From: Gammaproteobacteria bacterium
GTDB lineage: Bacteria > Pseudomonadota > Gammaproteobacteria > Arenicellales > Poriferihabitantaceae
Direction: 5' to 3'
DNA: 46,212 bases
NCBI GenBank assembly: GCA_028817405.1
Contig: JAPPPS010000158.1
Coordinates: forward strand, 1-46,212
Shown here piece after piece: positions 1 through 46,212 of this stretch (its first letter is position 1; each line of letters begins with the position of its first letter). The position numbers and the translations under genes are program-made. The notes under the pieces were generated by a model, which did not search any database, was not told where the DNA came from, and saw only the letters and a list, made by a program, of their open reading frames with translations.

Positions 1-97
1 TCAAATCGACGCAGCCGGCCTCCCAGCGTTTCATCACTTCCAGACAGTCGCCGTGGTAGAGCGTATTCGGCCTGAAAATATGTTGTTCGCGCAGCAT
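1..97 (-). CDS. DNA methyltransferase, N-terminal fragment (runs off the left edge)
   Basis: Reading the minus strand from an ATG at 97 gives 32 codons before the window ends. They contain NTLYHGDCLEVM followed by a W-x(4)-VDL stretch. This matches the N-terminus of adenine/cytosine-N4 DNA methyltransferases, where Y-x-GDCLEVM is the SAM-binding region and VDLIYLDPPF, just past the edge, would hold the catalytic DPPY/F motif. The frame is open only from about 40 bases upstream, after a TAG, so ATG at 97 is the natural start, although the GGGA two bases before it is a weak ribosome site. Whether the enzyme belongs to a restriction system or is an orphan cannot be seen. The family call rests on a short stretch and the catalytic motif is outside the window. 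Confidence 0.65.
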   Translation of the reverse strand, partial: MLREQHIFRPNTLYHGDCLEVMKRWEAGCVDL

Positions 98-341
98 TGT
101 CCCGTCGGTGATTGTTGCAACTTCCGGCAACAAGGTGCCGGGCCGTTGCTACGCTCACGAGACAGATGCAAGTGAAAGCCCTGCCTATTTGCGCCCGCGG
201 GAGCTACCCACAGGGTTAACAATGCTGTTGTATTCGACAGGTAACCCGGCGGACGGGCTATCTGCCTCGTAAAGCGTAGCGAGCGGGATTAATCCAAACC
301 CCGGCGACGGTGTCAAGCGGTCAAGGCGACAAATTTCCGGT

Positions 342-365
342 CGCCCGCTTAACGGCCTGCGGGCG
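342..365 (+). repeat. Hairpin repeat, type A, copy 1
   Basis: The stem CGCCCGC (342-348) pairs with GCGGGCG (359-365) around the 10-base loop TTAACGGCCT. The same loop length and a near-identical loop recur in all type A copies, while the stem sequence changes in a paired way. This copy lacks the AAAGACTCTGG tag. Confidence 0.75.
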
Positions 366-399
366 TGGCGGGTGGGGGCCTGCGGGGGTGGCGGAAGAT

Positions 400-436
400 A
401 AAGACTCTGGATTCCCGCTTAAAAGCCTGCGGGAAT
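400..436 (+). repeat. Hairpin repeat, type A, copy 2 with outer tag
   Basis: The tag AAAGACTCTGG (400-410) is followed at once by ATTCCCGC (411-418), loop TTAAAAGCCT and GCGGGAAT (429-436), then TGACGGC-like sequence is approached by GACGGCC. The ATTCCC...GGGAAT layout resembles neisserial dRS3 repeats (established knowledge; the resemblance is by eye only). Confidence 0.8.
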
Positions 437-500
437 GACGGCCTTCGGTGGTGCTGGCGTGACGGTGAGGGAATCGACTGCGGCCGGCGCGGTGCGAGGG

Positions 501-576
501 GCCGTCATTCCGTGCGGTAGAGGAATAAGGAAGCGTAGCGCCACTATTCCTCACCGATACGGAATCCAGAGTCTTT
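501..576 (+). repeat. Hairpin repeat, type B, copy 1 (about 76 bp)
   Basis: This runs from GCCGTCATTCC to the inverted tag CCAGAGTCTTT. It folds as nested stems: ATTCCGT with ACGGAAT on the outside, CGGT with ACCG in the middle, and AGGAATA with TATTCCT inside, around a loop of about 17 bases. A nearly identical copy lies inverted at 22503-22579, and a diverged copy at 25225-25299. Confidence 0.85.
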
Positions 577-607
577 ATATCGGGGCAACGCGGAATCGAA
601 CAAAAGC

Positions 608-644
608 AAAGACTCTGGACGCCCGCTTAACGGACTGCGGGCGT
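608..644 (+). repeat. Hairpin repeat, type A, copy 3 with outer tag
   Basis: The tag AAAGACTCTGG (608-618) precedes ACGCCCGC (619-626), loop TTAACGGACT and GCGGGCGT (637-644), then GACGGC. The stem pairs differ from copy 2 at both arms, so pairing is kept. Confidence 0.8.
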
Positions 645-690
645 GACGGCGGGGCGACCGTGGGTGTGACGGTGCTTTGCGCCGGCAGTT

Positions 691-721
691 AAAGACTCTG
701 GACTCCGGCTGTTGCCGGAGT
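691..721 (+). repeat. Hairpin repeat, type C, copy 1 with outer tag
   Basis: The tag AAAGACTCTGG (691-701) is followed by ACTCCGGC, a 4-base loop TGTT and GCCGGAGT (714-721). The same hairpin occurs inverted at 22448-22478, and with one compensating base-pair change at 15526-15556. Confidence 0.8.
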
Positions 722-732
722 GGCAGGTGGGG

Positions 733-756
733 CGCCCGCTTAACAGACTGCGGGCG
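733..756 (+). repeat. Hairpin repeat, type A, copy 4
   Basis: CGCCCGC (733-739), loop TTAACAGACT, GCGGGCG (750-756). It follows the type C hairpin by 11 bases. It has the consensus loop, identical to that of the three copies at 16495-16620. Confidence 0.75.
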
Positions 757-834
757 TGGCGGGAGGGGGACCGCGGGCATGGCGGGTTTTTTTAATTGAG
801 ACGGCGCGGAAGTGATGGAAGAGAAGACGCTGGA

Positions 835-863
835 TTCACACCCCCGCGCTTTTGTGCTAAATT
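835..863 (+). promoter_or_regulatory. Probable sigma70 promoter of the rpsP operon
   Basis: TTCACA (835-840) and TAAATT (858-863) are separated by 17 bases, and the -10 box is preceded by TG one base upstream (extended -10). The site lies 37 bases before the rpsP start. It is the only good promoter match in front of the packed 900-8807 run. Confidence 0.5.
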
Positions 864-899
864 CGCGCGTCTGACCATCCAATACCCAAGGGGAGCAAC

Positions 900-1598
900 A
901 TGGTAACCATTCGTTTGTCCCGCGGCGGGGCGAAAAAGCGGCCGTTTTATTCGATTTTGGTGGCTGACCAGCGGCGGCCGACGCGCGGGCGTTTCATCGA
1001 GCGGGTCGGTTTTTACAACCCGATTGCGGCCGGGCGCGAGGTCAAACTCCGCCTCGACACCGCGCGCGTTGACCACTGGGTCAGCCGCGGCGCGCAGCCG
1101 AGCGCGCGCGTCAACCAACTCTACCGGCAGGCGAAAGCCGAGCAAACCAAGGCCGCGGAAGAGAAAGCCAAAGCGGCGGCCAAAGCGGCCGCCAAGTCCG
1201 CCGCCAAAGCCGCCAAGGCGGCCGAAAAAGCGGCGAAAGCGGAGGCCAAGGCCGCGGCTGAAGCCAAAGCCGACGCCAAGGCCAAGGCGGAAAAATCCGC
1301 GGCGGCGGACAAAGCGGCGGCGAAATCCGCGGCCGAATCCGCCAAAACCGGGGGCGCGGCACCGGCCGCTGAAACGGCCAAAACTGCTGAGCCCACCGCG
1401 GCCGCTGAATCAGCCAAAGTCGCCGATTCGTCCGCGGCCGCCGACACCGTCAAAACCGCGGATTCGCCCGACTCCAAAGCCGCGGATAAAACCGCTGAGT
1501 CGGCCGCTGTCGCCGAATCGGGTGATTCCGCCGATTCCGCCAAATCCGACAAACCTGCCAAACCTGCCAAACCGGCCGAAGCCAAAGAATCCGCCTAA
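900..1598 (+). CDS. rpsP: 30S ribosomal protein S16 with a long Ala/Lys/Ser-rich tail
   Basis: Residues 1-80 are a standard S16, with [17 protein letters not shown] at the start and [11 protein letters not shown] after it. S16 is a small-subunit assembly protein that binds 16S rRNA, and the family is usually 75-100 residues long. Here a further 150 residues follow (about 80-232). They are made almost only of A, K, E, S, D and T. The first half is basic ([12 protein letters not shown]-like, resembling histone H1-type tails). The second half is acidic and Ser/Asp-rich ([10 protein letters not shown]-like). The ATG has a good ribosome site (AAGGGGAGC). It is the first gene of the rpsP-rimM-trmD-rplS operon. 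The S16 call is certain; the tail's role is unknown. Confidence 0.97.
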
Positions 1599-1600
1599 AT

Positions 1601-1622
1601 CGCCGCGCATTTTGGCGCGGCG
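1601..1622 (+). other. Strong stem-loop between rpsP and rimM
   Basis: CGCCGCGC (1601-1608) pairs perfectly with GCGCGGCG (1615-1622) around the loop ATTTTG, starting two bases after the rpsP stop. No T-run follows, so it is not a classical terminator. An mRNA-stabilising or partial attenuation role between S16 and the downstream enzymes is possible (inference). Confidence 0.5.
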
Positions 1623-1664
1623 GTTGACGGTCGGCGGCGAGCAACAACGGCAAGCCACAGTCCC

Positions 1665-2348
1665 ATGGTCGCGCAACATATTCTCGACAACGACGGTACC
1701 GATGCCGCCGCCGACATTAACGCCGGCGCCGCCGGCACCGTCGACGAAGCAGATGATGCCACGCCCGCCCCGGTCATCGTCGGCAAAATCAGCGCGCCGG
1801 CCGGCGTCAAAGGCTGGCTGAAAGTGCATTCATTCACCCGCCCGGTCGCGCAAATTTTGCGCTACCGACGGTGGCTGTTGGCCGGCCGGCGCGACGGCGA
1901 CTGGCGGGCGTTTCAGGTCACCGCGGCCCGCGAACAGCCGCCCAAGTTGCTCGCCAAGTTGGCGGGCGTCGACGACCGCAACACCGTCGATGCCCTGGCC
2001 GGGCGGTGGATTGCGGTCGCGCCGGCGCAGTTGGAGGCCTTGCCGCCGGGTGAATATTACTGGAGCGACCTCATCGGCTTGACGGTGGTCAACCAAGACG
2101 GCGTGGAGTTGGGCGTGGTCGACCACTTGCTTGAGACCGGCGCCAACGATGTGCTGGTAGTGCGCCAAGAGCGGCGGCCGGGCGCGGGCGCGCAAGAACT
2201 TCTCCTGCCGTGGAGTCCGCATGCGATTGTCGAAGTCGATGTCGCGGCCGGCCGCCTGCGGGTGGATTGGGACGCCGCCGATGCCGCCACCGTCGATGCC
2301 ACCGCCACCGTCGATGCCAGCGTCGACGGTGCGCGCGCGGCCGGCTGA
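1665..2348 (+). CDS. rimM: 16S rRNA maturation factor RimM
   Basis: RimM helps late assembly of the 30S head and binds S19. The core begins near residue 38 with VGKISAPAGVKGWLKVHSFT, the RimM N-terminal barrel. It continues to the PRC-barrel segment with YYWSDLIGLTVVNQDG and LLPWSPHAIVEVDVAAGRLRV. The usual length is about 170 residues, against 227 here. The excess is a 36-residue Asp/Ala-rich N-terminus and a C-terminal tail of repeated ATVDA units. The ATG at 1665 is the first in frame, with no clear ribosome site; a later start would need a non-ATG codon. It is second in the classical four-gene operon. Confidence 0.93.
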   Translation: MVAQHILDNDGTDAAADINAGAAGTVDEADDATPAPVIVGKISAPAGVKGWLKVHSFTRPVAQILRYRRWLLAGRRDGDWRAFQVTAAREQPPKLLAKLAGVDDRNTVDALAGRWIAVAPAQLEALPPGEYYWSDLIGLTVVNQDGVELGVVDHLLETGANDVLVVRQERRPGAGAQELLLPWSPHAIVEVDVAAGRLRVDWDAADAATVDATATVDASVDGARAAG

Positions 2349-2381
2349 GCCGGCGCGGCGGAATAGGCGAGGCCGGCGGCG

Positions 2382-3245
2382 GTGAACATCGCGGTTCTCA
2401 GCATTTTCCCGCGCATGTTCGACGCGCTGGAATACGGCATTTCGGCGCAGGCGGCGCGCAAGGGCGCGTTGGCGTTGCGCCTGTGGAATCCGCGCGATTT
2501 CACCGTCGACGCGCACCGCAGCGTGGACGACCGGCCGTACGGCGGCGGCGCGGGCATGCTGATGAAGCCGGCCCCGTTGGCCGCCGCCATCGACGCGGCG
2601 CGGCGCGAAAACGCCGGGCCGGTGGCGTATTTGTCGCCGCAGGGCGCGCGTCTCGACCAGCGCATGTTGGCGGAATTGGCGCGGTTGCCGGCGTTGATTC
2701 TGCTGGCCGGCCGGTACGAAGGCATCGACGAGCGCATCGTGCAGAGCCGCGTCGACCGCGAAATTTCGCTCGGCGATTATGTGTTAGCCGGCGGCGAGTT
2801 GGCGGCGATGGTGCTGATTGAAGGCATCGCGCGGCTGCTGCCGGGGGTGCTCGGCAACCAAGATTCAGCGCGCGAGGATTCGTTTTCCGCGGCGACGGTG
2901 CCGACGGTGCCGACGGCGCCGACGCCCGGCGACTCGGCGGAAATCTGCACCGCGGCCGCGCCATCGAGCGCAACGCCGGCACCGGCCGACCCGGCCGCGG
3001 ACCTGCTGCTGGACCACCCGCACTACACCCGCCCCGAGGTGTTTGAGGGCCGCGCGGTGCCGTCGGTGTTGTTGAGCGGCGACCACGCGGCGATTCGCCG
3101 ATGGCGACTCATGCAAGCGCTTGGGCGCACCCACGAGCGCCGCCCGGAACTCTTGGCCGGGCGCGCGTTGAACGATGAACAGGCCGATTTGCTGAACGCG
3201 TATCGGCGCGGCAAAACCCATGTATCGGAGACCAACGATGACTGA
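2382..3245 (+). CDS. trmD: tRNA (guanine37-N1)-methyltransferase TrmD, with an internal insert
   Basis: TrmD is a trefoil-knot SAM enzyme that makes m1G37 in tRNA and prevents +1 frameshifting. [16 protein letters not shown] at the start (GTG codon), [44 protein letters not shown] and [14 protein letters not shown] are all typical. The family normally reads EDSFS followed almost directly by LLDxPHYTRP. Here about 37 residues of Thr/Ala/Pro-rich sequence (residues 170-206, with [11 protein letters not shown]) separate them, in the linker between the knot and the C-terminal tRNA-binding domain. The stop overlaps the rplS start by 8 bases. Confidence 0.96.
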
Positions 3246-3588
3246 AATTATCAAGCAACTCGAAGCCGAGCAATGCAAACCCGACCTGCCGGCGTTCGCG
3301 CCCGGCGACACTTTGCGCGTGCAAGTGCGCGTGCGCGAGGGCAACCGCGAGCGCCTGCAGGCGTTTGAGGGCGTGGTGCTGGCGATAAAAAACCGCGGCC
3401 TGAACTCGTCATTCACGGTGCGCAAAATGACCGGCGGCGAGGGCGTGGAGCGCGTCTTCCAAACCCACAGCCCGCTGCTGGCCGGCATCGAAGTGGTGCG
3501 GCGCGGCGATGTGCGGCGCGCGAAGTTGTATTACCTGCGCGAGCGCACCGGCAAAGCGGCGCGCATCAAGGAGAAAGTGCGCGGCTGA
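3238..3588 (+). CDS. rplS: 50S ribosomal protein L19
   Basis: L19 lies at the 30S-50S interface. The 116-residue product has the family's normal length and no insert: [58 protein letters not shown], and the basic end [11 protein letters not shown]. The ATG at 3238 was chosen over an in-frame ATG at 3220 because homologues start here. It overlaps the end of trmD. It is the last of the four classical operon genes, but its stop shares a base with the next gene's start, so translation is probably coupled onward. Confidence 0.97.
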
Positions 3589-5438
3589 TGCCGGCGCGGG
3601 GAATCGCGGCCGCCGCGCTGCTGGCCGGCGCTGTTGCAGCCGCGCCGGCCGCGTCGCCGGTTTTTGCCCAGTCGTCGCCGCCGTCGGCGCAGGAACTGGC
3701 GCGCGCGCAGGCGTTGGTGCGCGCCAACGCCCTGGACTTGGCGCAGGAAATCTTGGAGGCGCGCGCGCCGAAGTTGCGGCGCGCGGCGGAGTGGCTGGCG
3801 TGGGAGCGGCAGTTGTGGGTGGTGTATCGAATTCGCGGGCAGTGGCGGGAACTTTATGCGCGCGCCGCGCCGGCGTTGAAGCGGCGCGCGCGATGGCCGG
3901 CGGCGGTGCGCCGCGAGGCGCGCCTGCAGGCGGTCAAGGCGCTGGTTGAATTGCGGCGCGGCGCCGATGCGCGACGCTTGATTCGCGATGCGTTGGCGGA
4001 TACGGACGCGCCGCCGGCGCAGCACCGTCAAGCGCGGCGCGAGTTGGTCGCCAGTTATCTGGCTGACGGTGCGGCCGCGGAAGCGCAACGCGCGCTGCAA
4101 GAATTTCAGGCGCAATACGGTACCGGCGCGGACCCCGGCCGGCGCGACTTGCAACTGCTCACCGCCGCGGTGTCACTGCGCGGCGGCGATGCTGATGCCG
4201 CGATTAACCAACTCGCGCCGCTGGATTCGGCCGCGGCGCGACTCCTGAAACTTTACGCCCGCCTCGCCAACGGTTCGCTGTCGCCGGCCGAGGTGAGCGA
4301 CGGCGCGCGCGCGTTGCTGGATGCGGGGCCCGCGGCGCAGGCGTTGGCGCGGCCGGCGCGCGCGCTCATCGCGCAGGCGCACCGTCAGGCCGGCGCGCGG
4401 TATCCGCTGGCGGATGCGCTGGAGACGGTGTTGTTGACGCCACCGTCGCCACCGTCGCCACCGTCGCCGCTCGATTCCGCCGGCATCTACCCGCAATTCA
4501 CCGTCGACGATTTGCTGGATGCCTACGCGCGCATCGCCCGCCACCAAGCGGCGCGCGCCGGTTTGCCGGCCGGCGACCCGCGCGCCTGGCTTGCCCACGC
4601 CCGCGCCTTGCCGCCGGCCCTGCAGGTCGCGCGTCGGGCGTTGTTCGCGCACTTGGCGGCGGCCACGGGCAACGCCGGCGGCGGCCGCGCGGCGGAAATT
4701 CACGCGGCCGCGGTCGACGGTTATGTCGATGAAATCGTCAATGTCGGCCGCCTCGGGTTGCTCCCACAACTTTTCGGCGGCGACAAACCGCTCGGCACAC
4801 TGTCGCTCGGCGGCCGCGCCGGCCTGCGCCTGGCAACGGCCGCCATCGCCGCCGGCGACTTCCGATTAGCCGCAACCGCCAACGCCGCGTTGCGCGATTT
4901 CCCGCCCGATGTCGAGCGTGGCGCGTGGCTGCTGCGGGCCGGCCGGGTGGATTTATTCGCCGGCGAACCGGCGCGCGGCGCGGCCCGGTTGGACGAATAT
5001 TTGGAGTCATTCGCGGCATTGGACGCGCGCCAGACCGACGCCGTGCTGCAGGTGATTTTTGACCTGCAAACCCTCGGCCGCCACCGCCTCGCGCTGCCGT
5101 TGCTGCGCAAGGTCGACGCGCGCGCGCCGCGCGGCAAACACCAGCGCGAAATCGCCTTCTGGCGCGCGGAGTCGTACGCCGGCGACGGCAAACAGCGTCG
5201 CGCCGCCGCGTTGTTTCTGCACTCCGCGCTGCAGGCCGAGGACAGTTTCGACCGCTGGGGCCGCGCCGCGCGGTTTCGCGCCGCGTTGGCGTTGACCGAC
5301 GCCGGCCTGTTCAGCGACGCGCGCCGCCAACTGCAGGATTTACTCGCCGGCGCGGCCTCGGACGACCGCCGCCGCCAGTTGCGCCAACAATTGCAGCGGG
5401 TGCAATTGTTGGAAGCCGGCGCATCGCCGGACCGGTGA
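3588..5438 (+). CDS. Periplasmic helical-repeat (TPR-like) protein of unknown function
   Basis: The 616-residue product starts with a likely signal peptide (residues 1-27, Ala-rich core, PVFA cleavage site before QSS). The rest is Ala/Arg/Leu-rich helical sequence with many A-x(2)-L-x(6)-A spacings, as in tetratricopeptide solenoids. No catalytic motif is visible and I do not recognise the family. A short (PPS)n run lies at about residues 285-297. The ATG at 3588 overlaps the L19 stop by one base, and xerD begins one base after its own stop, so it sits inside the ribosomal operon readthrough unit. A role in cell envelope or division assembly is possible but not shown. Confidence 0.7.
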   Translation: MPARGIAAAALLAGAVAAAPAASPVFAQSSPPSAQELARAQALVRANALDLAQEILEARAPKLRRAAEWLAWERQLWVVYRIRGQWRELYARAAPALKRRARWPAAVRREARLQAVKALVELRRGADARRLIRDALADTDAPPAQHRQARRELVASYLADGAAAEAQRALQEFQAQYGTGADPGRRDLQLLTAAVSLRGGDADAAINQLAPLDSAAARLLKLYARLANGSLSPAEVSDGARALLDAGPAAQALARPARALIAQAHRQAGARYPLADALETVLLTPPSPPSPPSPLDSAGIYPQFTVDDLLDAYARIARHQAARAGLPAGDPRAWLAHARALPPALQVARRALFAHLAAATGNAGGGRAAEIHAAAVDGYVDEIVNVGRLGLLPQLFGGDKPLGTLSLGGRAGLRLATAAIAAGDFRLAATANAALRDFPPDVERGAWLLRAGRVDLFAGEPARGAARLDEYLESFAALDARQTDAVLQVIFDLQTLGRHRLALPLLRKVDARAPRGKHQREIAFWRAESYAGDGKQRRAAALFLHSALQAEDSFDRWGRAARFRAALALTDAGLFSDARRQLQDLLAGAASDDRRRQLRQQLQRVQLLEAGASPDR

Positions 5439-5439
5439 A

Positions 5440-6417
5440 ATGAACGCGCCGCGCGATGCCGGGGCCGAGCGCGCCGCCGGGACCAACCGCGCTGCCGGAG
5501 CCAATCACCCGGACATTCCCGACCTCCCCGACCTCCAATTGGTCGACGAATTCCTCGACGCCGCGTGGCTGCAGTCGGGGTTGAGCGACAACACCTTGGC
5601 CGCATACCGCAGCGATTTGCGCAAGTTTGCCGCGTGGCTGCAGGCCCGCGGGCGCGCGTTAACCACCGTCGATGCGCCGCAGTTGCGCGCTTATCTCAGC
5701 GACCGCGCGGCGTTGCAATCGGCGCGCTCCGCGGCGCGCGCGCTGTCCACCTGCAAACGCTTTTACCGCTACGCCGCGGCCGCCGGCGTGGTGGCGCGCG
5801 ACCCGGCCGCCGAGGTCGCGGCCCCCGCCCTCGGCCGCGCGTTGCCCGCGACCCTGTCCGAATCCGAAGTCGAACGCCTGCTGGACGCGCCGGCCGCCAA
5901 CCCCAACCCGGCGCTGGGCTTGCGCGACCGCGCGATGTTGGAGACGCTGTACGCCGCGGGCTTGCGCGTCAGCGAATTGGTCAATTTGCGCCTCGACCAC
6001 CTGGACTTGGACGCCGGCGTCTGCCGCGTGCTCGGCAAGGGCGGCAAGGAGCGCTTGGTGCCGCTCGGCGAGGCCGCCATCGACCACCTGCGCCGCTACC
6101 TCGACCAGGCGCGCCCGGACCTCATCAAACAGCGCCAGAGCCCGGCGGTGTTCGTCACCCGCAGCGGGCGCGCGCTCACCCGGCAGGGGTTCTGGCGCAA
6201 CCTCCGCCGCTACGCGCGCGCCGCCGGCATCGGCGGCGATTTGTCGCCGCACCGCCTGCGCCACGCCTTCGCCACCCACCTCATCAACCACGGCGCGGAC
6301 TTGCGCAGCGTGCAGATGCTGCTGGGCCATTCCAGTTTGTCGACCACGCAGATTTACACCCATGTCGCGGGCGAGCGGCTGAAGTCGCTGCACCGTCGCC
6401 ACCATCCGCGGGGGTGA
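5440..6417 (+). CDS. xerD: Site-specific tyrosine recombinase XerD
   Basis: XerD acts with XerC at dif to resolve chromosome dimers. The SAM-like N-domain (about residues 30-115) is followed by the catalytic domain. Arg about 176 is in AAGLRVSELVNL, the beta-hairpin Lys in GKGGKERLVPLG, HxLRH in SPHRLRHAFATHL, and the nucleophile Tyr in LGHSSLSTTQIYTHV. The ending LKSLHRRHHPRG is the XerD-type end rather than the XerC type. The first 30 residues are Ala/Pro/Asp-rich and extra. The partner xerC lies at 31132-32268. The start is one base past the previous stop. Confidence 0.93.
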   Translation: MNAPRDAGAERAAGTNRAAGANHPDIPDLPDLQLVDEFLDAAWLQSGLSDNTLAAYRSDLRKFAAWLQARGRALTTVDAPQLRAYLSDRAALQSARSAARALSTCKRFYRYAAAAGVVARDPAAEVAAPALGRALPATLSESEVERLLDAPAANPNPALGLRDRAMLETLYAAGLRVSELVNLRLDHLDLDAGVCRVLGKGGKERLVPLGEAAIDHLRRYLDQARPDLIKQRQSPAVFVTRSGRALTRQGFWRNLRRYARAAGIGGDLSPHRLRHAFATHLINHGADLRSVQMLLGHSSLSTTQIYTHVAGERLKSLHRRHHPRG

Positions 6418-6419
6418 CG

Positions 6420-8807
6420 ATGGCGACGGGGGCGGGGATGGGGGCGGCCGGTGGGGCTGTGGCGGCCGGCGGGGCCGGCGGCACCGCCGCCGAGGAATTC
6501 TCCGCCGCGGAAATGCAGGAAGTCCACCGCTGGGTAACCGCAGAATTCCGGCCCGGCGACGCCGCCACCGTGGACGCATTGCGCGCCGGCGCGGAGACGG
6601 TGGACATCCTGCGGCCGCTCGGCATGGACGCGCAAGGCTTGTTGGTCGCGCTGCTGCAGCCGCTGTGGCCGGTGGATGAAAAAGAGCGCGCCCGCATCGC
6701 CGCGCGCTTCGGCGACTCCACCGTCGACCTGCTGCAGCGCGCCTGGCAGATGCGGCAACTGTCGGCGTTGTTTGAGATGCGCGGCGGGAAGGGCGGCCGC
6801 GGCGGCTCCGGCGGCTCCCGCGGCCCCCGCGGTCCCCGCGGTCAATTAAACGACGAAAACTTGCGCAAAATGCTGATTGCATTCGTCGACGACATCCGCG
6901 TGGTGCTGCTGGAATTGGCGCGGCATTTGGTCGCGTTGCGCCGCGCCCGGGAGGCCGGCGCGGCCGAGCAAACCGCGCTCGGCCGCCTCAGCATGGAGGT
7001 CTACGCGCCGCTCGCCAACCGCCTCGGCATGTGGCAGTTCAAGTGGCGCATGGAAGACCTGGCGCTGCGCTTTTTGCGCCCCGCGGAATACCGCGACTTG
7101 GCGGCGAAGTTGGCGGAGACGCGCGCCGCCCGCGAGCAATACATCGGCGAATTCACGGCCGCGGTGCGCGCCGCATTGGCCGCGGCCGGCATCGACGGTG
7201 AGGTGTATGGCCGCCCCAAACACCTGTTCGGCATCTGGAAAAAGATGCGCGCCAAGGGGCTGGCGTTCGACGACTTGCGCGACATCCGCGCGCTGCGCAT
7301 CGTGGTCGGCGGCGTCGCCGACTGCTACGCGGCGCTGGCGGTGGTGCATACCCGCTGGTCGCATTTGCCGGCGGATTTCAGCGACTACATCGCCACGCCG
7401 AAAGCCAACGGTTACCGCTCGATCCACACCGTGGTGACCGGCCCGCGCGGCCTGAGCGTGGAGGTGCAAATCCGCACCTTGGAGATGCACGCGTTCAACG
7501 AATTGGGCGTGGCCGCGCACTGGCGGTACAAAGAAGGCGCGCGCGGCGACGAACACATCGATAACAAAATCAAGCGGTTGCGACAGTTGCTTGAATGGAA
7601 AGATGAAGTGCGCGGCGGCGCGGCCGGGGGCGTTGAGGCGGTCGCCAGCGACGCTGATTCGGGCGACGACGCGCGCGACGGTGGGGATTCGGTCGGCGAC
7701 GGTGAAATCGCGGCCGGCGACGGTGAAATCGCGGCCGGTGACGGTGAAACCGCGGCCGGCGTTCCCGCGCCCGCCGACGACCGCGTTTATGTGTTCACGC
7801 CGAAAGGCATGGTCGTCGACTTGCCCGGCGGCGCGACCCCCATCGACTTCGCGTACGCGATTCACACCCAAGTCGGCCACCGCATCCGCGGCGCGCTGGT
7901 GGACGGCAAAATGGCGCCGCTGAACCGCCCGTTGCAGACCGGCCAGCGGGTGCAAATCCAGACCGCGCGCGCCGGCCATCCCAGCCGCGACTGGCTGCGC
8001 AAAGACCTCGGCTACGCGCGCAGCCGACGCGCGCGCAACCGCATCGCGCTGTGGTTCAAGCGCGCCGACACCGCGCAGCACCTCGCCGACGGGCGCGGCA
8101 TGTTGGAGCGCGAGTTGACGCGCTTGGGCTTGGAGGATTTGAGTTACGACAAAATCGCCCGCGCCGCGCACTTCAACAAGGCCGATGATTTGTTGGCGGC
8201 GCTCGGCGCCGGCGACTTCAAACTGTCGCGGGCGTTGTCGCCGTTTCGACCGTCTCGGCTGGCTCGAGAATCTCGACCGCCCGGCCGGGAAACGCCGGGG
8301 CCGGCCGAATCATCCGCGGCCGCGCCACGCCAACCGCGCGCCGCAAAACCCGCGCGCGGCGGCGATTTCAGCGTCAGCGGCGTGGGCAATGTGCTGACGC
8401 GCATGGCGAATTGCTGCAGCCCGATTCCCGGCGATTCCATCGTCGGCTTCATCACCAGCGGCCGCGGGGTCAGCATCCACCGCCGCGACTGCGCCAACCT
8501 GCGCGGCCTCGACGATGCCCGCCGGGCGCGGCTGGTGGAAGTGAAATGGGGGCAATCCGAGCTCGCGGCGTGGCCGGTGGAACTGCGCATCGCCGCCTAC
8601 CAGCGCGCCGGCCTGCTGCACGACATCACGCAATTATTCCAAGCGGAAAAAGTCGAAGTGGCGAAACTGCTCACCCAAACCGACGCCGAAAACAACGCCA
8701 CCATCCGCGTCAAGTTGGAAATCCCCGGCCTCAAAAAACTCGGCCGCATCACCCGCCGCCTGCAACAAATCCCCGATGTGCAGCAAGTCAAGCGCGTGGT
8801 GGCGTAG
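6420..8807 (+). CDS. relA: GTP pyrophosphokinase RelA (stringent response), with several low-complexity inserts
   Basis: RelA makes (p)ppGpp from ATP and GTP/GDP on starved ribosomes. The layout is classic: a degenerate HD region lacking the HD/ED metal residues (synthetase-only type); a synthetase domain with GRPKHLFGIWKKM, DIRALRIVV, YIATPKANGYRSIHTVV and VEVQIRTLEMH (about residues 263-375); TGS (DRVYVFTPKGMVVDLPGGAT, from 455); a conserved-cysteine domain (NCCSPIPGDSIVGF, from 663); and a C-terminal ACT domain. The extra segments are a Gly/Arg-rich loop near residue 125, a 55-residue Asp/Gly/Ala run between synthetase and TGS (about 396-453, with GDGEIAAGDGEIAA), and a basic stretch near 605-648. 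The ATG at 6420 follows the xerD stop by two bases. The frame stays open upstream, but that part is a shadow of xerD. Confidence 0.93.
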   Translation: MATGAGMGAAGGAVAAGGAGGTAAEEFSAAEMQEVHRWVTAEFRPGDAATVDALRAGAETVDILRPLGMDAQGLLVALLQPLWPVDEKERARIAARFGDSTVDLLQRAWQMRQLSALFEMRGGKGGRGGSGGSRGPRGPRGQLNDENLRKMLIAFVDDIRVVLLELARHLVALRRAREAGAAEQTALGRLSMEVYAPLANRLGMWQFKWRMEDLALRFLRPAEYRDLAAKLAETRAAREQYIGEFTAAVRAALAAAGIDGEVYGRPKHLFGIWKKMRAKGLAFDDLRDIRALRIVVGGVADCYAALAVVHTRWSHLPADFSDYIATPKANGYRSIHTVVTGPRGLSVEVQIRTLEMHAFNELGVAAHWRYKEGARGDEHIDNKIKRLRQLLEWKDEVRGGAAGGVEAVASDADSGDDARDGGDSVGDGEIAAGDGEIAAGDGETAAGVPAPADDRVYVFTPKGMVVDLPGGATPIDFAYAIHTQVGHRIRGALVDGKMAPLNRPLQTGQRVQIQTARAGHPSRDWLRKDLGYARSRRARNRIALWFKRADTAQHLADGRGMLERELTRLGLEDLSYDKIARAAHFNKADDLLAALGAGDFKLSRALSPFRPSRLARESRPPGRETPGPAESSAAAPRQPRAAKPARGGDFSVSGVGNVLTRMANCCSPIPGDSIVGFITSGRGVSIHRRDCANLRGLDDARRARLVEVKWGQSELAAWPVELRIAAYQRAGLLHDITQLFQAEKVEVAKLLTQTDAENNATIRVKLEIPGLKKLGRITRRLQQIPDVQQVKRVVA

Positions 8808-8890
8808 GCGGCCGTGGTGCGCCACCGGTCCCCGGTCGATGGCGAATGGCGGGGAAGGGCGGCGATTGTCGGCGACCGGGCATAGCATGC

Positions 8891-8918
8891 TTGCCATTCA
8901 TCGCGCGCGCCGTTATCC
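8891..8918 (+). promoter_or_regulatory. Possible promoter of hicBA
   Basis: TTGCCA (8891-8896) and TTATCC (8913-8918) are separated by 16 bases, 29 bases before hicB. The -10 box matches poorly, so this is tentative. The 140-base gap after relA suggests the pair has its own promoter. Confidence 0.3.
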
Positions 8919-8947
8919 TCGCGACTCGCAAACAGCGTTGCAAACCC

Positions 8948-9154
8948 ATGCCCCAATCCTTGCTCTACACCTACTGGCAAACCGACGACCCGGCCGCCGG
9001 CGCCTACCTCGGCTACCTGGACGACTACCCGGAATACATCACGCAAGGCGAATCGTTAGCCGACCTGCAGGCGCATTTGCGCGACATTCACCGCGAAATC
9101 ATCGCCGGTAATTTGCCCGGTTTGCGCCGCCGCGGCACGCTGCAAGTCGCGTGA
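8948..9154 (+). CDS. hicB: HicB-like antitoxin
   Basis: The 68-residue product has GAYLGYLDDYPEYITQGESLADLQAHLRD, given here as two pieces: GAYLGYLDDYPEYITQG and ESLADLQAHLRDIHRE. This is the partly degraded RNase-H-like fold of HicB/UPF0150 antitoxins, which cover the HicA active site. It is of the short class, without a clear C-terminal DNA-binding domain, so autoregulation would be limited or need other factors. The TGA overlaps the GTG of the next frame (GTGA), which is typical of coupled toxin-antitoxin genes. Confidence 0.82.
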   Translation: MPQSLLYTYWQTDDPAAGAYLGYLDDYPEYITQGESLADLQAHLRDIHREIIAGNLPGLRRRGTLQVA

Positions 9155-9327
9155 GGCGGCGGGAATTGATTGCCGAGTTGGAACGACGCGGATGTGTTTT
9201 GGCGCGGCACGGCGCGAAACATGACTGGTATCGCAACCCGGCCAGCGGCGTTTATCAAGCCGTTCCGCGCCACCGCGAAATCAACCAATACCTCGCGGAG
9301 CGAATCATTAAGAAGTTGAGCGAGTAG
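9151..9327 (+). CDS. hicA: HicA-like mRNA interferase toxin
   Basis: This 58-residue frame starts with GTG inside the hicB stop. It reads MRRRELIAELERRGC, then the core GAKHDWYRNP with the catalytic His, then YQAVPRHREINQYLAERI ending in IIKKLSE. This is the dsRBD-like HicA/YcfA fold, in which G-x-x-H and VPRH-x-EI are hallmarks. HicA cleaves translated mRNAs when HicB is lost (family knowledge). The antitoxin-first order is found in part of the family. The gene is short but complete. Confidence 0.82.
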   Translation: MRRRELIAELERRGCVLARHGAKHDWYRNPASGVYQAVPRHREINQYLAERIIKKLSE

Positions 9328-9373
9328 CCAAGCGCGCCCCCCGCATCCGCACGCGTCATCCCCGCCCTCCGCC

Positions 9374-10135
9374 ATGTTCTCGCCCGCGCTCTTCCTCGCC
9401 GCGCTCGGCATCGGCGTGCTGATTGGCGGCGTCGGCATCGGCGGGGTGCTGCTGTTGCCGGCGTTGAACGCGTTGGGCGGGGTCGCGTTGCATGCCGCGA
9501 TTCCGGCCTGCATGCTCGCCTATCTCGGTAGCGGCGCGGTCGGCACGCTGGTTTATGCCCGCCACAACTCGGTTGACTGGCGCATGGCGGCCGGCTTGTG
9601 CGCGGGCGGCGCGCCGGGCGCGTATCTCGGCGCGGCGCTGTTGCCGCATGTGTCGGCGGTCGCGCTGGAATGGGGCATCGCCGCGCTGTTGATTGCCAGC
9701 GGCTGGTATGCGCTGGCCGGGCCGCGGCCCGAGTCGCGGCCGGCCAACTCGCGGCCGGCAAATTCGCCGCCGGCGCGCGCCGCGTCCATGGCCGTCACCG
9801 GCTTCTTGGTCGGCATCGGCTCGGCGCTGACCGGCACCGGCGGGCCGCTGCTGCTGATTCCGATTCTGGTCTGGCGGCGTTTGCCGATGCTCACCGCGGT
9901 CGGCCTGGCGCAGGTGATTCAAATCCCGGTCGCGGCGCTGGCGACCCTCGGCAACGCCGCGCACGGCCAGGTCGACTGGCAACTCGGCGCGTGGCTGGCG
10001 CTGGCGATGGTCAGCGGTGTGGCGGTCGGCGGCAAAATCGCGCATGCGTTGCCGGGCGCGACATTGCACAAACTCGTGGCGGCGCTGTTGGTCGCGGTCG
10101 GGGTGTTGATGGCCGGCGGGTTGTTGTCGAATTAA
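9374..10135 (+). CDS. TauE/SafE family membrane permease
   Basis: The 253-residue product has about seven hydrophobic segments in two halves. Each half has the Gly-rich family signature: GIGVLIGGVGIGGVLLLPAL near residue 12, and GFLVGIGSALTGTGGPLLL near 138. TauE/SafE (DUF81) proteins export sulfite, sulfoacetate or related organic anions; the substrate here is unknown. A short Pro/Ser/Arg/Asn-rich loop with a repeated RPANS unit (about residues 118-133) links the halves. The ATG at 9374 follows hicA by 46 bases. It converges on the next gene. Confidence 0.85.
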   Translation: MFSPALFLAALGIGVLIGGVGIGGVLLLPALNALGGVALHAAIPACMLAYLGSGAVGTLVYARHNSVDWRMAAGLCAGGAPGAYLGAALLPHVSAVALEWGIAALLIASGWYALAGPRPESRPANSRPANSPPARAASMAVTGFLVGIGSALTGTGGPLLLIPILVWRRLPMLTAVGLAQVIQIPVAALATLGNAAHGQVDWQLGAWLALAMVSGVAVGGKIAHALPGATLHKLVAALLVAVGVLMAGGLLSN

Positions 10136-10177
10136 TGGCGCAACCAATGCCGAATTGATGCCGCCGCTAATGCCAAA

Positions 10178-10969
10178 TTAATGACGGAAGAGTCGCCCGA
10201 AGCCCGGGATTTTTGAGGGAGTTTTCATGAGTTTCAGCGCGTGCCAGAGGAGCGCTTGGTTGCTACTGACGACCGGTTTGTCGAGGCGGGTTTCCAGGCG
10301 GTGGATGACTTGGGCGGCGCGCAGGGCGGTGCAAGAAATGAACAGCAGGTCGGCGTCGGGGTGGCAGGCATCGGCGGCGGCCTGGGTGATGGAATCGACG
10401 GTGACGCCGGTCATGTCGGTGTCGTTTTCGATGCCGAGGCCGTGCATGTTGATGACCGCGATGCCGCGCTGCGAGAAGAACGCCGCCAATTCGCGGTTGA
10501 TGGCTTCCGGATACGGCGTGAGGATGGAGATTCGCCGCGCCGAAAAACACCCGAAGGCGGCCAGGGCGGCGGTGACCGGGGTGGTGCAGGGCAAGTCGGC
10601 GCCGCCGTCATGGCCGTCGCCCCCGTCGCCCCCGGCGCGGCCGGCGCGCAGCAAGCGCATGACTTCGGCCTCGCCGATGACCGCGGCACCGGAGGTGCAG
10701 GCGTAAATCAGCGCGTCGATGCGCGCGCCGGGCAGGATGCCGGCCGCGGCGCGGCTGATGTCGGCGGCCATCGCGCGCAGGTTGTCGGCGGTCAGCGGGT
10801 TGCGGTTGAGGACGCGGTTGGTGAGGATTTCCACGCCGTCGGGCGCCATGCGGCGCAGGTCGGCCTCGATGTTGAGGTCGGTTGCCAGCGCGACCACGCC
10901 GATGCGCCCGCCGCCGCCGATGAACTCCAGCGGCTCGGCCGGCGCGGCTTGGGTGTATCTGGTTTGCAT
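10178..10969 (-). CDS. Asp/Glu racemase superfamily protein (EutA / maleate isomerase / arylmalonate decarboxylase type)
   Basis: The 263-residue product has two cysteine sites in the family pattern: IYACTSGAAVIGE (about residue 95) and LLFISCTALRAAQVI (about 205), plus VSSNQALLWHALKL near the end. These are the paired Cys halves of the aspartate/glutamate racemase fold. The VALATDLNIEADLRRMAP start is closest to ectoine-utilisation EutA and maleate isomerases (inference). A Gly/Asp-rich insert (GGDGGDGHDGG) lies near residue 123. The ATG at 10969 was chosen over upstream in-frame starts because the extra sequence is repeat translation. No eut or doe genes are adjacent, so the substrate is open. 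Confidence 0.75.
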   Translation of the reverse strand: MQTRYTQAAPAEPLEFIGGGGRIGVVALATDLNIEADLRRMAPDGVEILTNRVLNRNPLTADNLRAMAADISRAAAGILPGARIDALIYACTSGAAVIGEAEVMRLLRAGRAGGDGGDGHDGGADLPCTTPVTAALAAFGCFSARRISILTPYPEAINRELAAFFSQRGIAVINMHGLGIENDTDMTGVTVDSITQAAADACHPDADLLFISCTALRAAQVIHRLETRLDKPVVSSNQALLWHALKLMKTPSKIPGFGRLFRH

Positions 10970-11006
10970 GGCCGGGGGTTTGGGCGCGTCACGGTGTCGC
11001 GGGCGT

Positions 11007-11048
11007 GGTTCGATGGCGGCGGTTCGATGGCGGCGGTTCGATGCCGGC
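11007..11048. repeat. Three tandem 14-bp units
   Basis: GGTTCGATGGCGGC occurs twice exactly (11007-11020, 11021-11034) and once with one change (11035-11048). It fills the gap between the two minus-strand genes. Confidence 0.85.
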
Positions 11049-11058
11049 CGGCGCGCGG

Positions 11059-12378
11059 TTAATTCTCGTCCGGCACCGCCGCCCAGTCGCCGGCGACGGT
11101 CAGGTATTCGCGCCCGCCGTCGCCGTCGCGATAAAACCCGCCGGCGTCGACCGCCCGGCGCAGCATGGCCGGCACCGCCGCGCCGGCCTGCTCGACTTCC
11201 GCCGCCAACCGCGCCGCGCCGATGGCGTCGCTCATCTCGAAAGGCCCCTGCCGCCAGTTGAAACCCCACCGCATGGCGCGGTCAATGTTGACGGTGTCGT
11301 CCGAGATGGCCGGCACTAACCGGGCCGCGTAGGCAAGCGTCTCGGTCGCCATCTCGCGGAAGAATCGCCCGCCGTCGTCCTCCGCGGCGAACAACCCGGC
11401 TGCGCTTTGCAGTTCTTCCGGCAACTCCGCCGCCTGCGCCGGCCGCCAGTCCTCGTCGCCCAAATCGAACACGCGCATGGTTTTGCCGCCGTCGTCGTGG
11501 CGCGTGAGTTGGTAGAAACCGCCGCCGCTTTTCCGCCCCAACTGGCCGCGCTCGGCCATGCGCTGCACCGCGGCCGGGAAGGCGGTGAAGCGCCGCCCCG
11601 CGTCGTCGGCCGGCAGGTTCGCGTCCAAGTTCGCGCCGACTTTCGCCATCACATCCAAGCCGATGAGGTCGATGAGGCCGTACAACCCGGCCGCGGGCGG
11701 CAAGCCGAGCGGGGCCGAAGTCAGGGCGTCCACGAACTCGGCGTTCAAGCCGTCGCGGCGCGCGTCTTCCGCGAGGTGCAAGCCGGCCAGCATCCAAAAA
11801 CAGCCGATGCGGTTGGCGATGAAATTCACCGTATCCTTGGCGCGCACCACCCCTTTGCCGAGGGTGCCGGCGAGGAAAGAGGTAAGCGAATCAACGACTT
11901 CGGCGCGGGTGTTCTCACCCGGCACCAGTTCCACCAACTTCATCACATGCGCGGGGTTGAAGAAGTGGGTGACCGCGATGTCCCGCTGCAGGCGCGCCGG
12001 CAACCCTTCGCAGATGGCGCGCAGCGGAATGCCGGAGGTGTTGGTGGAGAGCAGCGAGTTGTCGGCGCGCGCCGCCTCGACTTGGGAAAACATGTCGCGC
12101 TTGACGCTTAAATCCTCGACCACCGCTTCGCAAATCCAGTCGCAGTCGGCGATTTTGTCGATGCCGCCGGCGAATGCGCCGCAGGTGATGCGCGATTGCG
12201 CGGCCGCGTCTTTCAGTACCGGCGCGCGCCCCGCGGTTAAGCGCTGCACCGCCGCTTCCGCGGCCGCGGCATCCACATCCAGCAGCAGCACTTCGCAGTC
12301 GGCGTTCGCGCAGATGCCGGCGATGCCCGCGCCCATGGTGCCGGCGCCGAGCACCGCCACGCGTTTGATTGGTTTCAT
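11059..12378 (-). CDS. 3-hydroxyacyl-CoA dehydrogenase, FadN-like, without the enoyl-CoA hydratase part
   Basis: This is an NAD-dependent oxidation step of beta-oxidation. The N-terminal Rossmann motif is VAVLGAGTMGAGIAGICA. The catalytic HFFNP is in AVTHFFNPAHVMKLVELVPG (about residue 140), followed by ANRIGCFWM and the C-domain with GRKSGGGFYQ. The second helical repeat contains INIDRAMRWGFNW-like sequence (VNIDRAMRWGFNWRQGPFEM). FadN-type proteins are about 780 residues, with an enoyl-CoA hydratase domain after this point. Here the protein stops at 439, directly in front of the 14-bp tandem repeat. A TATAAT-like -10 box (12411-12416, minus strand) lies 33 bases upstream with no good -35. 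Confidence 0.88.
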   Translation of the reverse strand: MKPIKRVAVLGAGTMGAGIAGICANADCEVLLLDVDAAAAEAAVQRLTAGRAPVLKDAAAQSRITCGAFAGGIDKIADCDWICEAVVEDLSVKRDMFSQVEAARADNSLLSTNTSGIPLRAICEGLPARLQRDIAVTHFFNPAHVMKLVELVPGENTRAEVVDSLTSFLAGTLGKGVVRAKDTVNFIANRIGCFWMLAGLHLAEDARRDGLNAEFVDALTSAPLGLPPAAGLYGLIDLIGLDVMAKVGANLDANLPADDAGRRFTAFPAAVQRMAERGQLGRKSGGGFYQLTRHDDGGKTMRVFDLGDEDWRPAQAAELPEELQSAAGLFAAEDDGGRFFREMATETLAYAARLVPAISDDTVNIDRAMRWGFNWRQGPFEMSDAIGAARLAAEVEQAGAAVPAMLRRAVDAGGFYRDGDGGREYLTVAGDWAAVPDEN

Positions 12379-12449
12379 GTCGGTGTCCGTGAGGGTGAAA
12401 AGTGGGCGCGATTATACCCGCGCGCGGCGGCCCGGCGGCGCGATGAAAT

Positions 12450-13727
12450 TCATTCGCGCGCCGCTTCGAAACGCCGCCGCGCTTCGCCGGAGTCGAGCGC
12501 GCGGCGGATTTGCGCGGCCGCGTCCGGCAGGGTGGCGGCGCGGCCGCAGTGCAACAAACACAACGCGCCGCCGTAGATGACACTATCGCGCATTTGCCCG
12601 GTTGCGACGGTGGTGGCGTCGTCGCCGGTGGTTTTGCCGGTGTCGCCGGCCAAGGCGCGTTCACCTAACTCGGCCGCGTATTCAGCCACGCGTTGGCAGT
12701 CGACCGGCGCGGCGATGCCGTCTTGTTCGGAGCCGGGGTAGACCGGGGTCTCGACCGCCAACTCGGCCGGGATGGGGATGGCGCGGGCCGATTGCGCGAT
12801 GCCGATTTGCTGCGGGGAAATTGGCGTGGGCGACGGCGCGGGCGGGGCGCTTTCGCCGGCGCCGGCACCGTCGCTGGCACCGGCACCGTCACCGACACCG
12901 GCACCGGCACCGTCACCATCGCCGGTACCGTCACCGGCGTGGTCACGGTCGCCGGTACCGTCACCGTTGTCGCCCCCACCGCCGCATGCAAAAAACCGCG
13001 ACGCTTGACTCAGCGATGGGATGCACCCGCCCTCGACGCCGCGCACGATGAGCGCGCCGGCGTAGCCGGCCGCGCGCGCCAGTTGCAAGTAAACCGGCGG
13101 ATACGCTTTGTGCACATAGCCGGTCAGGAGATGCGTCGCGCGCTTCGCCCGCAGCGGGCCCAGCGCGACTTCGATGGTGGTGATGCAGGCGCGCTTGACC
13201 ATCTGCGCGCGCAAGTCGACCAAGCGGTGCAGCGCCGGGTGGTAGTTCGCTTGGTCGACATAGCCCCAGCCGATGCGCGGGTTGGCGATGCGCGCCGCGA
13301 CTTCCGCCGGCGGCAAAGCCACCGGGATGCCTGCGGCCGCCAACACCATGTGATGCGTGACGCCGTATTTCGGCCCCACCGCGCGCAAGCCATGCGCGTA
13401 CGCGTTCAAGCCGCACGCCGCCAACGCCGGGGCCAGGAACGGCGCGGCCGGCACGCCGCGCGCCATGCCGTTGAACGGGTCGGCGATGTCGAGCAGCGTG
13501 TCGCAGTCGACCGCGCAACCGGCGACGCCCTCTAACAGCGCCTCCAACGCGCCCAAGTTTTCCGCGTCGGTCTCGCGCTTCATGCGCATGGCGATGAGGA
13601 AAATGCCGGCCTGCACCGCGCCGACTTCGCGCGCCAAAATCAAGCGCATGGCGTCGCGCGCGGCGGCGCGGCTGAGCGGCTTGCTCATCTCCGGGCCGGT
13701 GGCGATGCGCTGCAAATACCCGCGCAT
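12450..13727 (-). CDS. TrpD2/YbiB-like glycosyltransferase family 3 protein with a large Gly/Asp insert
   Basis: Homologous to anthranilate phosphoribosyltransferase but of the YbiB/TrpD2 group, which binds nucleic acid and does not make tryptophan (family knowledge). Recognisable parts are GYLQRIATGPEMSKPLSR at the N-terminus, LLDIADPFNGMARGVPAAPF, GPKYGVTHHMVLAAAGIPV, HRLVDLRAQMVKRACITTIE and LLTGYVHKAYPPVYLQLARAA. Around residues 245-304 there is an insert of GDGTGDGDGAGAGVGDGAG type, placed after VRGVEGGCIPSLSQ. A TTG at 13829 would extend the frame, but a terminator-like hairpin for glnA lies in between and YbiB-type proteins start near here, so ATG at 13727 is preferred. Confidence 0.8.
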   Translation of the reverse strand: MRGYLQRIATGPEMSKPLSRAAARDAMRLILAREVGAVQAGIFLIAMRMKRETDAENLGALEALLEGVAGCAVDCDTLLDIADPFNGMARGVPAAPFLAPALAACGLNAYAHGLRAVGPKYGVTHHMVLAAAGIPVALPPAEVAARIANPRIGWGYVDQANYHPALHRLVDLRAQMVKRACITTIEVALGPLRAKRATHLLTGYVHKAYPPVYLQLARAAGYAGALIVRGVEGGCIPSLSQASRFFACGGGGDNGDGTGDRDHAGDGTGDGDGAGAGVGDGAGASDGAGAGESAPPAPSPTPISPQQIGIAQSARAIPIPAELAVETPVYPGSEQDGIAAPVDCQRVAEYAAELGERALAGDTGKTTGDDATTVATGQMRDSVIYGGALCLLHCGRAATLPDAAAQIRRALDSGEARRRFEAARE

Positions 13728-13782
13728 GCGCGCGACCGGCGGGGCCGCTTCGGTGTCAGTTTCGGCGTTCAAAGCGCGAGAT

Positions 13783-13812
13783 AAAAAAAGCGCCGGCGCG
13801 GTAACGCCGGCG
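13783..13812 (-). terminator. glnA: Rho-independent terminator downstream of glnA
   Basis: Read on the minus strand, CGCCGGCG (13812-13805), loop TTACCG and CGCCGGCG (13798-13791) form an 8-bp GC stem, followed by one base and seven T (13789-13783). It lies about 125 bases past the glnA stop. It is the clearest terminator in the window. Confidence 0.85.
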
Positions 13813-13936
13813 GAGGTTAATTCATGCAACGGTGGCGACGGTGACGGTGACAGTAGTGCGGCGGAATTTTTTACCGTCGACGCCGCGCGGGATTCGCCAT
13901 CCGCCCGCCGTCACCGTCAAACCGCATCGCGCACCG

Positions 13937-15346
13937 TCAGAGGCTGTAATACATGTCGAACTCGCACGGATGCGTCTCCAAGCGCAGGCGGTTGACTTCC
14001 TCCATTTTGAGTTCGATGTAAGCGTCAATCATGTCGTCGCTCATCACCCCGCCGGCGGTCAGGAACTCGCGGTCGGCGTCCAGCGCGTCCAGCGCGATGT
14101 CGAGACCGTGCGCCACCGTCGGCAGTTGCTTTTCCTCTTCCGGCGGCAGGTCGTAGAGGTCTTTGTCGGCCGGGTCGCCGGGGTGAATCTTGTTGTGGAT
14201 GCCGTCCAAGCCGGCCATCAGCATCGCGGTGAAAGCGAAATACGGATTGCCCGCGGCGTCGGGGAAGCGAATCTCGATGCGCCGCGCTTTGGGGTTGGTG
14301 ACATACGGAATGCGGCACGACGCGGAGCGGTTGCGCGCCGAGTACGCCAGCAGAATCGGCGCTTCAAAACCCGGCACCAAGCGTTTGTAACTGTTGGTGC
14401 TGGCGTTGGTGAAGGCGTTGATGGCGCGCGCGTGTTTGAAAATGCCGCCGATGTAGTACAGCGCGGCTTCGCTCAGGCCGCCGTATTGGTCGCCGGAGAA
14501 AATGTTCGCGCCGCCTTTGAATATGGACTGGTGGACATGCATGCCGGTGCCGTTGTCGCCGACCAATGGCTTGGGCATAAAAGTCGCGGTCAGGCCGTGG
14601 TTGTGCGCGACATTGTGGACGACATACTTCAAGATTTGCACCTCGTCGGCTTTGGTCACCAAGGTGTTGAACTTCGCGCCGATTTCGCCTTGCCCCGCGG
14701 TGCCGACTTCGTGGTGGTGCACTTCCGCTTCCACGCCCATCTCGGCCAGCACCAAACACATCAGCGACCGCACATCGGCCTGGCTGTCGACCGGCGGCAC
14801 CGGGAAGTAACCGCCCTTGACCCCGGGCCGGTGGCCGGTGTTGCCTTCCTCGTATTCCTTGCCGCTGTTCCACGCCGCTTCGGTGGAATCGACTTCATAA
14901 AACGCGTTGCCCATCTCGTTCGCCCATGAGACCGAGTCGAACAGAAAGAACTCGTTCTCGGGGCCGAAATACGCGGCATCGCCGACCCCGCTGGAGGCGA
15001 GATAGGCCTCGGCGCGCTTGGCGATGGAGCGCGGGTCGCGGCCGTAGCCCTGCATGGTGGCCGGCTCGATGATGTCGCAACGCAAGTTGACCGTGGATTC
15101 TTGGTAGAACGGGTCCAGCACCGCGGTGCCGGGGTCCGGCATGAGAATCATGTCGGACTCGTTGATGCCTTTCCAGCCGGCGATGGAGGAGCCGTCGAAC
15201 ATTTTGCCCTCCTCGAAGGTGGTCTCGTCCACGGCCGCGGCCGGGACCGAGACATGCTGCTCCTTGCCGCGGGTGTCGGTGAATCGAAAATCGACAAACT
15301 TGGCTTCGCTGTCTTTGATGAGTTTCAGGGCGTCTGATGCGGACAT
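13937..15346 (-). CDS. glnA: Glutamine synthetase, type I
   Basis: It makes glutamine from glutamate, ammonia and ATP. The 469 residues match the enteric GlnA length with no low-complexity insert. The visible motifs are [48 protein letters not shown] (ammonia/glutamate site), [11 protein letters not shown] and [10 protein letters not shown]. In the last, Tyr398 matches the GlnE adenylylation site, so control by reversible adenylylation is expected. The ribosome site AGAGGT lies 5 bases before the ATG. The gene has its own promoter and terminator and is thus monocistronic. It is distinct from the GlnA-like gmaS at 42859. Confidence 0.97.
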
Positions 15347-15401
15347 GATGACCTCTTATCGGGCAGGTGTTAAAAGGGACGGAACTCCGCCGGTGCGCGC
15401 G

Positions 15402-15429
15402 ATTATACCGCGATTTTGTTGGTGTGCAA
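15402..15429 (-). promoter_or_regulatory. glnA: sigma70 promoter of glnA
   Basis: On the minus strand TTGCAC (15429-15424) and a perfect TATAAT (15407-15402) are separated by 16 bases, about 55 bases before the start codon. No sigma54 GG-N10-GC site with suitable spacing was seen. Confidence 0.7.
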
Positions 15430-15525
15430 CGCCCAAGCGCGCGACCGCCGGCAACGAAGGCGACCGCGGCCGATTTGATTCGCCGTCCGCGGCCGCCCGC
15501 GACGAAGGCGGCCGTCCCTACCGCA

Positions 15526-15556
15526 ACTCCGGTGACAACCGGAGTCCAGAGTCTTT
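15526..15556 (-). repeat. Hairpin repeat, type C, copy 3 with outer tag
   Basis: Read on the minus strand: the tag AAAGACTCTGG, then ACTCCGGT, loop TGTC, ACCGGAGT. Compared with copies 1 and 2 the innermost pair is T-A instead of C-G, a compensating change. It lies between glnA and the porin gene. Confidence 0.8.
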
Positions 15557-15582
15557 TTAATTTCGTCGCTTATTCGCCGCCG

Positions 15583-16410
15583 TTACCGTTCGCGTTGCCA
15601 GACGATGGTGAGGCCGATGAAGGTGTCGCTTTTGTCGTGCACCAGCGGGCTGTCGGCGGCGTCGCCGATGAGGGTGGTGTGGTCGATGCCGATGCTTGCC
15701 GCCCATGAGTCGCCGGCGAACGGCAGCGGGATGAAGGTCGACAGTGACACCGTCCATGACTGAATGCCGCCGCCGAGTTCGTCGCAGTAATCCATGCCTT
15801 GGTAGTTTGTATTGCCCGTTGCCACCACGCCGCATTCGTCCATCGCCGCGCCGGCCATGTTGCTGCTGTCGTTGCCGATGACACCAAAATATTTCTGCAT
15901 CCGCCCCTTGTCGGCGTAGTTGATGCCGATGCCGGCGTCGATGAAGTCGAACAGCGGATAACCGATTTCGGCGGAGGCGACCAGGTCGGAATCGACGCTG
16001 GCGGCCTCGATGCCGAAGGTCAGGCCGTCGTCGTCGCCGTAGGTGAAGCCCAAGCCGACGCTGCCGCCGCCATCGACATCGGGCAGGCCGTCGAGGTGGT
16101 CGGAGGCGCTTTCGTCGCGCCCGGCATCGTAGCCGGCGTTCACGGTGAAAGCGGCCGCGCCGGCGCACCAGAACGCCGCGCCAACGCCGTCGACGCCGGC
16201 GAATGCGCGGTGCAATCGCAAGCCGCCGGCGCATGCGTCATCGCGCTGCCATTCCCAGTTGATGGCCGGCAGGGCGACGGTTTCGCTCTCGTCGCTGCCC
16301 GCGTATTCGGCGCCGCTGCCGACGCCGAGGCCGAGCATCAATGAACTTTGGGCGGCCGCGGCGCTGAGCGGCAGGGCGGCGGCAAACAGGAGGATGAGTC
16401 GGGTTTTCAT
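15583..16410 (-). CDS. MipA/OmpV-like outer-membrane beta-barrel protein
   Basis: The 275-residue product starts MKTRLILLFAAALPLSAAAAQ, quoted in parts: MKTRLILLFAAALPLS is the signal peptide core, with cleavage near AAAQ. The mature start LGLGVGSGAEYAGSDESETV matches the G-x-G-x-EYxGSD pattern of the MipA/OmpV family, and alternating hydrophobic strands end in FIGLTIVWQRER. Such proteins sit in the outer membrane and scaffold murein enzymes or respond to osmotic or antibiotic stress (family knowledge). Two Cys pairs in the loops are unusual for an outer-membrane barrel. ATG at 16410 was chosen because it directly precedes the signal peptide. Confidence 0.65.
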   Translation of the reverse strand: MKTRLILLFAAALPLSAAAAQSSLMLGLGVGSGAEYAGSDESETVALPAINWEWQRDDACAGGLRLHRAFAGVDGVGAAFWCAGAAAFTVNAGYDAGRDESASDHLDGLPDVDGGGSVGLGFTYGDDDGLTFGIEAASVDSDLVASAEIGYPLFDFIDAGIGINYADKGRMQKYFGVIGNDSSNMAGAAMDECGVVATGNTNYQGMDYCDELGGGIQSWTVSLSTFIPLPFAGDSWAASIGIDHTTLIGDAADSPLVHDKSDTFIGLTIVWQRER

Positions 16411-16814
16411 GGGAGGGTTCCGATGGTTGAGGGACGGCAAATGTAGCATTAATTCGATGGAGTCAAGACTTTTCCCGTGCGCCGCCGTGCGCCGCCCCCG
16501 CTTAACAGACTGCGGGGGTGACGGGAGAGGGCACCGTCGCCGCCCCCGCTTAACAGACTGCGGGGGTGACGGGAGAGGGCACCATCGCCGCCGCCGCCCC
16601 CGCTTAACAGACTGCGGGGGTGACGGGAGAGAGCACCGTCGCCGGCACCGTCACCGTCACCACCCCCACCGTCCCCGTCGCCGCCCACCCCCAACCCGCG
16701 ATTGATTGCCCACCCCGATTCGGTTATGTTATCGGCATCGAGCGTGGCGCGGCTCACCGTCAACGGCAACCGCGCGGCGCGACCGTCAACCCATCCCTTC
16801 ATGCGGAAATTCAC
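16411..16814. other. Non-coding block between the porin gene and purE
   Basis: It contains the three tandem type A hairpins (16495-16620) and then a CACCGTCACC-type simple-sequence tract (about 16636-16690). The purE leader begins after that. I see no gene and no convincing promoter pair. Confidence 0.7.
16495..16620 (+). repeat. Three tandem type A hairpins
   Basis: The hairpins are at 16495-16518, 16543-16566 and 16597-16620. Each is CCCCCGC, loop TTAACAGACT, GCGGGGG, followed by TGACGGGAGAG. The spacings are 48 and 54 bases; the third has an extra GCCGCC. The stem differs from the other type A copies in both arms, keeping the pairing. The spacer words are almost identical, so this is recent local duplication. 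Confidence 0.9.
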
Positions 16815-17357
16815 ATGAACAAACCTTTCGTCGTGGTCCTCATGGGCTCGGAATCCGACCTGCCGGCGATGAAGTCGGCGTTCCAAACATTGGACGATTT
16901 GGGGGTCGCGTTTGAGGCTAAAATTACCTCCGCGCACCGCACCCCGGAGCCCACCCGCCGTTATGTCGTGGACGCGGAAAAACGCGGCTGCGCGGTGTTC
17001 ATCGCCGCGGCCGGCATGGCCGCGCACTTGGCGGGGGCGGTGGCCGCGCTGACCACCCGCCCGGTCATCGGCGTGCCGATGGAAGGCGGCGCGCTGAACG
17101 GCCACGACGCGCTGCTGTCGACGGTGCAGATGCCCGGCGGCGTGCCGGTGGCGTGCGTCGCCATCGGCAAGGCCGGGGCGAAGAACGCCGCGCACTTGGC
17201 GGCGCAAATTCTCGCCCTCGGCGACCCCGAGTTGGCGGCCCGAGTGCGCGCCGGGCGCGCCGACAACGCCCAGTTGGTGGCCGCGGCGGACGCGAAATTG
17301 CAAACCACCCTGGCCGCGGAAGCGCCAAATTCCGCCATTCCCCTTAAGGCCGATTAA
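16815..17357 (+). CDS. purE: N5-carboxyaminoimidazole ribonucleotide mutase PurE
   Basis: Purine synthesis: converts N5-CAIR to CAIR. The 180 residues have the class I features [33 protein letters not shown] (with the catalytic His in SAHRTP), [13 protein letters not shown] and [17 protein letters not shown], where class I enzymes usually read L-x-G-x-DALLS. ATG at 16815 begins MNKPFVVVL, as in homologues; upstream frame is repeat. No purK follows. tsaC is 15 bases downstream, so the two are likely cotranscribed. Confidence 0.95.
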
Positions 17358-17372
17358 TCCCCAATCCCCCCG

Positions 17373-17927
17373 TTGAACCCCGATTCATTGGCGCGCGCCG
17401 CCGCAGTCATCCGCGCCGGCGGCGTGGTCGCCTATCCGGTTGAGGCGTGTTTCGGCCTCGGCTGCGACCCGCGCCGCCCGGCCGCGTTGCGCCGCATTCT
17501 GCGCATGAAACGCCGCGGGCGCGCGCAAGGCATGATTCTCATCGCCGACCGCGCCGGCCGCCTCGCGCCGTTCGTCGACACCTTCGAAGTCGCCTGCCGC
17601 GAGGCGATGTTGGCGTCGTGGCCGGGCCGTCACACTTGGCTGCTGCCGGCCGCGCCGCGCGCCTCGCGTTGGTTGCGCGGCGACCACGACAGCGTCGCGG
17701 TGCGGGTCACGGCGCACCGCGGCGCGGCCGAACTCTGCCGCCTGGCGCGCACCGCGCTGGTCTCCACCAGCGCCAACCGCAGCGGGCGGCGCATGCTGCG
17801 CAGCGCGGCCGCGGTGCGGCGGGAATTCGGCGATGAGGTGGATTGGGTGGTCGACGGCCGCATCGGCGGCGCCGGCGCGCCGTCGGTGATTCGCGACGGC
17901 CGCAGCGGCGAATTGTTGCGCGGCTGA
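17373..17927 (+). CDS. tsaC: Threonylcarbamoyl-AMP synthase TsaC (YrdC/Sua5 family)
   Basis: First step of the universal t6A37 tRNA modification: threonine, bicarbonate and ATP give threonylcarbamoyl-AMP. The 184 residues include [31 protein letters not shown] (the KR-x(3)-K/Q-G-LILI motif), [15 protein letters not shown] and [13 protein letters not shown]. It is of the short, TsaC type, without the Sua5 C-terminal domain. The start is TTG; alignment with E. coli YrdC supports it and no nearby ATG exists. The neighbour hemF, 22 bases on, is the usual gammaproteobacterial partner. Confidence 0.92.
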
Positions 17928-17949
17928 AGCGCCGGGCGGGGCGCGAATC

Positions 17950-19107
17950 ATGGCCGGCGATGTCCCCGACTCGGGCGCGGTAACCAGTTACTTCGAGAAG
18001 TTGCAAACGCGGTTGTGCGCGCAACTGGAGGCGTTGGAATCGGATGCGCGGTTTGGGGTGGATGCGTGGAGGCATGGGGATGGCGACGGTGACAGTGACG
18101 GTGACAACGGCGACGGTGACAGTAACAGTGACGGTGACAACGGCCGCGGCAAAATTCGCGGCCGCGGCATCACCCGCGTTATCGAAAACGGCGCGGTTTT
18201 CGAGAAGGGCGGGGTTAACTTCTCGCATGTCACCGGCGATGCATTGCCGGCCGCCGCCAGCGTCGCGCGCCCGCAGTTGGCCGGCCGGCCGTTTGAAGCA
18301 AGCGGCGTGTCCGTGGTGCTCCACCCGCGCAATCCGTTCGTGCCGACTTGCCACATGAATGTGCGTTTTTTTATGGCGCGGGCCGCGGCATCAAGCGTCG
18401 CCGGCGCGCAAGATGAAACCACGGCCGCCGGCGGCGACGCAACCTGCGCAACCGACGCAAGCAACGAGGCGACCGACCAAACTTGGTGGTTCGGCGGCGG
18501 CTATGACTTGACGCCGTATTATGGTTTCGACGCCGACTGCATGCACTGGCATCAAACCGCGAAACATGTCTGCGACCAATTCGACCGCGGTTATTACCCG
18601 CGTTTCAAAGCCGCGTGCGATGCGTATTTTTATTTGAAACACCGCGCCGAGACGCGCGGCATCGGCGGTTTGTTCTTCGATGATTTTCGAGACGGCGGTT
18701 TCAACCGCGCGTTTGAATTCGCGCGCGCGGTCGGCGACAGTTTTAACGACGCTTACCAACCCATCGTCGCGCGCCGATGCGAGATGCGGTACGGCGAAAG
18801 CGAACGCATGTTCCAGCAACACCGTCGCGGCCGCTATGTCGAGTTCAACTTGGCGTTCGACCGCGGCACCTTGTTCGGCTTGGAAAGCGGCGGGCGCGCG
18901 GAATCGATTCTCATGTCGCTGCCGCCGCTGGCGCGGTGGCGTTATGGCTGGCGGCCCGCGCCCGGTACCCCGGAAGCGCAACTCACCGAACGGTACTTAA
19001 CGCCGCGCGATTGGGTTGCTGAGTCGATGGAGTCGATGGAGTCAACGCAGTCGATGGAGTCGATAGAGTCGACACCGTCATCGCCGGCAAACGAGTCAAA
19101 CAACTGA
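17950..19107 (+). CDS. hemF: Oxygen-dependent coproporphyrinogen III oxidase HemF, with inserts
   Basis: Heme synthesis: oxidative decarboxylation of coproporphyrinogen III with O2. The family blocks are present: [90 protein letters not shown] and [17 protein letters not shown]. The protein is 385 residues against about 300 normally. The extra parts are a [13 protein letters not shown]-type run (residues 42-70) before the first block, a Thr/Ala/Asp-rich loop (about 145-176) just before WWFGGG, and a C-terminal tail of ESM/EST repeats from a GAGTCGATG word (about 359-385). The active-site His residues remain. Confidence 0.95.
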
Positions 19108-19176
19108 ACATTTTATTGTCGCGAGCGTCGCCGCAACACTGACCGTCGCCGCAACATTAACTCGCAAGCGCAAACC

Positions 19177-20535
19177 ATGCTCATTTTATACCGTCTGTTT
19201 TTATACTTGGCGGCGCCGTGGGTCGCGCTGAGTTGGTTGGCGCGCGCGCTGCGCGACCGCCGTTACTTCGAGCGTTGCCCGCAGCGTTTGGGTTTCATCG
19301 CGCGCGACTTGCCGCCCGGCGGCGTGTGGATTCACGCGGTGTCGGTGGGCGAGGTCAACGCCGCCGCGCCGCTGATTGAACACTTGTTGGCGCGGCATCC
19401 GCACAAAGCGATTCTGGTCACCACCATGACGCCGACCGGAGCCGAACGCGTGGCGCGAATCTTCGCCGGGCGAGTGCGCCACTGCTACTTGCCGTACGAT
19501 TATCCCGGCGCGGTGCGGCGCTTCCTCGCGCGCGCGGCGCCGTGCCTGGCGTTGGTGATGGAAACCGAAATCTGGCCGAACTTGATTGCCGCTTGCGCGC
19601 GCCGGCGCGTGCCGATGTTCTGCGTCAATGTGCGGTTGTCGAAGCGCTCGCTGCGCGGCTATCGACGCTATCGAAGTCTGCTGGCGCCGGCGCTGCGCAG
19701 CATCGACCGTTTCGCGGCGCAAAACCGCGCCGACGCCCGGCGCTTGATTCACTTGGGCGCGCGCGCCGATGCGGTCGAAGTCACCGGCAGTTTGAAGTTT
19801 GACATCGCCTTGCCGCCGGAGGCCATCGAAGCGGCAAGGGAGGTGCGGCGCGGCTGGGGCGCGCAGCGGCCGGTGTGGTTGGCCGGCAGCACGCACGAAG
19901 GCGAGGAAGCGCAAATCCTCGACGCGTTCGCGCGTTTGAAAAAACAAAACAGCGCGTTGTTGCTGGTTATCGCGCCGCGTCATCCGCAGCGTTTCAAACG
20001 CGTGTTTCGCTTGTGCGTGCGCCGCGGTTATCAAACCGAATTGCGTTCCAATAGTTTGGGCGACCGTGCTTTCAGCGGCGACCGTGGACACGACCGTGGC
20101 GGCGACCGTGGACGCGACCATGGCCGCGACAACAACGCCGGCGACCCGGGTCAACTAAACGCCGCCACCGACATCTGCGTCGCCGACACCATGGGCGAGT
20201 TGCCCATGCTGATTGCAGCCGCGGATGTCGCGTTCATCGGCGGCAGTTTAGTCCCGGTCGGCGGCCACAATGTATTGGAAGCATCGGTCGCAGGTGTGGC
20301 CGTGGTGTTCGGCTCGCACATGTTCAACTTCGCCGAAATCGCCGACCAATTAGTACAACACGCGGCCGGCATCCAAGTCATGAACCGCAACGAGTTGGCG
20401 GAAGTCGTGCAGCGCCTGCTGGCCGACCCGCACCTGCGCTCACAATACGCCACCCACGGCAGCGCCCTGCTAAAAAAAAACCGCGGCGCCCTGACAAAAG
20501 TCCGCGCGTTTGTGGACGAACAGTTGACGCGCTAA
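19177..20535 (+). CDS. waaA: 3-deoxy-D-manno-octulosonic acid (Kdo) transferase WaaA
   Basis: Inner-membrane glycosyltransferase that adds Kdo to lipid IVA in LPS assembly. An N-terminal hydrophobic anchor (LILYRLFLYLAAPWVALSW) precedes the GT-B fold with GVWIHAVSVGEVNAAAPLI, VTTMTPTGAERV, CYLPYDYPGAVRRFL, METEIWPNLIAAC, AQNRADARRL and VTGSLKFDIALP in the N-domain, and ADTMGELPMLIAAADVAFIG, SLVPVGGHNVLEA and FNFAEIADQL in the C-domain. About 30 residues of RGHDRGGDRGRDHGRDN type (around 296-327) are inserted between the two blocks of the C-domain. The gene proves an LPS-bearing (Gram-negative) host. It converges on the MttB-family gene. Confidence 0.95.
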   Translation: MLILYRLFLYLAAPWVALSWLARALRDRRYFERCPQRLGFIARDLPPGGVWIHAVSVGEVNAAAPLIEHLLARHPHKAILVTTMTPTGAERVARIFAGRVRHCYLPYDYPGAVRRFLARAAPCLALVMETEIWPNLIAACARRRVPMFCVNVRLSKRSLRGYRRYRSLLAPALRSIDRFAAQNRADARRLIHLGARADAVEVTGSLKFDIALPPEAIEAAREVRRGWGAQRPVWLAGSTHEGEEAQILDAFARLKKQNSALLLVIAPRHPQRFKRVFRLCVRRGYQTELRSNSLGDRAFSGDRGHDRGGDRGRDHGRDNNAGDPGQLNAATDICVADTMGELPMLIAAADVAFIGGSLVPVGGHNVLEASVAGVAVVFGSHMFNFAEIADQLVQHAAGIQVMNRNELAEVVQRLLADPHLRSQYATHGSALLKKNRGALTKVRAFVDEQLTR

Positions 20536-20698
20536 TCCGGCGATGCGGCGATGGACTCCAATTCGCAGTTTCTTTAATTCGACATCGCGCCGGGTCAGTT
20601 AAAGCCTACCCTCGCCACGAGCGGGGACGCTGGTCTCCTGTGCGATGAAAAATAGCGCGCGCAACTGTCACCGTCGCTGCAATGTTACCGTCGCCGAA

Positions 20699-22279
20699 TC
20701 AGTACCATCGGTCATCCCGGCTGGCTTTTGTTCGTTTGATATATTCTTGCAGCGCTTCGTCGGTGGACGCGTCGATGGGCGGGGGTTGGTAGTTTGCCAG
20801 TTGCGTTTTCCAGAGTTGGTGCGCGCGTTGTTCATCGGTGCTCTCGCCTTGTTCCAGCCATTGTTCGTACGAGCGACTGTCGGCGGTGGCGGATTCAAAC
20901 AGGCCGGCGTAGTTGCGCAAGGTATGCGCGGCGCCGAGGAAGTGTTCGCCGTGCGCGGTTTCGCGGTACGCATCCAATGCGAAGTCGGCGTCGTCCAGCG
21001 ACAAGCCGGCCAATACCTTGACTAACATCGCGCATCGGTCCGCGTCTTGCACGAATTTCTCGTAGCCCATCACCAAGCCGCCTTCCAGCCAGCCGGCCGC
21101 ATGCAAGACGAAGTGCGCGCCGGCCAGCAGCGCCGGCAGCAGCGACTGCGCGCTCTCTTGCGCGGCTTGCGCGTCGCCGACTTTGGACGAAGTGAACGCG
21201 CCGCCGCAGCGGAACGGGATGCCGATGCGCCGCCCCAACTGGCCGACCGCCATATACGCCAACACCGATTCCGGCTGGCCGAAGGTCGGCGCGCCGGAGC
21301 GCAGCGACATGGTGGTGAGGAAGTTGCCGTAGATGACCGGCGCGCCGGGCCGCGCCAGTTGCGTCAACGCCACGCCGACCATGGCTTCCGCATGCGCTTG
21401 CGCGATGGACGCGGCCGGCGTGACCGGCCCCATCGCGCCGCCCAAGATGAACGGCGACACCACCACGCCTTGCCCGGCTTCCGCGTAAGCGCGGATAACG
21501 CGCGTGACTTCGCCGTCGTAGACCAGCGGCGAGTTGACATTGATGTTGCCGAGGATGACGCAGTTGGCGTCCACGAAATCCGCGCCGAATAAAATGCGGC
21601 ACAACTCGATGGACTCGCGCGCGCGTTCGGCGGTGGTCACCGAGCCGAGGAACGGTTTGTCCGAGCACCGCATGTGCGCATACACCATGTCGAGGTGGCG
21701 TTTGTTCACCGGCACATCGCATGGCTCGCACACGGTGCCGCCGGAGTAGTGAATCGCCGGGTGCAGGTACGCGAGTTTAATGAAGTTGCGGAAGTCTTCG
21801 ATGCCGCCGTATCTACGCCCGCCCTCCAAGTCGCGCACGAACGGCGGACCGTACGCCGGCGCCAACGCGACATGCGCGCCGCCCAACTTGACCGAGCGCG
21901 CCGGGTTGCGCGCGCGGTGGGTGAACTCGGCGGGGGCCGAGCGTTGCACCAAGTGTTTGACTAACCCCGGCTCGAAAGTCAGGCGTACGCCGCGGCGTTT
22001 GGCGCCGGCTTGTTGGAACAACGCGAGCGATTCGTCGTCGCCGCGGATTTCAATGCCGAACTCGCTCAAGATGGCGTCGGCGTGTTGCTCGATGCGGTCG
22101 ACGCCGGCTTCGTCGAGCAGGTTATACGGTGGCACTCGGCGGGTGATGTATGGCGCGGGCGGGGTTATTGCCGGACCAGCCGCGGTCGCGGTTTTGCTGC
22201 GCCGCGCGCGTCCGCGCCGGGGTTTTGGTTTCGGCGCGACGCTTGCGACGGTGGTTTTGGCGGCGGGCGACCGGGGCAT
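20699..22279 (-). CDS. MttB-family corrinoid-dependent methyltransferase, non-pyrrolysine
   Basis: The 526 residues have the trimethylamine methyltransferase family fold: a Lys/Arg/Pro/Ala-rich N-tail, YNLLDEAGVDRIEQHADAIL, LGNINVNSPLVYDGEVTRVI, SPFILGGAMGPVTPAASIAQ, GAPVIYGNFLTTMSLRSGAP, and ESAQSLLPALLAGAHFVLHA with AAGWLEGGLVMGYEKFV. No in-frame TAG interrupts it, so it is of the pyrrolysine-free type. Characterised relatives use glycine betaine, proline betaine or carnitine rather than trimethylamine (family knowledge). No corrinoid protein gene is adjacent. With the N-methylglutamate genes at the right edge it suggests methylated-amine or betaine turnover. The substrate is not known. Confidence 0.88.
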   Translation of the reverse strand: MPRSPAAKTTVASVAPKPKPRRGRARRSKTATAAGPAITPPAPYITRRVPPYNLLDEAGVDRIEQHADAILSEFGIEIRGDDESLALFQQAGAKRRGVRLTFEPGLVKHLVQRSAPAEFTHRARNPARSVKLGGAHVALAPAYGPPFVRDLEGGRRYGGIEDFRNFIKLAYLHPAIHYSGGTVCEPCDVPVNKRHLDMVYAHMRCSDKPFLGSVTTAERARESIELCRILFGADFVDANCVILGNINVNSPLVYDGEVTRVIRAYAEAGQGVVVSPFILGGAMGPVTPAASIAQAHAEAMVGVALTQLARPGAPVIYGNFLTTMSLRSGAPTFGQPESVLAYMAVGQLGRRIGIPFRCGGAFTSSKVGDAQAAQESAQSLLPALLAGAHFVLHAAGWLEGGLVMGYEKFVQDADRCAMLVKVLAGLSLDDADFALDAYRETAHGEHFLGAAHTLRNYAGLFESATADSRSYEQWLEQGESTDEQRAHQLWKTQLANYQPPPIDASTDEALQEYIKRTKASRDDRWY

Positions 22280-22411
22280 TTTTGAAGCGGACGGGGAAAA
22301 CGCTATCAGACCAAATTCGGAGGTGAATTGCCACTGCGGGCGGTGGGCGCCCGCACCGTCACGCCCGCGGTCTCCCCACCCACCGCACGCCCGCGACCTC
22401 CCCTATCGCCA

Positions 22412-22435
22412 CGCCCGCAGTCTGTTAAGCGGGCG
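22412..22435 (-). repeat. Hairpin repeat, type A, inverted copy
   Basis: CGCCCGC (22412-22418), AGTCTGTTAA and GCGGGCG (22429-22435). This is the reverse complement of the 733-756 copy, with the same loop. Confidence 0.8.
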
Positions 22436-22447
22436 CGCCCGATTGCC

Positions 22448-22478
22448 ACTCCGGCAACAGCCGGAGTCCAGAGTCTTT
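22448..22478 (-). repeat. Hairpin repeat, type C, copy 2, inverted
   Basis: The reverse complement of 691-721 with tag: ACTCCGGC, AACA, GCCGGAGT, then CCAGAGTCTTT. Type A and type C lie in the same relative order here as at 691-756, so the composite was copied as a unit or by recombination. Confidence 0.8.
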
Positions 22479-22502
22479 CGTTCGATTCCTCGGATGTCAA
22501 TT

Positions 22503-22579
22503 AAAGACTCTGGATTCCGTATCGGTGAGGAATAGTGGCGCTACGCTTCCTTATTCCTCTACCGCACGGAATGACGGCC
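22503..22579 (-). repeat. Hairpin repeat, type B, copy 2, inverted
   Basis: Reverse-complement match to 501-576, apparently identical over the whole element including the tag. The match extends a few bases beyond it (GCGAGGG before GCCGTCATTCC). Confidence 0.85.
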
Positions 22580-22783
22580 CCTCGCGCCGTGGGATTAGAT
22601 TCCCTCCCAGTGCTACAATCCGCCATCGATGCGATTATTTGTTGCCCGGCCTTGCGCCATTAATTTACGCGCTGTACCGATGCGCCTAACGCCCGAGTCG
22701 GCGGCGCGGCGGAGGCGGGCGGCCGCCACCGGCGCACCGATGACCGAAGACACGACGTGCGGCCGGCCGCCGGCGGCGAACCA

Positions 22784-25198
22784 ATGACCGAAGACGCGCC
22801 GCGCGGGTGGCGGGCCGGGGGCGGGTCGCGGGTGGCGGCGCCGGGCCGGATGCTACTTCTGGACTTCCTCGCCGACAGCAAGCGCCCGGTGACGGCGGCC
22901 GAAATCGGCGCGCATTTTGACATCAAACGCCGCGCCGCCGCGGATGCGCTGGCCGGGCGTTTGGCGCGCATGCGCGACAGCGGCTTGATGCTGCAAGACC
23001 GCAAGGGGCGCTACGCGTTGCCGCGCGAGATGGCGCTCATCGCCGGGCGGGTGGTCGGCCACGCCAACGGCTACGGCTTCGTCATCCCGGACGACGGCGG
23101 CGGCGATTTGTTCCTGCACCACCGTCAGATGCGCAAGGTGTTGCACGGCGACCGCGTGTTGGCGCGCCTGAAAGACATCGACGCGCGCGGCCGCCGGGAG
23201 GGCGCGGTGGTCGAGGTCATGGTCGACCCGCAGCGCGAAATCGTCGGCCATTTCCACATGGAAAGCGGCATCGGATTCGTCGAGCCGGACGACCCGCGCT
23301 TCGCCCGCGACATCACCATTCCGGGCGGCCGCCAAGGCGCGGCCACCGACGGCGACATCGTGGCGGCGCGCATCATCCGCCACCCGGCCGGGCATCAGCA
23401 CGCGGTCGGGGAGGTGGTTGAAGTGCTCGGCCGCCAGCAGCAGCCGGGCATGAAAACCGACATCGCGATTCGCAAACACGGCATCCCCGCCAGGTGGCCG
23501 GCCGATGTGCGCGCCGAGTTGAACAGCATGAAAGCGCGGTTGCAAAGCGTCCAGTTGGAGACGGAACCGGAGCCGGCGCCCGGGGTCGACGCGGAACAAC
23601 GCGTTGACTTGCGCGACATGCCGCTGGTCACCATCGACGGCGAGGACGCGCGCGACTTCGATGATGCGGTGTATGGCGAACCGCTCGGTGGTGAGAACAG
23701 CGGCGACGGTGACGGTGACAATGCCGGCGACGACCGCGGCGACGGTGACGGTGACAGTAACAGTAACAGTAACAGTGACAACCCCCGCGGCTGGCGGCTC
23801 GTGGTCGCCATCGCCGATGTCGGTCATTATGTCGCGGCCGGCGGCGCGCTGGACGCCGAGGCGTTGAAGCGCGGCAACTCGGTTTATTTCCCCAACCGCG
23901 TGGTGCCGATGCTGCCGCCGCAACTCTCCAACGGCATATGCTCGCTGAACCCCGGCGCCGACCGCCACTGCATGGTGTGCGACATGCGCGTCTCCCGGCG
24001 CGGCGACATCACCGCCTACCAGTTCTACCCCGCGCTGATGCACTCCAAAGCGCGCCTGACTTACGGCGCGGTCGCGGACATCGTGGCCGGCCGCGATGGC
24101 GATGACGGTGACGGCCGCTGCCGCGACGGCGACAACCCCGCGCGCCGAAAATGGAAAGATGTCGCGCCGCATCTGGACTGCCTGCACGCCATCGCCCGCG
24201 CCCTCGGCGCGCAGCGCAAAAAGCGCGGCAGCATCGACTTCGACTTCCCCGAGGCGTTCATCGAGTTCGACGAGGCGCAGAAAATCCGCCGCATCAGTCA
24301 GCGCGAGCGCAACCCCGCGCACCGTCTCATCGAGGAATGCATGCTGGCGGCGAACGGCTGCGCGGCGCGGTTTTTGCAGCAGCGATTCGGCGGCCACGGC
24401 CGCGGGCATGGCGGCCGCGCGATTTTCCGCAACCACTACGGCCCCGATGCCGACGCCCTCGCCAACTTGCGCCGCGCATTGGACGGTTTGGATTTGAAGT
24501 TGGGCGGCGGCGAGGCGCCGCGGGCCGGCGATTACGCGGCGTTGGTGGACGCGGTGGCCGGGCGGGAAGCCGCGCCGGTGGTGCAGTTGCTGCTGCTGCG
24601 GAGTTTGAGCCAGGCCGAATACGCCACCGACCCGGCCGGGCATTTCGCGCTGGCGGAGCCGGTGTACACCCACTTCACCTCGCCGATTCGGCGCTACAGC
24701 GACTTGGTTGTGCACCGTCAAATTCGCCAATTGCTCAGGCGCGGCAAGCGCAAACCCCGCCAACTTGTCGCGCCGCGCGGCGTCAGTTTGGAAAAAGTCG
24801 CGGAGCAATGCTCGTCCACCGAGCGGCGCGCCGAGGACGCCAGCCGCGATGTGATGGCGTGGCTGAAAGCGGAGTTCATGCAGGACAAAATCGGCGCGGA
24901 ATTCGACGGCACGGTGTCCGGCGTGGCCGCGTTCGGCGTGTTCGTGCAGTTGCGCGAGTTGTTCGTCGACGGCTTGGTGCATGTCACCGGCCTCGGCGAC
25001 GATTATTTTTTGTTCGACCCGCTGCGCCTGCGCCTCACCGGCCAGCGCGGCGGCCGCTGCTTTCAACTCGGCGACGCGCTGCGCGTGCGCCTGGCCGCGG
25101 TCAGTTTGGACAGCGGCAAAATCGACTTCGAGTTATGCGGCGTCGACGCGCGCCCGGCGCCGATGCGCTGGAAAAAACGAGGCAAGAAACGGCGGTAG
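22784..25198 (+). CDS. rnr: Exoribonuclease R (RNase R), with an insert beside the catalytic aspartates
   Basis: 3'-5' exoribonuclease for structured RNA and ribosome quality control. In order: a winged-helix N-domain (about 20-75), cold-shock domains from GRVVGHANGYGFVIPDDGGG (about 88), and the RNB catalytic domain opening with LVTIDGEDARDFDDAVYGE (about 282-300), which carries the four metal-binding Asp. Directly after it comes an insert of about 36 residues (301-336, GDGDGDNAGDDRGDGDGD then SNSNSNS), before WRLVVAIADVGHYV. A second short Asp/Gly insert is near 435-455. Then HFTSPIRRYSDLVVHRQI, an S1 domain (about 706-786) and a basic end. ATG at 22784 is preferred to GTG at 22757. The canonical partner rlmB follows. 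Confidence 0.93.
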   Translation: MTEDAPRGWRAGGGSRVAAPGRMLLLDFLADSKRPVTAAEIGAHFDIKRRAAADALAGRLARMRDSGLMLQDRKGRYALPREMALIAGRVVGHANGYGFVIPDDGGGDLFLHHRQMRKVLHGDRVLARLKDIDARGRREGAVVEVMVDPQREIVGHFHMESGIGFVEPDDPRFARDITIPGGRQGAATDGDIVAARIIRHPAGHQHAVGEVVEVLGRQQQPGMKTDIAIRKHGIPARWPADVRAELNSMKARLQSVQLETEPEPAPGVDAEQRVDLRDMPLVTIDGEDARDFDDAVYGEPLGGENSGDGDGDNAGDDRGDGDGDSNSNSNSDNPRGWRLVVAIADVGHYVAAGGALDAEALKRGNSVYFPNRVVPMLPPQLSNGICSLNPGADRHCMVCDMRVSRRGDITAYQFYPALMHSKARLTYGAVADIVAGRDGDDGDGRCRDGDNPARRKWKDVAPHLDCLHAIARALGAQRKKRGSIDFDFPEAFIEFDEAQKIRRISQRERNPAHRLIEECMLAANGCAARFLQQRFGGHGRGHGGRAIFRNHYGPDADALANLRRALDGLDLKLGGGEAPRAGDYAALVDAVAGREAAPVVQLLLLRSLSQAEYATDPAGHFALAEPVYTHFTSPIRRYSDLVVHRQIRQLLRRGKRKPRQLVAPRGVSLEKVAEQCSSTERRAEDASRDVMAWLKAEFMQDKIGAEFDGTVSGVAAFGVFVQLRELFVDGLVHVTGLGDDYFLFDPLRLRLTGQRGGRCFQLGDALRVRLAAVSLDSGKIDFELCGVDARPAPMRWKKRGKKRR

Positions 25199-25224
25199 CA
25201 TGTCTTCGAGTCGCAACGCCGGGG

Positions 25225-25299
25225 GCCGTCATTCCGTGCGGTTGGAAAACAAGGAGCGCAGCGCCACTGTTTTCCTCCGATACGGAATCAAGCGTCTTT
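25225..25299 (+). repeat. Hairpin repeat, type B, copy 3 (diverged)
   Basis: Same frame as 501-576: the ATTCCGT/ACGGAAT outer stem is kept, but the inner stem is GGAAAAC with GTTTTCC instead of AGGAATA with TATTCCT. Both arms changed together. The tag end has mutated to CAAGCGTCTTT. Confidence 0.75.
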
Positions 25300-25327
25300 G
25301 CTTTTGATTTTCCTCGACGGTTAAATT

Positions 25328-25364
25328 AAAGACTCTGGATTCCCGCTTAACAGATTGCGGGAAT
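25328..25364 (+). repeat. Hairpin repeat, type A, with outer tag
   Basis: The tag AAAGACTCTGG (25328-25338), then ATTCCCGC, loop TTAACAGATT, GCGGGAAT (25357-25364) and GACGGC. This is the closest match to a consensus type A element. The sequence GCGCTACGCGCCGTG after it is repeated loosely at 25405-25419. Confidence 0.85.
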
Positions 25365-25463
25365 GACGGCGCTACGCGCCGTGCGATTAAACCGGCGTGA
25401 CACCGCTACGCGCCGTGCTTAAACCGTCGCGCCGGCGAGAGCGCTGGCGCCGGAATTGCGAAC

Positions 25464-26312
25464 ATGACCGTTAACGCCAAAACCAAAACCAAAACCACCG
25501 CCGCCATCGTGTGCGGGTTTCACGCGGTTGAGGCGGAATTGGCGCGGCGGGCGGTGGCGGAAGTCGTGGTCGCCGCGCGGCGGCGCGATGAACGCGGCGC
25601 GCGGTTGCTGCAATCTGCGGCGCGGGTCGGGGTGACGGTACGCCGGGCCGCGCGCGCGGAACTGGACCAATTAGCCGGCGGGGTCAAACACCAAGGCGTG
25701 GTTGCGCGGTTGCGCGTAGTTGCCGCGGTCGGGGAAGGCGCGCCGGCGGGGGCGGGCGGGGAATCCGTGGCGGTGCCGGCAACCGCGGAATCCGCGGCGA
25801 AATTGGCCGGCCTGGCGGGCCTGAACCGTCACCTCGACGGCCTCCAACACCCGCCGCTTCTCCTGATTCTCGACCGCATTCAAGACCCGCACAACCTCGG
25901 CGCGTGTTTGCGCGCGGCCGACGGCGCGGGCGCGGATGCGGTGATTCTGCCGAAGGACGGCGCATGCCGGGTAACCCCGGCCGCGGCGCGCGTGGCGGCC
26001 GGCGCGGCCGCGCGGTTGCCGGTGTTTCGGGTGGCGAATTTGGCGCGCGCGATGCAGGAATTGCGCGGCCGCGGCGTGTGGCTGACCGGCGCCGACGCGG
26101 CCGCGGAACGCGAATTATATGCGGTGGATTGGCGCGCGCCGGCGGCCATCGTGCTCGGCGGGGAAGGCCGCGGTCTGCGCCGTTTGACGCGCGAGAACTG
26201 CGACCAATTGGCGCGCATTCCGCTGGCGGCCGGCGGCGTCGCCAGCCTCAATGCGGCGGTGGCCGCGGCGGTGTTTTTATTCGAGGCGGTCAGGCAACGC
26301 GGCGGCGACTGA
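25464..26312 (+). CDS. rlmB: 23S rRNA (guanosine2251-2'-O)-methyltransferase RlmB
   Basis: SPOUT-class methyltransferase acting on the ribosomal P-loop. It has the substrate-binding N-domain (VCGFHAVEAELARR, VKHQGVVARL) and the SpoU domain with LLILDRIQDPHNLGACLRAA, ADAVILPKDGACRVTP, AIVLGGEGRGLRRLTRENCD and IPLAAGGVASLNAAVAAAVF (motif 3, with SLN). The linker between the domains (about residues 91-130) is enlarged by Gly/Ala/Glu-rich sequence. The 282 residues compare with about 245 usually. ATG at 25464 gives a short (KTKT) start. It follows rnr, as in other gammaproteobacteria, but across a repeat-filled 265-base gap. Confidence 0.93.
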   Translation: MTVNAKTKTKTTAAIVCGFHAVEAELARRAVAEVVVAARRRDERGARLLQSAARVGVTVRRAARAELDQLAGGVKHQGVVARLRVVAAVGEGAPAGAGGESVAVPATAESAAKLAGLAGLNRHLDGLQHPPLLLILDRIQDPHNLGACLRAADGAGADAVILPKDGACRVTPAAARVAAGAAARLPVFRVANLARAMQELRGRGVWLTGADAAAERELYAVDWRAPAAIVLGGEGRGLRRLTRENCDQLARIPLAAGGVASLNAAVAAAVFLFEAVRQRGGD

Positions 26313-26398
26313 CCCCGTGGTCCATGCCAACGGCGGCAACCGTCGCCGCCCGGCCCCAAAAACCGTCGCCGCCCGGCATCAAAAAATCCCCGCCGCCG

Positions 26399-27619
26399 TC
26401 ACTCAAACAACGCCGTGTATTCGCCGTAGCCGGCATCCTGCAACTCCGCGGCCGCGACGAATCGCAGCGACGCCGAGTTGATGCAGTACCGCAGGCCGGT
26501 CGGCGCGGGCCCGTCGTTGAATACATGGCCGAGATGCGAGTCACCGTATTTGCTGCGCACCTCGATGCGCGGGAAAACCAGTTTGTAGTCGGTTTTCTCG
26601 ACGATGAAATGGTCGTCAATCGGGCGCGTGAAACTCGGCCAGCCGGTGCCGGAGCGGTATTTGTCGGTGGACGAGAACAGCGGCTCGCCGGACACGATGT
26701 CGACATAAATTCCCGCGGCCTTGTTGTCCCAGAATTCGTTGCGGAACGGCGGCTCGGTGCCGTCGCGCTGCGTCACATGATATTGCATGTCGTTGAGTTG
26801 GCTGCGAATTTCGGCATCCAGCGGGCGGCTAAACGGGTGCGCGGCCGCACCGGCGTTGGCACCGGCATCGGCATCCACCGCGCCGGGGCCGCGGTATTTG
26901 GCATGCAAATCCTCGCCCCACACCTTCCGCAAAAACTGGTCGCGCCCGGAGCCGTGACGGTAGATTTTGTAGCGGTACGGATTGGTTTTGTAGTAATTCT
27001 GGTGGTACGACTCGGCTTTGTGGAACGCTTGCGCGGCGGAGATTTCAATGATAAGCGGTCGGTCGAAACGCCCGGATGCCGCGAGTTGGTCGCGCGATTC
27101 CTCGGCCCACTGTTTTTCCTGCGCGTTGTGGTAGTAAATCGCCGGGCGGTACATCGCGCCGCGGTCGACGAACTGCCCGTCGGCGTCGGTCGGGTCGATT
27201 TCCCGCCACAAGTGGTGCAGCAACGCGCGGTAGGAAATCTTCGCCGGGTCGTAGTAAATCTGCACCGCTTCGGTGTGGCCGGTGCCGCCGCGGCTGACCG
27301 CCTTGTAGGTCGGGTTTTCGGTATGCCCGCCGGTGTAGCCGGAGACGACTTCGGCGACACCGTCGATTTTCTCGAAGGTCGACTCCACGCACCAGAAACA
27401 GCCGCCGGCGAAAGTGGCGATGGCGAGGTTGGAGTCGGCGGATGCCGAATTGCCGGCCGCGGCGTCGCGGAACGCGGAGCGGTCGTCGCCGCCCCACAGC
27501 AGCACCGTCAGCGCGGCTACCGCGGCGATGGCGGCCAAGGAAAGCACGGCACCGCCGCGCCAGGCGCGGGGTTTGGGCTGCGCTCGATGGAGCGCTGGTT
27601 GGTTGGACGGAGTGTTCAT
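26399..27619 (-). CDS. msrAB: Fused peptide methionine sulfoxide reductase MsrA-MsrB, membrane-anchored
   Basis: Repairs both S- and R-methionine sulfoxide in proteins. A hydrophobic segment (about residues 23-41) with few charges acts as signal or anchor, placing the enzyme in the periplasm. MsrA follows with the catalytic Cys74 in [12 protein letters not shown], then [20 protein letters not shown] and [13 protein letters not shown]. After an Ala-rich linker with [12 protein letters not shown] (about 245-262) comes Msr[46 protein letters not shown] and the catalytic Cys in [11 protein letters not shown]. The CxxC zinc pairs of many MsrB are missing. ATG at 27619 was chosen; the upstream frame is Pro-rich repeat translation. 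Confidence 0.95.
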
Positions 27620-27833
27620 TGTTGCGCTCGCATGGTGTTTGGATGTAGGAGAATTGAGTCGCGGCGGCGGCGATAGTTCCGCCGCGGTTGGCGGTGCGGA
27701 CGGTGGTGGATTTGCGACCGGCGACCGGCACCGCACCCGACCGTTGTACCGACACCGGCGATTTTACCCGAACCGCGGCCACGTTTTGGGTTACATTTCG
27801 CCCACTTGAGCCGCCGCCCGCCACGAGGAATTT

Positions 27834-28859
27834 ATGCCGCGCCCAATCCATCTCGGCGTCAATGTCGACCATGTCGCCACCATCCGCCAAGCGCGCGGCA
27901 CGCCGTATCCGGACCCGGTGGAAGCGGCGCTGCAGGCCGAGGCGGCCGGCGCCGACGGCATCACCATGCACCTGCGCGAAGACCGCCGCCATGTGCAGGA
28001 CGCGGACTTGGCGCGCATGGCGGCCGGCGCGCGCACCAAACTCAACCTGGAAATGGCGGCCACCGACGAGATGCGCGACATCGCGCTGCGCCTGCGCCCG
28101 GCCGACGCCTGCATCGTGCCGGAACGCCGCGCCGAACTGACCACCGAAGGCGGCCTCGATGTGCTCCGCCACCGCGCCCGCCTTGCCGACTTGACCGCGG
28201 CGCTGACCGCGGCCGGCATCCGCGTGTCGTTGTTTATCGACCCGGACCCGGCTCAAATCGACGCCAGCGCGGATGTCGGCGCGCCGGTGGTGGAGTTGCA
28301 CACCGGCCGCTACGCCGGACTCGCCGGCATGCGCGGGGCGATGGGGGCGGGTTCGCCGGCGGCGGATTCGGGGGGTGGTTTTGCGGCCGATTCTGCGGCC
28401 GATTCCGCCGGCGATTCCGGGGCTGATTCTGCTGGCGATTCCGCGCCCGAATCTGCCGGCGATTCCGCGGCTGATTCTGTTGGCGATTCCATGGGCGATT
28501 CCACCGGCGAATCCGCGACCGATTCATCGTGCGATTCTGCGTCTAATTCCGCCGGCAATTCTGCCGGTGATTCTGCCGGCGATTCCATGGTCGATTCCGC
28601 CGCCGAATCCGCGGAATTCCAACGCGAATGGAGCGCGTTAACCGCCGCCGTCAGCCACGCCGCGGCCGCCGGGCTGATAGTCAACGCCGGCCACGGTTTG
28701 CACTACGCCAACACCGCGCGCATCGCGGCCCTGCCCGACATCCACGAGTTAAACATCGGCCACGCCATCGTCGCCCGCGCACTCACCGTCGGCTTCCCAT
28801 GCGCGGTTGGGGAGATGAAACGGTTAATGGTGGAGGCCAGGGGTGGCCGCCATAATTAG
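27834..28859 (+). CDS. pdxJ: Pyridoxine 5'-phosphate synthase PdxJ with a 90-residue low-complexity insert
   Basis: Last step of de novo vitamin B6 synthesis, a TIM-barrel enzyme of about 240 residues. Residues 1-168 are normal: [85 protein letters not shown] and [12 protein letters not shown]. Residues 170-259 are an insert of (A/G)DSA units from a GCCGGCGATTCC word. The end is normal again: [30 protein letters not shown] and VGEMKRLM. The insert falls after the ELHTG phosphate-site strand, in a helix-loop known to vary. The start has GAGGA 5 bases ahead. A divergent gap separates it from msrAB. Confidence 0.95.
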
Positions 28860-28965
28860 ATGGGCCGCCGGACTTAATTCCTGATTGGTGAGAAATATAG
28901 TTGCTATCGCTCCTTATCCCGTGTCGTAGCACTGGACAGGCTTTTCTATCGACCGGAATTGCGAG

Positions 28966-29277
28966 TTAGAGTCCCTGGTCGCCGCGGTCGTCACCGCTCA
29001 AACCGTCACCGCCGCGGCAGTCACCGTCGCGCGTTGTTTCCGTCGATTGGCGTTGGCGGCGGCGGCGGCGGAACCATAGAATGATGCCTAAGTAGCCGCG
29101 TCTTGCCCAGCGGAAATCCAGCGACAGAATCAGCAGCGCCAGGGGGATCATCCAGAAGCCGAGAATCGGCAGCGCGCCCAACATGCCGCCGACCAACAGT
29201 AGCGCGGCCAGGATGACGCGCACCGGCAGCGGCACGGATTTGAGCGGCCGAACCAGCAGGTTGAGACGGCGGTGCAC
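28966..29277 (-). CDS. Small membrane protein, PGPGW-like
   Basis: The 103-residue product has two hydrophobic segments: VRVILAALLLVGGMLGALPI and GFWMIPLALLILSLDF. The short motif LPILGFWMIPL followed by WARR resembles PGPGW-type small transmembrane proteins (L-P-x-P-G-x-W). The last 30 residues are Arg- then Asp/Gly-rich and fall in a CACCGTC-type tract. The start is GTG. The function is unknown. It diverges from dapF, and a TATAAT-like box on its strand (29360-29365) lies about 85 bases upstream. Confidence 0.5.
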   Translation of the reverse strand: MHRRLNLLVRPLKSVPLPVRVILAALLLVGGMLGALPILGFWMIPLALLILSLDFRWARRGYLGIILWFRRRRRQRQSTETTRDGDCRGGDGLSGDDRGDQGL

Positions 29278-29435
29278 GGGGTCTCCGGTGAATGGGTTTG
29301 TTGTATTATCCGCTTCGATGCGGCCGCAAGTGGCATATCATGGCGACGATGAACTCGCGATTATAACCGCGCGCGGCGGCGATGTTTTGACGGTGTTATG
29401 ACCGCGCAACGGCGCAACAACGCGCAGGCGAATCG

Positions 29436-30287
29436 ATGCCAAAATCCATGCGCTACCCCTTCACAAAAATGCAGTCGCTCGGCAACGATTTTATCGTATT
29501 GGACGGTGTGGCCGAGGCGTTGACGCTCACCGCCGAGCAGGCGCGCCGCTTGGCTGACCGGCATTTCGGCGTCGGCTGCGACCAAGTACTGTTAGTACAG
29601 CCGGGCGCGGACGCCGACGAGTTCTTATTCACCATCTTCAACCAAGACGGCAGCGAAGCCGAGCAGTGCGGCAACGGCGCGAGATGCTTGGCGCGGTTTT
29701 TGTTTGAGGCCGGCCACGCCAAAAACACCGTCATCCGCGCCCGCGTGCGCGCCAACCGCAAAGCGCGGATGACGCTGACTTTGAACCCCGACGCAACGGT
29801 CAGCGTGGCCATGGGCGCGCCGGAATTCACGCCGGCGCGCATTCCGTTCGCTGCCGAGCGCGCCGCGCCGGTGTATCGCCTCGAGTTGGACGACGCGCCG
29901 CCGGTCGACATCGCCGCGCTCGGCATCGGCAATCCGCATGCGGTGCTGCAAGTCGGGGACGCGGCCGCGGCGCCGGTGGCCGGGCGCGGGCCGGCGATTG
30001 AAAACCACCCGCGATTCCCGGCCCGGGCGAATGTCGGTTTCATGCAAGTCGCGGCGCGCGACCACATTCACTTGCGCGTTCATGAGCGCGGTGTCGGCGA
30101 AACTTTGGGCTGCGGCAGCGGCGCATGCGCGGCCGTGGCCGCCGGCGTCGAGTGGGGTTTGTTGGACGAATGCGTGCGCGTGTCGTTGCCGGGCGGCGAC
30201 GCCGAGGTGCAGTGGGCCGGGCGCGGGCAACCGATTATTTTGCGCGGGCCGGCGACGCGGGTTTTTGACGGCCGCATCGAACTGTAA
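29436..30287 (+). CDS. dapF: Diaminopimelate epimerase
   Basis: Interconverts LL- and meso-diaminopimelate for lysine and peptidoglycan. FTKMQSLGNDFIVLDGV at the start, the first catalytic Cys (Cys78) in EAEQCGNGARCLARF, the second (Cys226) in GETLGCGSGACAAV, and VSLPGGDAEVQW near the end. It is 283 residues, of normal length and without low-complexity insert. ATG at 29436 is 12 bases before a second ATG (MRYPFTKMQ), which is also possible. It heads the dapF-DUF484-xerC group, but a tandem repeat tract separates it from the second gene. Confidence 0.95.
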   Translation: MPKSMRYPFTKMQSLGNDFIVLDGVAEALTLTAEQARRLADRHFGVGCDQVLLVQPGADADEFLFTIFNQDGSEAEQCGNGARCLARFLFEAGHAKNTVIRARVRANRKARMTLTLNPDATVSVAMGAPEFTPARIPFAAERAAPVYRLELDDAPPVDIAALGIGNPHAVLQVGDAAAAPVAGRGPAIENHPRFPARANVGFMQVAARDHIHLRVHERGVGETLGCGSGACAAVAAGVEWGLLDECVRVSLPGGDAEVQWAGRGQPIILRGPATRVFDGRIEL

Positions 30288-30288
30288 C

Positions 30289-30358
30289 ACGCGAACCGTA
30301 AAACGCGGCCGGTAAAACGCGACTCGTAAAACGCGAACCGTAAAACGCAGCCGACCAA
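30289..30358. repeat. Five tandem 14-bp units after dapF
   Basis: The unit ACGCGAACCGTAAA starts at 30289, 30303, 30317, 30331 and 30345, with substitutions in the middle of units 2, 3 and 5; units 1 and 4 are identical. The first unit begins two bases after the dapF stop. AT-rich TAAA at each 14 bp means the units are not in helical phase. Confidence 0.9.
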
Positions 30359-30439
30359 ACGCGATTTGCCGAATCGCGCGCGCCAAAAACCGTTACAATC
30401 GACCGTCACCATCGCGCCAACCCACCGCATCATTTCGTC

Positions 30440-31135
30440 ATGCCGAATTCCAAGGCCGTCGCGGACTACCTCGAAAGCCACCCCGATTTCTTCGCCTCGC
30501 GCGGCGCGTTGTTGGCCGCCATGCAACTGCCGGAGGAATTCGCCACGCCGTTCCACGCCCGCCAAGCGCAGGCGTTGCGCGACCGCCAAGCGCGCCTCGA
30601 CCGCATGTTGGAGACGGTCAAAGTCAACCAAAACCTCGAGCAGGAATTGCACCAGTTCGCGGTGGAGTTGTTGGGCATGGTTGGCGACGGCCGCGCCGCT
30701 TCCGCTCCTGATGCCGGCGATGCCACGGCCGCCATCGCCGCGCCCATGGAATTGGTCAAAACCCGCTTCGACCTCGACGCCGCGGCGGTGTTCCTCGACG
30801 CGCAGCGCGACGGTTTCGGTCCGGGCCTGGATTACGCTTCACTGTGCAACCGCGTCGAGCATCTCGGCGGCGTGTGCGACGACCGCGTGTCGAGCAAGTT
30901 GAGCGCGGCGTTGTTTCCGGCCGCCGCGGATGCTGATGCCGCCGCCGGTGCCGGTGCCGCCGCGCCCATCGCCTCGTGCGCGTTCGTGCCGCTGGCGCGC
31001 GGCCGGCAACTGCGCGGCGTGATGGTTTTGGGCGACGCCGACCGCGCGCGTTTCCAGCCCGGCATGGGCGCGCTGATTCTCGACCGCCTCGGCCAGTTGG
31101 TCAGCGCGTATTTGGCTGGGCGCGGTTTGCTGTGA
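30440..31135 (+). CDS. DUF484 family protein
   Basis: The 231-residue product has the conserved start VADYLESHPDFFASRGALLA, a coiled region (QALRDRQARLDRMLETVKVN) and a GAF-like C-domain with CAFVPLARGRQLRGVMVLGD and LILDRLGQLVSAYL. DUF484 proteins sit between dapF and xerC in gammaproteobacteria; the function is not established. A short Ala/Asp run (about 157-172, ADADAAAGAGAA) is inserted in the GAF-like part. The TGA overlaps the GTG of xerC (GTGA), so the two are coupled. Confidence 0.9.
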   Translation: MPNSKAVADYLESHPDFFASRGALLAAMQLPEEFATPFHARQAQALRDRQARLDRMLETVKVNQNLEQELHQFAVELLGMVGDGRAASAPDAGDATAAIAAPMELVKTRFDLDAAAVFLDAQRDGFGPGLDYASLCNRVEHLGGVCDDRVSSKLSAALFPAAADADAAAGAGAAAPIASCAFVPLARGRQLRGVMVLGDADRARFQPGMGALILDRLGQLVSAYLAGRGLL

Positions 31136-32268
31136 GTTTGCCGCGCGATTCCCGGTCGCGGCGGCACGATTCGGATTCGCCGCCGCGGTCGCGCAATTCA
31201 CCGTCGCGCGATTCCGATTCTCAACCGTCGTCGCCGCCGGTACCGTCGCCGCCGTCACCGTCACCACCGTCGCCGACAAAAACCCAAACCCCGCCGCCGC
31301 ACATCCAAGCATTAGGTGACTTCCTCGCCCACCTGCGCCAGCGCCGGCTGTCGGCGCACACCGTGGAGGCGTACCGTCGCGACTTGATTCGCTTGGCGGC
31401 GTTTTTGGAATCGACAGCGCGGCCGGAATCGGGACCGTCACCGGAGCCGCAACCGGAGCCGCCATCGGAGCCGCAACCGGAGCCGCCGCCGGCAAACATC
31501 GACTGGCGCGATTTGTCAGCCAAGCAAGCGCGCGCCTTCCCCGCCAAACTCCACCAGTCGGGCTTATCCGGCCGCAGCATCCGCCGCATGCTGAGCGCGG
31601 CGCGCGCGTTGTACCGTCACTTAATTGCCGCGGGCCGCGCCGAGGTCAATCCGTTCGACGGCATCGCCGCGCCCAAGTCGCCGCGCAAACTGCCGCCGAC
31701 TTTGAGCGTCGACGAAATGTCGGCGTTGTTGGCGCGGCACGACGGTAGCGATTTGTCGGTGCGCGACCACGCGATGCTGGAACTGTTTTATTCCTCCGGC
31801 TTGCGCCTTGCCGAGTTGGCGGCGCTGGATGTCGGCGGCGTCGACTTCGCGCAAGGCCAAGTGCGGGTCACCGGCAAGGGCAACAAGCAGCGCGTGGTGC
31901 CGGTCGGCGGCCAGGCCGCGGCGGCGTTGCAGGCGTGGCTGCGGCGGCGGCCGGGCCTGGCATCGGCCGGCGAGCGCGCGCTGTTCGTCAACAAAAACGG
32001 CGCGCGGTTGGGCGCGCGCGGCATTCAGCAGCGGGTCAATCGCTGGGCGCAACAGCACGGCCTCGGCCGCCGCCTGCACCCGCACATGCTGCGCCATTCG
32101 TTCGCCAGCCATGTGCTGGCGTCCAGCGGCGACTTGCGCGCGGTGCAGGAAATGCTCGGCCACGCCGACATCGCCACCACGCAAATCTACACCCACCTCG
32201 ACTTCCAGCATCTCGCAGCCGTCTACGACCGCGCGCATCCACGGGCGCGGAAGAGCGGCAAGCGGTAA
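31132..32268 (+). CDS. xerC: Site-specific tyrosine recombinase XerC with an extended N-terminus
   Basis: Partner of XerD at dif. The catalytic residues are Arg about 225 in SSGLRLAELAALDV, Lys in VTGKGNKQRVVPVG, HxxR in HPHMLRHSFASHVL, and Tyr in GHADIATTQIYTHLDFQHL; the ending AAVYDRAHPRA is the XerC type. The first 60 residues are Arg/Ser/Asp/Pro-rich (RDSDSPPRSRNSPSRDSDS-like, then PPSPSPPSP), ahead of IQALGDFLAHLRQRRLSAHT, where XerC normally starts. A second insert of PEPQPEPP units (about 97-121) lies in the N-domain. GTG at 31132 overlaps the DUF484 stop. It ends 4 bases from the convergent quinone oxidoreductase gene. Confidence 0.92.
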   Translation: MSLPRDSRSRRHDSDSPPRSRNSPSRDSDSQPSSPPVPSPPSPSPPSPTKTQTPPPHIQALGDFLAHLRQRRLSAHTVEAYRRDLIRLAAFLESTARPESGPSPEPQPEPPSEPQPEPPPANIDWRDLSAKQARAFPAKLHQSGLSGRSIRRMLSAARALYRHLIAAGRAEVNPFDGIAAPKSPRKLPPTLSVDEMSALLARHDGSDLSVRDHAMLELFYSSGLRLAELAALDVGGVDFAQGQVRVTGKGNKQRVVPVGGQAAAALQAWLRRRPGLASAGERALFVNKNGARLGARGIQQRVNRWAQQHGLGRRLHPHMLRHSFASHVLASSGDLRAVQEMLGHADIATTQIYTHLDFQHLAAVYDRAHPRARKSGKR

Positions 32269-32272
32269 CGGT

Positions 32273-33250
32273 TTACGGCAGAAGCAGCGTCGACCCGGTG
32301 GTCCGCCGCCCCTCCAAATCGCGGTGCGCGGTCGCGACCTCGGCCAGCGGATAAGTTTGGTTAATGTGGATTTCCACCGCGCCGGACACCACCGCGTCGA
32401 ACACCTCGCCGGCGCGGTAAATCAACTCGTCGCGGGTGGCGGTGTAGTTGAACAGCGTCGGGCGGGTCACGAACAGCGCGCCCTTGGCGCTGAGCACGCC
32501 GATGTCGAACGGCGCGACCTTCCCCGATGACTGGCCGAACGACACCATGGTGCCGCGCATTTTCAGGCAGTCCAGCGAGTCCATGAAGGTCGCCTGGCCG
32601 ACCGAATCGTAGACCACCGGCACGCCCTCGCCGTCGGTGATTTCCTTCACCCGCTCGACGAAATTCTCACGGTTGTATTCGATGACGAACTCGCAGCCGT
32701 TGGCGCGCGCCAGTTCGGCCTTCTCCGGCGAGCCGACACTGCCGATGACGCGCGCGCCCAAGTGCTTCGCCCACTGGCAGGCGATGAGGCCGACTCCGCC
32801 GGCCGCGGCGTGGAATAAAATCATGTCGCCGGGCTTGACCCGGTACGCCGAGCGCAGCAGGTAGTGCGCGGTCATGCCTTTCAGCATGAGCGCGGCGGCA
32901 GTGCGGTCGTCCACGCCGTCGGCGATTTTCACCGCCCGCGCGGCCGGCATGTTGCGCGCTTGCGCATACGCGCCTAACGGCGGCGAGGCGTACGCCACGC
33001 GGTCGCCGGCCTGCAAATCCTGCACCTCCGCGCCGACCGCCTCGACCACGCCCGCGGCCTCCAGCCCCGGCGTAAACGGCAACTGCGGCGCCGCATAAAC
33101 GCCGGTGCGGAAATACACATCGATGAAATTCAAGCCGATGGCGGTATGCCGCACCCGCACCTCATCCGCCCCCGGCGCGGGCAACTCGCAAGATTCCCAC
33201 CGCAGCGCCTCGGCCCCGCCGGTCTCATGAACGCGTATTTGATGAATCAT
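32273..33250 (-). CDS. NADPH:quinone oxidoreductase (zinc-free MDR family)
   Basis: The 325 residues follow the Qor pattern: RVHETGGAEALRWESCELP, VRHTAIGLNFIDVYFRTGVY, PFTPGLEAAGVVEAVG, GDRVAYASPPLGAYAQ, MLKGMTAHYLLRSAYRVKPG, AAAGGVGLIACQWAKHLGAR (NADPH site), ANGCEFVIEYNRENFVERVK and VPVVYDSVGQATFMDSLDCL. No zinc-binding cysteines. It reduces quinones by one electron in characterised relatives. ATG at 33250 is preferred; the upstream frame is repeat translation (VATVATTVTNTT). A TATAAT-like box (33326-33331, minus strand) lies about 75 bases upstream without a clear -35. Confidence 0.93.
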   Translation of the reverse strand: MIHQIRVHETGGAEALRWESCELPAPGADEVRVRHTAIGLNFIDVYFRTGVYAAPQLPFTPGLEAAGVVEAVGAEVQDLQAGDRVAYASPPLGAYAQARNMPAARAVKIADGVDDRTAAALMLKGMTAHYLLRSAYRVKPGDMILFHAAAGGVGLIACQWAKHLGARVIGSVGSPEKAELARANGCEFVIEYNRENFVERVKEITDGEGVPVVYDSVGQATFMDSLDCLKMRGTMVSFGQSSGKVAPFDIGVLSAKGALFVTRPTLFNYTATRDELIYRAGEVFDAVVSGAVEIHINQTYPLAEVATAHRDLEGRRTTGSTLLLP

Positions 33251-33408
33251 GGTCGTGCCTCGGTTGGTGGTGTTGGTGACGGTTGTTGCGACAGTGGCGA
33301 CGGTGCGCCCGCGCAATCGATGCCGATTATACGGCACGGCGTTTTAGCCGGCCGCCGGCCGCTGGCGCATGCCGACATCCGCCGCGAAAATGTGCTTTTA
33401 TTAACGCC

Positions 33409-34221
33409 ATGCAAATTGAAGGCAAAAACGCGGTGGTTACCGGCGCGGCGGGGGGGATTGGGCGGGCGGTGGCGGAGCGGTTGGCGCGGGGCGGGGCGCG
33501 GGTGGCGGTGGTCGACCGCGCGGCCGCAGTCGAGCGCGCCGCGGACGCCATCAACCGCGCCGCCGGGCGCAAAGTGGCGCGGGCGTTCTGCGGCGATGTG
33601 TGCGCGGCGGATTTTCGCGCCGAGGTGTTTGCGGCGGTGGCGGCGGACGGCGAACCGGCGCGCATCTGCGTGCCGGCGGCCGGGATTTTGCGCGATGGGC
33701 TGGCGGTGAAAGTGGAGCGCGACAGCGGCGCGGCCGCGTTATACGACGCCGAGGTGTTCCGCCAAGTTCTCGAAGTCAACCTGGTGCACCCGGTTTATTG
33801 GGCGCTGCAGATGTTGGCCGGCGTCGCCGAATTTCGCGCCGCCGCGGGGCGCAAAAAATGGCAAGCCGACGAAGGCGTGCAGGGCGTGAGCGTGCTCATC
33901 GGCTCGATTTCCTCGCGCGGCAACCGCGGCCAGATTTCCTACGCCTGCGCCAAATCCGGGCTCGCCGCCGCCGCCAAAACCCTGAACGCGGAAGGCATGT
34001 TCCACGGCGTGCAGAGCAAAATCGTCCACCCCGGTTTGGTCAACACCGCGATGTTAGAGCAACTGCCGGACGGGCATTTTGACGCGCATTTCAAGCCGCA
34101 GATTCCGCTCGGGCGCATGATTGAGCCGGCCGAGATTGCCGCGGCGGTGGCGGTGCTGATTGAAAACCCGGCGATTTCGGGGCCGCTGTGGGCCGACGCC
34201 GGGCTGCCGCCGATGGCGTGA
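33409..34221 (+). CDS. Short-chain dehydrogenase/reductase
   Basis: The 270-residue Rossmann oxidoreductase has the cofactor motif VVTGAAGGIGRAVAERLARG (TGxxxGIG), an acidic residue in VAVVDRA (favouring NAD(H)), the catalytic Ser region VLIGSISSRGN, and Tyr-x(3)-Lys in QISYACAKSGLA. The usual NNAG motif is replaced by VPAAGIL. FabG-like proteins of about 245 residues are the nearest general relatives; the substrate is not readable. It is transcribed toward the pterin dehydratase gene, 124 bases on. Confidence 0.85.
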   Translation: MQIEGKNAVVTGAAGGIGRAVAERLARGGARVAVVDRAAAVERAADAINRAAGRKVARAFCGDVCAADFRAEVFAAVAADGEPARICVPAAGILRDGLAVKVERDSGAAALYDAEVFRQVLEVNLVHPVYWALQMLAGVAEFRAAAGRKKWQADEGVQGVSVLIGSISSRGNRGQISYACAKSGLAAAAKTLNAEGMFHGVQSKIVHPGLVNTAMLEQLPDGHFDAHFKPQIPLGRMIEPAEIAAAVAVLIENPAISGPLWADAGLPPMA

Positions 34222-34345
34222 TTGGGCGCGCGGCCGCGGTCATCTCGTCACCGTCGTCGCCGCCACCGTTTTTGCCCGCCGCGGAATCACCGTCGCCACG
34301 GTTATAATCACCGCCCAACCTCGACCGCCACCACGCCAAACCGTC

Positions 34346-34651
34346 ATGCCAGAACCCGTCCTCTCCGCCGCCGACCTCGACCGCGAGATGGCCGACTTGA
34401 ACCGCGCCACCCCGGACGCGCCGTGGCAAATCGCCGACGGCAAACTGCACAAAACTTTCGTGTTCGCCGACTTCGTCGCGGCGTTCGCGTTTATGACCGC
34501 GGCCGCGTTAGTCGCGGAAAAAATGAACCACCACCCCGAATGGCGCAATGTCTACAAGAGCGTGCGCGTCGACCTGACCACCCACGAATCCGGCGGCATC
34601 ACGCAACTCGACTTCGCGCTGGCCGCGGCCATGCAACGGTTGGCGGGCTGA
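34346..34651 (+). CDS. phhB: Pterin-4a-carbinolamine dehydratase
   Basis: The 101-residue protein has the family signature EKMNHHPEWRNVYKSVRVDL then TTHESGGITQLDFALA; the His-His-Pro is at the active site. It dehydrates 4a-hydroxytetrahydrobiopterin in the phenylalanine hydroxylase cycle, but many bacterial copies serve molybdopterin or other pterin roles, and no phhA is present here. A TATAAT box (34303-34308) lies 37 bases upstream, without a clear -35. The ATG at 34346 gives the usual length. The repair genes begin 19 bases after its stop. Confidence 0.93.
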   Translation: MPEPVLSAADLDREMADLNRATPDAPWQIADGKLHKTFVFADFVAAFAFMTAAALVAEKMNHHPEWRNVYKSVRVDLTTHESGGITQLDFALAAAMQRLAG

Positions 34652-34670
34652 GCCGCCGCGCCGCCGCCGC

Positions 34671-37600
34671 ATGCCCGATTCCCCATCCGCCGCGGTCGCG
34701 CGTTTGGCGGCCGGCGTCACCGTGGTTACCGCCACCCGCCGCCTGGCGCGGGAGTTGCGCCGCGCGTTTGACGAACAGCAGTCCGTAGCCGGCCGCTGCG
34801 CGTGGGAGAGCGCCGATGTGTTGCCGTATCCGGCCTTTCTCGCGCGCGCCTGGCAGCGGGTTGGCGCGGCCGGCGATGGTGATGGCGACCGCGATAAATC
34901 CGGCCGCGACGGTGACCACGACGGTGACCGCGATAAATCCGGCGACGGTGATGGCGACAAATCCGGCGACCGCGCCCGCCCATTACTCCTGAACGAATGG
35001 CAGCAGAACGCGGTGTGGGAAGCGGTCATCGCCGACGACATCCGCGCTCACGAACTTGAAGGCGATGCGTTGTGGAACACCCACGCCACCGCCCGCCGCG
35101 CGGTCGATGCGTGGCGCGCGATTCACGACTGGCGCATCGGCCTCGGCGCGCTCGACGCCGCCGCCAAAAAATCGCGGCACCGCGACCACCAATGCTGGTT
35201 GCGGTGGGCGCGCGATGTCGAGCGGCGGTGCGCGGCGCGCGGCTGGCTGGACCCGGCGCGGCTGGCGGGGCGGTTGTGCGGCGCGTTGGCGGGTTTTGAC
35301 GGTGGCGCGGCCGGCCGCGGCGATGGCGACGGTGCCGGCGATGCCCCGGCCGGGTTGGCGGCCGCGTTGCCGAGGAACATCGCGTTCAGCGGTTTTGACT
35401 TTCTCACTCCGCAGCAGAAGGCGCTGGTCGACGCCTTGCGCGCGGCCGGAGTCACGGTGACGGTCGACGGTGATGCGGAGAACCGGTTCGCGACAGTCGA
35501 CCCGCCGGCGGCCGCGGACCCGGTTACCGCCGATTCCACCGTCGCCGCCGATTCCACCGTCGCGCCCGCGGATTCAGCCGCCGCCGAACCCACCACCGTC
35601 GCCGCCCCCCACCGCCGCGTCTTCCCCGACGAATCCGCGCAGTGGTTGGCCGCGGCCGCGTGGGCGCAAGAAAAACTGCGCGCCAACCCCGCGGCCCGCA
35701 TCGCCGTCATCGCGCCGGACCTGGCCGGCGCGGCGGCGCGCATCGAGGCCGCGTTGAAGCAAACCCTCTGCCCGCAACGCCTGCTGGACCCGGCCGACGC
35801 CGCGCCGTTGCCGTATCACATCGCCTTGGGCGCGCCGCTGCAACTACACCCGGTGGCCGGCGACGCGCTGAACGCGCTGGCCGCATTCGGCGGCCGGCCG
35901 CTGCCGGCGGAAGCGGTCGGCCGCCTGCTGCTCTCGCCGTTCATCGCCGCCGCCGAGCGCGAGGCCGACGCGCGCGCCAAGTTGGAGATGGCGTGCCGCC
36001 GCCGCTTGCCGCATCAGATTCGCTTCGCGCGGTTAGCGGAGGAACTGGCGGATGAGCGCGGCGTCGGTACCGCGGCCGCGGCCTGTCCGCGGTTGCTGGC
36101 GGCGTTGCGCGCGGCGCTGGCGGCGCTGCAGCCGTCGGACGAAGCGCAGGGCGCGCGCAATCGCAACCAGCCGGCCAGTCACTGGGCGCGGCGGTTTGAC
36201 GACTTCTTAGTGGCGCTCGGCTGGCCCGGCGAGGCCCTCAGCAGCGCCGAGTTCCAAGCCGCCAACGCGCTGCGCCGCGAGTTGCACAACCTCGCCACGC
36301 TGGATTTGGCGGCGCCGCCGATGCGCGGCGCGGAGGCGCTGGCGTGGCTGCGTCGGCGCGCCGGCGAGCAGGCGTTTCAGGCAGAGGCGCGCGGCGCGGC
36401 GGTGCAGGTTCTCAGCGTTTCTGAGGCCGCGGGGCAGCGGTTTGACGCGCTGTGGTTCGGCGATTTGACCGAGGCCGAATGGCCGCGCCCGGCCCGGCCC
36501 AATCCGTTTATCGACCTGGAAACGCAGCGCAACGCCGGCCTCCCGGCCGCGTCCACGGAACTGAACCGCGCGCACGCGGAAGTCGTCCACCGCCGCCTGT
36601 TGGCGTCCGCCGCCGAAGTGGTGCTGTCGCGGCCCGCGTTTGTCGATGAGGTGGCCGCGGAAGCCAGCGCGTTGTTCCATGGCGACGGTGATGGCGGCGA
36701 CGGTGACGGTGGTGACGGTGATGGCGCGGCCGAGACCGTCGATGACGCGGCCGAGGCCCGCGCCGGCCTGCCGGCCCGCGTCATTCACGCGGCGCGGCCG
36801 CGGTTGGAAGAGTTGGACGATGCGCGCGCGCCGGCGCTGGCGGATGCCGGCACCGAGTCGGTTCCCGGCGCAGTCGCCGGTGCCACCGTCGGCGGCGTGG
36901 CGGTGATTGAAAATCAGGCGAAATGTCCGTTCCGCGCCTTCGCGCTGCACCGCCTGAACGCGCGCGAAGTGGAGCCCAACGAGCAGGGTTTGGGCGCGGC
37001 CGAGCGCGGCTCGCTGCTGCACCACGCGCTGCAATTGGTGTGGGAAAAAATCGCGTCATCGGCGCAACTCGGCGAGATTGGCGACGACGAACAACGCGCA
37101 ATTGTCGACGCGGCCGCGGCCCAAGCGGCGCGGCGGTACGCGGTTTCCAGCGGCTGCGGCGCGCGCTTTGGGGAAGTGCAGGCGCGGTGGGTGGCGGACA
37201 CTTTGGACGAGTGGCTGCGGCTGGAGCGCAAGCGCGGCGAATTCAGCGTCGCGGGCTTGGAGGCGGAGACCACGGTCGCGGTCGGCGGTCTCAAGTTGGC
37301 GTGCAAAATCGACCGCATCGACCGCCTGGCCGGCGGCGCGGCCGCGCTCATCGACTACAAAACCGGCGCGCCGGAAACCTTGCGCAACTGGGCCGGCCCG
37401 CGCCCGCAGTCGCCGCAGTTGCCGTTATACGCGCTCGGTCTGGAACAAGACGGCGCGGGCGGGGATGACGCCGCGGTTGCCGGGTCCGCCGCCGCGGACG
37501 CCGGGTCCGCCACGGTCGCCGCCATCGTTTATGGCAAGGTCAAACGCGGCGATTGCGGGTTCAGCGGCGTGGGCGACGCTGACGGTGAATTCGGGCCCGG

Positions 37601-37811
37601 CGTCTCGGCGGTGGAAGCGAGCCGGAGTTTGAAGAACGACTTCGGCGACTGGGAGGCGTTGCTCGCGCACTGGCGGCGCGCGTTGCCGGCGTTGGCGGAT
37701 GAATTCAGCGCCGGCGTTGCGCGCGTGGACCCGTACCGGCCGGAGGTCTGCGCGCGGTGCAACTTGCACACCTTGTGCCGAATCGACGCCGGGCAGGGGC
37801 GGCGCTCGTGA
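34671..37811 (+). CDS. AddB-like PD-(D/E)XK nuclease, DNA double-strand break repair
   Basis: The 1046-residue product starts TVVTATRRLARELRRAFDEQ, the inactive-helicase-like start of the 'probable DNA repair protein' group in proteobacteria. It ends with a RecB-type nuclease: RGSLLHHALQLVWE, KLACKIDRIDRL and ALIDYKTGAPETL. Cys752 (AKCPFRAF) and Cys1027, Cys1030, Cys1036 (C-x2-C-x5-C) match the iron-sulfur staple of AddB. Low-complexity inserts are plentiful: GDGDGDRDKSGRDGDH-type (about 67-103), a short one near 210-225, ADSTVAADSTVAPADS (about 282-305), and GDGDGGDGDGGDG (about 670-690). The stop overlaps the next start by GTGA, so the pair is translated together. Confidence 0.85.
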   Translation: MPDSPSAAVARLAAGVTVVTATRRLARELRRAFDEQQSVAGRCAWESADVLPYPAFLARAWQRVGAAGDGDGDRDKSGRDGDHDGDRDKSGDGDGDKSGDRARPLLLNEWQQNAVWEAVIADDIRAHELEGDALWNTHATARRAVDAWRAIHDWRIGLGALDAAAKKSRHRDHQCWLRWARDVERRCAARGWLDPARLAGRLCGALAGFDGGAAGRGDGDGAGDAPAGLAAALPRNIAFSGFDFLTPQQKALVDALRAAGVTVTVDGDAENRFATVDPPAAADPVTADSTVAADSTVAPADSAAAEPTTVAAPHRRVFPDESAQWLAAAAWAQEKLRANPAARIAVIAPDLAGAAARIEAALKQTLCPQRLLDPADAAPLPYHIALGAPLQLHPVAGDALNALAAFGGRPLPAEAVGRLLLSPFIAAAEREADARAKLEMACRRRLPHQIRFARLAEELADERGVGTAAAACPRLLAALRAALAALQPSDEAQGARNRNQPASHWARRFDDFLVALGWPGEALSSAEFQAANALRRELHNLATLDLAAPPMRGAEALAWLRRRAGEQAFQAEARGAAVQVLSVSEAAGQRFDALWFGDLTEAEWPRPARPNPFIDLETQRNAGLPAASTELNRAHAEVVHRRLLASAAEVVLSRPAFVDEVAAEASALFHGDGDGGDGDGGDGDGAAETVDDAAEARAGLPARVIHAARPRLEELDDARAPALADAGTESVPGAVAGATVGGVAVIENQAKCPFRAFALHRLNAREVEPNEQGLGAAERGSLLHHALQLVWEKIASSAQLGEIGDDEQRAIVDAAAAQAARRYAVSSGCGARFGEVQARWVADTLDEWLRLERKRGEFSVAGLEAETTVAVGGLKLACKIDRIDRLAGGAAALIDYKTGAPETLRNWAGPRPQSPQLPLYALGLEQDGAGGDDAAVAGSAAADAGSATVAAIVYGKVKRGDCGFSGVGDADGEFGPGVSAVEASRSLKNDFGDWEALLAHWRRALPALADEFSAGVARVDPYRPEVCARCNLHTLCRIDAGQGRRS

Positions 37812-40800
37812 CTCGCGCAAAACGACCGCGCGACTGGAAAGCCCGCGAACGCGCGCTGGTCACGGACCAATCGTTCATCGTCCAGGCCCCCGCCGGCTCC
37901 GGCAAAACCGAGTTGCTGGTGCGGCGGTATCTGGCGTTGTTGGCGATTGTCGAAGCGCCGGAGCAAATCCTCGCCATCACTTTCACCCGCAAGGCCACGG
38001 CGGAGATGCGCCAGCGGATTATCGACGCGCTGGCGGCGGATGATGAAAATTTCGACAAAAGCGACGAAAACGCGGTCAAAATCGCCGAAATAGCGGCCAA
38101 CGCCCGCAAAAACGCCGCCAAACACAAGTGGAATTTAGCCGCCAACACCCGCCGCCTGCGCATTCAAACCATCGACGCATTCTGCAACGAAGTGGTGTGG
38201 CGCATGCCGTGGTCAGCGCGTTTTGGCGCGCCGCCGGCGTTGGTGGAAGACCCCGCGCCGCTGTATGCGCAGGCCGCCACCCGCGCGCTCGACCACCTCG
38301 AGCGCGGCGATGCGTGGTCGGACGCGGCCGATGCGTTGTTGGCGTTGGTGGACGCGAACTGGGGGCGGGCGCGGGACTTGCTCGCCGCGACCCTGGCCAA
38401 CCGCGACCGCTGGATGCGCGATTTGAGCGGCGGCATCGGCGCCGGCGGGGGTGACGGTGGTGACGGTGCCGGTGCCGGTGGCGACGGTGCCGGCGACGGT
38501 GGTGACGGTGCCGGTGACGGTGCCGGCGACGATGCGCGCGCGCGCATCGAGGCCATGTGGCGTGCCGAAATCGGCCGCGAATTGCAATCTGCGCGGGCCG
38601 CGTTTGACGCGTTCTCCCCGGCCGCGCGCGCCGAATGGGTAGCGTTGGGCGCATACGCCGCGGGCAACTTGGCGGCCGAGGCCGGCGCGAATTCCCCGTT
38701 GCCGGCGTTGCGCGAACTGACCGCGTTCCCGGCCGGCGACCACAACGCCATCGACGCCTGGCACGCTCTCGCGGCGTTGGCGTTGACAAAAAGCGGCGCG
38801 TTGCGAAAAACCGTGACCAAACGCGACGGTTTCCCGGTCGGCGATGACGGCCAAAAATCTCGCATGTTGGAACTGCTGGAAACGGCGCGCGCGCAGCCGG
38901 CCATCGGCGCGGCGTTGGATGCGGTGCGCCACCTACCGCGCGGGCAATTCGACGACGCGCAATGGCGGTCGGTCGCGGCGTTGGTGCAGTTGCTGCGTTT
39001 GGCGGCGGCCGAGTTGCGCCTGCTGTTTAAGGAGCGCAACCAAGCCGACTACATCGAGTTGACGCAGCGCGCGGCGCTGGCGCTCGGCGACGCCGATGCG
39101 CCGACCGACTTGGCGCTGGCGTTCGACTACGAACTGCAACATATTTTGATGGACGAGTTTCAGGACACCTCGACCGCGCACTTGGAATTGCTGGAAAAAC
39201 TGACCGCGGGCTGGCAGGGCGGCGACGCGCACACGCTGTTTTTGGTCGGCGACCCGATGCAGTCGATTTACCGTTTCCGCGAAGCCGAGGTGGGGAATTT
39301 TCTCAGCGTCGCGGATTGCAAATGCGTCGGCGATGTGGGTTTGGAATCGCTGCAACTGACCGCGAATTTTCGCTCGCGGCCGGCCTTGGTTGACTGGTTC
39401 AACGCCACCTTCGAAGCGGCGTTGCCGGCGCAAGACGACGCGGCCGCCGGCGCGGTCAAATACGCGCGCGCCGAAGCCTGCGTTGCGACCGCCGGCGGCG
39501 GCGCGTTCGTGCATGCCGCGGTCGCCGATGCCACGCCGGTCACGCCGGTCACGCCGGTCACGCCGGCCGCGGCCGCGGCCATGGAAGCCGAGTCCATCGC
39601 CGACCTCATCGCCGCGACGCAAACCGAATTCCCCGCGGACAGTGTCGCGGTCCTCGGCCGCACCCGCCGCCACCTAACCGCCGTGGCCGCGGCCCTGCGT
39701 CGGCGCGGCATCGGGTTTTGCGGGCGGGATTTGGAGCGCCTCGGCGAACGCCAAGCCATCCGCGACCTCATCGCGCTCACCCGCGCGTTAGTCCAGCCGG
39801 CCGACCGCGTGGCCATGCTGAGCCTCTTGCGCGCGCCGTTCTGCGGGCTGAAGTTGGCGGATTTGTCGGCGTTGGTGGAGAGCGCCGGCGCCGCCGACAC
39901 CTTGCCGGCGTTGTGGCGCGACGCCGCGCGGCTGGCGGAAATGTCCGCCGACGGGCGCGCGCGGTTGGCGCGACTGACCGCGGTTATCGACGCGGCGTTG
40001 GCGCGGCGCGGGCGGGTGGCGCTGCGCGACAATGTGGAGGCCGCGTGGCTGGCGCTCGGCGGGCCCGCGACCGTCGACGCCGCGGACTTGGACGACTGCG
40101 CGCGTTACCTCGCCTTGCTTGCCGAGTTGGAATCGGCCGCGGCCGACATCACGCCCGCGGCCCTGCGCGCCGCCACCGCCGACTTGTGGGCGCAGGCCGG
40201 CGCGGACGCAAAAGTCGAGTTGCTGACCATTCACAAAGCCAAGGGGCTGGAATTTGAGCATGTGATTCTGCCGCGTTTGGACGGCGGCGCGCGCGCGCTG
40301 GATGCCGCGCTGCTGCGGTGGCGCAAGCAGCCGCAGCAACTGCTCATCGCGCCGCTGCCGTCACCCGGCGACGGCGGCGACGGCGGGGGCGACGGCAATT
40401 CCGCCGACCCGTTTTACCGCTATCTGGCGCGTTTGGAAAAACAGCACGACGCGTTTGAGCGCGGCCGCCTGCTGTATGTCGCCTGCACGCGCGCGCGTTG
40501 CCGCCTGCATTTGTTCGGGCGGGCGGCGCGCAAGGACGGTGAATCGCCGAGCGCGCCGCCCGCCGACTCGCTGTTGGCGTTGCTGTGGCCGCAGGTGGCG
40601 GCGGAGTTTGAACGCGCGGTGGGGGCCGGCGACGGTGATGGCGCGGTCGCCGATGATGTCGGTGACGGTGCCGCCGGTGCCGCCGAAGATGTCGGTGACG
40701 GTGTCGCCGCGGCCGCTGATGATGCCGGCGACGGTGTCGCCGCCGCCGATGAGATTTCCCCGCCGCCGTTGCAACGCCTGCCGACAAACTGGCGGTTGCC

Positions 40801-41407
40801 GGCGTTGCCGCCGGGCGTGAGCGCCGGCGCGGCCGGCCCGGCCGCCGGCGCGGAGGAACAACTGGAGTTTTCCTGGGCCGGCGAGACCGCGCGCATCACC
40901 GGCATCGTCATCCACCAAATCTTGCAGGGCGTCGACGCCGTCGGCTGGGATGCGTGGCGGCGTACCGTTGCCGGGGCCGGCGCGCAAACCGCCCGCTGGC
41001 GCAACCAACTGCTGGAAAACGGCTTGGCCGAGCGGCACTTGGACGCGGCGCTGGCGCAAATCGCCGCGGCCATCGACAACGCCCGCGACGACCCGCGCGC
41101 GGCCTGGATTTTCTCGGCCGCGCACCGCGACATCCGCGTCGAATGGCCGCTCACCGGCGTGCTCGACGGCGGCTTCAAGCATGTCGTCATCGACCGCAGT
41201 TTCGTCGACGATGCCGGCGCGCGGTGGGTCATCGACTTCAAATCCAGCCGCCACGAAGGCGGCGACACCGATGCCTTCCTCGACCGCGAACGGATACGTC
41301 ACCAACCGCAGATGGCGGCATACGCGCAAGTGGTCAGCGCCCTCCACCCCGGCGAAGTCAAGTCGGGCCTATACTTCCCGGCCCTACGCGGCTGGCGGGA
41401 ATGGTAA
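37808..41407 (+). CDS. AddA-like UvrD/RecB helicase-nuclease
   Basis: The 1199 residues carry the SF1A helicase motifs: Walker A in QAPAGSGKTELLVRRYL, Ia in ITFTRKATAEMRQRI, II in LMDEFQDTSTAHLELL, III in LVGDPMQSIYRFREAEVGNF, IV in LTANFRSRPALVDWF, V in LLTIHKAKGLEFEHVILPRL, and VI in LLYVACTRARCRLHLFG. A C-terminal nuclease follows with GVLDGGFKHVVIDRSF and WVIDFKSSRHEGG. With the AddB-like partner it should process DNA ends for RecA. Inserts: GDGGDGAGAGGDGAGDGGD (about 209-244), TPVTPVTPVTP (about 576-586), GDGGDGGGDG (about 853-863) and an AAEDVGDGVAAAADDAGD run (about 940-983). GTG at 37808 is chosen because of the GTGA overlap; GTG or ATG-like starts upstream overlap the nuclease. Confidence 0.9.
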   Translation: MTRAKRPRDWKARERALVTDQSFIVQAPAGSGKTELLVRRYLALLAIVEAPEQILAITFTRKATAEMRQRIIDALAADDENFDKSDENAVKIAEIAANARKNAAKHKWNLAANTRRLRIQTIDAFCNEVVWRMPWSARFGAPPALVEDPAPLYAQAATRALDHLERGDAWSDAADALLALVDANWGRARDLLAATLANRDRWMRDLSGGIGAGGGDGGDGAGAGGDGAGDGGDGAGDGAGDDARARIEAMWRAEIGRELQSARAAFDAFSPAARAEWVALGAYAAGNLAAEAGANSPLPALRELTAFPAGDHNAIDAWHALAALALTKSGALRKTVTKRDGFPVGDDGQKSRMLELLETARAQPAIGAALDAVRHLPRGQFDDAQWRSVAALVQLLRLAAAELRLLFKERNQADYIELTQRAALALGDADAPTDLALAFDYELQHILMDEFQDTSTAHLELLEKLTAGWQGGDAHTLFLVGDPMQSIYRFREAEVGNFLSVADCKCVGDVGLESLQLTANFRSRPALVDWFNATFEAALPAQDDAAAGAVKYARAEACVATAGGGAFVHAAVADATPVTPVTPVTPAAAAAMEAESIADLIAATQTEFPADSVAVLGRTRRHLTAVAAALRRRGIGFCGRDLERLGERQAIRDLIALTRALVQPADRVAMLSLLRAPFCGLKLADLSALVESAGAADTLPALWRDAARLAEMSADGRARLARLTAVIDAALARRGRVALRDNVEAAWLALGGPATVDAADLDDCARYLALLAELESAAADITPAALRAATADLWAQAGADAKVELLTIHKAKGLEFEHVILPRLDGGARALDAALLRWRKQPQQLLIAPLPSPGDGGDGGGDGNSADPFYRYLARLEKQHDAFERGRLLYVACTRARCRLHLFGRAARKDGESPSAPPADSLLALLWPQVAAEFERAVGAGDGDGAVADDVGDGAAGAAEDVGDGVAAAADDAGDGVAAADEISPPPLQRLPTNWRLPALPPGVSAGAAGPAAGAEEQLEFSWAGETARITGIVIHQILQGVDAVGWDAWRRTVAGAGAQTARWRNQLLENGLAERHLDAALAQIAAAIDNARDDPRAAWIFSAAHRDIRVEWPLTGVLDGGFKHVVIDRSFVDDAGARWVIDFKSSRHEGGDTDAFLDRERIRHQPQMAAYAQVVSALHPGEVKSGLYFPALRGWREW

Positions 41408-41517
41408 TCCGCGGCACGGCACGGTCGCCGGAGCCGCCGCGGTTGCCGCGGCCACCATGTACACCACCGCGGTCTATCACACCGCCGCCGCCGCGGCCGG
41501 AGAATCGGCCAGGCGAG

Positions 41518-42648
41518 TCAATCGCATACCGCCGTTTTTATGGCTTCGATGACTTGGGTTTGTTGGGCGGCGTCGAGGTAGGGGTGGATTGGGAGGCTGA
41601 ATACTTGCTGCGATAAGGCTTCGGCGACGGGCAGGGGGGGGGCGTTGGTTTGGGCGTACGCCGGTTGGCGGTGCAGCGGGATGGGGTAGTAGACGGCGGT
41701 CGGGATGCCGGCGGTTTGCAGGCGGGCGCGGATGGCATCGCGGCGGTCGCGGCGGGTTTTGACCGTGTATTGCGCCCACGCGCTGGCATAGCCGGGCGGG
41801 GTGCGCGGGGTGTCCACGATGCCGTCGAGGGCGCGGGTGTATCTTGCGGCGAGGCGGCGGCGGGCGATGAGTTCGCGGTCCAAGATTTTCAGTTTGCAGC
41901 GCAGCACCGCGGCCTGGATGGTGTCCAAGCGGCCGGTGATGCCGATGCGCGCATGCTCGTAACGGTGCGCGCCCATGCCGTGTTCGCGGATGGACTTGGC
42001 GGCGGCCGCGATGTCGGCGTCGTCGGTGAACAGCGCGCCACCGTCGCCGTAGCAGCCGAGCGGTTTGGCGGGGAAGAAACTGGTGGCGGAAATGTCGCCG
42101 AGCGCGCCGGTTCTCACTTTGCCATGCGCGCCGTCGACCGCGCCGCCGAAACTCTGCGCCGCGTCGGCGAGCACGAACATGCCGTGCTGCGCGGCGACCG
42201 CGCCGATGGCATCGTAGTCGGCCGGCAAGCCGAACAAGTCCACCGCCATCACGCCGCGCAGGTTGAGTTGCCCGGCCGCGCGCACCCGCTGCGCCGCCTC
42301 CGCCAACCGCGCCGGGTCGAGGTTGAAGGTGTCGGCGTCGACATCGGCGAACACCGGCGTCGCGCCGGCCAGGCGCACCACTTCCGCGCTGGCGACGAAA
42401 GTGAACGGCGGCACGATGACCGCATCGCCCGGCCCGACGCCGCGCGCCAGCAGCGCCAGCAGCAGCGCATCGGTGCCGCTGGCGGCGGTGACCGCGTGCG
42501 CCACGCCGCAGTAATCCGCCAGTTCGCGCTCCAACTCAAACACTTCCGGCCCCATCACGAACTGACCGTGCTGCAACACCCGCTCAATACTCTCGCGGAT
42601 GTCGTCTTCGATGCCCCGAAACTGGGCGTTGAGGTCGACGAATTTCAT
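41518..42648 (-). CDS. DegT/DnrJ/EryC1/StrS sugar aminotransferase, WbpE-like
   Basis: PLP enzyme that aminates nucleotide keto-sugars for surface polysaccharides. The 376 residues contain MKFVDLNAQFRGIEDDI, MGPEVFELERELADYCGV, ASGTDALLLALLARGVGPGD, PPFTFVASAEVV, VDLFGLPADYDAI, LADAAQSFGGAV and the PLP-lysine site ATSFFPAKPLGCYGDGGALF. The last is especially close to WbpE, which makes UDP-3-amino-glucuronate derivatives (inference). There is no low-complexity insert. It stands alone, without other polysaccharide genes, between the repair pair and the methylamine genes, and diverges from gmaS. Confidence 0.92.
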   Translation of the reverse strand: MKFVDLNAQFRGIEDDIRESIERVLQHGQFVMGPEVFELERELADYCGVAHAVTAASGTDALLLALLARGVGPGDAVIVPPFTFVASAEVVRLAGATPVFADVDADTFNLDPARLAEAAQRVRAAGQLNLRGVMAVDLFGLPADYDAIGAVAAQHGMFVLADAAQSFGGAVDGAHGKVRTGALGDISATSFFPAKPLGCYGDGGALFTDDADIAAAAKSIREHGMGAHRYEHARIGITGRLDTIQAAVLRCKLKILDRELIARRRLAARYTRALDGIVDTPRTPPGYASAWAQYTVKTRRDRRDAIRARLQTAGIPTAVYYPIPLHRQPAYAQTNAPPLPVAEALSQQVFSLPIHPYLDAAQQTQVIEAIKTAVCD

Positions 42649-42721
42649 GCGATAAATTTCACGGCGCGAATTTCCATGCGGGCTGGGCGGGCAACGCTAT
42701 CCTATCCGGGGGGATTCGCTA

Positions 42722-42751
42722 TTGCAAATGGCTGGGCGACGGTGCTTAAAT
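42722..42751 (+). promoter_or_regulatory. Probable promoter of the gmaS-mgs operon
   Basis: TTGCAA (42722-42727) and TTAAAT (42746-42751) are 18 bases apart, with TG before the -10 box (extended -10). It lies about 107 bases before the gmaS start, in the divergent gap. Confidence 0.45.
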
Positions 42752-42858
42752 CGCGGTTTCAACGCGAGCGCGTCCAGGGGCGCGCATCGGCCGGCCGGCT
42801 GTCGGCGGGCCGCGACTGTCAATTGATTCGACCAACTCAGCCATTCCCGGAGGACCCC

Positions 42859-44391
42859 ATGCCCAAGAAAAAAACCACCCGCAAATCTGCGGCCAAGCGC
42901 AGCGTGACGCTGGCGCATTCGTCGACCGACTTGGAACGCCATGTCAACGCCCCCGGGCGCAAGGCGCTGGTCAAGCAGGTGCGGGAAAAAATCAACCAAC
43001 TCGGCGTCACCTACATCTACTTCCAGTTCGTTTCGGTGACCGGGCGCATCGTCGGCAAGGGCATCCCCGCCGACCACTGGGAGCGCGTCTCGGAGCGCGG
43101 GTTTCAGTTGGTATACGGCTCCACCGCCAACCTGTTCATCGACCGCCACGGCGAGTACATCGGCTACGGGCCGGAGGCCTCGGAGTTGGTCGGCATTCCG
43201 GACCCGGAAACTTTCGTGCAGTTGCCGTGGGACAAACGCATCGCGCGCGTGTTCTGCACTTGCTTTCGCAACCGTGAGGAGCGCGTCAACCCCGGCGGCC
43301 ACCTGACTTCCGATTGCCGCGGCAACCTGCGCATCATTCACGATGAATTCATGGCGAAACACAAACTGCACATGCGCATCGGCACCGAGCCGGAGATGAT
43401 GTGGTTGAAGTTGGACGAGAACCGCGAACTGAAAGGCGGCGTGACCAAACCGAACTGCTACCACATCGACCAGTTCGAGGAATTGCGCCCGGCGTTTATG
43501 CAAGTCATTGAATACGCGCAGGCGATGGGCCTCGACATGATTCAAGGCGACCACGAAGACGCGCCGGGCCAGTTGGAACTGAACTGGATGTTCGACACGC
43601 CGATGCGCAACTCCGACCGCCTGACCACTTACCGTCAGATTTGCGCGCAGGTGGCGCGCGAGAAGGGGCTGCATGCGTGCTTTATGTCGAAGCCGTTTAT
43701 GAATGTGTCGGCCTCCGGCTGTCACCACAATGTGTCGCTGTGGAGCGGCGGCGCGCCGAAGGTCAACCCGCTGCATCACAAACCGTTGCCCGGCCTGGAC
43801 GGTGTGTTCACTTACCAAGAGGGCGGCACCAACCACTTCATGCCGGACGCGAAAATCGACAAGGTCAAGCCGGGCCCGGTCGGCCTGAAATCCATCGGCG
43901 GCGTTATCGAGCATCTGAAAGCGCTGACTTCCATCGGCTCGTCGACGGTGAATTCATACCGTCGACTGTGGGACACCGGTTTCTGGGCCCCGGTGTTCGC
44001 CGACTGGGGTTTTCAAAACCGCACTTGCGCGCTGCGCGTGTCGGCGCCGGGCCGGTTTGAGTACCGTTCGGTGGACTCCATGGTGAATCCGTATCTGATG
44101 GCCGCGGCGTTGTTGAAAGCGTTTGATGACGGTTTGACCCGCAACTTGGACCCCGGCGAGCCGGAAGAGCGCAACATCTACGAGGCCATGGAAGCCGGCA
44201 AGATGGTTAAGAAACTGCCGATGACCTTGGGCGATGCGCTGCAGGCGTTGGAGCAGGACAAAGTGATTCGCGCGGCCATGCCCGGCGACATGTACAAGGT
44301 CTACCACCACTACAAAAACGACGAGTGGGAGAAGTTCAACCACACGGTGACCAATTGGGACCTGGAACAGTATCTCGACTGTTTGCCGTAG
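42859..44391 (+). CDS. gmaS: Gamma-glutamylmethylamide synthetase (GlnA-like, GlnT/GmaS group)
   Basis: A glutamine-synthetase-fold enzyme that in the N-methylglutamate pathway joins methylamine to glutamate using ATP. Visible blocks are VTYIYFQFVSVTGRIVGKGI, GTEPEMMWLKLDENREL, QGDHEDAPGQLELNWMFDTP, FMSKPFMNVSASGCHHNVSL, SSTVNSYRRLWDTGFWAPVF and CALRVSAPGRFEYRSVDSMV. The 510 residues are longer than GlnA. The frame is open far upstream (to 41650), but that is antisense to the aminotransferase; the ATG has a good GGAGG 6 bases before it and begins a short Lys-rich leader. The assignment as GmaS rather than glutamine synthetase III (GlnT) rests on the mgsA and mgsB neighbours. Confidence 0.85.
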   Translation: MPKKKTTRKSAAKRSVTLAHSSTDLERHVNAPGRKALVKQVREKINQLGVTYIYFQFVSVTGRIVGKGIPADHWERVSERGFQLVYGSTANLFIDRHGEYIGYGPEASELVGIPDPETFVQLPWDKRIARVFCTCFRNREERVNPGGHLTSDCRGNLRIIHDEFMAKHKLHMRIGTEPEMMWLKLDENRELKGGVTKPNCYHIDQFEELRPAFMQVIEYAQAMGLDMIQGDHEDAPGQLELNWMFDTPMRNSDRLTTYRQICAQVAREKGLHACFMSKPFMNVSASGCHHNVSLWSGGAPKVNPLHHKPLPGLDGVFTYQEGGTNHFMPDAKIDKVKPGPVGLKSIGGVIEHLKALTSIGSSTVNSYRRLWDTGFWAPVFADWGFQNRTCALRVSAPGRFEYRSVDSMVNPYLMAAALLKAFDDGLTRNLDPGEPEERNIYEAMEAGKMVKKLPMTLGDALQALEQDKVIRAAMPGDMYKVYHHYKNDEWEKFNHTVTNWDLEQYLDCLP

Positions 44392-44462
44392 ATTGTTTTC
44401 ATGTCGCGTCGCGAATCGGCGGCGCGGCGCCATCAACCTAAACCGAGAGCGGGAGGCGAGTT

Positions 44463-45398
44463 ATGTGCGGAATTGCCGGCTTGATTCACCGAGGCAAAAC
44501 CTCGGACATCGGCGCCGAGATGACCTCGATGCTGCAGTCGCTTAAACACCGCGGGCCGGATTCCACCGGCTTTGCGTTGTATGGGCGGCCGCAGGATGCG
44601 CATTATGTGATGCGCTTCAAAGTCGCGGAGCAGGAAGACATGCGCAAGAGTCTCGACATTCACGATAAGGTGAAACAGCGGCGCGCCATCGTCGACCAGC
44701 GACTCGACAAGTTGGGCGTGGAGATGCTGGAGCAATCGAACGCCACCGAATACGCGCATCGTTACCGGTTCGCGTACGACGGTGACATGCGCGCGTTGGC
44801 CGAGCAAGTCGAGGATGTCGACAGCGCCGAAATCTTGTCCATCGGCCGCGCGCTGGAACTGGTGAAGGACTTAGGCGACGCCGCGAGCGTGGCCGCGCGG
44901 TATGACCTCGCCGACTTCACCGGCACGCACGCCATCGGCCACACCCGCATGGCCACCGAGTCCGATGTCGACATTCGCTCGGCGCATCCGTACTGGGCGT
45001 ATCCGTTCAACGATGTGTCGGTGGTGCACAACGGCCAGTTGACCAACTACTGGACGTACCGCCGCGAAATGGAGCGGCACGGCCACCGTTTCATTTCCAA
45101 CTGCGACTCGGAACTCATCGCCGTGTATGTCGCCGACCGCATCGACCGCGGCGACGACTTGGAGGAAGCGATGCGCCGGTCGGTGGACGAACTCGACGGC
45201 GTGTTCACTTACCTGGTCGCCACTTCCGACCGGTTGGGCATGGCGAAGGATGTGATGGCGGCCAAACCGATGGTGCTGTATGAAAGCGATGACTTCATCG
45301 GACTGGCGTCCGAGGAAGTCGCCATTCGCAGCATCTTTCCGAATGAAATCGAAACTTGGGACCCCTACGAAGGCGAGGTGAAAGTATGGCAAGCGTAA
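44463..45398 (+). CDS. mgsA: Class II glutamine amidotransferase subunit, MgsA/GlxB-like
   Basis: The 311 residues start MCGIAGLIHRGKTSDIGAE, where Cys2 is the Ntn nucleophile, followed by LKHRGPDSTGFALYGRPQ, FTGTHAIGHTRMATESDVDI, VVHNGQLTNYWTYRREMERH and ISNCDSELIAVYVADRI. This is the glutaminase domain of glutamate synthase as a separate protein. In the N-methylglutamate pathway it is MgsA of N-methylglutamate synthase; the rhizobial name is GlxB. The ribosome site GGGAGGCGAG is strong. The last 13 bases overlap the next gene. Without genes past the edge, the alternative of a glutamate synthase-like role for ammonia remains. Confidence 0.87.
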   Translation: MCGIAGLIHRGKTSDIGAEMTSMLQSLKHRGPDSTGFALYGRPQDAHYVMRFKVAEQEDMRKSLDIHDKVKQRRAIVDQRLDKLGVEMLEQSNATEYAHRYRFAYDGDMRALAEQVEDVDSAEILSIGRALELVKDLGDAASVAARYDLADFTGTHAIGHTRMATESDVDIRSAHPYWAYPFNDVSVVHNGQLTNYWTYRREMERHGHRFISNCDSELIAVYVADRIDRGDDLEEAMRRSVDELDGVFTYLVATSDRLGMAKDVMAAKPMVLYESDDFIGLASEEVAIRSIFPNEIETWDPYEGEVKVWQA

Positions 45399-46212
45399 AA
45401 CCCGATGCGTCGGCGCACAAATCGCACGGCATGGGACTGCATGCCGAGCGGTTGGCCGGCCGCGCGCAGCAGATTTTCTTCAACGCCACGGAGGAGGAAA
45501 ACTTCACCTATCCGTGGTCGTTTGAAGTCGACTTCGACAAGCGCGCGGCATTCGACGCGGTGGACATGGACGCCGCCGCCATCAACAGACAAATCCGCGA
45601 ACTGATGCAAAGCGGCGCTGGCGACATCACGGTGAAAAACCCGCGCGCGCGCCACGGTGTCGGCGTCGGCATCCTGAACCGTCTGCGTCTGACCTTCGAG
45701 GGCAGCCTCGGTTATTTCGGCTGCGGCTTGGTGGACGGGCCGAACATCCGCATCAGCGGCCGCGTCGGCTGGTCGTGCGCGGAGAACATGATGGCCGGCA
45801 GCGTGGTGGTGGAAAAGAACGCCGGCAGCACCTTCGGCGCGGCCATGCGCGGCGGCGACTTGGTGTGCAAAGGCGATGTCGGCTCGCGCACCGGCATCGA
45901 CCAGAAGGGCGGCAGCATCATCGTCGGCGGCAAAACCGGCGCCTTCTCCGGCTTCATGATGCAGCGCGGCCGCATGGTGGTGTGCGGCGACGCCGGCAAG
46001 AACTTAGGCGACTCGATGTACGACGGCGTGATTTATGTCGGCGGCGCAGTCGAGGGCCTGGGCGTCGACTGCGTGCCCGGCGAGATGTCCGACACCGACT
46101 TGCAATGGCTGAAACGCAAGTTGGCGATGTACGACATCAGCCCGGCCTGCGGGGTGGAGAACATGAAAAAATTCGTCTCCGGCAAACAGTTGTGGAACTA
46201 CGACAACTTGGA
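45386..46212 (+). CDS. mgsB: GXGXG-domain glutamate synthase subunit, MgsB/GlxC-like (3' end beyond the window)
   Basis: The start MASVKPDASAHKSHGMGLHA is followed by the right-handed beta-helix of glutamate synthase alpha-subunit C-domains, with the repeated Gly motifs: IRISGRVGWSCAENMMAGSV, GSTFGAAMRGGDLVCKGDVG, GSIIVGGKTGAFSGFMMQRG and MVVCGDAGKNLGDSMYDGVI. It should be the structural subunit of N-methylglutamate synthase. The start has GAGGTG 5 bases ahead and overlaps mgsA. It is cut after 275 codons; mgsC (FMN-binding) and mgd genes would be expected next. Confidence 0.87.
   Translation, partial: MASVKPDASAHKSHGMGLHAERLAGRAQQIFFNATEEENFTYPWSFEVDFDKRAAFDAVDMDAAAINRQIRELMQSGAGDITVKNPRARHGVGVGILNRLRLTFEGSLGYFGCGLVDGPNIRISGRVGWSCAENMMAGSVVVEKNAGSTFGAAMRGGDLVCKGDVGSRTGIDQKGGSIIVGGKTGAFSGFMMQRGRMVVCGDAGKNLGDSMYDGVIYVGGAVEGLGVDCVPGEMSDTDLQWLKRKLAMYDISPACGVENMKKFVSGKQLWNYDNL

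Follow-up and report, generated by a model that had tools for sequence, protein, structure and literature searches.

REPIN-like head-to-head hairpin dimers with CGTC ends in a gammaproteobacterial genome

Introduction

The CGTC REP superfamily of bacterial repeats comprises the families CGTC-1 to CGTC-4, the neisserial repeat dRS3 being CGTC-1 (Di Nocera et al. 2013, PMC3733652). That survey found no CGTC repeat flanking a transposase gene, and the question of how these repeats are mobilised was left open; a search of the later literature gave no answer to it. dRS3 is also known as the target of the neisserial prophage Nf1 (PMC3898611). Here, we describe a set of hairpin repeats that resembles this superfamily in its ends and orientation and departs from it in its loops and inner sequences.

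Results

The DNA analysed, a stretch of 46,212 nucleotides hereafter called the window, corresponds to contig C118 of a gammaproteobacterial genome (G000; 2.86 Mb, 160 contigs, 93% complete). A first-pass annotation had claimed at least nine perfectly paired hairpins of one type, called A; exactly nine are present, all with perfect pairing and with the stems it listed (CGCCCGC, ATTCCCGC, ACGCCCGC or CCCCCGC), and their loops differ from TTAACAGACT by at most two changes. Loop matches with up to two mismatches number 15 in the window versus 4.8 expected, about three times the frequency in dinucleotide shuffles, and a count of 15 was reached in 0/100 shuffles. Genome-wide, we found about 236 matches to CGCTTAACNGNCTGCGGG (up to two mismatches) compared to 12 for a reversed-pattern control, and 370 matches to the tag AAAGACTCTGGA (up to one mismatch) compared to 3 for its control. 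In five contigs of this genome (C7, C20, C35, C44 and C46), a tag is found no more than about 50 bp from the start or end of the contig. The repeats are thus probable break points of the assembly, and the copy numbers given are minima. The A stems of the whole genome fall into only three subfamilies (ATTCCCGC, ACGCCCGC and CCCCCGC), so that the number of independent stem changes is small. We also observed that the hairpin's right half (ACTGCGGGCGTGGCGG) recurs in degenerate tandem after many untagged A hairpins (e.g. at loci L070, L089 and L094).

A constant tag before the hairpin and GACGGC after it had been proposed as part of the repeat. This arrangement holds for three of the nine A hairpins, which are directly preceded by AAAGACTCTGG (400-410, 608-618 and 25328-25338) and followed by GACGGC, while the remaining tag copies in the window precede hairpins of other types (691 and 22503 on the + strand; 15556, 22478 and 576 on the - strand). 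What had been missed is that the tag serves as the inner arm of a dimer and is common to hairpin types A, B, C and D. In 635 kb of sequence read directly, 53 opposed tag pairs were found, spaced 23-58 bp apart and nearly all 23-35 bp; since the tags recur as opposed pairs, the repeat unit is a head-to-head dimer of the order CGTC-hairpin-CCAGAGTCTTT-spacer-AAAGACTCTGG-hairpin-GACG. The spacer usually reads AATTGnnCnGGCGAGnAAnCrA.. and is reversed in some copies.

The arms differ in their hairpins: A has a TTAA loop, B an ACTCCGG stem with a six-base loop, C is long and branched, and D is a fourth type. Either side of the dimer can carry several of them, the combinations being C-A (17), B-B (8), C-B (4), A-B (3), B-A (3), A-D (2) and D-B (2). 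Many A hairpins and tags lie outside any recognisable dimer, and copies of the A3 subtype, which has the CCCCCGC stem, are single or in tandem. A further arm type, in which the inner sequence AAAGCCTGCCCCCGCCCACG replaces AAAGACTCTGG, was seen at L002, L023, L032 and L039. In addition, in a D arm near position 8209 of L083 (L019 / L083, G000:C39), the loop contains an inserted small palindrome, CCCGTGTCGTAGCACGGG, possibly a nested insertion.

The window illustrates most of these arrangements. Its first A hairpin (342-365, +) is untagged, with the stem CGCCCGC and loop TTAACGGCCT; it is followed by a tagged unit (400-442, +) consisting of AAAGACTCTGG at 400-410, the A hairpin ATTCCCGC/TTAAAAGCCT/GCGGGAAT at 411-436 and GACGGC. 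Next comes a complete head-to-head C-A dimer (503-648, +), made up of CGTC, the C hairpin (507-565), CCAGAGTCTTT (566-576), the spacer (577-607), AAAGACTCTGG (608-618), the A hairpin (619-644) and GACG. A tag with a B arm (691-721, +; hairpin ACTCCGG/CTGTTG/CCGGAGT) lies upstream of an untagged A hairpin, CGCCCGC/TTAACAGACT/GCGGGCG (733-756, +), and a single-copy tag with a B arm is found at 15526-15556 (-). Three A3 hairpins stand in tandem upstream of purE (16495-16518, 16543-16566 and 16597-16620, all +). The B-C dimer at 22444-22578 consists of a B arm and tag (22444-22478, -), a spacer, and a tag (22503-22513) with a C arm (+), its B arm being adjoined by an untagged A hairpin (22412-22435, -). 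Finally, a C-A dimer with reversed spacer (25227-25368, +; tag 25328-25338, A hairpin 25339-25364) lies between a gene for an RNB-domain (RNase R-like) protein and a SpoU rRNA methylase gene. The corresponding interval, retrieved from the three congeners G001-G003, contained no such dimer, and its flanks were too diverged to place the ends.

The C-A dimer at 503-648 is predicted to fold into a four-way junction with an outer stem CCGTC/GACGG (fold z-scores: DNA, -7.1; RNA, -7.5), in which both hairpins, the two tags and the CGTC ends are paired; the pairing of CGTC with GACG had escaped the first-pass annotation. When 16 C-A dimers, this one included, were aligned to a single four-way-junction model, 95.4% of 768 cells were paired, compensatory cells numbered 40 vs. 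16 in shuffles, and the covariation score exceeded all 500 shuffles. Pairing dropped when the model was slid by 1-3 columns. For the A hairpin itself, 719 of 742 stem cells in 106 genome copies are Watson-Crick, the other 23 consisting of 9 wobbles on the TTAA strand, 8 on the opposite strand and 6 other mismatches. Pairing in the A hairpin is conserved and neither strand is favoured, which fits a DNA-level constraint or the correction of imperfect palindromes better than selection on one transcript.

The repeats are strongly biased to positions between genes, with only 2 of 167 tags inside genes called by a simple gene finder. They occupy 39% of convergent gaps, 33% of divergent gaps and 9% of unidirectional gaps, and their orientation is unbiased (strand split 14:11). 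One way to account for such hairpins is that they function as RNA, as terminators, mRNA stabilisers or regulators, the paired changes reflecting selection on transcripts; the very stable RNA fold, the compensatory changes and the enrichment between convergent genes are all consistent with this. We nevertheless think it unlikely, because divergent gaps are nearly as occupied as convergent ones, orientation is unbiased in unidirectional gaps, G.U-type mismatches are divided almost evenly between the two strands (9 vs. 8 of 742 cells), an intrinsic-terminator T-run is present at neither end, and an Rfam search of the window gave no match.

The A3 subtype also occurs in frame within genes, where it encodes PRHPRSxLSGGG in Gly-Asp-rich linkers. 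Two such A3 copies are found in L102, an aminotransferase class-V gene, within an insertion of about 45 residues that the G001 and G005 orthologues lack. Simple repeats of 6-12 bp (GGTGAC, GACGGTGACGG) are expanded as Gly-Asp linkers in genes, some of them containing A3 hairpins, and their unit is similar to the hairpin's GTGACGG end. Such linker repeats were seen in the window at 7641-7788, 18075-18150, 38426-38554 and 40616-40751, and also at L102, L088, L078 and L096.

Beyond this genome, the exact tag was absent from the three congeners, two of which (G002 and G003) have the A hairpin. In G003 it stands in head-to-head dimers with a different inner sequence, e.g. CTCCAGGCACCATCGTAGGGTGTATTTGGGCGCAG, and in G002 it is accompanied by tag variants such as AAAGACGCTGG. 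The A hairpin is also common to G002 contig C172 and JAPPQJ010000117.1, from a gammaproteobacterial MAG (isolate STY4_bin_4). We had considered that AAAGACTCTGG might be limited to one species; it is abundant only in G000 among the genomes searched, but a related MAG, STY3_bin_1, has both tag and spacer. The defining CGTC-CCA pattern of the superfamily, CGTCATTCC..GGAATCCA, was present in 111 of 369 sampled genomes of the class (30%; control 0), a wider distribution than was described in 2013.

The hairpin is not confined to this phylum. The exact 20-mer CCCGCTTAACAGACTGCGGG is also found in three Nitrospirae groundwater MAGs, in Ca. Scalindua rubra and in one Deferribacteres MAG, where it extends to GATTCCCGCTTAACAGACTGCGGGAATGAC and is preceded by TG in all except Scalindua; each of these five genomes contains between 49 and 451 GATTCC..GGAATGACR repeats (control 0). 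In a cross-genome search with five stem pairs free and TTAA fixed, so that only the other loop bases are informative, G000 had 46 hairpins, G003 16, G002 1 and the five genomes of other phyla 76, 11, 6, 4 and 3, compared to none in any of 19 other CGTC-rich gammaproteobacteria tested. Across 49 distinct cross-phylum hairpins, 233 of 245 stem cells were paired (shuffle mean 202, maximum 216, 0/5000 as high), with changes from C-G to G-C and from C-G to A-T or T-A. Five 10-nt loops occur unchanged both in the window's genus and in the other phyla, which may reflect common descent, transfer or a strict recognition grammar. Among viral contigs, only 12 stretches carried the TTAA-loop hairpin, and no phage vehicle for the repeats was identified there.

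These counts bear on the earlier proposal of one covarying family whose fold, as RNA or single-stranded DNA, is under selection. The paired changes were borne out both within the genome (719/742) and across phyla (233/245, against a shuffle maximum of 216). Selection on the fold is not established by them: the stems form three subfamilies, the wobbles are split 9 vs. 8, and template-switching correction of imperfect palindromes would yield an identical pattern of paired changes.

A search for an associated RAYT-like transposase or phage integrase had also been suggested. The RAYT Y1 domain (PF01797) was not detected at E-values up to 0.1 in G000 or in the congeners G001-G003, so that the first of these leads proved negative. 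The same search was negative in three CGTC-bearing genomes that are 99-100% complete, namely G153 (94 CGTC repeats, 100% complete), G179 (16 repeats, single contig) and G459 (10 repeats, single contig). That a RAYT (Y1, HUH) transposase nonetheless moves the repeats, and is either missing from the 93%-complete assembly or recently lost, would agree with their REPIN-like architecture and with the presence of Y1 genes in 33 of 41 class genomes with at least 10 CGTC repeats, compared to 207 of 328 others (hand count from tables); this excess is weak and the link may be indirect. We regard such a scenario as rather improbable, given the seven genomes without a detectable Y1 domain, the missing GTAG foot and the report in PMC3733652 that no CGTC repeat was seen beside a transposase gene. 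Multi-copy IS elements flanked by the tag were likewise not found in the 635 kb sample, where the repeats detected were mostly the dimers themselves.

As to the second lead, all that was found was an IS110 element inserted into a repeat. It holds the only IS110-family gene found in G000 and lies at 592-1910 of L187 (G000:C106). The insertion point in the C arm is CGTCATT^CCG, and ATT is present on either side of the insertion. The left flank ends in GGGGGCCGTCATT and the right resumes with ATTCCGTGCGGTAGAG, compared to GGGGCCGTCATTCCGTGCGG in an uninterrupted C arm elsewhere. Since the element splits a C arm, the repeat was its target there, much as prophage Nf1 targets dRS3 (PMC3898611). IS110 as the mover of the repeats was considered and rejected: there is one copy, it sits inside a repeat, and it has no family match in G001-G003. 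The repeats could instead be chiefly attachment or target sites for recombinases, such as IS110-type transposases or phage integrases, and be kept because these elements use them, an idea to which the IS110 insertion and the neisserial precedent both lend weight. It strikes us as very unlikely: one insertion is set against hundreds of sites, the IS110 family is unmatched both in the congeners and in several other CGTC-rich genomes, and a role as target leaves the amplification of the hairpins unexplained. No IS110 gene was seen adjoining CGTC repeats in the other CGTC-rich genomes.

Discussion

We favour the view, with a probability of about 0.68, that the dimers are REPIN-like, non-autonomous members of the CGTC REP superfamily and are moved by an enzyme acting in trans. 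The mobile unit would most likely be the head-to-head dimer of about 140 bp (C-A type), with two outward hairpins, a spacer of 23-31 nt between the inner arms CCAGAGTCTTT and AAAGACTCTGG, and CGTC and GACG at its outer ends; copy number and distribution suggest that it moves as a unit. The folded single-stranded dimer would be recognised by the trans-acting enzyme via its TTAA loop and CGTC foot, and arm types may have been exchanged at the common tag, either through template switching or through recombination. We observed no dimer that had been excised or inserted and no duplicated target; the congener flanks have diverged too far for insertion ends to be fixed. More tentatively, and with some doubt on our part, a dedicated non-Y1 enzyme might recognise the TTAA loop of the folded CGTC dimer, the loop class having spread with the enzyme, or been kept by it to a single loop grammar, in Gammaproteobacteria, Nitrospirota and Planctomycetes. 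This idea comes from the five identical 10-nt loops shared by the genus and those phyla while the stems change in pairs.

The question of mobilisation is sharpened by these data: we have a genus with hundreds of copies in which RAYT is undetected and the CGTC ends are paired in the predicted fold, a loop common to several phyla, and congeners whose inner sequences differ. A CGTC repeat interrupted by an IS110 element at a defined site is also documented.

Judged from their sequence, the repeats are members of the CGTC REP superfamily on account of their end tag, their CCA tail and the orientation of the dimers. The unpaired CGTC (or TGTC) end is found in A1 and C arms and in most tagged A2 arms; other arms end differently (many untagged A2 arms in GGCG, B arms in TGGC and D arms in TTGCG). 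The superfamily's stems are 8-9 bp long and start with AT; here the A1 and C arms start with ATTCC..., and A2 and B stems start with AC and are still paired. The CCA tail is provided by CCAGAGTCTTT in tagged arms, and head-to-head dimers with CGTC outside are represented by the 53 opposed pairs of the 635 kb sample, occurring also in G003. Like CGTC-1 to CGTC-4, as the relevant passages of PMC3733652 portray them, the repeats thus combine CGTC at one end with a CCA tail at the other, compensatory stem variants, AT-starting stems (in A1 and C arms), mainly head-to-head dimers, conserved spacers, occasional genic copies and the lack of a dedicated transposase. In contrast to those families, going by the same text descriptions, the A loops are 9-10 nt long (TTAA...) instead of 4-5 nt, the B loops are mostly of six bases, the C and D arms are branched, the B and D arms lack the CGTC end, the inner arm CCAGAGTCTTT is long, and the repeats extend to Nitrospirae, Planctomycetes and a Deferribacteres MAG. 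The 9-10 nt TTAA loop and the species-specific inner tags would thus appear to be new.

The first-pass annotation was right to note a likeness to dRS3 with a different loop and tag, and both fall in the same superfamily (PMC3733652). The two share the ATTCCC...GGGAAT core, many copies, mosaic clusters and use as a recombinase target; dRS3, however, is a 20 bp repeat of the form ATTCCC N8 GGGAAT, whereas the present repeat has ATTCCC N14 GGGAAT, another tag and a dimeric organisation. With REPINs and the RAYT-moved GTAG REPs it shares inverted hairpin pairs within one larger fold, high copy number and intergenic location, but its feet are CTGG/GACG instead of GTAG and no RAYT was detected in the genus. 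Lastly, the in-frame A3 copies recall the Rickettsia palindromic elements RPE-4 and RPE-6 (CGTC-4 and CGTC-1, respectively), which also occur in protein genes; the two differ in sequence and loop, and the copies described here lie within Gly-Asp-rich linkers.
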